Positions 1-38,362 of a stretch of 38,362 nt of DNA are shown piece after piece (positions within the stretch are counted from its first letter, which is position 1; each line of letters starts with the position of its first letter). The stretch comes from Nitrospira sp. CR1.2 (GTDB lineage: Bacteria > Nitrospirota > Nitrospiria > Nitrospirales > Nitrospiraceae). The notes under the pieces were generated by a model. The model saw nothing but the letters and a program-made list of their open reading frames with translations, had not been told where the DNA came from and did not search any database. The translations under genes and the position numbers were made by a program. The stretch is from contig WIAG01000036.1 in NCBI GenBank assembly GCA_014055495.1, positions 1 to 38,362 of the forward strand, in the 5' to 3' direction.

Positions 1-72
1 GGCATGATCGACATGATCGTCGAGCGCAAACAACTGAAGGAAGCGGTCAGTACGCTAGTGGGGCATTTCTGA
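1..72 (+). CDS. accD: Acetyl-CoA carboxylase carboxyltransferase subunit beta, C-terminal end (partial)
   Basis: Only the last 23 codons and a TGA stop are inside the window; the gene begins to the left. The visible peptide starts GMIDMIVERKQLKEAV and ends in a hydrophobic tail. This matches the conserved C-terminus of AccD, where a G-M-I-D-hydrophobic stretch followed by a basic R-K segment closes the carboxyltransferase beta subunit. That subunit transfers CO2 from carboxybiotin to acetyl-CoA to make malonyl-CoA. The next gene is folC, and an accD-folC order is common in bacteria, which supports the call. Too little is visible to check the zinc finger or active site. Confidence 0.75.
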   Translation, partial: GMIDMIVERKQLKEAVSTLVGHF

Positions 73-242
73 CAGGATGCGGTCACAGTTCGCCGGCGGC
101 GTTCTCCATCTCCGTGAAGTGTGAGTCGTGAAGCGACTCTGGTCGGCAACCGCACCCGGACTGTCGCGGGAGACGAACGGCGGGCTGTGAGGATGCCGGA
201 GCGAATTGTTCGCAGCCTTTGAGCGCAGGCGAGTTCCCTTGA

Positions 243-1547
243 ATGGCTACAATGACGTATCCCGCCACAGTGCAGTTCCTCTACAGCTTGCAGCAGCACG
301 GCATCAAGCTGGGATTGGAGACGATCCGCGCGCTGCTCGCCCGGGTGGGCGATCCACAACGCCGTTACCCAGTGCTGCACATCGGCGGGACGAACGGAAA
401 GGGGTCGACCGCGGCGATGACGGCCTCGATGCTGCAGGCGGCCGGCCATCGCGTGGGGCTTTATACGTCACCGCATCTGATCGATTTTCGCGAGCGCATC
501 CGCGTCGACGGCGCGATGATTCCTGAGGCGCGCGTGAGTGAATTGGTGGAGTCCCTGCGCGCGGCGGCGGTTCCGGATTTAGCACCGACGTTTTTCGAAT
601 TTACGACCGCGCTCGCCTTCCAGTATTTTGCGGAGTGCCGGGTGGATGTGGCAGTCCTTGAGGTGGGGCTGGGCGGGCGGTTCGATGCCACCAATGTGGT
701 CGTCCCGCTGGCGTCAGCCATCACGACCATCGGGCTTGATCATGAGGCCTACTTGGGTTCGACGATCGAGGCGATCGCGTTTGAGAAGGCCGGGATCATC
801 AAGCCGGGAGTGCCGGTGGTGCTTGGCCGAATGGACGCATCGGCCCGCCGGGTCATCGTGGAGCGCGCCTCGGCGGTGTCCGCGCCGGTGTATCTCCTGG
901 ATCGGGACTTTTGCTGCGACGGAGCATCCACGGCGGATTGCGGATATGCCGGCATGAGACGGCGTGAGACGCACCTTGCGTCTCCGTTGCAAGGACGGTT
1001 TCAGCTCGACAACCTGGCCTGCGCGCTGGCCCTGATCGAGCTGGCCGATGAGGCGGGTGTGAAGGTACCTGACGCTGCGGTACGTGCCGGCCTGCAGCAG
1101 GTAGCCTGGGAAGGCCGCTTGGAAGTGATCGCCCATGCGCCGACGGTGATGGTCGACGGTGCGCACAATCCTGCTGCTGCCCACGTGCTTGCCGACTTTC
1201 TTGCCGGATGGCGGCGAACCAACCAGGCCGGCCGCATCACCCTCATTGTGGGTATGATGCGAGATAAACATCCGCAAGAATTTCTGGCCCCGCTGCTGCC
1301 GGTTCTCGATACGCTGATTCTCACCCAGGCCGATCTCCCGCGCGCCTCCACCGGTTCAGAGCTCCGCGCTTTGCTGGCGGACGTTGCCCCTGCGGCGCAG
1401 GTGACGTCGACACCCGTTGATGCGATGGCTCTCGCCACACGCTCGGCTGCCCCGTCCGACCTGATTTGTGTCACGGGCTCCTTGATGTTGGTCGGCGAGA
1501 TCAAGGCCCTTTTCCGAGGGTGTTCCCTCTCACCTCTTCGTGGTTGA
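243..1547 (+). CDS. folC: Bifunctional folylpolyglutamate synthase / dihydrofolate synthase
   Basis: A Mur-ligase-family enzyme that adds glutamate to dihydropteroate and to folates using ATP, in the cytoplasm. The 434-residue length is normal for FolC. The N-terminus (TYPATVQFLYSLQQHGIKLG) is family-typical. The ATP-binding loop GGTNGKGST is near residues 48-56, followed by the YTSPHL substrate-loop motif. GLDHEAYLG and EKAGIIKPG follow in the central domain, and VMVDGAHNPAA marks the start of the C-terminal domain. The ATG at 243 has no clear Shine-Dalgarno; an in-frame ATG at 252 would give MTYPATV, the more usual FolC start, so the first three residues are uncertain. The end overlaps the start of lptD by 8 bases, suggesting translational coupling. 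Confidence 0.95.
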   Translation: MATMTYPATVQFLYSLQQHGIKLGLETIRALLARVGDPQRRYPVLHIGGTNGKGSTAAMTASMLQAAGHRVGLYTSPHLIDFRERIRVDGAMIPEARVSELVESLRAAAVPDLAPTFFEFTTALAFQYFAECRVDVAVLEVGLGGRFDATNVVVPLASAITTIGLDHEAYLGSTIEAIAFEKAGIIKPGVPVVLGRMDASARRVIVERASAVSAPVYLLDRDFCCDGASTADCGYAGMRRRETHLASPLQGRFQLDNLACALALIELADEAGVKVPDAAVRAGLQQVAWEGRLEVIAHAPTVMVDGAHNPAAAHVLADFLAGWRRTNQAGRITLIVGMMRDKHPQEFLAPLLPVLDTLILTQADLPRASTGSELRALLADVAPAAQVTSTPVDAMALATRSAAPSDLICVTGSLMLVGEIKALFRGCSLSPLRG

Positions 1548-4032
1548 GATGGGGCCAGACCGCTACCCCGCTTCCAGACACTGGTCTACGGTCGGTCGCT
1601 CGGCGGTAGGGCTGGTCGTGGCGTTGCTGTTCGGTCCGCTTCTGTTACTCGACGTCGTCTGGGCGCAATCGACGGTCACGACGTCGTCGCCCACCAATCA
1701 ACCCCTCACGGTTACCGCCGAACGCATCGATCATCTCCAGGAGCAAGAGGTCTACGAGGCGGATGGATCCGTGGTGGTGACGCAAGGATCACTGCGCTTG
1801 ACCGCCGATCATGTGACGATCAATGCGCTGCCGGGCACGCTGGTGGCGACCGGGCATGTGCATTTCCGCGACCCGAACACCGATCTCAAGTCCGAGCGGC
1901 TGGAATTGAACGTCAATACGGAAGCCGGCGTCGTCACGAACGGCTCGATGTATGTCCGGCCGAGCAACTCGTTTTTCACCGGGCGCAGCATCCGGCGCCT
2001 CTCCGAGGATCACTATCGAATCAAAGAAGGCACCTTCACCAATTGTGACGCGAAAGACGGGGAAAAGCCGGCCTGGCGGTTTACATTCGAGGATCTCGAT
2101 GTGAACACCGGGGAGAGCATCGGGATGAAGCGTGCCTGGCTGTGCATGCGGGATACGCCGATTATTCCCGTGCCCACGTTGACCTATCCGCTCAGCAACC
2201 GGCACAGTGGGTTTCTCATTCCCACGCCGGGCTATGACAACCGGTTCGGTCTGCATTATCAGCAGGGCTATTTCTGGGCGATCAACCCCAGCCAGGATTT
2301 GACCATCGCGCCCTCGTACTACAACAACCTCGGGTACGGCAGCGATTTTACGTACCGGTACTACCTGGACCGCCGGTCGAGCGGCCAGTGGTTCGCGAGT
2401 TTTCTGCAGCAAACCAAACTGCCGAATGTGTCGGGAGTGGATCAGTCCAGTTCGGATGAGCGGCGGTTGCGCGGCTTGATCAGCGGCCAGCATGTGCAGC
2501 AGGTGACGGACACCTTGCTGGTCCGCGGGCAGGCGTCCTTCGTCTCGGACCGGCAGTACCTGCAACAACTCAGCAACTCAGGCGCTCAGCGGGCATCCCC
2601 GAGCGGTGAGTCGACGCTGCTCGCGACGCAGCGACTTCCCTACGGCAGTGCCTATTTCTTGGGCCAGTATCTGCAGCCGTTGAACTCCGGCGGTCCCGAC
2701 ACGTTCCAGCGCCTTCCCGAAGTGGGCTATGTGCTGCCGAACACGTCGCCGTTCGGCCTGCCGTTTCTCGTGAACCTCGATACCAATTTCGTGAATTTTT
2801 ATCGCGAGCAGGGGTTTGCGGTGAATCGCATGGATTTCATGCCGGGGATCACCACCGACGTGATCGATATCGGGCACGTGGTCGGATTGATGCCGCATTT
2901 TAAATTTAAGGAGGTCTATTACACGCGCGGCATTCAGGAAGCCAGTCCGTTGCACCGCGAAACCTTCTGGGCCGCCCTGGATGCGTCGTCCAAATTGAGT
3001 CGCCGGTACACCGGCGCGGAGGGCGGGAGTTTTCTTCACACCATCGAGCCCAGCGTCATGTATGAATATGTGCCGGGCAGCGATCAGAGCAAGATCGCGC
3101 AGATCGACCAAGTCGACGACATTCCGAAAAAGAACCTGCTCACCTACTCCCTGCGAACAAAATTGCTGGAACAACAGATCAACGGGCAGAGCTTCAACTG
3201 GCTGGATCTGACGGTGGCGCAGAGTTATCACGTGGGGGGAGTACAGACGCGGGCGCGCGAGTTCACCCCTGGCGTCTTGCCGTTTATCGGTTCTTTAACG
3301 CAGCCGCTGCAACCGGCCACGGTAGAGGTCCAAGGACGCAAGATGTCCGATGTGTGGTTGCGCGCCGTGATCGGGAACACGGCACCGGAGTTCTTCCGTC
3401 CGCCCGGACAAACCGAGGCGCTGGGAAAAAACATCATGGCCGGCCAAATCCTGCCGCCGACGAATTCGTATCTGACGGTCGATGCGTTTGTGGATCCCTA
3501 TCGCGGAACGTTGAGCCAGTGGAATACCGATCTGCGGGTTCAGCAATCGAACTACTGGTACTTCGAGGTCGGGCAGCGATACAGTCACGACGGCAATCGA
3601 GTTCGACGCGGTGATATCTGGAATCCTGTGTCGTTCAATGAAGTCTATGCGCCGACCAAGGAGATTCAGTTCGCCACGATCGGTGGTGGATTCAGAACCC
3701 CGTGGGGATGGACGATCGGCGCGAAAGGGTATTACGATGTGAAAAACGGGCGTAGCCCGGAATACGACGTGGTGGCGCTCTACCAGAATCCCTGTAAGTG
3801 CTGGTCGCTCGGTCTCTATTACCTGCAGTTCCCGGATCGTCAGAGTTATTCCTTCATGTTCAGTATGACCGGCATCGGGTGGACGGAGAATTTCGGGACG
3901 ATTGTGGCAAGGACCATTCTGGGGCCGCTGTTGGTCGGAGACCGTGGATTGCCGTGGGCGGCACCGGGCGGCCCCTATGGCCGCGTGACGAATCCGTTGC
4001 CGGTGCAATCGATGCCCATGGGACGGTATTAG
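1540..4032 (+). CDS. lptD: LPS-assembly outer-membrane protein LptD (OstA/Imp)
   Basis: The outer-membrane beta-barrel that, with LptE, inserts lipopolysaccharide into the outer leaflet. Residues 1-43 form a signal peptide ending near VVWAQ. Residues 50-150 are the OstA-like periplasmic beta-jellyroll (LTVTAERIDHLQ, EADGSVVVTQG, LRLTADHV). The rest, with many aromatic-rich alternating strands, is the barrel; 830 residues is a usual length. Cys residues lie at 169, 202, 752 and 754. E. coli LptD has two N-terminal Cys and an adjacent C-terminal pair that form disulfides; here the C-terminal pair is C-K-C. Translation begins at GTG 1540 inside the folC end, or at ATG 1549; both keep the signal peptide. 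The gene shows that the organism has an LPS-type outer membrane. Confidence 0.93.
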   Translation: MVEMGPDRYPASRHWSTVGRSAVGLVVALLFGPLLLLDVVWAQSTVTTSSPTNQPLTVTAERIDHLQEQEVYEADGSVVVTQGSLRLTADHVTINALPGTLVATGHVHFRDPNTDLKSERLELNVNTEAGVVTNGSMYVRPSNSFFTGRSIRRLSEDHYRIKEGTFTNCDAKDGEKPAWRFTFEDLDVNTGESIGMKRAWLCMRDTPIIPVPTLTYPLSNRHSGFLIPTPGYDNRFGLHYQQGYFWAINPSQDLTIAPSYYNNLGYGSDFTYRYYLDRRSSGQWFASFLQQTKLPNVSGVDQSSSDERRLRGLISGQHVQQVTDTLLVRGQASFVSDRQYLQQLSNSGAQRASPSGESTLLATQRLPYGSAYFLGQYLQPLNSGGPDTFQRLPEVGYVLPNTSPFGLPFLVNLDTNFVNFYREQGFAVNRMDFMPGITTDVIDIGHVVGLMPHFKFKEVYYTRGIQEASPLHRETFWAALDASSKLSRRYTGAEGGSFLHTIEPSVMYEYVPGSDQSKIAQIDQVDDIPKKNLLTYSLRTKLLEQQINGQSFNWLDLTVAQSYHVGGVQTRAREFTPGVLPFIGSLTQPLQPATVEVQGRKMSDVWLRAVIGNTAPEFFRPPGQTEALGKNIMAGQILPPTNSYLTVDAFVDPYRGTLSQWNTDLRVQQSNYWYFEVGQRYSHDGNRVRRGDIWNPVSFNEVYAPTKEIQFATIGGGFRTPWGWTIGAKGYYDVKNGRSPEYDVVALYQNPCKCWSLGLYYLQFPDRQSYSFMFSMTGIGWTENFGTIVARTILGPLLVGDRGLPWAAPGGPYGRVTNPLPVQSMPMGRY

Positions 4033-4097
4033 CTTCCGTCGGTTCAGAGGACGGTCGGGTTCATGTCGATCGACGGGAAGGAGGCGAAAGGAGCGCG

Positions 4098-4637
4098 ATG
4101 AGGTCGGGATTACGTCGTCTCTCCTTGGTGGCGGCCCTGGTGATCTGGTTCACGCTTCAGTGGGCCGGTCCTGTTCGGGCTGACGTGGCGGAGCCTCGCT
4201 CGCATCTGCAGCGAGCCGCAGTCTTCCTCATGGCGGCAGACTATCGTCAGGCTGTCGAAGCCTGCCAGGCGGAAGTGCGCGAATTCCCTTCAGCGCGAAG
4301 TTATACCTTTCTGACCTATGTGTACCAGGCGCTCGATGGGTACGTTGCACATCTGGCCGGCACCGATCAATGGGTGCGTGTCGAACAGCTGTATCTGAAC
4401 CTGGCTGCCGCGCGAACCGAAGACTTGCTGGATCCACCGGATGTGTTGGCGCGCATCGCGAAGGAGGTGATCCAACAGGCCGTGCAACGGCAGGCTGATG
4501 TGACGGCCGCCATGGCGAATCGTTTGGATCATGCGCTGGTGACGCAGCTGTGGCAGCAGCAGACGGCTTGGCGACTGGCCAGACCGGCCGATTGGTGGGC
4601 CAGTGCGCCGCCGCAGTGGCAGTGGGAGCGGCCGTAA
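4098..4637 (+). CDS. Small secreted protein of unknown function, helical repeat-like
   Basis: 179 residues starting at ATG 4098, preceded by a strong GAAAGGAG site. The reading frame is open further upstream, but that part overlaps lptD and lacks a signal sequence, so this start is preferred. An N-terminal signal peptide (basic MRSGLRRL, hydrophobic core, A-x-A cut near PVRADVAE) predicts export to the periplasm. The mature part is alpha-helical, with a stretch near residues 40-75 (AADYRQAVEACQAEVREFPS) resembling one TPR hairpin: paired helices with small residues at turns. The C-terminus is rich in Trp, Gln and Pro. No enzyme motif is visible and I do not recognise the family. It lies 65 bases after lptD and may be co-transcribed with it; a role in envelope assembly is only a guess. 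Confidence 0.75.
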   Translation: MRSGLRRLSLVAALVIWFTLQWAGPVRADVAEPRSHLQRAAVFLMAADYRQAVEACQAEVREFPSARSYTFLTYVYQALDGYVAHLAGTDQWVRVEQLYLNLAAARTEDLLDPPDVLARIAKEVIQQAVQRQADVTAAMANRLDHALVTQLWQQQTAWRLARPADWWASAPPQWQWERP

Positions 4638-4638
4638 T

Positions 4639-4666
4639 TTGACTCTCCGCAAAACCGTGGTATAGG
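4639..4666 (+). promoter_or_regulatory. Sigma-70-type promoter of trxA
   Basis: A -35 box TTGACT at 4639-4644 is separated by 16 bases from a -10 box TATAGG at 4661-4666. It begins just after the TAA stop of the preceding gene (4635-4637), so trxA and perhaps recN can be transcribed independently. The predicted start point, about 4672-4674, coincides with the hairpin at 4671-4695. The boxes are seen; activity is inferred. Confidence 0.6.
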
Positions 4667-4670
4667 ATGA

Positions 4671-4695
4671 CCGAAGCGGTTTGAAGCCGCTTCGG
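4671..4695 (+). promoter_or_regulatory. Stem-loop at the predicted 5' end of the trxA transcript
   Basis: CCGAAGCGG (4671-4679) and CCGCTTCGG (4687-4695) form a perfect 9-bp stem with a 7-base loop. There is no following T run, and the stem lies right after the -10 box of the trxA promoter. It is therefore more likely a 5'-end mRNA stem-loop (stability or regulation) than a terminator. It could also attenuate read-through from upstream. Confidence 0.45.
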
Positions 4696-4752
4696 CACGG
4701 CAGCAGCGATGGATGTGTAGCGTCAAAGTTCCTTGCGAGAAGGAGGCGAACT

Positions 4753-5100
4753 GTGGCAGGCGATGCGTTGAAAGTGACGGATGCGACGTGGGATCAGGAT
4801 GTCATGAAGGCATCTGAATTGGTCATGGTGGACTTTTGGGCGGTGTGGTGCGGACCTTGTCAGATGGTCGCTCCGATCGTCGATGAACTGGCGACCGAAT
4901 ATGCGGGCAAGGTAAAAGTCCGTAAGCTCAATACCGACGAAAATCCGGAAATCGCCGGCCGTTATCAAGTGATGAGCATTCCGACCATACTGTTCTTCAA
5001 GAACGGGCAAGCCGTGGAACGACTTGTAGGGGCGCGTCCGAAGCGCCAGTTCAAAGAGCTTATTGATTCGTTGCTCGCGCAACATTCCGGCGCTGCCTAG
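4753..5100 (+). CDS. trxA: Thioredoxin
   Basis: A cytoplasmic dithiol-disulfide reductant of 115 residues. The active site WCGPC has its Cys at 33 and 36, preceded by the family-typical MVDFWAVWCGPC. The cis-proline loop MSIPT lies near residue 77, followed by ILFFKNG and a C-terminal helix. The start is GTG 4753, chosen because AAGGAGG lies just upstream; an in-frame ATG at 4681 would add 24 non-homologous residues and fall in the leader hairpin. It has its own promoter at 4639-4666. recN follows 18 bases downstream on the same strand and probably shares the transcript. Confidence 0.95.
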   Translation: MAGDALKVTDATWDQDVMKASELVMVDFWAVWCGPCQMVAPIVDELATEYAGKVKVRKLNTDENPEIAGRYQVMSIPTILFFKNGQAVERLVGARPKRQFKELIDSLLAQHSGAA

Positions 5101-5118
5101 CGTCAGATTCTCCGCGGC

Positions 5119-6807
5119 ATGCTGACCGAGCTGCGCATTTCGAATTTCGGCGTAATCGAGCAGCTGGCCGTCACCTTCGGCTCCGGTTTCATTGTGTTCA
5201 CCGGTGAAACTGGGGCCGGAAAATCTCTCCTCATCGATGCCGTGACTCTGTTGGTCGGGGGGCGCGCCTCTGCGGATCAGATCCGCGCCCAGGCAGACGA
5301 GGCCGATGTCGAGGCCGCCTTTCAGTTGTCTCCAGAACATCCCCTGCTTCAGCTGCTTCAGACCAAGGGCTTTGCGCGTCCCGGGGAAGCGGACATCCTC
5401 ATCCGGCGCGTCATCTCCCGCACAGGTCGCAATCGCACATATCTCAACGGGAATCTGTGCCCGGTGCATCTGCTGGAAGAATTAGGCGGCGCCCTGGTGG
5501 ATGTGCACGGCCAACATGAGCAACAATCGTTGCTCTCGCCGTCCGCCCAATTGGAGGCGCTGGATGCGTTCGGCAGGCTGCAGGCGCTTCGGCAGGAATA
5601 TCATGACGCCCGCGCGTTGTGGATCGAACGGGTGGGGCAGTTGGAGGCGGTCACGGCGAAAATTGCCCGGCGGCGTGAACGGGAAGATCTGCTGCGGTTT
5701 CAATTCCAGGAGATTGCGGAGGCCGCCATCGAGCCAGGAGAAGATGTTGCGCTTGATCAGGAACGGCCTCGCTTGATGCACAGCCAACAGCTTGGTGATG
5801 TAGCGGACCAACTCCACGACCTGCTCTATGCTGGGGAGCAGAGTGTCCTGAGTCAGCTGGCGACCGCGCGCAAGCTGGTTTCGCGAATGGAAACGATCGA
5901 TGCCGCCGTAGGCGACTGGGCGAGAAGTGTAGATGACACGGTCGTCCCTCTGCGGGAACTGGCTGCACAGGTCCGTCACTATCGTGATCAGGTGGAAGCC
6001 AATCCGATACGATTGGCGGAGATTGAACAGCGACTGAATCGATTGCAGCGTCTCACCAAGAAATACGGCGGATCACTTGACGCCGTTTTGGTGCTGCAGG
6101 AATCCCTTCGTGCGCAGCTGGATCAGCTGGATACGGCGGAGACACAGCTCCAGGAATTGACTCGGGCGGTTGAAGCGGGGAGGCGGAAGCTCAGTGATGT
6201 GGCCGAGCGGTTGACGCGGAAGCGTGTCGACGCGGCCAAGATACTCACGACCGCGGTGACCAAGGAGTTAGGGGCCCTCCGCATGGAACGGACTCGTTTT
6301 GCTGTGGAGGTCTCCCGGGTGTGCGGTGAGGAGCCCTACGGTCAGACGGGACAGGATGCCGTGGAGTGTGTCTTCTCGGCGAATCCGGGAGAGCCGCTCA
6401 AGCCGATGGCGAAAGTGGCTTCCGGGGGTGAGCTGTCCCGGGTCATGTTGGCCTTGAAGACGATTCTGGCCGACAGTGATCGCGTGCCGGTGCTCATTTT
6501 TGACGAGGTGGATGCGGGGGTGGGGGGAGCGGTCGCCGAGGTCATGGGTGCGCGTCTTCGGGACCTCAGCCGGCATCATCAGGTGTTGTGCGTCACGCAT
6601 CTGCCGCAGGTCGGCTCTCAGGCCCATGCCCATTATGTGGTGGAGAAACAGGTTCGGCAGAAGCGCACGGTGACGCAGGTGCGGCAGCTCACGTCCGAGG
6701 AGCGGAAGGAGGAAATTGCGCGGATGCTGGCGGGAGTGACGGTGACCAAGACCGCCAGGGCGGCGGCTGCGGAGATGATCGAAAGCGCGAAGGAGCGGCG
6801 GTCGTGA
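5119..6807 (+). CDS. recN: DNA repair protein RecN (SMC-like ATPase)
   Basis: An SMC-family ATPase that acts in double-strand break repair with RecA. The 562-residue length is typical. Walker A GETGAGKS is near residues 29-36 after the RecN-typical start MLTELRISNFGVIEQL. The middle, roughly residues 150-380, is a Glu/Gln/Arg-rich coiled coil. The ABC signature SGGELSRVMLALK and Walker B VLIFDEVDAGVGG are near residues 435-475, followed by the LCVTHLPQV switch region. No strong Shine-Dalgarno precedes the ATG, and the trxA stop is 18 bases upstream, so translation may depend on coupling. The gene ends 5 bases before the converging stop of the HD-domain regulator at 6813. Confidence 0.95.
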   Translation: MLTELRISNFGVIEQLAVTFGSGFIVFTGETGAGKSLLIDAVTLLVGGRASADQIRAQADEADVEAAFQLSPEHPLLQLLQTKGFARPGEADILIRRVISRTGRNRTYLNGNLCPVHLLEELGGALVDVHGQHEQQSLLSPSAQLEALDAFGRLQALRQEYHDARALWIERVGQLEAVTAKIARRREREDLLRFQFQEIAEAAIEPGEDVALDQERPRLMHSQQLGDVADQLHDLLYAGEQSVLSQLATARKLVSRMETIDAAVGDWARSVDDTVVPLRELAAQVRHYRDQVEANPIRLAEIEQRLNRLQRLTKKYGGSLDAVLVLQESLRAQLDQLDTAETQLQELTRAVEAGRRKLSDVAERLTRKRVDAAKILTTAVTKELGALRMERTRFAVEVSRVCGEEPYGQTGQDAVECVFSANPGEPLKPMAKVASGGELSRVMLALKTILADSDRVPVLIFDEVDAGVGGAVAEVMGARLRDLSRHHQVLCVTHLPQVGSQAHAHYVVEKQVRQKRTVTQVRQLTSEERKEEIARMLAGVTVTKTARAAAAEMIESAKERRS

Positions 6808-6812
6808 TCGGG

Positions 6813-7955
6813 TCAGTTTCCCGGTGAGGTCTTCGCAATGGCAAGGGCGGGCAGTGACGATTTGCATTCCCGAACGACCTGCGCAAATAGCTCGGTCAGT
6901 TTCGGGTCGAACCGCGTATTCGCCTCAAGCAGAATTTGCCGGATCGCGTCTTCAATGGACGTCGGTTGATGTCCAGGCATGTCGACCGTGAGATTGTCGA
7001 ATGCCTGTGCAACGGCGACGATGCGAGCCAGGAGCGGGATGCCTTCCTTTTCCAGTCCGTGGGGGTTGCCTGCCCCGTCGAATCGTTCATCGTGATACGA
7101 GACGATTTGTCCCACCTCAGCTTGAAGTCCGAGCGGCAAGAGCATGCGCGCTCCGGCTTCTGAACAGTCCCTGCCGCGAGCGCCGCTTCTGGAGCTGTCA
7201 TCGTCATCCGCCGCATACTTATAGTCAGGCAGGCTGATCTTTCCGATATCGTGTAGGAATGCGCCCAGCGCCAACGCTTTTTGGTCGGGTAGGGGCAGGT
7301 TCAACTGGTTGGCTAGGAGCGAGGCATAAAAGCTCACCCGACTGCAGTGGTTGAGCAGCTGACGATCTTTGGCTTCGAGAAGATCGGATAAGAGCGGGAT
7401 CAGCGATGTGACGTCCGCTGCGCCGCCCGCCTCCTCGCTCGTCGCATTGCCGATGGCGAAATAGTTGGTCTGAAGCTCCTTCCACGCGTGCCCCGCCTCC
7501 TCCTCGCTTCCCCACAAGGCCGTCGAGGTCCTCAGAAACGATCGTAGATAGTCCAGCCGCTGCTTTTTCTCCAGCGTTTGATTGATGAGCGTGATGAGCT
7601 CAGTGACGTTAAAGGGCTTGAGCAGATAGCCGGCCGCGCCGTGTCGAATGCCCTCCATGGCCGACTTGAGACTGCCGTAGCCGGTGATGATGATGACTTC
7701 GATGTCTGCGTAATCCTGCTTGATGTCCTGCAAAAGATCGATGCCCTGGCGGTCGGGGAGCTTCTGGTCGAGTGTGATCAGATCGATATGTTGATCCTTG
7801 AGCACCCGGAGCGCGGATTTGGCGTTGTCGGCGGAGTGGATCGTGAAGAAGGGGCGGAGAATAACTTTCAGCGCGTCTCGCGGTCCGGTCTCATCGTCGA
7901 CGACTAGAACCGATGGTTTGGCCCCGACGCGTTCACTCGATGACTGAGTCCCCAT
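6813..7955 (-). CDS. Response regulator with degenerate HD-GYP output domain
   Basis: 380 residues. The receiver is at about 14-130: acidic pair DD at 20-21, phospho-acceptor D63 in ITLDQKLPD, T91, and K113 in LLKPF. A linker leads to an HD-GYP-type domain at 195-370, related to RpfG, whose normal job is to hydrolyse cyclic di-GMP. The first motifs are intact: H203 in NHCSRVS, and FLHDIGKISLPD with H235-D236. Later ones differ from the consensus: the HHE site reads YHDE (287-290), the GYP signature reads GNP (296-298), and the VAD metal-ligand motif reads VAQ (Q317). It may be inactive or have a changed metal centre. CAGGAG lies upstream of the ATG. It is the last gene of the leftward island, 183 bases after the sigma-54 regulator, and converges on recN. 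Confidence 0.85.
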   Translation of the reverse strand: MGTQSSSERVGAKPSVLVVDDETGPRDALKVILRPFFTIHSADNAKSALRVLKDQHIDLITLDQKLPDRQGIDLLQDIKQDYADIEVIIITGYGSLKSAMEGIRHGAAGYLLKPFNVTELITLINQTLEKKQRLDYLRSFLRTSTALWGSEEEAGHAWKELQTNYFAIGNATSEEAGGAADVTSLIPLLSDLLEAKDRQLLNHCSRVSFYASLLANQLNLPLPDQKALALGAFLHDIGKISLPDYKYAADDDDSSRSGARGRDCSEAGARMLLPLGLQAEVGQIVSYHDERFDGAGNPHGLEKEGIPLLARIVAVAQAFDNLTVDMPGHQPTSIEDAIRQILLEANTRFDPKLTELFAQVVRECKSSLPALAIAKTSPGN

Positions 7956-8138
7956 GCAGAGTGCTCCTGAGTGTGTTGCAAGCGGTCACGAATGTGAAAC
8001 GCAAAACCTGTACCGAGTGGCTTCACGAGGATCGGCAATATATAGCAGGTCCCGGTACTTCAGGCCACCAGATATTTGCTGGAGGAGTGTTGTCCTTTCA
8101 GAAGTGAGCCAGAGGCGGCACTGTTGTGTCAGCCTGTG

Positions 8139-9551
8139 TCACTCCTGAGGCGTTGCGGGCTCCGGATGCCCTCCATTCTCGGGCCGGCTGATTCCCAAGG
8201 TATCCATGCGATACTTCAACATGCGTCGGCTGATGCCCAGCATGGTGGCCGCATGCGTTTGTACGTAGGTAGTTCGCTTGAGCGCGTCCAGGATAATTTC
8301 CCGCTCGAATTCCATGACGGCCTTCTCCAGCGACATGCGTCCCGCGAGCGTGTCGTCCCGAAGGGAGCTTGATCGTGTATCGGTCCGGAGGATGTTGGGC
8401 AGATGCTCGGGCGTGATCACGGGTGAGCCCTTCGACCAGATAAATGCCTGTTCGATGATGTTTTCCATCTCGCGCACGTTTCCCGGCCAGGGGTAATGCG
8501 AGATCAATTCCAACGCGTCTTTGGTGAACTCCTGCGACGGTCGCTTTTCTTCTTCGATGCGTTTCGCGAGAAAGTGTTTGGCCAGCAGGGCGATGTCCTC
8601 TCCGCGTTCGCGGAGCGGAGGCAAATACAGCGCGATGACGTTGATGCGATAGTACAAGTCTTCACGAAACTGGTTCTTCCGAACCATGTCATCGAGATTT
8701 TTGTTGGTGGCTGCAACGATGCGGACATCGACCTTGATGGACTGCACGCCGCCGACTCTGGTGAATTCCCGTTCCTGGAGCACGCGGAGGAGCTTGGCTT
8801 GTGTCGCCGGGCTGAGGTCCCCGATTTCGTCGAGAAAAAGCGTGCCGGTATTCGCCAATTCGAACTGCCCCACCCGTCGGGCCGTGGCATCGGTAAACGA
8901 GCCCTTTTCGTGGCCGAACAATTCACTTTCGATGAGGGTTTCCGGCAAGGCCGCGCAGTTCAGGGCCACGAACGGACGATCGCGGCGCGCGCTGTTGTAG
9001 TGAATGGCTTTGGCCACTAATTCTTTTCCAGTTCCGCTCTCGCCGGTGACCAGGACGGTGGTACGACTATCGGCTACCTGCTCGATCTTAGCGTAGATCT
9101 CCTGCATGGACGGGCTTTTCCCGATCAGATTGTGAAATGCGTAGCGTTGGACGACCTGGGCCCGCAACTGTCGGACTTCGTGTTCCAATTCCTGTTTGCC
9201 CAGGGTCCGTTCGATCACGATTTGCAGTTCTTCCACGTCGAACGGCTTCGACAGGTAGTCGGCCGCTCCGAGCTTCATGGCATCGACGGCCGTTTTCACC
9301 GCTTTCGTGCCGGTCAGCATGATGACCGGCACGAGGCGATTTTCAGTCCGCATGGTCTGCAGCGCCGACAGCCCGTCCGCACCGGGTAGAATGACATCCA
9401 GCAGCACCAGGTCAGGGGCGTCATGCTTGAACATTCGGAGCCCCTCAGCGGCATCGGCCGCTTCCAGAATCTCGTAGGTCGGTTCCAGCACCGTTCTGAG
9501 CGAGGCGCGTACCCGTGGCTCGTCATCGACAAGTAGGACTCGTTTCTTCAT
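8139..9551 (-). CDS. Sigma-54-dependent response regulator (NtrC/AtoC type)
   Basis: 470 residues in three domains. The receiver (1-125) has D9/D10, phospho-acceptor D52 in LVLLDVILPG, T80 and K102. The AAA+ sigma-54 interaction domain (140-380) has Walker A GESGTGKE at 170-177, Walker B TLFLDEIGDL near 237-246, and arginine-finger region YYRINVI. The Fis-type DNA-binding helix-turn-helix is at the C-terminus (THAATMLGISRRMLKYRM). The sigma-54 contact loop, normally GAFTGA, reads GSFTDA at 217-222; the central F-T is kept. The gene starts one base after the stop of the histidine kinase gene, so the two are almost certainly a cognate pair. Target promoters are not evident in the window. Confidence 0.93.
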   Translation of the reverse strand: MKKRVLLVDDEPRVRASLRTVLEPTYEILEAADAAEGLRMFKHDAPDLVLLDVILPGADGLSALQTMRTENRLVPVIMLTGTKAVKTAVDAMKLGAADYLSKPFDVEELQIVIERTLGKQELEHEVRQLRAQVVQRYAFHNLIGKSPSMQEIYAKIEQVADSRTTVLVTGESGTGKELVAKAIHYNSARRDRPFVALNCAALPETLIESELFGHEKGSFTDATARRVGQFELANTGTLFLDEIGDLSPATQAKLLRVLQEREFTRVGGVQSIKVDVRIVAATNKNLDDMVRKNQFREDLYYRINVIALYLPPLRERGEDIALLAKHFLAKRIEEEKRPSQEFTKDALELISHYPWPGNVREMENIIEQAFIWSKGSPVITPEHLPNILRTDTRSSSLRDDTLAGRMSLEKAVMEFEREIILDALKRTTYVQTHAATMLGISRRMLKYRMDTLGISRPENGGHPEPATPQE

Positions 9552-9552
9552 G

Positions 9553-10836
9553 TTACTCCCGTACTCCTGCGCCTGTGGCGCCGCGATCCGGCACCGGAAG
9601 ATTGACGGAAAACGTGGACCCTGCTCCGACTTGGCTTTCGACGCTCAACGTCCCGCCATGCTCTCGGACGATCTGGTGTGCGGTGGTGAGTCCGAGACCC
9701 GCGCCATCCCCCGCACTGTTTGAATGTTTGGTTGTGAAAAAGGGGTCGAAAATATGCTCCAGATGCTCGAGGGCAATTCCACAGCCTTCGTCTTCGACCT
9801 GCAGTTGTACCCAGGATGTGCGGCCGGTCCTGGGCAACAGTCTGGTGTGAAGACGAATAGCACCGTTGCCCGAGGGCATCGCATCGAGCGCATTCAGCAG
9901 CAGATTCAGCAGAACCTGTTTGATTTGTTGGCGGTCGAGAAGGAGAAGGGGTAATTCAGGAGCCAGCAGAGTTTGCAATTCAATGTCGCGTCGTGACGCG
10001 GTTGAGGACACAAAGCCGATGCAGGAGGTCACCAACTCGTTCAGGTCTACTTCGGAAGGTTGGGGCGTCATGTAGCTGGCGTAGTCGAGAATCTCATGCA
10101 GGAGACGTTCGATGCGGTGAATGTCCTCAAGTGCAAGTGCGCTGAATTCCTTGATGAAGACGGGATCCTGCTGCCGCTGAGGGGCCAACTGGACAAATGT
10201 CTTGATCGATGTCAGCGGGTTTCGGATTTCATGGGCGAAGCCGCCCGCCATAATCTCCAATGAACGCAGTCGGTCTGTTCGCCTCATTAAGGTGGAGGAT
10301 CGGCGGAGGTCATCCTGAGCCAGATAGTGGTCCAATGTCGTGCCTGCGATTCGCGCCAGGGTTTCGGCAAGTGCTCTTTGATGCTCATCAAGGGAACGGT
10401 TCTGATCGATCGGCCCAAGCGTGCAGACGCCGAGCAGTCTCGCTTTGTTCCGGAGCGCCAGGCAGAGCGCGGTATCCGTGACCAGCATAGCCCGACCCGT
10501 TGCTGATGTGGGGGGATGGTCGGACCGAAGCAAGGACGGCTTGTCGGAAAGACCGTGAATCAGAGGATGCTCACCGGGCAAGACCAGGGGTAATCCGGCA
10601 CGGTGCTCCTGCCGGAGTGAGGCAATGAGGCGATAGTGATCACCCTCAGGCTCCCGTATCCAGAGGCCGCCCTGCGGCAGATGTGTCTGGTGAGAGAGGT
10701 TCGTGAGCAGAACATGGCCAAGGTGTGAAACATCGGTGGCTCCTCCGACGGCTTCAGAAAACTCGCTGATGATTCTGAGTATTTCCACAGAGCCTTGATG
10801 AATGGAGATCTGCCGACTGGACGGGTGGAGTGTCAT
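9553..10836 (-). CDS. Soluble sensor histidine kinase with GAF domain
   Basis: 427 residues from ATG 10836. The frame is open to 11001, but that extension overlaps the upstream gene and looks random, so the shorter form is preferred. No membrane segment is visible, so the signal is cytoplasmic. Residues about 15-180 form a GAF sensor domain. The dimerisation/phospho-acceptor helix reads GGFAHEIRNPLTSIK with the acceptor His at 202. The ATPase domain (about 300-425) has N-box LLNLLLNALDAMP, G1 VEDEGCGIA, F-box IFDPFFTTK and G2 GAGLGLTTAHQIV, so all catalytic boxes are present. It is immediately followed by the sigma-54 regulator (1-base gap), its likely phosphorylation target. The hybrid protein gene ends 106 bases upstream and may be another partner. 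Confidence 0.92.
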   Translation of the reverse strand: MTLHPSSRQISIHQGSVEILRIISEFSEAVGGATDVSHLGHVLLTNLSHQTHLPQGGLWIREPEGDHYRLIASLRQEHRAGLPLVLPGEHPLIHGLSDKPSLLRSDHPPTSATGRAMLVTDTALCLALRNKARLLGVCTLGPIDQNRSLDEHQRALAETLARIAGTTLDHYLAQDDLRRSSTLMRRTDRLRSLEIMAGGFAHEIRNPLTSIKTFVQLAPQRQQDPVFIKEFSALALEDIHRIERLLHEILDYASYMTPQPSEVDLNELVTSCIGFVSSTASRRDIELQTLLAPELPLLLLDRQQIKQVLLNLLLNALDAMPSGNGAIRLHTRLLPRTGRTSWVQLQVEDEGCGIALEHLEHIFDPFFTTKHSNSAGDGAGLGLTTAHQIVREHGGTLSVESQVGAGSTFSVNLPVPDRGATGAGVRE

Positions 10837-10942
10837 AGTCTTGCAAGGGAAATGCCGGGCCACACACCTGGCTGTTCTCGGTGTCGCCAAGCTGGTTGCA
10901 CGTTGTGTGCTAGTGAGCGAAGTATATATGCGAGGTTGGGTT

Positions 10943-13900
10943 TCAGCCAGCGGAATCAGGTTTTTCAGCGGCGGCGAGGAGAAGCTGACCCGAGAGTGCA
11001 CGTAAGAGTCTCGGTGGGGCAGGCGTGACGTGCGCGAGGTAGCCGATCAAGGCCTCCTCCTCCATCGTGTGCAGCTGTCCGATGCGCAGGGCCATGCAAC
11101 ATTGGCCCATTCGATTCAAGGTCGTGCGAGCCTCGCCCGTGAACGCATCCAGCCCGAGTTCCGGTAAAGACCGCCGGTAAAGGCGAGCCACGTCTGCCGA
11201 GGGTGTAAATGCACTGATGACGAGTTTTCCTCCGGGCTTGAGTACTCGGAACAGTTCACGCAGTACGTGGAGGGGAGAGTGGGCGAAGGTCAGGGAGAGA
11301 TTGGCGACAATACGATCAAATGAGTGGTCGGCGAATGGGAGCGCCTCCGCGGATCGGCTCAGCGCCCATTGGCGATGGATCGGCGTTGCGCCGGACATGC
11401 GACCGGAGAAGAGTTGCTCGACGTGGTGCAGGGCGCTTCCGGTCGCTTCTCGTGCCTGCTGGAGTGCCATGGGAGAGAAGTCGGTGCCGACATAGTGAAG
11501 CCGTGCTCCAGGCCTCCGGGTTTGGGCGCGAAGGTGGTAGGAGAGATTGAGCAGCAGCAATCGAGCAAAGGAATGCAGTCCGCATCCGACATCGAGGATC
11601 GTGAGGTTTCCGTCGAATGGCTGGAGTAGTTGATACAACTGATCAACCGTGTGCCAATGTGCGGGTAGGTCGTCGAGGGTGGAAGCCACGTCGGAGTAGG
11701 CCTTCCAAAGCCGTTCGCGGCCGGCTGCGCCCAGTGAGTACTTGATGCGCAATCGATCCAATTCCACCCGGGCACGAGCGGCTGTCGTGTGGGAGAGCGT
11801 GGGAGCGGCAATGGGGGAAGGTTCTTTCGGGCCGTGTCCTGGTTGACAGAGTTGTAGAAGTTGCTGAGAACTTGCCGTGAGCAGTGACGGTGTGAGGCCA
11901 CCGGCGGTTGGCGTAGGTGGCGACAGACTGACTTTTCTGGCTCTCGATCCAAGCTGATTCATCGCATCGCTGAGGACGGCAGGCGATGGTTCGGGAATGG
12001 CAATATCCGGCGCCGCTTCCGCTGTCGTGAGGATCACCACGTCCGTGGCGCAATGCGAAAGATCCTCGTGGAGCGCTGCGATATTTGTGTACTGCGAGGC
12101 AACCGCATCCGCGAGGAAATGATCGATGTCGAGTGGAAGGCCCAGCAAGTTGCCCAATCCCAGTCTGGTTCCTGTGAGATGTTCCTGTACCAGATCTCGC
12201 TGATGCAGGGTGGATAGACAACTCCGGAGGTCGAGCGTTGGATTGAGGAGAATCAGCCGATGCAGCCGTCTCTGCCAATCTTGCCGGCGCAGCGCAATCC
12301 GTCCGAGAAGATCGGACGCCAGCAGCGTGAGCGGTGTATTCGGCCACTGTGTGTGGGTATAGGTGAGGATCGAGTCGAGATCGTCCTCCATCGAGGTAAA
12401 GGTGGTGTGCGATGGATCTCCCTCGCTCAGGCCGATGTGACGGCTATGATCGTACCGTAAGACTCGAAGCCCGGCCGCGGCCATGGCATAGGCAACGGCC
12501 ACATACTGTTGCTGAGTCGTACCGTATCCAGGGCAGAGCAGAATCAGGGGGACCTGCTCTGTGGCGGCTTCTCCGGAATGATCGTAAGACAGCGCGAGTT
12601 GATACCCCTCATGATTCTGAACCGTGCGCGACTCCGTGAGGATGGGGGAGTCCGGACGGGGTGTGAAGTGTTCATGAAACAGATTGCTGTGGTCGGCGAT
12701 GATGCGTCGGAGTTCATGCTCCTGCGCGGGGGAAAGACGGTCGAAGCGCACTCCGATACAGGTTGCTGCATGCCCCGACTGACCGACTGGTCGTGCTGAA
12801 CGTCGTTGAGCATATGACCAGACAACACGGGCATTCCATGGTTGCCGCGAGGCGTGCGGCTCATGGCGCTCCGACGAGGGGCCGGCTGGTTCGAGAGGAA
12901 ATAGGTGTAGCGCGAGATGACTCTCTGTAGAGTCGATGCCAGCTGGCAGCTCCAGGCATGCGCCATCCAGGCTGAGATTCACGAATTGACCCACCAGTCG
13001 GTGCGAAGGGTTGTGGGGGGCGACCAACTGAACGGAATAGATGAGTCTGAGGCGGGTGGTCTCGCGGCGCTCCGTTGCCGGTTGCACAAACGACGGCAGG
13101 GTGGGAGTGTGGGGCTCGACTGACGTGGCGGTGGGCAGAATCAAGCCTTCGAAGCTGATGGTCGTTGAGCCATCCTGCAGCCCATCAAGCAAGGATCGGA
13201 GCACATTGCGGTCCTGCTCAACGTTGAGTAAGAACGTAATGGCAAACTCTTTTAGGTCGGGGAGTGAGGCGTCCGCTGTATCCGAGGGTCGTTCGTGTAC
13301 GACACCCTGCAATTCGAGAAAACTTACCGGTGTCTTGATGACGATATAGGCCGGTTGTAGATGAATCGACGTCGAGTTGTCTCGAATAGTGACAAGGGCT
13401 CCCCCGGTGCTCATATTTCGTAGGACGCCACGAAGTGTGCTTCCTCCGATCGACAACTGAACAGGAAGTGAAACACGTGTACGTTCGGACCGACGCCGCT
13501 CAGGTTGAACGCGGGCAGCCTTCTGCTCCCGCTCTCCTCCCCTCATGGGGACGCGAGAGAGGCCTTTCGATACCGTGGTCTGACGTTCGGGCTGAGCAAT
13601 CTGCGAGGAACGATCCGTCATTGCAGGAATACAAACCGAAATGGTGAGCTGCCTATCGCCTGGATGTTCGATGTGAATGCTGCCCCCATGAGCCTGAACG
13701 ATCGTATGAGCTTGGAGCAGCTGTTCTGCCGACATCGTTTCGGGGGATTCATCGGTCGACCGTACGTCCATATCTGCGACCGCTGCTCGAATACTAAAGC
13801 TGGCGAATGTGCGCGTGGGTTCAGTCTGTGCCGGCCTATTGTGCTGGGCTATCGACGGGCGTTCGTTTTCAAGACGACCTGTTTCTATGGTGAGGTTGAC

Positions 13901-15232
13901 GGAGAGGTGGGGAGTGGACACGCAACGTCGTGCGAAACCGATGAGGATGTGCACGAGGTTCTCGAGGTCCGTAGGAGATCCAAGAATGGCCGGGGTTTGC
14001 TGTCCCAATTGGCTGGTGAGCACGATGCCTGCCCCATCTGGGGCTTGGTGTATCGACTGCGCAACGGTTTGAAGGATATCGTTGAGGTTGAGAGGAATAA
14101 ACTCGACAGGGTGGGCGGAGATGACTTGCGCGAGATGGTGGCTCAGTTGGTTCGCGCGCGACGCTTTGGCGATCATCGTTTCAACATGCTGCTCGATTCT
14201 GCTGTGCTGGATCGACGTCAGTAGCCGCTGCGAGTCCTGGAGTAACGTGGTAAGTGGCTGCTGCAATTGACGGGACACTCGAGCGGCTTCGCGCGTGAGT
14301 GTGAGTTGTCGATCGGATTCCCGGAGGCGGGATTCTAACTCCGCCAGGCGATCCTGTTGCGCTTTCTCATGCGACAGGTCGTGAAGCAACCCGACGGTGC
14401 CCAGATAACGATTCGTGGAGTCGAAGATTCCCTTGGCCGTTACTTCGACGGGTACGGTCAGCGTCGGGGTATCCGGTCGAGGCTTGCGATGCAGTGTGAT
14501 CTCAAGTTTTCGCGTGGAGCGACTGCCTGCCCGGCGCTCGTTCAACCGGAAGCGCCCCAACTGTTCGTGTTGCGGCGCGAGGAGAATCGAATAGTGTCGG
14601 CCCGCAAGTTCCTCTGGGGTGTACCCCAGCAAGGCGGTCACGGCTGCGCCGACGTAGACAAATCGACCCTCTGCGTCGAGTTCATAGAGTAAGTCGCTGA
14701 GTGTTTCAATGAATCGCAAATGTCGTTGAAAGGTGTGGTCCAATTTCATTTGGAGGTCACGCTTTTCAACGGCCTCTTGTACGGAGAACAGCAGTTCGGT
14801 GATGAAGCCGGGAGATTGTTTGAGCAGGAGGAAGTCGGCCCCGTTTTGTAGGGCCTGGAGTGCAGTGTGCGAATCATGGTCGTTCGTCTGGAGCAAGATC
14901 GCCGCATGGGGGGCATGCCGACGAAGGCGGGCGATGACATCCATTCCACGTTCGGGAGCCAACTCCTGATCGATAAGAATGATGTGCCAGTCACCCTGTT
15001 GGCTGAAGGTCAGCGCGTCTTCCGAGGTGTAGCCGGCTTCGATGCGACAACCGGAGAAGAAGTTACGTAGGGTGGTCGTGACCAGTTTGATTTCTTCGGG
15101 ATGTTCGTTGATGAGCAGGATGTTCAGCGATGGTTCCGGCAGGGACATGGAAGATCTCATGCTCGTCAAGCGGGGGTGTGATCGGAGTGCCCGGCGCATG
15201 CTGCGCAAGAGGTCGGGGCTGTACCACGGCAC
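10943..15232 (-). CDS. Giant hybrid regulator: REC-PAS-pseudokinase-PilZ-PilZ-LuxD-like hydrolase-methyltransferase
   Basis: One open frame of 1429 codons without interruption. Receiver 36-155: phospho-acceptor D88 in IILIDQELA, T116, K138, but the acidic pair reads N42-E43. PAS 168-285 (LLYELDAEGRFVYVG, LLGYTPEEL). A coiled coil (287-315) leads to an HisKA-like helix, SRQLQQPLTTL, with Arg321 where the phospho-acceptor His should be. An ATPase-like region (380-540) keeps only IVQAHGGSI and lacks the Gly boxes. Two PilZ domains, c-di-GMP binding in known cases, follow: R580xxxR584 with N606xSxxG611, and R723xxxR727 with N752xSxxG757. A LuxD-like alpha/beta hydrolase at 865-1130 has RYDHSRHIGLSEGD. 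A class I methyltransferase at 1160-1345 has ILDVGCG, VGTDFSP, FDRIVANLSL and RVLKPGG. The GTG at 15232 gives the longest form; ATG 15160 or 15148 lies closer to the receiver and may be the true start. Substrates are unknown. Confidence 0.85.
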   Translation of the reverse strand: MPWYSPDLLRSMRRALRSHPRLTSMRSSMSLPEPSLNILLINEHPEEIKLVTTTLRNFFSGCRIEAGYTSEDALTFSQQGDWHIILIDQELAPERGMDVIARLRRHAPHAAILLQTNDHDSHTALQALQNGADFLLLKQSPGFITELLFSVQEAVEKRDLQMKLDHTFQRHLRFIETLSDLLYELDAEGRFVYVGAAVTALLGYTPEELAGRHYSILLAPQHEQLGRFRLNERRAGSRSTRKLEITLHRKPRPDTPTLTVPVEVTAKGIFDSTNRYLGTVGLLHDLSHEKAQQDRLAELESRLRESDRQLTLTREAARVSRQLQQPLTTLLQDSQRLLTSIQHSRIEQHVETMIAKASRANQLSHHLAQVISAHPVEFIPLNLNDILQTVAQSIHQAPDGAGIVLTSQLGQQTPAILGSPTDLENLVHILIGFARRCVSTPHLSVNLTIETGRLENERPSIAQHNRPAQTEPTRTFASFSIRAAVADMDVRSTDESPETMSAEQLLQAHTIVQAHGGSIHIEHPGDRQLTISVCIPAMTDRSSQIAQPERQTTVSKGLSRVPMRGGEREQKAARVQPERRRSERTRVSLPVQLSIGGSTLRGVLRNMSTGGALVTIRDNSTSIHLQPAYIVIKTPVSFLELQGVVHERPSDTADASLPDLKEFAITFLLNVEQDRNVLRSLLDGLQDGSTTISFEGLILPTATSVEPHTPTLPSFVQPATERRETTRLRLIYSVQLVAPHNPSHRLVGQFVNLSLDGACLELPAGIDSTESHLALHLFPLEPAGPSSERHEPHASRQPWNARVVWSYAQRRSARPVGQSGHAATCIGVRFDRLSPAQEHELRRIIADHSNLFHEHFTPRPDSPILTESRTVQNHEGYQLALSYDHSGEAATEQVPLILLCPGYGTTQQQYVAVAYAMAAAGLRVLRYDHSRHIGLSEGDPSHTTFTSMEDDLDSILTYTHTQWPNTPLTLLASDLLGRIALRRQDWQRRLHRLILLNPTLDLRSCLSTLHQRDLVQEHLTGTRLGLGNLLGLPLDIDHFLADAVASQYTNIAALHEDLSHCATDVVILTTAEAAPDIAIPEPSPAVLSDAMNQLGSRARKVSLSPPTPTAGGLTPSLLTASSQQLLQLCQPGHGPKEPSPIAAPTLSHTTAARARVELDRLRIKYSLGAAGRERLWKAYSDVASTLDDLPAHWHTVDQLYQLLQPFDGNLTILDVGCGLHSFARLLLLNLSYHLRAQTRRPGARLHYVGTDFSPMALQQAREATGSALHHVEQLFSGRMSGATPIHRQWALSRSAEALPFADHSFDRIVANLSLTFAHSPLHVLRELFRVLKPGGKLVISAFTPSADVARLYRRSLPELGLDAFTGEARTTLNRMGQCCMALRIGQLHTMEEEALIGYLAHVTPAPPRLLRALSGQLLLAAAEKPDSAG

Positions 15233-15532
15233 AGCAATGAACAGGCTCTCCTCTTTGGAGGGGAAACTGCGTCCTTGGAAAGCCGGTCGGTGTGCATGGA
15301 TGGTTCAATATCATACACCTTCTTGAGAATCCCAGTCCGCTGCCCGAGGGGGCGGATCTACTTCCGTAGGGTCGAGTGAAGCGCGGGCGGACGGAATCGC
15401 TCCGCCTGCATGCTCGGGGAGTGCGTTGTGACGGGCAGGCGTTAGGTGAGGGGATGGATCGGGCGCGGGACAGATTTTTCACTGGCGGGGCCACCACAGC
15501 GCACGGTGCACGGTGGCCCCGCTGTGCTCGGC
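15233..15532. other. Intergenic region without a recognisable gene
   Basis: About 300 bases upstream of the hybrid regulator and downstream of the copper-protein gene. Short open frames occur on both strands but show no family resemblance. A TATGATATT stretch on the minus strand, near 15307-15315, could be a -10 element for the hybrid regulator, but no convincing -35 is seen. The only clear structure is the hairpin at 15485-15522. Confidence 0.4.
15485..15522 (-). terminator. GC-rich hairpin after the copper-protein gene, possible terminator
   Basis: GCGGGGCCACC (15485-15495) pairs perfectly with GGTGGCCCCGC (15512-15522), an 11-bp stem with a 16-base loop. It lies 10 bases past the stop of the leftward gene ending at 15533. 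No U tract follows in the leftward direction (the transcript would continue with an A run), so it is not a standard intrinsic terminator. It may protect the mRNA 3' end or act with Rho. Confidence 0.35.
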
Positions 15533-16534
15533 CTAGCGTGCCGACGCGGTGTTTGCGTCTTGCGGACAGGCACCTGGCGTCATGTACAGAAGGTAGTTCC
15601 CCATCCCGTGTTGAATATTGGGGTTATGTAACGGGTGGTGGTGAACCATGACCATTTCATAGTCATCCTGCTTGGTGACGGTGAACCCCTTCCCGTCTCG
15701 GTACACTTGATGAGGGAGGAAATCACGGAACGTGCCGTCCGCATCGACCTCAGGAACGGTGCGGAGGAGCGTCTTCTGAGCAGTCTTGTTCTCGAGCGCG
15801 ACCATGAGAAGTTCGTCGTGCCCGTGCGGATAGGCAAATTTTACACAGCCGTCCATGTTGAATTTCAGCGGTGCCGACAGAACCGACACCCCGGGCTTAA
15901 TCTCGATGCCTTCGTCCGTCTGATCCGCGCCACGCTGGCCGAATTTGCTGTAACAGACGATGTTCACGCCCACCTGGTAGACGTCCATTTCCTGCACCTT
16001 CGTGCCCTTGGGAGCGACATACATCGTGAAGCGGGCCATGACATCCTTCGTCGGGGGGGCCTTATGATAGAAGGCCACGACCGACATGAGGTTCTGTTCC
16101 TTCCCGAGCTTGACGCCATACCCTTCAGGGAAACGAGCTTCCGTCATTTCCAAGCCGGCCCCGGCAAAAAAGAGCGGTTCGCCGTCGCACGAGACGCTGG
16201 GTTTGTCATTGTTCAGCATGAGAATGTGATGAAGATAATTCTTGGGAAGCGGTTTGCCGTCCTTTGTAAAGACCTCGGATTTGTAGCCGATCATATACGT
16301 GTCTTCGAGCAGCTGAAACACCTTCTTCGGCATACTGGATGCCAAGTCGCCGTCGTGGCCGGTGGGAAGGTCGACCGGACCGAAGGTCAATGTGACGGTG
16401 TGGTCGTCGATGGCCAGCGTGGTTTGGCCTAGGCTGGGCATGGTGGGGATGGCGTGATGCGCATGCCCGCCGTCGGCGTAGGCCGGACCGGTAATTCCCA
16501 AGAGTAAGCCCATTACTAGAAACACACGATTCAT
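15533..16534 (-). CDS. Secreted protein with the copper-ligand pattern of peptidylglycine/dopamine monooxygenases
   Basis: 333 residues from ATG 16534, preceded by GAGGAGGAG; upstream in-frame codons are not needed. Residues 1-20 are a signal peptide (cut after AYA), followed by a His-rich mature start (GGHAHHA). The ligand pattern parallels the two-copper PHM family. H102-H103 sit in YLHHILMLNND (PHM has HHMLL). H157 is in AFYHKAP. H237-x-H239 is in AYPHGHDELL. M311 is in HGMGNYLLYM, which resembles the MCNLYIMYY region around the PHM methionine ligand. If correct, it is a periplasmic or outer-surface copper enzyme or copper-binding protein. I know of no substrate. The family link is by eye and remote; it could instead be a non-catalytic cupredoxin-like copper carrier. 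It lies 73 bases after the SnoaL-like gene on the same strand. Confidence 0.7.
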   Translation of the reverse strand: MNRVFLVMGLLLGITGPAYADGGHAHHAIPTMPSLGQTTLAIDDHTVTLTFGPVDLPTGHDGDLASSMPKKVFQLLEDTYMIGYKSEVFTKDGKPLPKNYLHHILMLNNDKPSVSCDGEPLFFAGAGLEMTEARFPEGYGVKLGKEQNLMSVVAFYHKAPPTKDVMARFTMYVAPKGTKVQEMDVYQVGVNIVCYSKFGQRGADQTDEGIEIKPGVSVLSAPLKFNMDGCVKFAYPHGHDELLMVALENKTAQKTLLRTVPEVDADGTFRDFLPHQVYRDGKGFTVTKQDDYEMVMVHHHPLHNPNIQHGMGNYLLYMTPGACPQDANTASAR

Positions 16535-16607
16535 AGCTCCTCCTCGTTGTGACAAACCGGCCGTGGTGAACATTGCTCAAACTATGCGGGTAAGAGTCAC
16601 CCGGCCG

Positions 16608-17516
16608 CTAGGGCGCCGGCGGGGGCGGGGTGAGTCGTTTCCACTGATAGGTGCCGCCATGTTGGCGAGGTGGAATGTTGTTCCGGGTACCGACACGCAC
16701 ATACCACCAGATACCCCTCGCTTCGGTTCCGTCTTCGGAGAGAATGACTTCGAAGGCGCCTTCCCGGTCGTTTCCGGTCTGTTTCCAGGTGCCTTGCCAC
16801 CGGTGATCGTCGAAGCTGGTGGTGGCGAACTGTCCCTCTTGCCAGGTATAGGGGCCGTTCCCCTGGGCGTCCAGGCTCGCGACGTACTTCTTGTTGTCCT
16901 CAACCTCTGTCACTTCCCACTGTCCGCTGAGATCGACACCGTTCGGCACAGCCGGCTGGGTATCCGATGCGCGATGCAGCAGTGAGGTCGTGTCGGCGGC
17001 TCGTCCGGTATCATGGTCATGATGACGAGTGGATTCGTGCCATGCGACGAGGATCCAGCGGCCGTCCCGTCGCTCCAAGACGCCTGTTTCGCGTAGCGGG
17101 AGAATCATGCGCCGCGTGAGGTCTCCTGGGTCGACGTAGCGGATATAGTTCAATTCCATGGCGAACCAGGCGACATCTCCCCTGGTCCACATGTGCAGGC
17201 TGGTGATGGGAATCTCCAGTTTGGTGACGGAGTCGAATTCACTGCGCATGTCGCTGGCCAGGTCCGGCCAGCCGACATATTTGCGTCCATCGATCGTATA
17301 ACCAATGGCATCGGTATCGTGGGACATGTATGTCGACATCGTGGCGAGGTCCCGCTCGGCATTCGCTCGCACCAGGGCGCGCAAGGTGTCCTCCGGCCCG
17401 ACAGGCTCTGCTGCCGGTACAGCGGACGCGCAGAGCAGGCTCAACAGCATGACAATCCCAAGGCGGTGTAGGAACAATCGGACGCGTGCTGGGTTGTCGA
17501 GGGGCTGGGCGCTCAT
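16608..17516 (-). CDS. Secreted protein with N-terminal SnoaL/NTF2-like domain
   Basis: 302 residues. An N-terminal hydrophobic segment (residues 19-36, IVMLLSLLCASAVPAAEP) is a signal peptide. Residues about 40-165 match an NTF2/SnoaL-like fold: an opening helix DTLRALVRANAERDLATMSTYM, then D-x-D-A, then GRKYVGWPDLASDMRSEF, then beta strands ending DGRWILVAWHES. These domains form a cone-shaped pocket and often bind or convert small molecules. Residues 190-300 form a second beta-rich part with many Trp and Gly (SGQWEVTEVEDN, RWQGTWKQTGNDREG), like a lipocalin or repeat-type barrel, of unknown role. The C-terminus is proline-rich. Substrate unknown. The gene follows the PP2C gene by about 80 bases on the same strand. 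Confidence 0.7.
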   Translation of the reverse strand: MSAQPLDNPARVRLFLHRLGIVMLLSLLCASAVPAAEPVGPEDTLRALVRANAERDLATMSTYMSHDTDAIGYTIDGRKYVGWPDLASDMRSEFDSVTKLEIPITSLHMWTRGDVAWFAMELNYIRYVDPGDLTRRMILPLRETGVLERRDGRWILVAWHESTRHHDHDTGRAADTTSLLHRASDTQPAVPNGVDLSGQWEVTEVEDNKKYVASLDAQGNGPYTWQEGQFATTSFDDHRWQGTWKQTGNDREGAFEVILSEDGTEARGIWWYVRVGTRNNIPPRQHGGTYQWKRLTPPPPAP

Positions 17517-17597
17517 TTGTGGGACATGTCGCAGATCACAGGCTCGTGAGTTTACGGGGCTTGCACCTGTGAGGCTACCTGCAGCTTGGAGGTGGTG

Positions 17598-18405
17598 TCA
17601 ATGGCTATTTGCCTGAGCGGGTATCTCAGTAATGGTGCACGTCACCACTGTCACGTTGTCGATGCCTCCACGGTCGAGCGCTGCCCGGATCAGTGCGCGG
17701 GTCGAGCGCACGGCATCCTGGGGGTGAGGGAGCACAGTTCTGAGAATATCCTCGTCGGTCAGCATGTTGGTCAGGCCGTCCGAACAAAGCAACAGCAGGT
17801 CGCCGCTCCGCAGGTCGCGCGAAAATAGGTCGCATTCCAACCTGGAGCCAAGCCCCATGGCACGGGTCAACACGTGCCGATCCGGGTGGTGTGCGGCCTG
17901 CGCCGGTGTCAGTCGCCCTGCCCGGATGGAGTCCTCAATCAGCGAGTGATCTCGTGTAAGTTGAATGAGGGGGCTTCCGCGAATGAGATAGGCGCGACTG
18001 TCGCCGACATTGAGGACGAGCAGTCGCGGCTGCGCCAAGGGAAGCAGGTGCGCCATGACGAGCGTGGTACCCATACCGGAGAACGAGGGGTGTCTCGCCG
18101 AGTGAGCGCGGAGAGTCGCATGGGCCTGCTCTGCCATGGTTGTGAGGAGAAACCGTCCTTGCTCGTCGTCGTTGTGCTGGCTGGAAGCGGTGCTGCGGCA
18201 CAGGGTCGGGGCGAAATCTGCGAGGGTGTCCACAACGGATCGGCTGGCCACATCCCCCCCCAGGATGGCCGCCCATACCGTCCGCCACGGCCCAGATCCG
18301 GCGGCGGTTGTCGACCAGGAACGCATCCTGGTTATTGACCCGGATCAGACCTCGATCCGTCTGCCCGTAGCCCGCCCACTCCCATCTGTCGTGTCGACCA
18401 TCCAT
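17598..18405 (-). CDS. PP2C-family Ser/Thr protein phosphatase, reading frame broken by an 8-G run
   Basis: A complete set of PP2C motifs is present but split over two frames. From ATG 18405 the first frame gives GQTDRGLIRVNNQDAFLV and WAVADGMGGHPGG (metal-binding Asp residues). At a run of eight G on the coding strand (C at 18254-18261) the frame must shift by one base to continue with DVASRSVVDTLADF, GMGTTLVMA, LNVGDSRAYLIRG, LTRDHSLIEDSIRAG, LLLCSDGLTNML and GGIDNVTVVT. The span of 808 bases is one more than a multiple of three, so seven G would restore a 268-residue phosphatase of normal size. The cause may be a sequencing error, a real mutation or phase variation. The ATG lies one base after the stop of the exonuclease gene, so the two are an operon. 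The family dephosphorylates Ser/Thr; no partner kinase is visible here. Confidence 0.8.
18254..18261 (-). other. Homopolymer of eight G (coding strand) causing a +1 frameshift
   Basis: Eight consecutive C on the given strand, falling exactly between the GMGGHPGG and DVASRS parts of the PP2C phosphatase. Removing one base joins the two conserved halves in frame. Homopolymers of this length are known slip sites for polymerases and for sequencing. Confidence 0.85.
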
Positions 18406-18406
18406 G

Positions 18407-19171
18407 TTATCGGCGATGGGCCGGTCCGTACCGCACGGCAAGTTGTTCGTAGAGGGAAGCCGCCAAGGGCTCCAGATTCCTGGTGTCGGCGGCGTTGTAA
18501 CGGATGAGTTGATCCAGCGCAGCCTCCTGTCCGGCGCAGTATTGTTGCCACAGTCGCACCGCTTCCAGGCCATCGACCAGCAGCAGATCCGAGTCTCGCC
18601 TGATGTCCAACTCCCGTTCGATCGATTTCAGGCCGCCCTGGAGGCCCACACGCCTGGCGGCAAAGCAGAGATCGAAGTGTGGAACCCTAACCCGCAAGCC
18701 GGTAAAGCAGGTTTGCAGATAGGGAATATCGAAGACGGTGCCGAAGAAGGTGATCAACAGGTCGGCTTGGTCCAGTTCATCCTGAAGGGCTGTCTGGGTC
18801 AGGGAGTCTCCTTGGATCAGGGTACGCATGCGTCCCTGGCGGTAGAGGCCGACGATGGTGACCTGCCCCTCGCGGGCCGAGAGCCCGGTTGTTTCAATAT
18901 CGAGGTAGAGTGCGCGTCCGCCGAAGGTGGGAAGCAACCGCCAGTGGTCGCGCGTGTGCAGGCAATCGGCAAAGTATCGGGCGTCGTGGCGATCCAGATG
19001 GGATTGGGCGACAGCGAGCTGCTCGTCATACGCGCGCTTGCGGGAGGGGGAGATACCCGGCACCTGCGTCTCCCGGCGAAAGGTATTCCAGTCGGCGATG
19101 CCGCCTTCCCACAGCCGCCGTTCGGTCGCGGGACCGATGCCGTTTAAATGCACAAATGTCGAAGTCAACAT
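18407..19171 (-). CDS. DEDD-family exonuclease with N-terminal helix-hairpin-helix (YprB-like ribonuclease H fold)
   Basis: 254 residues. Residues 5-30 (HLNGIGPATERRLWEGGIADWNTF) are a helix-hairpin-helix DNA-binding motif. Residues 85-240 are a ribonuclease H-like exonuclease: LYLDIETTGLS supplies the first acidic pair (D91, E93), FFGTVFDIPYL the next Asp, and YNAADTRNL the last Asp near residue 230. This is the DnaQ/YprB-type set of metal ligands. It probably trims single-stranded nucleic acid; the substrate is unknown. The stop is one base before the start of the PP2C phosphatase. A candidate promoter with -10 TACAAT lies about 30 bases upstream, overlapping the divergent promoter of the cyclophilin-like gene. 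Confidence 0.85.
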   Translation of the reverse strand: MLTSTFVHLNGIGPATERRLWEGGIADWNTFRRETQVPGISPSRKRAYDEQLAVAQSHLDRHDARYFADCLHTRDHWRLLPTFGGRALYLDIETTGLSAREGQVTIVGLYRQGRMRTLIQGDSLTQTALQDELDQADLLITFFGTVFDIPYLQTCFTGLRVRVPHFDLCFAARRVGLQGGLKSIERELDIRRDSDLLLVDGLEAVRLWQQYCAGQEAALDQLIRYNAADTRNLEPLAASLYEQLAVRYGPAHRR

Positions 19172-19198
19172 AGAGCGTCGAGACGCGCGGTGCGTGGG

Positions 19199-19236
19199 AT
19201 TGTAGCCTTGATTTCAAGGGATAAACAAGTTAGAGT
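19199..19236. promoter_or_regulatory. Overlapping divergent promoters with a central palindrome
   Basis: Rightward: -35 TTGATT (19208-19213), 17-base spacer, -10 TAGAGT (19231-19236). Leftward: -35 TTGTTT (complement of 19223-19228), 18-base spacer, -10 TACAAT (complement of 19199-19204). Within the overlap lies the palindrome CCTTGATTTCAAGG (19206-19219), two 6-base half sites around TT, placed where a bound regulator would cover both promoters. The boxes are seen; function is inferred. Confidence 0.5.
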
Positions 19237-19299
19237 CCGCGACTGGTGCGGAGTTTCATCACTCCGCTGGTGCGCGTGGCATGGCGTAGGTGGGGATAC

Positions 19300-19710
19300 A
19301 TGAACACGAATGGAACAACCAAACGGATACGAATTACCGTCGGCGGGATACAGCTGGACGCCGAGTTGAAGGGGAACAAGACCGCGGAGGAACTCTATCG
19401 GGCATTACCCGCAGAGGGACCGTTGAATGTGTGGGGCGAAGAGTTCTATTTTAAGATTCCCGGCGTCAAGGACCACCGTGAGACGGCCACCACCCAGGTC
19501 AAGGTCGGAGATGTGGCATTTTGGGGGGCAGGCCAGGTGTTGGCGATTTTCTTCGGGCGTACGCCGATGAGCATGGGGGCCGACCCGGTGCCGGCTGATC
19601 GGGTCAATGTCGTGGGTCGGGTGATGGGTGATGCTGCAAGGCTCCGGCAGGCCATGAACGCCAGTACCATCCGGGTCGAGCGCATCGAACCGGCGCCTTC
19701 GGTCGGTTAA
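19300..19710 (+). CDS. Cyclophilin-like fold protein (TM1367-like)
   Basis: 136 residues from ATG 19300, preceded by AGGTGGGGAT; the frame is open to 19246 but the added residues look unrelated. The sequence follows the small cyclophilin-like family typified by Thermotoga TM1367: IRITVGGIQLDAEL, LNVWGEEFYFKIPG, VKVGDVAFWGAGQVLAIFFG, the strongly conserved GRTPMS, then DRVNVVGRV. The fold resembles peptidyl-prolyl isomerase, but members of this family generally lack the classical isomerase residues and their function is unknown. It is the first gene after the divergent promoter, followed by two DUF507 genes, and is probably cytoplasmic since no signal sequence is seen. Confidence 0.8.
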   Translation: MNTNGTTKRIRITVGGIQLDAELKGNKTAEELYRALPAEGPLNVWGEEFYFKIPGVKDHRETATTQVKVGDVAFWGAGQVLAIFFGRTPMSMGADPVPADRVNVVGRVMGDAARLRQAMNASTIRVERIEPAPSVG

Positions 19711-19764
19711 GCGGCGAGACCTACCAGGCGTCATTCACCATCAACGTTCAGAGGGACACCTGTT

Positions 19765-20046
19765 ATGAGGCTGGCGAAAGAGCGCGTGCACCATATGGCG
19801 AATTCGCTGATCGCCCGCTTGCATGAGTTGCAGTATCTTGAGATCAGCGGAGATCGGAAAGCGCTTCGGGAGTCGTTGGAGCACACGATGACGGAGGAGC
19901 TGCTGGTGGAGGATCGACTGAACGCCGAAGTGCGCCGGATGATGCAGCCCTACGAACGGCAAATCGAACAGGGGCAGGTCGACTACCAGAAGATGTTCAC
20001 CATGATCAAACAAAAGCTGGTACGCGAACGGGGCATCATTTTATGA
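19765..20046 (+). CDS. DUF507 family protein, first of a tandem pair
   Basis: 93 residues, all helical and highly charged. It matches DUF507 by the pattern LRESLEHTMTEELLVEDRL followed by DYQKMFTMIKQKLVRERG and the C-terminal GIIL. The function of the family is unknown; it is found in Aquificae, Nitrospirae and delta-proteobacteria. No signal peptide or Cys is present. The gene lies 50 bases before a second, diverged DUF507 gene, and the two proteins align along their whole length, so they look like an ancient duplication that may form a heterodimer. Confidence 0.8.
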   Translation: MRLAKERVHHMANSLIARLHELQYLEISGDRKALRESLEHTMTEELLVEDRLNAEVRRMMQPYERQIEQGQVDYQKMFTMIKQKLVRERGIIL

Positions 20047-20095
20047 CGGGCCGGTCCGTTCCCAGGCGGTGTCCTCAGAACAGGTGGGGGAGAAG

Positions 20096-20371
20096 ATGAT
20101 CAGCGACGACAAGGCCAGTCACCTCGCCCATGTGGCGCTCGGTGTGCTGAAGAAGAACCCGCAGTGCCGATTGACCGAGGATGAGGGAAAGGTCTTGCGT
20201 GAAATCAAGCGGGTGATTGCGGCGGAACTCGTCTTGGACGCCGACATCGATAAGAAGGTGCGCGCAAAACTGGCGTCCTACACGAAGCAGATCGTGGAGG
20301 GGAGTGCGGAGTGGGAGGTCATGTATCGCAAAACTTCCGAGGAAGAGCAGAAAAAACGCGCGAAACCATAA
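20096..20371 (+). CDS. DUF507 family protein, second of a tandem pair
   Basis: 91 residues from ATG 20096, chosen because GGTGGGGGAGAAG lies just before it; a GTG at 20069 would add nine residues. The helical pattern LREIKRVIAAELVLDADID then KKVRAKLASYTKQIVEGSAEWEVMY parallels the first DUF507 protein position by position, with a Lys-rich tail (EEEQKKRAKP) in place of the GIIL end. Function unknown. The gene follows the first copy on the same strand and precedes a TPR lipoprotein by 26 bases. Confidence 0.75.
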   Translation: MISDDKASHLAHVALGVLKKNPQCRLTEDEGKVLREIKRVIAAELVLDADIDKKVRAKLASYTKQIVEGSAEWEVMYRKTSEEEQKKRAKP

Positions 20372-20397
20372 ACGGATGACGTACAAGAGGTTCAGTC

Positions 20398-20838
20398 ATG
20401 AGAGTCAGTCTATGGATCGCTTTGTCCCTACTGGTGTTATCGGTGGGGGCTTGCAGCCATTCCAAGCCGAAACCGCTGGTGCCGTTGGACCTGGCCTTCG
20501 GCGCCAAGGCCGAAACGATCGCGCTGAACAGCCAGGCCAGTCAGGCATTCTTGGCCGGCCAAATGGCGGAAGCCAAGACCTTGTTTGCCCGGGTGATTGA
20601 GGCGGTGCCGGATTCGGGGCAGGCCCACTACAATTATGCGCTGGCATTGAACGCATTGGGGCAAACGGATCAAGCGCGTCAGGAGTTTCTTACCGCGGCG
20701 AACCTGGCTCCGGGGGACAAGGTGATTTGGGATTCCCCGGCGCTGCGTCCGTTCGGAAATCCTCAGGCGGCAAAGGGGCCGGCGAGGGAACATCCGTACG
20801 GGACGAGCCGACCTATGGTCGGGAGCGGGCCTCGATAA
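20398..20838 (+). CDS. TPR-containing lipoprotein
   Basis: 146 residues. A lipoprotein signal peptide ends in LSVGAC, with the lipidated Cys at 19, followed by Ser-His-Ser. The residue after Cys is not Asp, so in E. coli rules it would be sent to the outer membrane. Residues 45-110 hold two TPR units: ALNSQASQAFLAGQMAEAKT and AHYNYALALNALGQTDQAR, with the usual A-L-G-Y/F spacing. The C-terminus is Pro/Gly-rich and probably disordered. TPR lipoproteins act as scaffolds in envelope complexes; the partner is unknown. AAGAGG lies upstream of the ATG. Confidence 0.8.
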   Translation: MRVSLWIALSLLVLSVGACSHSKPKPLVPLDLAFGAKAETIALNSQASQAFLAGQMAEAKTLFARVIEAVPDSGQAHYNYALALNALGQTDQARQEFLTAANLAPGDKVIWDSPALRPFGNPQAAKGPAREHPYGTSRPMVGSGPR

Positions 20839-20878
20839 TCGATGGGCGGCCATCAGTTGAGAAGGAGATGGAATCCAG

Positions 20879-21346
20879 ATGGCGACTGAGTTAGCGGTGG
20901 GCACAAAAGCCCCGGAGTTTTCCCTGCCGGATCAGGATGGCAAGCGTGTCACGCTGAAGAGTTTCAAGGGAAAGCAGGTCGTGTTGTACTTCTACCCTAA
21001 AGACGACACCTCTGGATGTACGAAAGAAGCCTGTGACTTTCGCGATTCCCTCGGGCCCATCACAAGAGCCGGTGCGGTGGTGGTCGGGGTGAGTAAGGAT
21101 GGGCAGGCCGCACACCAGAAGTTTATCGCCAAGTACGGCTTACCCTTTGCCTTGTTGAGCGACGAGGACGCGGCAGTCTGTACGGCCTACGGCGTCTACA
21201 AAGAGAAGAGCATGTACGGGCGGAAATATATGGGGATTGAGCGAAGCACCTTTGTCATCGACGCCACCGGACGGATCAAGGCCCTGTTTCGGAAGGTCAA
21301 AGTCCCCGGACATGTGGACGAAGTGTTGGCGGCGGTGAAGGCCTAG
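20879..21346 (+). CDS. bcp: Thioredoxin-dependent peroxiredoxin, Bcp/PrxQ type
   Basis: 155 residues, the normal size. It reduces peroxides and organic hydroperoxides with electrons from thioredoxin. The active-site region VVLYFYPKDDTSGCTKEAC carries the peroxidatic Cys47 and, five residues later, Cys52 as the likely resolving Cys, the PrxQ arrangement. AVVVGVSKDG and IERSTFVIDATGRI are family-typical later motifs. A clear GAAGGAG site precedes the ATG. Cytoplasmic. Thioredoxin encoded at 4753-5100 could serve as its reductant. Confidence 0.93.
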   Translation: MATELAVGTKAPEFSLPDQDGKRVTLKSFKGKQVVLYFYPKDDTSGCTKEACDFRDSLGPITRAGAVVVGVSKDGQAAHQKFIAKYGLPFALLSDEDAAVCTAYGVYKEKSMYGRKYMGIERSTFVIDATGRIKALFRKVKVPGHVDEVLAAVKA

Positions 21347-21383
21347 CAGGTGAAGCAGCGCCGCCGCCGGCGCGGGTAATGTT

Positions 21384-21626
21384 ATGGATCCGCTCGAAAA
21401 AACGTCCCATGCCTGCCGTGCCGCCGCGCTGTCACTCTTGCCGGGATTGGGGCACCTCTATATCGGAGAAAAGCGTGGCGGACCGCTGCTCATCGCGGGT
21501 GTGGTGCTGATCGTCCTCTGGATGGGGCTGTTCTCGTTTGCCCTGGTGCCGCTGGTCGGGCTGATCCTCTATTGTATGGGCGACACCTATCTCACTGTGA
21601 GCCGCGACCGCGGATTCCTCTCATAA
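21384..21626 (+). CDS. Small inner-membrane protein
   Basis: 80 residues with a Gly-rich start (LLPGLGHLYIGEKRGG) resembling the turn of TM2-type small membrane proteins, and two hydrophobic stretches at about 33-50 and 51-65. The topology is probably a hairpin with both ends on one side. No catalytic residue is visible and the function is unknown. The Shine-Dalgarno is weak. It ends 9 bases before the next gene, suggesting co-transcription. Confidence 0.65.
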   Translation: MDPLEKTSHACRAAALSLLPGLGHLYIGEKRGGPLLIAGVVLIVLWMGLFSFALVPLVGLILYCMGDTYLTVSRDRGFLS

Positions 21627-21635
21627 CGACGCACC

Positions 21636-22502
21636 ATGGGTTCTCAACTCCAAGCCCACCGTGCCATCGCCGTCTTGTTCATGTTGTTCGTGTGGGTGAG
21701 TGCCGGCCCGAATGGCCAGGCGGCCGAAAAAATTGCCGGCTTGTTGACCGTCCATGATGCCTTGACGTTGCCGAACCATTCGGTGCAGATCGAAGCTCGA
21801 TTGACCGCCGCAGGCCCGGCCGACAATCGCCCGCTGGAGGGAGTTCCGCTCCATCTGCGCATCGACGGGAAGGACATCGCGACGGGAACCACCAACGAGG
21901 CCGGGCAGGTATCATTCGAGTATCTTCCGAAGATGCGTGGCACGAATGTCATCAGCCTGTCGGTCGATCCGGCGGCGTCCGTTTCTGCGGAGACGCGCGA
22001 AGCCACTCTCTGTGTTTGGGAGCGTCGGAGACCGATCGTGTTGGTCGAGGTGGAGTCTCTTCTGCTGGGGGGGGACTCCTCCCTACTCTCTGATTCAACT
22101 GAAAACGGCGAGAAGTCCCAGCCAGAGCCGGTGCCTGAGGCGGCGGACGAGCTCTCGAAGTTGACGCAGTATTACTACAATGTGGTGTATGTGTCGGGTG
22201 GCGAACTATCCTCCCCGGCGAGCGCCGCAGGTCATAAGGTCCGCCAGTGGCTGAAGGCGCACAAGTTTCCAGCGGGATTCGTGGCGGTGCCGGAAATCTC
22301 TGGCCTCGGAGCCACCTTAGATCGCTTCAAGCAAGAAGGGTGGACCACGATGAAGTCGGGGATCGGGCGCACGCGGTCCTTCGCGGAGACGTTGCTGCAG
22401 CATCGGTTGGAGGTGGTGGTGGTCCCGGAATTACCCAAGGGCCAACTTCCGCGGAAGGCGAAGGGCGCGCACGATTGGAAAGAGGTGCGAAAGAAACTGT
22501 AG
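21636..22502 (+). CDS. Secreted protein with Ig-like domain and a HAD-like domain lacking the DxDxT motif
   Basis: 288 residues. The signal peptide is at 1-30 (AIAVLFMLFVWVSAGPNGQAA). Residues 45-125 form an Ig-like beta-sandwich (SVQIEARLT, EGVPLHLRIDGKDIATGTTN, GTNVISLSVDPA), as in bacterial Big-type repeats. Residues 132-288 resemble the App1/LNS2-type HAD phosphatase domain: RPIVLVEVESLL at the first strand, VVYVSGGE at the second motif, and VRQWLKAHKFPAGFVAVPE. The nucleophile motif D-x-D-x-T is replaced by E-V-E-S, so phosphatase activity is unlikely. A binding role in the periplasm is possible. The gene is 9 bases after the small membrane protein; no strong Shine-Dalgarno is seen. Confidence 0.65.
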   Translation: MGSQLQAHRAIAVLFMLFVWVSAGPNGQAAEKIAGLLTVHDALTLPNHSVQIEARLTAAGPADNRPLEGVPLHLRIDGKDIATGTTNEAGQVSFEYLPKMRGTNVISLSVDPAASVSAETREATLCVWERRRPIVLVEVESLLLGGDSSLLSDSTENGEKSQPEPVPEAADELSKLTQYYYNVVYVSGGELSSPASAAGHKVRQWLKAHKFPAGFVAVPEISGLGATLDRFKQEGWTTMKSGIGRTRSFAETLLQHRLEVVVVPELPKGQLPRKAKGAHDWKEVRKKL

Positions 22503-22551
22503 GTGGTGTCCGGAGGGCCGTATGTTCGCAGACCGCGCACCTCGGAAGATG

Positions 22552-22729
22552 CCCGTTCGATGCCCGCAATCTCTGGCCATCCGGACACCAAGGTTGGTGA
22601 GGGTAAGGAAGACTGACGCGCGTAGCCGAACGGGAGGACCGGCGTGGGAGACTTCTGTGCTCGCGCAACGCGCGGCCCTGAAGGGCCCTCGTTGGACGCG
22701 CGCACGAGAAGACTCGCCCCGCCCGTCCT
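22552..22729. repeat. Long imperfect inverted repeat upstream of fabI
   Basis: The 348-base gap between 22502 and fabI has no convincing gene. It contains nested inverted sequences. AGGAC (22635-22639) pairs with GTCCT (22725-22729). Inside that, GGCGTGGGAGACTTCT pairs with AGAAGACTCGCCCCGCC with few mismatches. The centre is a perfect GGCCCTGAAGGGCC hairpin at 22674-22687. A further pair, CCCGTTCG at 22552-22559 and CGAACGGG at 22627-22634, lies to the left. The structure is about 95 bases and could be a terminator for the upstream gene, a leader structure for fabI, or a decayed palindromic repeat. It does not match the two MITE-like copies. Confidence 0.55.
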
Positions 22730-22850
22730 TTTGCAGTCAAGCACGTCGATGGGCTCGGCTGCTGGCCGGAGGGTCATTCACTCCCGGAGCGAATCGTGTT
22801 AAGGTGGGCGCCCGCTGTGGCGTGATTTTATTGAAGGAGCAGGAGACGGC

Positions 22851-23630
22851 ATGTTGTTAGAAGGCAAAAAGGGACTCATTATTGGTGTGGCCAACAAGCA
22901 TAGTATCGCCTGGGCCATCGCCCAGGCTGCGGCGCGCGAGGGTGCCCAGATGCTGTTCAGCTATCAGAATGAGCGGTTGCGCGAAAACGTCGAAGAGTTG
23001 GTGCAGCCCCTTCCTGGTGCTTCGGCCTGTGTGTGCGACGTCGGCGACGACAGCCAGATCGACGCGATGATGAAACAGGCGGCTGAGACGCTGGGGCGAT
23101 TGGATTTCGTCGTGCATTCTCTGGCTTTTGCCCCGCGGGAGGAACTCAGCGGAGAATTCGTGAACACCAGTCGGCAGGGCTTTGCGACGGCCCTCGATGT
23201 GAGCGCCTATTCCCTCGTGGCCGTGGCCCGAGCGGCGATGCCGTTGATGACGGGAGGGGGGTCCATCGTCACCTTAACCTATCTCGGCAGTGAGCGGGTG
23301 GTGCCCCACTATAATGTCATGGGCGTCGCCAAAGCCGCATTGGAGGCTACGGTGCGGTATTTGGCCCACGATCTGGGGCCGAAGAATATTCGGGTCAATG
23401 CCGTATCCGCCGGGCCGATCAAGACCTTGGCGGCGCGCGGTGTGTCCGGGATCAGCAAGATGGTCGATCATCATCGGGCCTTCGCGCCGTTGCGGCGGGC
23501 GACCGAACAGGGCGAAGTGGGCGATACGGCGCTGTTCCTGGTGAGCCCGTTGGGTCGCGGTATCACCGGAGAGGTGATCTACGTCGATGGAGGCTACCAT
23601 ATTCTCGGCTCTTTGGCTTCCGTCGAGTAA
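22851..23630 (+). CDS. fabI: Enoyl-[acyl-carrier-protein] reductase (NADH), FabI
   Basis: Catalyses the last reduction of each fatty-acid elongation cycle, trans-2-enoyl-ACP to acyl-ACP. It has the short-chain dehydrogenase fold, 259 residues. The cofactor loop is of the FabI form GVANKHSIAWAIA near residues 12-24 instead of the classical Gly-rich loop. Tyr154 and Lys161 (HYNVMGVAKAAL) form the FabI Y-x6-K catalytic pair, and Y144 in TLTYLGSERV is the second conserved Tyr. FVVHSLAFAPREEL and GPIKTLAARG are family signatures. A strong AAGGAGCAGGAG precedes the ATG. It supplies acyl chains for membranes and lipid A. Confidence 0.96.
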   Translation: MLLEGKKGLIIGVANKHSIAWAIAQAAAREGAQMLFSYQNERLRENVEELVQPLPGASACVCDVGDDSQIDAMMKQAAETLGRLDFVVHSLAFAPREELSGEFVNTSRQGFATALDVSAYSLVAVARAAMPLMTGGGSIVTLTYLGSERVVPHYNVMGVAKAALEATVRYLAHDLGPKNIRVNAVSAGPIKTLAARGVSGISKMVDHHRAFAPLRRATEQGEVGDTALFLVSPLGRGITGEVIYVDGGYHILGSLASVE

Positions 23631-23643
23631 GTTGCCGGAAGGC

Positions 23644-24579
23644 GTGTCTGTCGGATTGCTTCCCGGTGCCGCTCCCGGCCGGTTTGTGCTTCAGTCGAGC
23701 CGGAGGCGGCGCCTCCTCGTTCTCTCCATCGTCGTCATCCTGTTCAGCGGTCTAGTCGCTCCGGCTCATGCCACAGAACTGTCCGATCGGGAAGAAGACG
23801 GACTGACGGGGGCTGTCCAATCGGTTGAAACCAGAGAAAGCCTCCTCATTCAAATGGATCGATACGACCAGCAGGGACGCATGCTCGAGCGGGTGCAGGG
23901 AGGGAGCGAGACTTCCCACAACCCATGGCCGTTGCGATTCACCTATTCCTATGATCAGTCGGGAAGGCGGACTGCCGAAGTCATACGCGATGCGCGGGGT
24001 GAAGTCGTGAAGGAAACTCGTTCCGTGTACGACGATCGCGGCAATCGATCCGCCGAACTGGCGGTGTGGGGTGACGGCGCGTTCGAGAATGTGTCCTTCT
24101 ATGAGTATGACGACGCGCATCGATGCGTGCAGGCCCTGCATTACAACGCGGTGCAGGTCATCAATCGAAATCTGTATCGCTACGACGAGGCAGGCCGCCT
24201 CTCACGGGAACGATTCGAGCGCAACTATCAGTATGAGACGGCGGGCAGTCGGATGGTGCGCACGGATCGTTTTGATATCGGCTACGAAATCGCCCTTGTC
24301 TACGATGCGCGGGGACATGTGCGGGAAAAGGTTGTGACCGATCTCCGGGGGCGGCGACAAGGCCAGTCGGAATTTTTCTACGACGATCACGGCAATCAAA
24401 GCGAGGAACGCATCTTCAACGGTAAGGAACGTGTCACCGACCGAAAAGTCTACCGCTATGAATACGATGCCGTCGGGAATTGGCTCACGGAAGTGCTGCA
24501 GTGGTGGGAGGTGACCGATGGCCGTGAATCACTCAAGCAGTCGTCCATTCGGGAAAGAAGCATTTCGTACTACCAGTAA
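23644..24579 (+). CDS. Secreted YD-repeat (RHS-like) protein
   Basis: About 311 residues from GTG 23644; an upstream ATG at 23587 lies inside fabI and no start has a good Shine-Dalgarno, so the start is uncertain. A cluster RRRR followed by LLVLSIVVILFSGLVAPAHA is a signal peptide. The mature protein has about eight YD-type repeats: DRYDQQGRML, YSYDQSGRRT, SVYDDRGNRS, YEYDDAHRC, YRYDEAGRLS, LVYDARGHVR, FFYDDHGNQS, YEYDAVGNW. These form beta strands as in RHS/tyrosine-aspartate repeat shells. It is too short for a full RHS toxin and has no visible toxin end, so it may be a surface binding protein. The TAA stop is the first three bases of the MITE-like repeat at 24577, so the original C-terminus may have been cut. 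Confidence 0.75.
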   Translation: MSVGLLPGAAPGRFVLQSSRRRRLLVLSIVVILFSGLVAPAHATELSDREEDGLTGAVQSVETRESLLIQMDRYDQQGRMLERVQGGSETSHNPWPLRFTYSYDQSGRRTAEVIRDARGEVVKETRSVYDDRGNRSAELAVWGDGAFENVSFYEYDDAHRCVQALHYNAVQVINRNLYRYDEAGRLSRERFERNYQYETAGSRMVRTDRFDIGYEIALVYDARGHVREKVVTDLRGRRQGQSEFFYDDHGNQSEERIFNGKERVTDRKVYRYEYDAVGNWLTEVLQWWEVTDGRESLKQSSIRERSISYYQ

Positions 24580-24837
24580 CCCGCATGATTCATGAGCCCT
24601 TCTGCTGCGATCGCCGATCCGCTGTTCCGACAGCCCTGCGGTCGGAGGGCTCGCTCCTCGGATCCTCGACGTACTGCACGAGTACGCCTCGGGCCCTCCC
24701 GGCTCCGCGCGCCAAGACACGGCCGGCTCACCGCCTCGCCGGCGTCCGCAAGCGTGGCTCGACTTCGTCGTCGAGCCGCGGACCTCACGACGCGGCTAGG
24801 CGATGTCGCGACGAACTGTCATAAATAATGCGGGTTA
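24577..24837. mobile_element. Palindromic MITE-like repeat, copy 1
   Basis: 261 bases between the two convergent genes ending at 24579 and 24944. The ends are inverted repeats: TAACCCGCATGATTCATGA at the left and TCATAAATAATGCGGGTTA at the right. Both outermost dinucleotides are TA, fitting a TA target duplication as made by IS630/Tc1-mariner elements. The centre carries CGTACTGCACGAGTACG, a short hairpin also present in copy 2. No transposase is encoded. Compared with copy 2 it has about 65 extra bases near 24715-24780. The left TAA is the stop codon of the YD-repeat gene. Confidence 0.75.
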
Positions 24838-24943
24838 AGCCGCGGGCGCGTCCGGTGCTCTGAATACCCCTTCTGGTACCGCTGCCTATTGAGAGAACTG
24901 CAATCTGCGTGGCGAGGATGACGATGAAGATCGCGTATCGGCG

Positions 24944-26401
24944 CTACCGGGACTCCATGTGCCGCAGCACCTCTTCTGCGACCAGCCTGTGCCCGGCCTC
25001 ATTGTAGTGGGCATATCGTCGAAACGGAAACAGCGACAAGGGATCGGGGTGGGCAGCGAACACCGGGTGCAAGTCCACCACGTGCAGGTCGAGACGTCGA
25101 GCGATGTCGAGCACCCGATCCCGGTCCTTGCTGGCCAATTCGGGAACACGATATCGCTCCCAGGTGGGCAGATAGACAAAAATGACGCGACCATTCCACG
25201 TCTCGGCCGTGGTCCGAGCTTCCGCGAGAATCCGCTCGAACAACTGAAGGTCGGCCGCGGCTGCCGGGGCTCCGCGCTGGCTGAGATGTTTGAGCAATTC
25301 GGCCGGTAAGCCCTGCTCGACAGGGCGTCGCTCATAAAAAGACTGGAGCGCCTGGCGGAGATGCTGCAACTTGACGAGAGCCTCGAACGGCACCGGCGCG
25401 GGAGACGTCGCCTTGGCGATGGCGGCATCCAGATAGTCCTTCAAGGCACGATCGATTTCAGGTTGCCGTTCGAACAGATGCTGTGAGAATGGGGACGACA
25501 GGTACTTCATCAACAGCGGAGAGTTCTTCTCCCATCCGTCCAGATCCCGCAAGTCGTTTCCCTCATAGTAGAACCATAACACCAGTTTGGGTCTGAGAAT
25601 CGGCCCATATTCTTTGAGCGTGGCCAAGCTGGTCAGCGGGCCGTGACTGTTCACCCCTAAGTTCACCGTGGCCGGATGGTGCGCTCGGATGACGGCGACA
25701 AATCCTTTCTCTGAAGAGACGCAGACGCCATGGGTATAGGAGTCACCCAGTGCGACTAAGTCGGCCGGCCGCCGCTCCCACGTGCCGCGGGGATTGTGGA
25801 AGCCATGCTCATCGCTTTCATAGACGATATATTCTCCGCTTTCGTTGCAAAAGACCGTCGTGGTCATGGCCATGCCGGCGACGGGTAAGAATTCGCCACG
25901 CGGGCTGGTAAGCACCGATCGGATCTGTGCTCCGGAAGAGGGCGCGAACAGCACCATGGGAAACACGTCCGGATACGCCGTGACCCCATGGGCCCGCATA
26001 TCCATTACGACTTCCAGGCGCGATCTGGTATCGAATGGCTGATGAGTCTCCTGCACCGTCTTCATGCGTTCGGCCGCGACCCGCACGTTTCCATCCTGGG
26101 GAAAACTCAGCCACGCCTGCGCGCCGAGGGACGCAATCGCCGAACCGGTATACGTGACTAACAATTCGGCCGCATAGAGGGCCATGAGGGTAGAGAAGAC
26201 CAACAGCACGCCGTTGATCTTGAAGGATGCCGGCATTCGAACGGTGAATCCCAACAGCAGTGCGAACCCCGGCAGGACCAGATAGTGAAGTGAAAGCCCG
26301 TGCCGCCAGACCAGAAATGCGAACAGCGCTACGCACAACCCGGCCCCCCATACCAGCAGCAGGTCGGCCAGGCGTCCTAATCGTTGTTCGAGTGGTGTCA
26401 T
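24944..26401 (-). CDS. Membrane-anchored SGNH-hydrolase-like protein, probable polysaccharide O-acetyl modification
   Basis: 485 residues. Two or three hydrophobic segments lie at about 12-31, 38-53 and 63-83, then a large extracytoplasmic domain. SGNH blocks are visible: ALGDSYTHG with Ser221, LGVNSHG near 248-254 (Gly, Asn), FYYEGND near 277-283 with the block III Asn, and AHYNEAGHRL near the C-terminus with the catalytic His. The block V Asp before that His is not obvious. Such proteins (AlgX/AlgJ, PatB-like) transfer or remove O-acetyl groups on polysaccharides or peptidoglycan. It is the last gene of a leftward trio with a glycosyltransferase and a glycan-propeller protein, which supports a role in surface glycan modification. 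The substrate is unknown. Confidence 0.8.
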   Translation of the reverse strand: MTPLEQRLGRLADLLLVWGAGLCVALFAFLVWRHGLSLHYLVLPGFALLLGFTVRMPASFKINGVLLVFSTLMALYAAELLVTYTGSAIASLGAQAWLSFPQDGNVRVAAERMKTVQETHQPFDTRSRLEVVMDMRAHGVTAYPDVFPMVLFAPSSGAQIRSVLTSPRGEFLPVAGMAMTTTVFCNESGEYIVYESDEHGFHNPRGTWERRPADLVALGDSYTHGVCVSSEKGFVAVIRAHHPATVNLGVNSHGPLTSLATLKEYGPILRPKLVLWFYYEGNDLRDLDGWEKNSPLLMKYLSSPFSQHLFERQPEIDRALKDYLDAAIAKATSPAPVPFEALVKLQHLRQALQSFYERRPVEQGLPAELLKHLSQRGAPAAAADLQLFERILAEARTTAETWNGRVIFVYLPTWERYRVPELASKDRDRVLDIARRLDLHVVDLHPVFAAHPDPLSLFPFRRYAHYNEAGHRLVAEEVLRHMESR

Positions 26402-26510
26402 TCGTCGGTTGAGGCTCCGCAGGCCGGATGATGGTGGGGTGCGCGCAGGGCCATAATTCTTACGGTCTCGTTCAGCCGATGTGAGAGACCGGGTGTCTTC
26501 ATCAGTGTCG

Positions 26511-27713
26511 TCACCTCGCGTGGCGTGCCAGGATGGCTTCTATCGTCGCTCGATAGGCTCGCTCGAAGTCTTCAGGCCTGTGCTTGGTGGTCGCTTCCTC
26601 CCACGCCGTTCTGGCCTTGCAACGCAATTCATTGCCGGGCATCTCCGTGATCGCCCGTATGTCCTGTATGATGCCTTCGATCGAAGTGTCCTTGATGAGC
26701 ACACCGTAGTCCTCGACATCCACGGACGATTCATACGTCACCATGGGGATCACCCCTGCTGCCATCGTTTCGATGACAGCTGCAGCCCCCGCTTCCGAAC
26801 AGGACAGAAACACATGCGCGATGGATTGCTCCAAAATCTTTCGGAACTCGTCGTCGGACTTGTCGAGCCAGCCGACGCATTTGATGTTCGGTGTGTGGAA
26901 GAGTTCGCGGCGATAGGCAGCCACAAACTCCGGTTCATTCTCCACCGGTCCCACGACAGTGAGGTGACAGTCGGGCAATTGCGCGAAGGCTTCAAGGGCC
27001 AGGTCCAGCCCCTTGTGGATCATTCCGCGGCTGCCGTACCACAAAAAGCGGTGGCGGCAGGCTTCGAAATCCTTGTCTTCGAACCAGGGCCACGTCATTT
27101 GTGTGATGGAGGGCAGTCGAAACATCGGTTTCCCGGAGTAGGCATAGGTGTTGATCGTGAACTCATTCCCGCAGGTGGTGAGGTAGTGCGCATGGTCGAT
27201 GCCCAAATGGGGCGTTTCCAATCGGTTGGCCGGGACGGTGATGCCCTTGCGCCGCTGGAACGCCAGCAGGCGATTCATTTCGGCCACGTTCTGATAGACG
27301 GCCTGTGCGGTGTCACAGTGAAAGATTTTGATGCAGGTGTCGGGTAAATAACCCTTGAGCCGTTGCAAATTGAACCGGACGTCTACCACCACGTCGTACG
27401 GTTTCCAGGGAATGAACCGCTGATTTTCACAATGAATGGCATCGACGTCGTAGCCCAGATCGAGGAAGGTCTGAGCCATCACCATGCCTTTATAGTAGCT
27501 CGGGTGGCTGATAGGGACGGCTTCACCACGCTTCTGGAACAGGAAGCCCTCATTGTTATAGGAGATGAGGACATTGCCTTTTGCGGTCCCTGTGGCGCGC
27601 AAGGACACCACGCCGCCCCGGAACTTGCGATCCACGGCGCGAAGAGCCATGATCGCTTCGCGACACCAGAGCACTGATTGATAGCGCTGAAGATAGCGAC
27701 GTACGTGTTTCAT
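26511..27713 (-). CDS. Glycosyltransferase, GT-B fold (GT4-like)
   Basis: 400 residues from ATG 27713, which overlaps by one base (TGATG) the stop of the propeller gene, indicating translational coupling; the longer open frame is rejected. The N-terminal Rossmann half contains VLISYNNEGFLFQKRGEAV and ISHPSYYKGMVMAQTFLDLG. The C-terminal half has the GT4-like hallmarks FLWYGSRGMIHKGLDLALEA, HLTVVGPVEN, NIKCVGWLDKSDDEF, and a donor-sugar site LSCSEAGAAAVIETMAAG with the E-x7-E-like pattern. It probably transfers a sugar from a nucleotide donor to a lipid-linked or surface glycan. The donor cannot be read from sequence. It is cytoplasmic, with no signal peptide. Confidence 0.88.
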   Translation of the reverse strand: MKHVRRYLQRYQSVLWCREAIMALRAVDRKFRGGVVSLRATGTAKGNVLISYNNEGFLFQKRGEAVPISHPSYYKGMVMAQTFLDLGYDVDAIHCENQRFIPWKPYDVVVDVRFNLQRLKGYLPDTCIKIFHCDTAQAVYQNVAEMNRLLAFQRRKGITVPANRLETPHLGIDHAHYLTTCGNEFTINTYAYSGKPMFRLPSITQMTWPWFEDKDFEACRHRFLWYGSRGMIHKGLDLALEAFAQLPDCHLTVVGPVENEPEFVAAYRRELFHTPNIKCVGWLDKSDDEFRKILEQSIAHVFLSCSEAGAAAVIETMAAGVIPMVTYESSVDVEDYGVLIKDTSIEGIIQDIRAITEMPGNELRCKARTAWEEATTKHRPEDFERAYRATIEAILARHAR

Positions 27714-28711
27714 CACCGACCTCGGTGCCATCCCTCGGGAATCGGCCAGCCGACTTGCCGCCACCCGTCCACAGCGGCCATCCACTGCTGGGCGTTCAGC
27801 TGCTGGGCGTCGAGATGATGCATCCCGCCCTGGGTCCAGAGTCTCCAGCTCGGGCCGAACAATGGCCCGAATGACGCAGGACGTTCACGATAGGTCGAGG
27901 GCGTCAGCTCCGTAATCTCGAAGGCGCGCACCCTGGTTCCGTAGACAGGAGAACAGTCCTGTGCGAATCGCAAGATACGATTCCCGTCTTGCAGGACTCG
28001 GCCTGCCGGTCTTGCAATGTGTGGGTTCGCCTGGATGATCGGCGACAGTGGATGTTCCTCCCAGGGGCCGCGAAGGGCGGGTGCCTGGTAGAGCCGAAGT
28101 GTGTCGTGGGCAAGGGCTGGGTTGGTTTCGGTGAATAACCACCAGCGGTCATCATGCCTGAAGATCGAACTGTCGGCAAACCGATGTCCTTGCAGCAAGG
28201 TATCGGTGCAGACCCATTCCGTCGGAAATGTCTTCGCTTCGTACAGGCGCACACTCCCCGCTTGATGGGTTTCCGGAATCATATAGTATCGTCCTTCCCA
28301 TTCAAAGACGTAGGGATAGGATAGGTGAAACGATTCCCTGAGCACGATCCTCTGATAGGTCCAAGACAATCCATCCTGACTGGTCGCCCAGGCGATCTCC
28401 CCTCGATCCGCATCGAAGTTATAGACTTCGAAAAACATATGCCAGCGATCTCCCACATGAAGCAGGAAGGGATCCGCCACAAAGAGTGCCCTGACGTCCG
28501 ACACTGAATACCGGGTCAGTACGGGATTGCGGTTGTGTGAAGGGTGGCGAAGCCGCAAGGGCGATGCCCCGCTCACGATTCCGATGGACCACTCCTGGTG
28601 AATCTGGCCCTGGGGACCCAGCAGGCGATCGGCGATTTTGGAAGGCCAATACTCGCGAAGGTGTCGCTTCACATACCATTTACAAATTTGACGTAGTGCT
28701 GCTGCGGTCAT
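27713..28711 (-). CDS. Five-bladed beta-propeller glycan protein (GIPC glucosaminyltransferase N-domain family)
   Basis: 332 residues from ATG 28711, preceded by GGAGGGGG; the longer open frame to 28897 carries only low-complexity sequence. Repeated blade motifs of a GH43-like propeller are visible: ADPFLLHVGDRWHMFFEVYN, GEIAWATSQDGLSWTYQ, LSYPYVFEWEGRYYMIPET, ADSSIFRHDDRWWLFTETN and RPAGRVLQDGNRILRFAQD. This matches the domain found N-terminally in plant glucosamine inositolphosphorylceramide transferase and in many bacterial stand-alone proteins near glycan genes. The Asp/Glu positions of the blades could act in glycan binding or hydrolysis; activity is unknown. It is the first gene of the glycan trio. 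Confidence 0.8.
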   Translation of the reverse strand: MTAAALRQICKWYVKRHLREYWPSKIADRLLGPQGQIHQEWSIGIVSGASPLRLRHPSHNRNPVLTRYSVSDVRALFVADPFLLHVGDRWHMFFEVYNFDADRGEIAWATSQDGLSWTYQRIVLRESFHLSYPYVFEWEGRYYMIPETHQAGSVRLYEAKTFPTEWVCTDTLLQGHRFADSSIFRHDDRWWLFTETNPALAHDTLRLYQAPALRGPWEEHPLSPIIQANPHIARPAGRVLQDGNRILRFAQDCSPVYGTRVRAFEITELTPSTYRERPASFGPLFGPSWRLWTQGGMHHLDAQQLNAQQWMAAVDGWRQVGWPIPEGWHRGR

Positions 28712-29241
28712 GCCCCCTCCGTTGCGGAACGAGTGGGAGACTGCGGTTGCTGGTTCAGTAGGTGCACATCGAGATCTGCTTCGCTCCGGAGTAGTCCCGA
28801 CAGTCGGCTCGGCAACACCTGGAATGACGACTCCGCTTGCCCTCGCCTCAGCATACGAGGGGACCTTGCGCCGACCGGGAGGCCCAGTTGTGCCCACACC
28901 GTCGGTTCATTCGTGCGTCGAGACGCAAACGATCTGTATATCCCCGTTCGTTGCACCTGTGCCACCCATGCATCACATGGGTAGCTGGTGTGACGAGGAT
29001 GACAGTGTCGAATGCTCCCGTAGACCATGTAGTTCTGTGCATGCCGACCGCAGTGCGGTGCAATGAGGCTGGCGCGAGGAGAATGCACTAAGGATTCGAG
29101 AGACCTGGTAAGGAGCTGTGACTCTGCCCTCAGAGGATGCAGTATATATCTGATTTCACGGGGCATGGTCCACTGAGAAGTACTGTGAATCACGGAGGTC
29201 TGTGTGGGCCGCTCCATTGCATTTCTGGTCGAACGCGCGAC
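28712..29241. other. Long intergenic region upstream of the glycan operon, no gene recognised
   Basis: About 530 bases between the glycan operon start and the second MITE-like repeat. Open frames on both strands resemble nothing known and have no supporting ribosome site. The region contains a hairpin with stem ACCCATG/CATGGGT around 28967-28985 and the palindrome ACCGCAGTGCGGT at 29047-29059. A TATATACT-type -10 lies on the minus strand near 29141-29150. If that promoter is used, the glycan operon has a leader of more than 400 bases. No riboswitch class was recognised. Confidence 0.4.
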
Positions 29242-29435
29242 TAACCCGCATTATTCATGAGCGCTTCTGCTGCACTCGCCGATTCACTGCTGCGACGGGC
29301 CTTCGGCCGGCGGGCTTGCCCCTCGGACTCTCAACGTACTGCACGAGTACGCGTCGGCTCCTCCCGGCTTCGCGCGCCGGTCTCGCCACGTGACTCGGCG
29401 ATTTCGCGACGAACCGTCATGAATAATGCGGGCTA
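29242..29435. mobile_element. Palindromic MITE-like repeat, copy 2
   Basis: 194 bases. The left end TAACCCGCATTATTCATGA and right end TCATGAATAATGCGGGCTA are inverted repeats with one mismatch in 19, and similarity continues inward for about 45 bases, so the whole element is one long imperfect palindrome. It shares with copy 1 the ends, the CTTCTGCTGC and TCGCCGAT segments, and the central CGTACTGCACGAGTACG hairpin. The terminal CTA, read on the minus strand as TAG, is the stop codon of cysA. No transposase gene is present. Confidence 0.75.
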
Positions 29436-30530
29436 AGGCGTCAGGGGCCCGGGAATGGGTTTCCCGGTCGTGATGCCTCTCGAAGGGCCTGCGCTTTCCC
29501 GGGGCAGGATCCGAAAGTGCGTCACCGCGAACGACACGGCCTGGCCGACGACAAACCGGCAGCGGCGAAACTCTTCCTTGTTCATCCGGGAACGCAGAAT
29601 GAGCCCGTCGGCTGTCTCGATCTCCAACCGATAGGCGACGCCAAGAAAATAGATGTGGCGCAGTTTGGCCTGTTGCCGATACCGGGCGGGGTCTTCGGCG
29701 ACCTTCACGTAGTAGGGGCGAAACCCCACCTGCAGCGTCTGCCCGTCAGAAAATCCCGGCGCGGGAAACTCGAGCGTGCCGACACGCACCTGCTCACGTC
29801 GCACGATGCCTTCCACGATGTTCATCGACCCGATGAATCGCGCCACGAATTCGGTCGCAGGCTCTTCGTAGACATCCGCGGGAGAGCCGGCTTGCTCCAG
29901 CTTGCCCTTGGAAAAGACGATGATGCGTCCGGAGACTTCCATGGCCTCTTCCTGATCGTGGGTCACGAAGAGACTGGTCACGTTCAGATCCGTATGGAGG
30001 CGGATGAGCCACTCGCGTAGTTCTTGCCGGACCTTCGCATCCACCGCGCCGAACGGTTCGTCCATCAACAGCACGGAGGGGCGTGGCGCGAGGGCGCGCG
30101 CGATGGCGACACGCTGCCGTTGCCCGCCTGAGAGCTGGTGCGGGTAGCGGCCACCGAGTCCGTCGAGGCTCATCAACGCGAGCAATTCCAGCACACGCTG
30201 CTCGATATCCGTCTTGTTCCATTTTTTGATCTTGAGGCCGAAGGCGATGTTGTCGAAGACGGTGAGATGTTTGAAGAGGGCGTAATGTTGGAACACGAAG
30301 CCGATATTCCGTTCTTGCACGGTGAGGTCGTTGACTCGTTTGCCGTCGATGAAAATGTCACCGGAGGTCGGCACTTCCAGTCCGGCGATCAACCGTAACA
30401 CCGTGGTTTTGCCGCTGCCGCTGGGGCCTAACAGGCCGAGTAGTTCGCCCTCGTTCACGACGAACGAGACGTTGCCGACCGCCGTGGCGGAGCCGAATGT
30501 CTTGGTGAGTCCACGTACTTCGATTTTCAC
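29433..30530 (-). CDS. cysA: Sulfate/thiosulfate ABC transporter ATP-binding protein
   Basis: 365 residues from GTG 30530 (VKIEVRGLTKTFG). It energises sulfate and thiosulfate import through CysT/CysW at the cytoplasmic face. Walker A is GPSGSGKTT, the signature LSGGQRQRVAIARAL, and Walker B VLLMDEPFGAVD; the D-loop and H-loop FVTHDQEEAMEV follow. The C-terminal part (about 230-350, with FRPYYVKVAEDP) is the TOBE-type regulatory domain. The frame is open 90 bases upstream inside cysW but begins without a start of value. It is the last gene of the rrf2-cysPTWA operon. Its TAG stop is formed by the edge of the MITE-like repeat at 29433-29435, so the natural C-terminus (now GKPIPGPLTP) may have been altered. 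Confidence 0.95.
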   Translation of the reverse strand: MKIEVRGLTKTFGSATAVGNVSFVVNEGELLGLLGPSGSGKTTVLRLIAGLEVPTSGDIFIDGKRVNDLTVQERNIGFVFQHYALFKHLTVFDNIAFGLKIKKWNKTDIEQRVLELLALMSLDGLGGRYPHQLSGGQRQRVAIARALAPRPSVLLMDEPFGAVDAKVRQELREWLIRLHTDLNVTSLFVTHDQEEAMEVSGRIIVFSKGKLEQAGSPADVYEEPATEFVARFIGSMNIVEGIVRREQVRVGTLEFPAPGFSDGQTLQVGFRPYYVKVAEDPARYRQQAKLRHIYFLGVAYRLEIETADGLILRSRMNKEEFRRCRFVVGQAVSFAVTHFRILPRESAGPSRGITTGKPIPGPLTP

Positions 30531-30534
30531 TGGC

Positions 30535-31350
30535 TTACTGGGCTCCCGCTTCCGCGACGGCCGTTTCCGCTCGGGCTTTGGCGATCTCCAACACCGCGAG
30601 AATCGCAAAGGACACCGCAAGCAGGGTCAATGCCACGGCATTGGCCGCCACGTAATTGAAATCGACATAACTTTGATAAATGTGCAAGGTGGCGGTCTGC
30701 GTCAGTAACAGAATGTTGCCCGAGACGACCAGCACGGCGCCGAATTCGCCGATCGCCCGCGCGACGGTGAGCGTCGCCCCATACACCAGGCCCCAGCGCA
30801 ATGCCGGCAGCGTGACCTTGACGAAGACCTGCCATTCGTTGGCCCCCAATGTCCTCGCCGCCTCCTCTTCCTCGGTGCCGAGGGTTTGCAGCAGGGGCGT
30901 GAGTTCCCGCACCATAAAGGGAAAGGTCACGAACAGGGTGGCCAGAACCATGGCCGGTAAGGCGAAGAGGATCTTGATCTGCGCATGCCCGAAAAACGTG
31001 CCGAGCACAGTGTCGGGTCCGAACATCAGAATCAGCATGAAGCCGGCGATGACGGGCGACACGGCAAAGGGCAAATCGATGACGCCGCTGACCAGGCTGC
31101 GCCCCCAAAACTGCTGGCGTGCCAGTACCATTGCCGTGAGCGTGCCGAAGATGAGGTTCAGCACCAGCACGATCAGGGTGATTTCAGCGGTGAGGGTAAA
31201 GCCGTGCACCGCTTCCGGCCTGGAGATCTCCGTCCAGAATGCCGCCAGCCCCTCGCTGAAACTCTGACTAGCCATGTACAGGATCGGACCGACCAGCAGG
31301 ATCAAGAAATAGAGCCAGACGATCCCGATCAATAGCCAACGAATGTTCAT
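30535..31350 (-). CDS. cysW: Sulfate/thiosulfate ABC transporter permease CysW
   Basis: 271 residues with about six transmembrane segments, the first at 5-27 (LLIGIVWLYFLILLVGPIL). The EAA loop that docks with CysA reads EEEEAARTLGANEWQ followed by VFVKVTLPAL near residue 180. ARAIGEFGAVLVVSGN is typical of sulfate permeases. ATG 31350 lies 42 bases after the cysT stop. It pairs with CysT to form the membrane channel. Confidence 0.94.
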   Translation of the reverse strand: MNIRWLLIGIVWLYFLILLVGPILYMASQSFSEGLAAFWTEISRPEAVHGFTLTAEITLIVLVLNLIFGTLTAMVLARQQFWGRSLVSGVIDLPFAVSPVIAGFMLILMFGPDTVLGTFFGHAQIKILFALPAMVLATLFVTFPFMVRELTPLLQTLGTEEEEAARTLGANEWQVFVKVTLPALRWGLVYGATLTVARAIGEFGAVLVVSGNILLLTQTATLHIYQSYVDFNYVAANAVALTLLAVSFAILAVLEIAKARAETAVAEAGAQ

Positions 31351-31392
31351 CGTCGCGTCACACGCACGCTTGCCTCATATTACGTCCGCCGC

Positions 31393-32274
31393 TCATGCGG
31401 GGATGCTCGGCGCGCCTGTCGGTTGCCCGCTTCTGGTCGCTCGCGGCGACCATTGAAGCAGTCTGGGGAGTCGTTCGCCCGGACGTCGCGTCAATCGTTC
31501 CAGTAGCAATAAGACCAGAAACGAGATGAGAAGAATCAACACGGAGACGGACGTCGCCGCCTGCGGGTTGTAGCTTTCGATTTCTCCGTACACGTACACC
31601 GAGGCGACCTGCGTCTTCATCGGGATATTGCCCGCGACGATGACGATCGAGCCGAACTCGCCCAGCGCGCGAACAAAGGTCAGGAACACGCCGGTCAGCA
31701 GGCCGGGCAACACCGAGGGGACCGTCACCTTCCAAAAAGTCGTCCAGGGACTGGCTCCCAGTGTGAACGCCGCCTCTTCCTGGTCCCGTTCCAGTCCCAT
31801 CAATACCGGCTGCAGGGAACGGATCGTAAACGGCATCGTGACGAACAACATGGCGAGAATGATGCCGGGCTGGTTGTACAACACCGCCAGGCCGCCCTGC
31901 TGAAGCCAGGTGCCGATGACGCTGGTCGGCCCATAGATGGCGGCAATCATCAGCCCCGCAACAAGGGTTGGGATGGCGAAGGGCAAATCGACCAGGGCGT
32001 TCAAGAGCCAGCGACCGGGGAATTCGTAGCGCACCAGCACCAGGGCCGACAAGGTGCCGAAGACGGCATTGATGGCCGTCGCGATTGCGGCGGTTCCCAC
32101 GGTCAGCCACAGTGCCGCGGCGGCTTGAGGTGCCGACACATCTTCGATGAAGCGATCCCAGCCTGTGGCGACGGATTGCTGCGCGAGGGCCGCAAGCGGC
32201 AGAAAGATCAGCAGCAGTACGTAGCCGACTGCCGCCGACCGGAGCGCCAGGCTGATTAACAGATGAGAGGTCAA
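31393..32274 (-). CDS. cysT: Sulfate/thiosulfate ABC transporter permease CysT (CysU)
   Basis: 293 residues, beginning at TTG 32274 with AGGGAG upstream. Six transmembrane segments are expected. The EAA loop EEAAFTLGASPWTTFWKVT is near residue 180, followed by the sulfate-permease motif VRALGEFGSIVIVAGN. NALVDLPFAIPTLVAGLM is also typical of CysT. The C-terminus after LERLTRRPGE is a short extra tail rich in Arg and Pro. It lies 15 bases after the cysP stop. Confidence 0.94.
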   Translation of the reverse strand: MTSHLLISLALRSAAVGYVLLLIFLPLAALAQQSVATGWDRFIEDVSAPQAAAALWLTVGTAAIATAINAVFGTLSALVLVRYEFPGRWLLNALVDLPFAIPTLVAGLMIAAIYGPTSVIGTWLQQGGLAVLYNQPGIILAMLFVTMPFTIRSLQPVLMGLERDQEEAAFTLGASPWTTFWKVTVPSVLPGLLTGVFLTFVRALGEFGSIVIVAGNIPMKTQVASVYVYGEIESYNPQAATSVSVLILLISFLVLLLLERLTRRPGERLPRLLQWSPRATRSGQPTGAPSIPA

Positions 32275-32289
32275 CGATCGCTCCCTGTG

Positions 32290-33357
32290 CTACTTTCTCG
32301 ACACGTCCTCGACAATTTTCGTCCACAACCCTTGGGGGCCGAACAACGTGGTGCTGACCTGATCCCATCCGCCGAGCTCCGCAATGGTGAACAGCCGGGC
32401 CGGTAGGGGCAGTGCGGTTCCTGAGGCAGGAGCCGCCGCGCCACGATCCAAGGGCCGGAATCCCAGCTCGATAAAGGCGGCCTGCGCTTCTGGTCCATGG
32501 AGAAAGGCGACAAACGCCTCGGCCAGATCCTTGGCCTTATGACGATCAGCGTAGGTGTCGACCACCGCCGCCGGATTTTCGATCCACACGGTTTCGGCGG
32601 GCACGATGATCTCGTAGGGGCGGCCGCTCTTCACGCGGGGCAACAATTCGTTTTCATAGGTCACGATGACATCGCCGACGCCGCGTTCGAAGGTGGTCAC
32701 CGATTCCCGCCCGCTCTTGTCCATGACCTTCACGTTCCGTTGGATGCGGGTGAGGAGGTCGACCGCCTGTGTGGTGGCGGCGTCGGGAGCCAGGGGTTTT
32801 CCGGCCGCGCGTTGTTCGGCGAGTTTCACCCCGGCCCCATAAATCGCGATCACATCCCACATGGCACCGCCGGAGGTTTTGGGATTGGGATACAGGACCT
32901 CGATGCCGGGACGCGCCGCATCTTCCCAGCCCTTGACCCCCTTCGGGTTGCCCTTCCGGACTCCGAGGGCGACGACCGACGCGGAGATCATGCCCCCGTG
33001 TGGACCTTTTCGCCAATCATGGGTGATCAGACCGGCTTTGACGACTTGATCGACATCGCCCTCCAACGAGAGCACGGCGACATCCGCATCGAATCCCCCG
33101 ATAATCGCGCGAGCTTGGGCTCCGGAGGCGCCGTAGGAGCTGCGGATCCGCACATCCTGTCCCGTCTTCTGCTTCCAATGGCGTTGAAAGGCAGGGATGA
33201 TGCGGCGCTCATAGGCTTCCTTCGGCACGCTGTAGGCCGCCAAAATCAAATCACGGGTTTCGGCTTGTGCCGGAGCCGGCCCGAAGCTGAAGAGCGAGCA
33301 TGCGACGACGATGATCGACAGGAGCAGGCTGGTAGCCGGACGGCCGATGGTAGGCAT
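32290..33357 (-). CDS. cysP: Sulfate-binding periplasmic protein
   Basis: 355 residues. The signal peptide is at 1-32 (SLLLSIIVVACSLFSFGPAPAQA). The mature part follows the sulfate-binding family: LILAAYSVPKEAYERRIIP, SYGASGAQARAIIGG with the sulfate-contacting Ser/Gly loop, ADVAVLSLEGDVDQVVKAG, GNPKGVKGWEDAARPGIEV, and PNPKTSGGAMWDVIAIYG. It delivers sulfate to CysTW. Sbp and CysP are close relatives with overlapping specificity for sulfate and thiosulfate, so either name is possible. The ATG overlaps the rrf2 stop by one base (TAATG), implying coupled translation. Confidence 0.93.
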   Translation of the reverse strand: MPTIGRPATSLLLSIIVVACSLFSFGPAPAQAETRDLILAAYSVPKEAYERRIIPAFQRHWKQKTGQDVRIRSSYGASGAQARAIIGGFDADVAVLSLEGDVDQVVKAGLITHDWRKGPHGGMISASVVALGVRKGNPKGVKGWEDAARPGIEVLYPNPKTSGGAMWDVIAIYGAGVKLAEQRAAGKPLAPDAATTQAVDLLTRIQRNVKVMDKSGRESVTTFERGVGDVIVTYENELLPRVKSGRPYEIIVPAETVWIENPAAVVDTYADRHKAKDLAEAFVAFLHGPEAQAAFIELGFRPLDRGAAAPASGTALPLPARLFTIAELGGWDQVSTTLFGPQGLWTKIVEDVSRK

Positions 33358-33797
33358 TAGGATCCTTCCGCCAGTTTGGTATGGGCAAATCGGCTTAATG
33401 TGTAATGGTCGAGAATGTTGGCAATGGCATCACGGACTTCTCCCATGGCCTGTTGCAGCGGGCAGGCCGCTTTGGCGGCATAGGGGCAGTCGGCGCATTT
33501 CTGGTAGGCTGTTTTGCTGACGCAGCTGATCGGCGCCAGCGGTCCGTCCAGAATGCGGATTACTTGGCCCAGCGTAATGTCGTCGGGGGACTTGATCAGG
33601 GCGTAGCCGCCACGAATGCCACGGCGACTGGCCAGCAGGCCGGCGCGTTTGAGTGCCAGCAGAATCTGTTCGAGAAACTCGACAGGGATGTTCTGCCGCT
33701 CGGCGATCTCATGGCGCTGAAGCACGCGGCCTCCGTAGGTGTCGCAGAGTTCCAGCAGCGCGCGGAGCCCATATTCACTCTTCTTGGAGAACTTCAT
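33357..33797 (-). CDS. Rrf2-family transcriptional regulator heading the sulfate operon
   Basis: 146 residues. The winged helix-turn-helix is at 1-70 (KKSEYGLRALLEL, EIAERQNIPVEFLEQILLAL, GIRGGYALIKSPDDITLGQV). A Cys cluster sits in the C-terminal half at C92, C101, C104 and C112 (SCVSKTAYQKCADC), the region where IscR-type members hold a [2Fe-2S] cluster. An Fe-S or redox sensor is therefore likely. It is the first gene of the operon and is translationally coupled to cysP, so it probably represses its own operon in response to cysteine, sulfur or Fe-S state, as CymR and IscR do for related genes. Promoter at 33837-33865. Confidence 0.88.
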   Translation of the reverse strand: MKFSKKSEYGLRALLELCDTYGGRVLQRHEIAERQNIPVEFLEQILLALKRAGLLASRRGIRGGYALIKSPDDITLGQVIRILDGPLAPISCVSKTAYQKCADCPYAAKAACPLQQAMGEVRDAIANILDHYTLSRFAHTKLAEGS

Positions 33798-33836
33798 GGC
33801 CTTTGAAGTTGTCTAGTGAGTTGCTCAAGATTTGGG

Positions 33837-33865
33837 AGAATAAACCAGCGCGTGCCACGATTCAA
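33837..33865 (-). promoter_or_regulatory. Promoter of the rrf2-cysPTWA operon
   Basis: On the minus strand, -35 TTGAAT (complement of 33860-33865), a 17-base spacer and -10 TATTCT (complement of 33837-33842). The expected start is near 33830, giving a leader of about 30 bases. An imperfect inverted repeat with TTGA/TCAA ends at 33803-33828 lies between the start point and the ATG and could be the Rrf2 operator; that part is weak. Confidence 0.55.
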
Positions 33866-33956
33866 GCAATTCGATGGCAAGGAAACGGAGAAAAAATCCG
33901 CGCCGCTTCATGGCACGTTCGGCGCTGCAACCTATTGAAATCGGAGCTTCCATTTC

Positions 33957-33986
33957 TTGACACCCTGTAATCGTTCTTGCTAGCTT
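33957..33986 (+). promoter_or_regulatory. Promoter of glyQ
   Basis: A perfect -35 TTGACA (33957-33962), an 18-base spacer and a poor -10 TAGCTT (33981-33986). It is placed about 57 bases before the GTG start of glyQ and diverges from the cys operon promoter. The leader is too short for a T-box. Confidence 0.5.
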
Positions 33987-34042
33987 CAGGCCTGCTTTTC
34001 ATCCGTCATCACGAGCTGACCGCAGCTAGATCTGGACATCCG

Positions 34043-34963
34043 GTGAATTTTCAAGACCTCATTTTGACCCTGCATCGCTTTTGGGCGGACCGCGGCTGTG
34101 TCGTACATCAACCCTATGATTTGGAAATGGGCGCAGGGACGTTCCATCCTGCCACGTTTCTGCGTGCTCTCGGGCCGGAACCCTGGCGCGCTGCCTATCC
34201 GCAGGCCTGCCGCCGTCCGACCGACGGGCGCTACGGCGAAAATCCCAATCGCATGCAGCACTACTACCAGTATCAGGTGGTGCTGAAGCCGGCGCCGGAC
34301 GACATTCAGGGCCTCTATCTCGAAAGCCTCAAGCAGCTCGGCATCGACCCGAAGAAGCACGACATCCGCTTCGTGCAGGACGATTGGGAATCGCCCACGC
34401 TCGGTGCCTGGGGATTGGGCTGGGAAGTCCGTCTCGACGGGATGGAGATTACCCAGTTCACCTATTTCCAGGAGATCGGCGGGATTCCGCTCAATCCGAT
34501 CACCGGCGAGATCACCTACGGGACCGAACGCATCGCAATGTATCTGCAGCAGGTCGATAACGTCTACGATCTGCAGTGGACCGACGGCGTGACCTACGGG
34601 GATGTCCATCATCGCAGCGAAGTCGAGTTTTCCCGCTACAACTTCGAAGAGGGAGAGGTGCCCATGTTGATGGCCACCTTCCAGGCCTTCGAAGGGGAAT
34701 GTCAGCGTCTGCTCGAAAAGCAGTTGACCTTGCCGGCCTACGACTACTGCATCAAGACCTCGCACATGTTCAATTTGCTCGACGCGCGTGGCGCGATCAG
34801 CGTCACCGAGCGGACGTCCTATATCGCGAGGGTGCGCGCGTTGGCACGGCGTTGCGCCGAATCGTATCTGGCCGATCGGCAGGCCATGGGGCATCCCTTG
34901 ATCAAGCAACCAGGTCGGGCAGGGAAGCACACCACCGGCCGCTCACCTGTGACCAGGAAGTAG
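34043..34963 (+). CDS. glyQ: Glycine-tRNA ligase alpha subunit
   Basis: 306 residues from GTG 34043. It is the catalytic subunit of the bacterial alpha2-beta2 glycyl-tRNA synthetase, which charges tRNA-Gly. The start [19 protein letters not shown] followed by [20 protein letters not shown] is near-identical in style to known GlyQ. Class II motif 2 is in [20 protein letters not shown], and [19 protein letters not shown] and [20 protein letters not shown] follow. The frame is open to a TTG at 33977, but that lies before the predicted transcription start, so the GTG is chosen. glyS follows after 20 bases. Confidence 0.96.
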
Positions 34964-34983
34964 CCCGCGGATCGTATTCGACC

Positions 34984-37185
34984 ATGCCATCCAAAAAAAC
35001 CATGACCAAGACTGCTTCACGTGCGAAGAAGTCCGCTTCCCGCGCACGAGCCAAGACTCCGGCGACGACCGAATTGCTGCTTGAAATCGGGACCGAGGAA
35101 TTGCCCTATCAGTTTGTGGCCCCGGCCTTGCGCGCCTTGCAACAATCGGCCGAGACCTTGTTGACAGACCTGCGGCTGACCTGCGACTCGGTGCGGACCA
35201 TGGGCACCCCGCGTCGGCTGGTGTTGTTGGTGGAAGGTTTGGCCAGGCAGCAAGCCTCGGCGGTGAAAGAAGCCATGGGGCCGTCAAAAGCCGTGGCCTT
35301 CGACCAGTCGGGTCAGCCCACGCGGGCGGCCATCGGGTTTGCCGCCGGCCAGGGCGTGCCCGTCGAGTCGCTGCTCGTTCGGCAGACGCCCAAGGGCGAA
35401 TACCTCTTTGCCGTGAAGCAGGAGAAGGGGCAGGCAGTGGCGACGGTGCTGACGCAGGCATTGCCGCAGTTGCTGGCGAAGTTGTCGTTTCCGAAGGCCA
35501 TGCAGTGGAATCAGACCGGTGTGCGTTTTGCCAGGCCGGTGCGGTGGTTGGTGGCCCTCTGCGGCGGAACAGTCCTGCCGATTCAGTTCGCAACAATCAA
35601 GGCCGGCAATCTCAGCCAGGGGCATCGGGTGCTGGGGGCGAAGGTGTCCAGCCCGAAGGGCTTTGTGGTCACGTCGATCGCGCATTATGTGAAAGAGACC
35701 GAACGTCACAGCGTGATCGTCGATCAAGACCGGCGGCGGGCCATGATTCTCGATCAACTGGCCTCGCTGGCCAAGTCCGCGCGCGGGCATGTGCACCAGG
35801 ACGACGAATTGCTGGAGCAGGCCGTGCACATGGTGGAATGCCCGCTGACGATTTTGGGTTCCTTCAAGCCGCACTATCTTGCGCTCCCAAAAGAAATTCT
35901 GATGACCTCAATGAAAGAGCACCAGGGGTATTTCTCCCTCGTGGACTCGAAGGGTGCGTTGCTGCCGAACTTCCTCGCGGTCACGAATATGAAGTTGGCC
36001 AACATGCAGCTGATCGGTGAGGGCAACGAACGGGTGCTGGCCGCCCGCCTGGCCGACGCGAAGTTCTTCTTCGACGAGGACAGGAAGACGTCACTGGTCG
36101 ATCGTGTGGCGAAGCAATTGGCGGTCACCTTTCACCAGAAGCTTGGCAGCCTTCACCAGAAGACCCAGCGGGTCGTCGCCATGGCGGAGCACGTGGCTTG
36201 TCAGGTGGGAGATGAGCAACTGCGGCAGGAGTGCCGGCGCGCCGCTGAACTCAGCAAGGCCGATCTGCTGACCGGGATCGTCGGAGAGTTTCCGACCCTG
36301 CAAGGGATCATGGGCGGCGAATACGCGACGCATGACGGTGAATCTCCCGTCGTCAGCGCGGCGATTCGCGAGCAGTATATGCCCCGCGCCATGGAAGGGG
36401 AGTTGCCGGAGTCCTTGGCCGGCAAGGTGCTGTCGCTGGCCGATCGATTGGATAGTATCGCGGGATTTTTCCTGGTCGGTCTGGTCCCGAGTGGCTCCGA
36501 AGATCCCTTCGCGCTTCGACGCCATGCCACAGCCATCGTGCGCATTCTGATCGAGGGCCGGTTACGTGTGAATCTTGCGCAAGCCGTGCACGCGGCTCAG
36601 GAGGTGTTGGCGGGTCAGCATGTGGCGGCTGCGCCTCAGACGGGCAAAGGCGGGGCGCCGGACGTGATCGGCTTTCTCTTTGAGCGGGTCCGCTTCTACG
36701 GCAAGAGTACGCACCAATTGCGCGATGATGTCATGGAGGCCGTCCTGAAATCAGTCGATCGCGTGAGCATCGACGTGGTGGACCTGTTCGACAAGATGAA
36801 GGCCCTCCAGGAGATCACCAAGCGGCCCGAGTTCGATCCGTTGATCGTCGGGTTCAAGCGCGCCCACCGGTTGACGGAAAAAGAGCAGTGGGATCGGAAG
36901 CCGGTGGAATCCGGGTTATTCCGGGAGGCCGCCGAGACCGCTCTGCATCACACCGTCCGGAGCAGTCAGGAGGACTATCGCGCGGCGATGGGGCAGGGGC
37001 AGTATGGGCAGGCGCTGGACGTGCTGGTTCGCATGAAGGGACCGATCGACGATTTTTTTAACGCGGTCATGGTGAATGCCGAGGATCCGGCGATCCGCGG
37101 GAATCGACTGTCGCTCTTGAAAGAGGTCGACGATTTGTTCATGTCATTCGCTGATTTCTCCCAGATTGTGGTACAAGGGACATAG
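34984..37185 (+). CDS. glyS: Glycine-tRNA ligase beta subunit
   Basis: 733 residues from ATG 34984. The beta subunit binds tRNA-Gly and is needed for charging with GlyQ. TELLLEIGTEELPYQFVAPA is the family start. TMGTPRRLVLLVEG, FPKAMQWNQTGVRFARPVRW, EILMTSMKEHQGYFSL and NERVLAARLADAKFFFDED follow in order; the C-terminal DALR/anticodon-binding helices end the protein. It is a little longer than usual because of a Lys/Arg/Ala-rich N-terminal tail of about 28 residues (MPSKKTMTKTASRAKK). The reading frame extends 408 bases upstream into glyQ but that portion is not homologous. ATG 35002 is an alternative start that would shorten the tail. Confidence 0.95.
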   Translation: MPSKKTMTKTASRAKKSASRARAKTPATTELLLEIGTEELPYQFVAPALRALQQSAETLLTDLRLTCDSVRTMGTPRRLVLLVEGLARQQASAVKEAMGPSKAVAFDQSGQPTRAAIGFAAGQGVPVESLLVRQTPKGEYLFAVKQEKGQAVATVLTQALPQLLAKLSFPKAMQWNQTGVRFARPVRWLVALCGGTVLPIQFATIKAGNLSQGHRVLGAKVSSPKGFVVTSIAHYVKETERHSVIVDQDRRRAMILDQLASLAKSARGHVHQDDELLEQAVHMVECPLTILGSFKPHYLALPKEILMTSMKEHQGYFSLVDSKGALLPNFLAVTNMKLANMQLIGEGNERVLAARLADAKFFFDEDRKTSLVDRVAKQLAVTFHQKLGSLHQKTQRVVAMAEHVACQVGDEQLRQECRRAAELSKADLLTGIVGEFPTLQGIMGGEYATHDGESPVVSAAIREQYMPRAMEGELPESLAGKVLSLADRLDSIAGFFLVGLVPSGSEDPFALRRHATAIVRILIEGRLRVNLAQAVHAAQEVLAGQHVAAAPQTGKGGAPDVIGFLFERVRFYGKSTHQLRDDVMEAVLKSVDRVSIDVVDLFDKMKALQEITKRPEFDPLIVGFKRAHRLTEKEQWDRKPVESGLFREAAETALHHTVRSSQEDYRAAMGQGQYGQALDVLVRMKGPIDDFFNAVMVNAEDPAIRGNRLSLLKEVDDLFMSFADFSQIVVQGT

Positions 37186-37199
37186 CGGATGGTGAACGT

Positions 37200-37718
37200 T
37201 TGGACGCGACTTCTGAGAGCTTCCCTCAGTCGCCCGAAGCACGTGACGCGGCTCAAGTAAGGGCGGCGAAAGTCCGGCGGTTTGCGTCCGGCATCAGCGT
37301 CGTCATGATGGTGGTGTGCAACGCGGTGTTTCTCTTCGGCATCTGGGCGACCGGCCTGAGTTTCGAACGGCTGGTGCGGACACCGGATATCTATGATTCC
37401 AGACAAGACATTTGCCTGCGACTGGCCTACCGGCATGTGCCGGGCTCGGAAAACCCCGTGCAGTTCTGTTCGGAGTGGCTCAACCTCGCCGACCCGACCG
37501 GCAAGACCCATACGTTTCAGAAAGACGCGCAACTTAAGCAAGGTGCAGACGGAACGTATTATTTCGACTATGGACCGTTCGTGGACTACCGGCTGTTTGC
37601 GGTCGGCGCGTTCGTGGTGGGCATCATCGTGTGCGGCATTCGCGTGACCAGACACGTCGTCAACCGCTATCGTATGCGATTGGAAGCCGCCGCCCGCCCA
37701 TCGGTCCCGACTCATTGA
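37200..37718 (+). CDS. Two-span inner-membrane protein of unknown function
   Basis: 172 residues, starting at TTG 37200; no other start in frame lies before the first membrane segment, and GGTGA is 4 bases upstream. Transmembrane segments are at about 29-50 (SGISVVMMVVCNAVFLFGI) and 131-149 (RLFAVGAFVVGIIVCGI). About 80 residues between them are extracytoplasmic if the Arg-rich N-terminus is inside. That loop holds two Cys (DICLRLAYRHV and QFCSEWLNL) that could form a disulfide. The family is not recognised. It is between glyS and ppdK, 14 and 25 bases away, and probably co-transcribed with them. Confidence 0.7.
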   Translation: MDATSESFPQSPEARDAAQVRAAKVRRFASGISVVMMVVCNAVFLFGIWATGLSFERLVRTPDIYDSRQDICLRLAYRHVPGSENPVQFCSEWLNLADPTGKTHTFQKDAQLKQGADGTYYFDYGPFVDYRLFAVGAFVVGIIVCGIRVTRHVVNRYRMRLEAAARPSVPTH

Positions 37719-37743
37719 CCTCATAGCAGAAGGAGAGCGTCGC

Positions 37744-38362
37744 GTGGCCAAGAAATATGTCTATTACTTCGGAGATGGAAAAGCCGAGGGCAAAGGCAAC
37801 ATGAAGGAATTGCTCGGCGGCAAGGGCGCCGGCCTGGCCGAGATGACCAATCTCAACGTGTCCGTGCCCCCCGGATTTACGATCTCCACCGAGGCCTGCG
37901 TCGAATACTACAAGCGCGGCAAGGCGTATCCTCCGGGCATGATGGACGAAGCGTTGCACGCCCTCAAGAAGATCGAACGATCGATGAAGGCCGGGTTCGG
38001 CGATCCGGACAATCCCTTGCTGGTCTCCGTGCGTTCCGGCGCCCGCGCATCGATGCCGGGCATGATGGACACCGTGCTGAACGTCGGGTTGACTACCAAG
38101 ACGGTCCATGGGCTGGCCATCAAGACCAAGAATGAACGGTTTGCTCAAGACAGCTATCGCCGCTTCATCAGCATGTTCGGCAGCATCGTCATGGGCATCA
38201 ATCGCGAACATTTCGAAGACATTCTCAAACACAAAAAGCGGGATCTCGGAGTCACGCAGGACACGCATCTCGATGCCAAGGCGCTCAAGGAACTGGTCGT
38301 CAGTTTCAAAGAGCTCGTGAAGGAAGAAACCAAGCGGGATTTCCCGGACGATCCGCTCGAAC
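37744..38362 (+). CDS. ppdK: Pyruvate, phosphate dikinase, N-terminal part (runs off the window)
   Basis: 206 codons are visible from GTG 37744, preceded by AAGGAGAGCG; the gene continues past the end. It interconverts pyruvate, ATP and phosphate with phosphoenolpyruvate, AMP and pyrophosphate. The ATP-grasp start is typical: KKYVYYFGDGKAEGKGNMK, LLGGKGAGLAEMTNL, VSVPPGFTISTEACVEYY, then LLVSVRSGARASMPGMMDTV, which holds the nucleotide-binding residues, and SYRRFISMFGSIVMGI. The phospho-His and PEP-binding domains are outside the window. In chemolithoautotrophs the enzyme usually runs toward PEP for gluconeogenesis. Confidence 0.96.
   Translation, partial: MAKKYVYYFGDGKAEGKGNMKELLGGKGAGLAEMTNLNVSVPPGFTISTEACVEYYKRGKAYPPGMMDEALHALKKIERSMKAGFGDPDNPLLVSVRSGARASMPGMMDTVLNVGLTTKTVHGLAIKTKNERFAQDSYRRFISMFGSIVMGINREHFEDILKHKKRDLGVTQDTHLDAKALKELVVSFKELVKEETKRDFPDDPLE

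Follow-up and report, generated by a model that had tools for sequence, protein, structure and literature searches.

A conserved Nitrospira protein with lost active sites as a candidate c-di-GMP-binding signaling hub

The window, a 38,362-nucleotide stretch of Nitrospira sp. CR1.2, encodes a long protein (LONG) in which a receiver, a PAS domain, a pseudokinase, two PilZ domains, a LuxD-like hydrolase and a methyltransferase are joined in one chain. We propose that LONG, derived from an acyl-signal synthase, is now a pseudoenzyme kept by selection and works in the cytoplasm as a hub that integrates signals. It would bind c-di-GMP through its two PilZ domains and, we infer, set the activity of two proteins encoded beside it, a soluble kinase and an NtrC-type sigma-54 regulator. 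Taken whole, this model stands in our judgment about an even chance of being right. Its ancestor would have been a working LuxD-like acyl hydrolase-methyltransferase, perhaps already carrying PilZ, paired with a 7TM-GAF histidine kinase, and a second locus of the genus appears to retain that pair intact. Within the window the enzyme would have become joined C-terminally to a receiver-PAS-kinase protein and ceased to be catalytic, and its kinase partner would have shed the membrane part. Because of these two losses, the kinase probably now listens to the pseudoenzyme and no longer to an outside signal.

One long protein conserved across the Nitrospiraceae

All window features given here with coordinates lie on the minus strand. 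The frame at 10943-15232 is open, as the earlier note had described, over 1429 codons counted from the first GTG (at 15232), the numbering used below. Many orthologues have an in-frame stop 5' of residue ~29, and Met29 is near-invariant in their alignment; the coding sequence is therefore probably 10943-15148, with its ATG at 15148 (residue 29, a more likely start than the GTG) and a product of 1401 amino acids. LONG is present in all 29 genomes of the genus (Nitrospira defluvii group), full-length in 27 and split between contigs in the other two (G019 and G024), and many other Nitrospiraceae genomes hold orthologues that share its domain order, are of similar length and are 29-45% identical to it. 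Since full-length orthologues occur in 27 of the 29 genomes and the order recurs across the Nitrospiraceae, LONG is neither a chance frame nor an assembly artefact, and the concern that a frameshift or stop might split it finds no support.

Pfam matches, counted when above gathering cut-offs, were obtained for Response_reg, PAS, PilZ, Acyl_transf_2 and Methyltransf_11, and with a profile-profile match for the kinase part they bear out the proposed domain order. We found no description of this architecture in the searchable literature, and to that extent the earlier note was right to regard it as undescribed. The receiver (residues 36-155, 14768-15127; Response_reg at 38-139, 3e-11) keeps a near-invariant Asp88 and the Thr and Lys in the orthologue alignment; the canonical acidic pair is replaced by Asn-Glu in the window protein and eroded in other orthologues. 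Because the phospho-acceptor Asp is kept, the receiver may be phosphorylated. Together with the PAS domain (residues 165-295, 14348-14740; Pfam match at 173-285, 1e-9), it is the best conserved region of LONG.

The kinase-like region (residues 296-541, 13610-14347) has no Pfam match to HisKA or HATPase, and in profile-profile comparison it aligns with the DHp and CA domains of the neighboring kinase (99.1%, E 6e-19, 225 columns; control 0.2%). The phospho-accepting His is replaced by Arg321, the N and G boxes are absent and the ATP motifs are gone. The region is, as read from these residues, a dead DHp-CA remnant, and the label of pseudokinase was well chosen.

Both PilZ domains that had been proposed are present (two stretches above cut-off, 9e-15): PilZ 1 at residues 576-700 (13133-13507; domain match 13190-13501) and PilZ 2 at residues 718-852 (12677-13081; domain match 12695-13072). 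Each carries the RxxxR and NxSxxG motifs common to YcgR/PilZ-type receptors, and the RxxxR arginine pairs are near-invariant among orthologues, although PilZ 2 is the fastest-evolving domain of LONG. Both presumably bind c-di-GMP. Unlike in YcgR-type receptors, PilZ has here acyl enzymes or their pseudoenzyme counterparts and a two-component system as partners, not the flagellar motor or cellulose synthase.

Catalytic loss and selection

The alpha/beta hydrolase domain (residues 866-1135, 11828-12637) matches Hydrolase_4 at 896-1004 (5e-10) and Acyl_transf_2/LuxD at 892-982 (2e-5). With 11 sequences as input, AlphaFold gave a poor model of residues 560-1429 (mean pLDDT 48.5), usable for the hydrolase core only; a Foldseek search with this low-confidence model ranked LuxD (1THT, a myristoyl-ACP thioesterase) first, which together with the Acyl_transf_2 match supports the LuxD-like label. 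LuxD is the closest solved alpha/beta hydrolase to the LONG domain by fold, and to its intact S-D-H relatives by sequence. All 43 homologues outside the decayed group keep the S-D-H triad, which aligns with that of 1THT. In the window protein, by contrast, the nucleophile Ser is replaced by Asp974 (codon 12311-12313) and the acid and His are lost, and the domain is fused to PilZ and methyltransferase domains and has no luxCE operon. The nucleophile and His are lost in all close LONG orthologues; among the 71 decayed rows of the alignment, Asp stands at the Ser position in 66 and the His is gone in all but one. We predict from these residues that the hydrolase is catalytically dead. Haloalkane-dehalogenase-like chemistry at Asp974 was considered and rejected because the His is gone as well.

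The class I methyltransferase domain (residues 1166-1429, 10946-11737; Methyltransf_11 at 1213-1339, 7e-14) is less clearly altered. Its motif I reads DVGCGLH, the SAM motif GCGxG having become GCGxH throughout the genus, while the acidic residue after beta-2 (VGTDFS), LPFxDxSFDR and most other motifs are kept there. In other genera the motif is more eroded, and Gly or Arg stands in place of the beta-2 acid in 17 of the 71 decayed rows. The genus methyltransferase may still bind SAM or act. The earlier note had taken the methyltransferase, and perhaps the hydrolase too, as live output gated by c-di-GMP and phosphorylation. The strength of the Methyltransf_11 match, the retained genus motifs and a dN/dS of 0.10-0.28 for the domain speak for such an enzyme, but the hydrolase triad is gone in every genus orthologue, the kinase remnant is dead, the third glycine of motif I is His genus-wide, the beta-2 acid is lost in the rows just cited, and the operon context is that of a kinase and an NtrC regulator. 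We consider a live output enzyme unlikely, and the description of two acyl/methyl-type output domains is not supported for LONG as it was worded.

Most LONG domains are under purifying selection, with dN/dS of about 0.03-0.3; the PilZ 2 and CA regions reach 0.8. Within the genus, values are 0.04-0.15 for the receiver and 0.16-0.28 for the dead hydrolase. Hydrolase and methyltransferase values are ~2-3 times those of an intact paralogue (0.07-0.11 and 0.05-0.08, respectively), yet far below 1. The loss of several active sites and the high values in PilZ 2 and CA might suggest a functionless, decaying gene. Such decay is very improbable and was rejected on dN/dS: the gene is found in every genus genome and in most of the family, syntenic and with about 1400 codons open, and Asp974 is near-invariant among LONG orthologues.

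Neighboring kinase and regulator

Downstream of LONG lie a soluble GAF-HisKA-HATPase histidine kinase (9553-10836; its frame opens at 11001 and the conserved start is at about 10836), which is a homologue of the 7TM kinases minus the 7TM part, an NtrC-type sigma-54 response regulator (8139-9551) and a receiver-HD-GYP protein (6813-7955), a predicted c-di-GMP phosphodiesterase. Upstream are a secreted-looking conserved protein with no family assigned (15533-16573) and a SnoaL_3 protein (16608-17516). The order RNaseH-PP2C-SnoaL-unk-LONG-HK-NtrC-HDGYP is syntenic family-wide, and across the Nitrospiraceae LONG is nearly always beside the same NtrC and HD-GYP genes. Few genes of the locus are as well conserved as that of the NtrC regulator (67-96% identity), and its paralogues in the genome are all distant (48% or less). 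Because kinase, NtrC regulator and HD-GYP protein follow one another in a conserved operon, the output is likely to be transcriptional signaling rather than methylation; the idea that signals converge on one chain and pass to its enzymes is supported in part, by the architecture but not by the lost or altered active sites and the operon. Sigma-54 sites within the window were no more frequent than expected by chance.

The kinase and regulator resemble PrsK/PrsR and AtoS/AtoC-type pairs of GAF kinase and NtrC regulator. Unlike these, the window pair scores below the NCBIfam cut-offs set for those families and is partnered by a multidomain pseudoenzyme.

Three arrangements were considered and set aside. 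In L051, L132 and L133, LONG is followed by NtrC without a kinase, which might suggest direct control of NtrC by LONG, but a homologous 7TM kinase sits elsewhere beside another enzyme. A LONG-AAA+ fusion (L050) looks like a single-genome deletion, and the LuxD-methyltransferase/7TM-kinase fusion of L134 seems to depend on reading across a frame shift where its first gene ends; neither was kept as proof of interaction.

Intact enzymes and membrane kinases in the Nitrospirota

At another locus of the genome, a 7TM-GAF kinase gene is immediately preceded by a paralogue whose active sites, the S-D-H triad included, are intact. In Ca. N. defluvii (FP929003.1) this intact paralogue lies at about 939683-942277. 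The enzymatic reading fits it better than LONG. By Pfam and hydropathy checks, all 25 intact enzymes adjoin a 7TM kinase and all 66 dead enzymes, at window-type loci, adjoin a kinase without 7TM, an association that rests on about two independent events and carries no formal significance. In the enzyme tree, active sequences are basal and decayed ones nested, with a minimum of two losses.

The pairing recurs. LuxD-methyltransferase genes of six families stand directly upstream of homologous 7TM kinases, and the same position is taken elsewhere by PilZ-acyl-ACP reductase, PilZ-FabH (catalytic Cys kept), PilZ-HMG-CoA reductase, PilZ-methyltransferase, ketosynthase or thioester reductase genes, with gaps mostly of -13 to +20 nt. 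In this survey, made without a neighborhood null, Nitrospirota 7TM kinases are often directly downstream of acyl-thioester enzymes, many of them PilZ-fused. The misfits are the second copies of the sister family (f2), which a HAD hydrolase gene precedes at some 140-500 nt, together with one kinase that has a beta-propeller gene and one without a partner.

We infer that each paired enzyme produces what its 7TM kinase senses, and that this ligand is acyl-derived. Quorum sensing by the Ralstonia Phc system involves the methyltransferase PhcB, the kinase PhcS and the receiver-kinase PhcR (PMC8578825, PMC11960443). By analogy with PhcB and PhcS, whose signals are methyl 3-hydroxy fatty acids, the ancestral pair would most likely have produced and detected a signal of its own. 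The likeness lies in an acyl-linked methyltransferase gene adjoining a membrane histidine kinase, true of the intact paralogue and its relatives but not of the window locus with its soluble kinase, and in an operon receiver-kinase protein, here a separate receiver-PAS-kinase gene (L131) and the N-terminal part of LONG. The differences are the hydrolase-methyltransferase and PilZ fusions, the 7TM-GAF kinase, an NtrC instead of a LysR regulator and, at the window locus, a dead enzyme; no NCBIfam match named PhcB or PhcS.

Alternatively, LONG may be a pseudoenzyme hub whose ancestral pair served membrane homeostasis, adjusting lipids and sensing membrane state, rather than cell-cell signaling. 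The partners are varied acyl-thioester, isoprenoid and lipid enzymes (HMG-CoA reductase, desaturase, KAS), and this reading does not need a diffusible signal from all of them. However, each kinase has a single enzyme, chemically very different enzymes precede homologous kinases, and the 7TM part is lost together with catalytic residues, all of which resembles synthase-receptor pairing; PilZ fusion, moreover, suggests conditional production. We regard homeostasis as rather unlikely. A wider form of the acyl-signal model, which we advance tentatively as a lesser possibility, is that the Nitrospirota hold unrecognised PilZ-fused, c-di-GMP-gated acyl-signal synthases of swappable chemistry, each with a 7TM-GAF kinase, and that LONG is a dead synthase turned intracellular receptor and scaffold of the same pathway.

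The main nitrite oxidisers and the comammox bacteria belong to Nitrospira, and to our knowledge little is known of biofilm regulation or communication in this group. If true, the acyl-signal model would provide candidate lipid-signal synthases and receptors across a phylum, tied to c-di-GMP, and would show, in a clear example from nature with living intermediates, how an enzyme becomes a signaling pseudoenzyme. Two further arrangements speak for this model: G042 has a PilZ-FabH gene between a LONG remnant with the hydrolase deleted and a 7TM kinase, and the two LuxD-methyltransferase genes that are most distant each have fabF as their immediate upstream neighbor.

Gene structure and distribution of LONG

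The frame at 10943-15232 (minus strand) is, as the earlier note claimed, open for 1429 codons without interruption; the gene of LONG, the large window protein, nonetheless most likely begins internally and spans 10943-15148, because Met29 hardly varies among orthologues and in-frame stops occur 5' of about residue 29 in them. Pfam matches, all above gathering scores, confirm the order read earlier from the sequence: receiver, PAS, two PilZ, LuxD-like hydrolase (Hydrolase_4/Acyl_transf_2) and methyltransferase (Methyltransf_11). The proposed pseudokinase, residues 296-541, has no Pfam match and was borne out by hhalign with a 29-orthologue alignment, which matches it to the DHp and CA parts of the neighbouring kinase (99.1%, E 6e-19; hydrolase control, 0.2%). 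The architecture was not found in the searchable open literature, nor were the pseudoenzyme conversion or pairs of PilZ-acyl enzymes with 7TM kinases; the individual components are already known.

Orthologues are present in all 29 genomes of the genus, which includes Candidatus Nitrospira defluvii (FP929003.1); the window's own assembly is 4.06 Mb. Twenty-seven are full length, and those of G019 and G024 are split across contigs. Across the family, 119 of 175 genomes match at E 1e-40, many of them full-length at 29-45% identity, and the gene order RNase_H, PP2C, SnoaL, a conserved secreted-looking protein, LONG, kinase, NtrC, HD-GYP and SMC/RecN-like holds with few exceptions. In a single genome (L050:5116-10227, minus strand) LONG is apparently fused directly to the regulator's AAA+ and Fis portion (NtrC), and the kinase is absent from the locus. 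The secreted-looking protein of the window (346 aa; 15533-16573, minus strand) is 65-91% identical across Nitrospiraceae, has no relative in Pfam, NCBIfam or PDB, and carries invariant HH, H, HxH and Met, whose spacing may resemble that of the ligands in PHM-type copper monooxygenases.

Active-site erosion under selection

With triad positions mapped on the LuxD structure 1THT, the hydrolase nucleophile is Ser in LuxD and in 43/43 intact homologues. Of the 71 decayed sequences, 66 have Asp at this position, only one retains the His, and one (L075) has no hydrolase domain at all. The pseudokinase has Arg, Lys, Gln or similar at the kinase His position in most orthologues. The window protein has DVGCGLH...VGTDFS in its methyltransferase, and orthologues in other genera are missing motif-I glycines or the beta-2 acid. 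The receiver retains Asp88, Thr and Lys, its acidic pair being Asn-Glu in the genus and further eroded outside; RxxxR is near-invariant in both PilZ domains. Within the genus, dN/dS is 0.04-0.15 for the receiver, 0.16-0.28 for the dead hydrolase, 0.10-0.28 for the methyltransferase and up to 0.8 for PilZ2. Judged from sequence comparison, the domains of LONG are under purifying selection despite active-site loss.

Receiver-PAS is the best-conserved portion, which would fit involvement in protein contacts. Most likely, the PilZ domains would sense c-di-GMP, signalling by which is present in the genome, with 29 PilZ and several GGDEF domains; the pocket of the dead hydrolase or of the methyltransferase might possibly also sense a ligand. 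The receiver-PAS-DHp stalk would then most likely relay the signal to the soluble GAF kinase and NtrC regulator, and the HD-GYP protein would close the loop back to c-di-GMP. We infer this flow of information through LONG; the active-site and synteny steps can be read from the genes themselves.

Intact relatives and the 7TM kinase

The window genome holds a paralogue (G000:C117:8987-11563), a 949-aa PilZ-PilZ-hydrolase-methyltransferase with triad and SAM motif intact and dN/dS of 0.07-0.11 (hydrolase) and 0.05-0.08 (methyltransferase). Directly downstream lies a kinase of 1002 aa, made up of two HisKA_7TM units, GAF, HisKA and HATPase; genes for a Pup ligase and proteasome subunits are found near this pair (L065:13647-18807, minus strand). 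Relatives in further Nitrospirota families (the sister family f2, and f19, f23, f40 and f41) combine hydrolase and methyltransferase with a diverged N-terminus and one PilZ or none, and almost all have a 7TM kinase directly downstream. The gene preceding the two most distant (L130, L131) is fabF, and the L131 cluster includes a separate receiver-PAS-HisKA-HATPase gene, so that such a cluster holds parts whose fusion could have yielded LONG. In early-branching Nitrospiraceae the LONG-locus protein has receiver-PAS and an intact triad, and the kinase retains its 7TM (L058, L077; as two genes in L076). The tree places the decayed sequences inside the active set, with a minimum of two losses. Among 91 loci with the neighbouring kinase visible, all 25 intact enzymes stand beside a 7TM kinase and all 66 decayed ones beside a kinase without 7TM, mostly of about 425 aa, an association strong in descriptive terms, its roughly two independent events being too few for a test.

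Other enzymes beside homologous 7TM kinases

In genomes without an intact LuxD-methyltransferase, the gene directly upstream of the homologous 7TM kinase encodes PilZ-HMG-CoA reductase (L190, and L225, in which no PilZ scores), PilZ-FabH that retains the catalytic Cys (L075, L192, L226, L228), PilZ-acyl-ACP reductase (L191, L193, L214-L216, L218, L221-L224), acyl-ACP reductase alone (L231), PilZ-methyltransferase (L208, L209), a PilZ-TenA/haem-oxygenase-like fusion (L204:2780-4390, minus strand), a methyltransferase, thioester reductase or ketosynthase preceded by a FabF-type gene (L232-L234), a CrtI-like desaturase (L227) or an aldehyde dehydrogenase (L219). The PilZ part of the acyl-ACP reductases matches weakly and lacks canonical motifs, with no PilZ match in L214. 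Most gaps between enzyme and kinase genes measure -13 to +20 nt. Exceptions are the second 7TM-GAF kinases of f2 (L195-L206), where, unlike the acyl-enzyme pattern, a gene of roughly 245 aa lies some 140-500 nt upstream (a REG-2-like HAD hydrolase in L198, the one representative identified), one kinase with a beta-propeller gene and one without a partner. By analogy, the pairing resembles that of autoinducer synthases and receptors, the nearest documented parallel being PhcB/PhcS/PhcR (PMC8578825, PMC11960443). In one genus (L075:2933-4498, minus strand, with L075:4697-6913) a LONG remnant has its hydrolase deleted and keeps intact methyltransferase motifs; next come a PilZ-FabH gene and a 7TM kinase, so that one synthase appears to have been exchanged for another in place.
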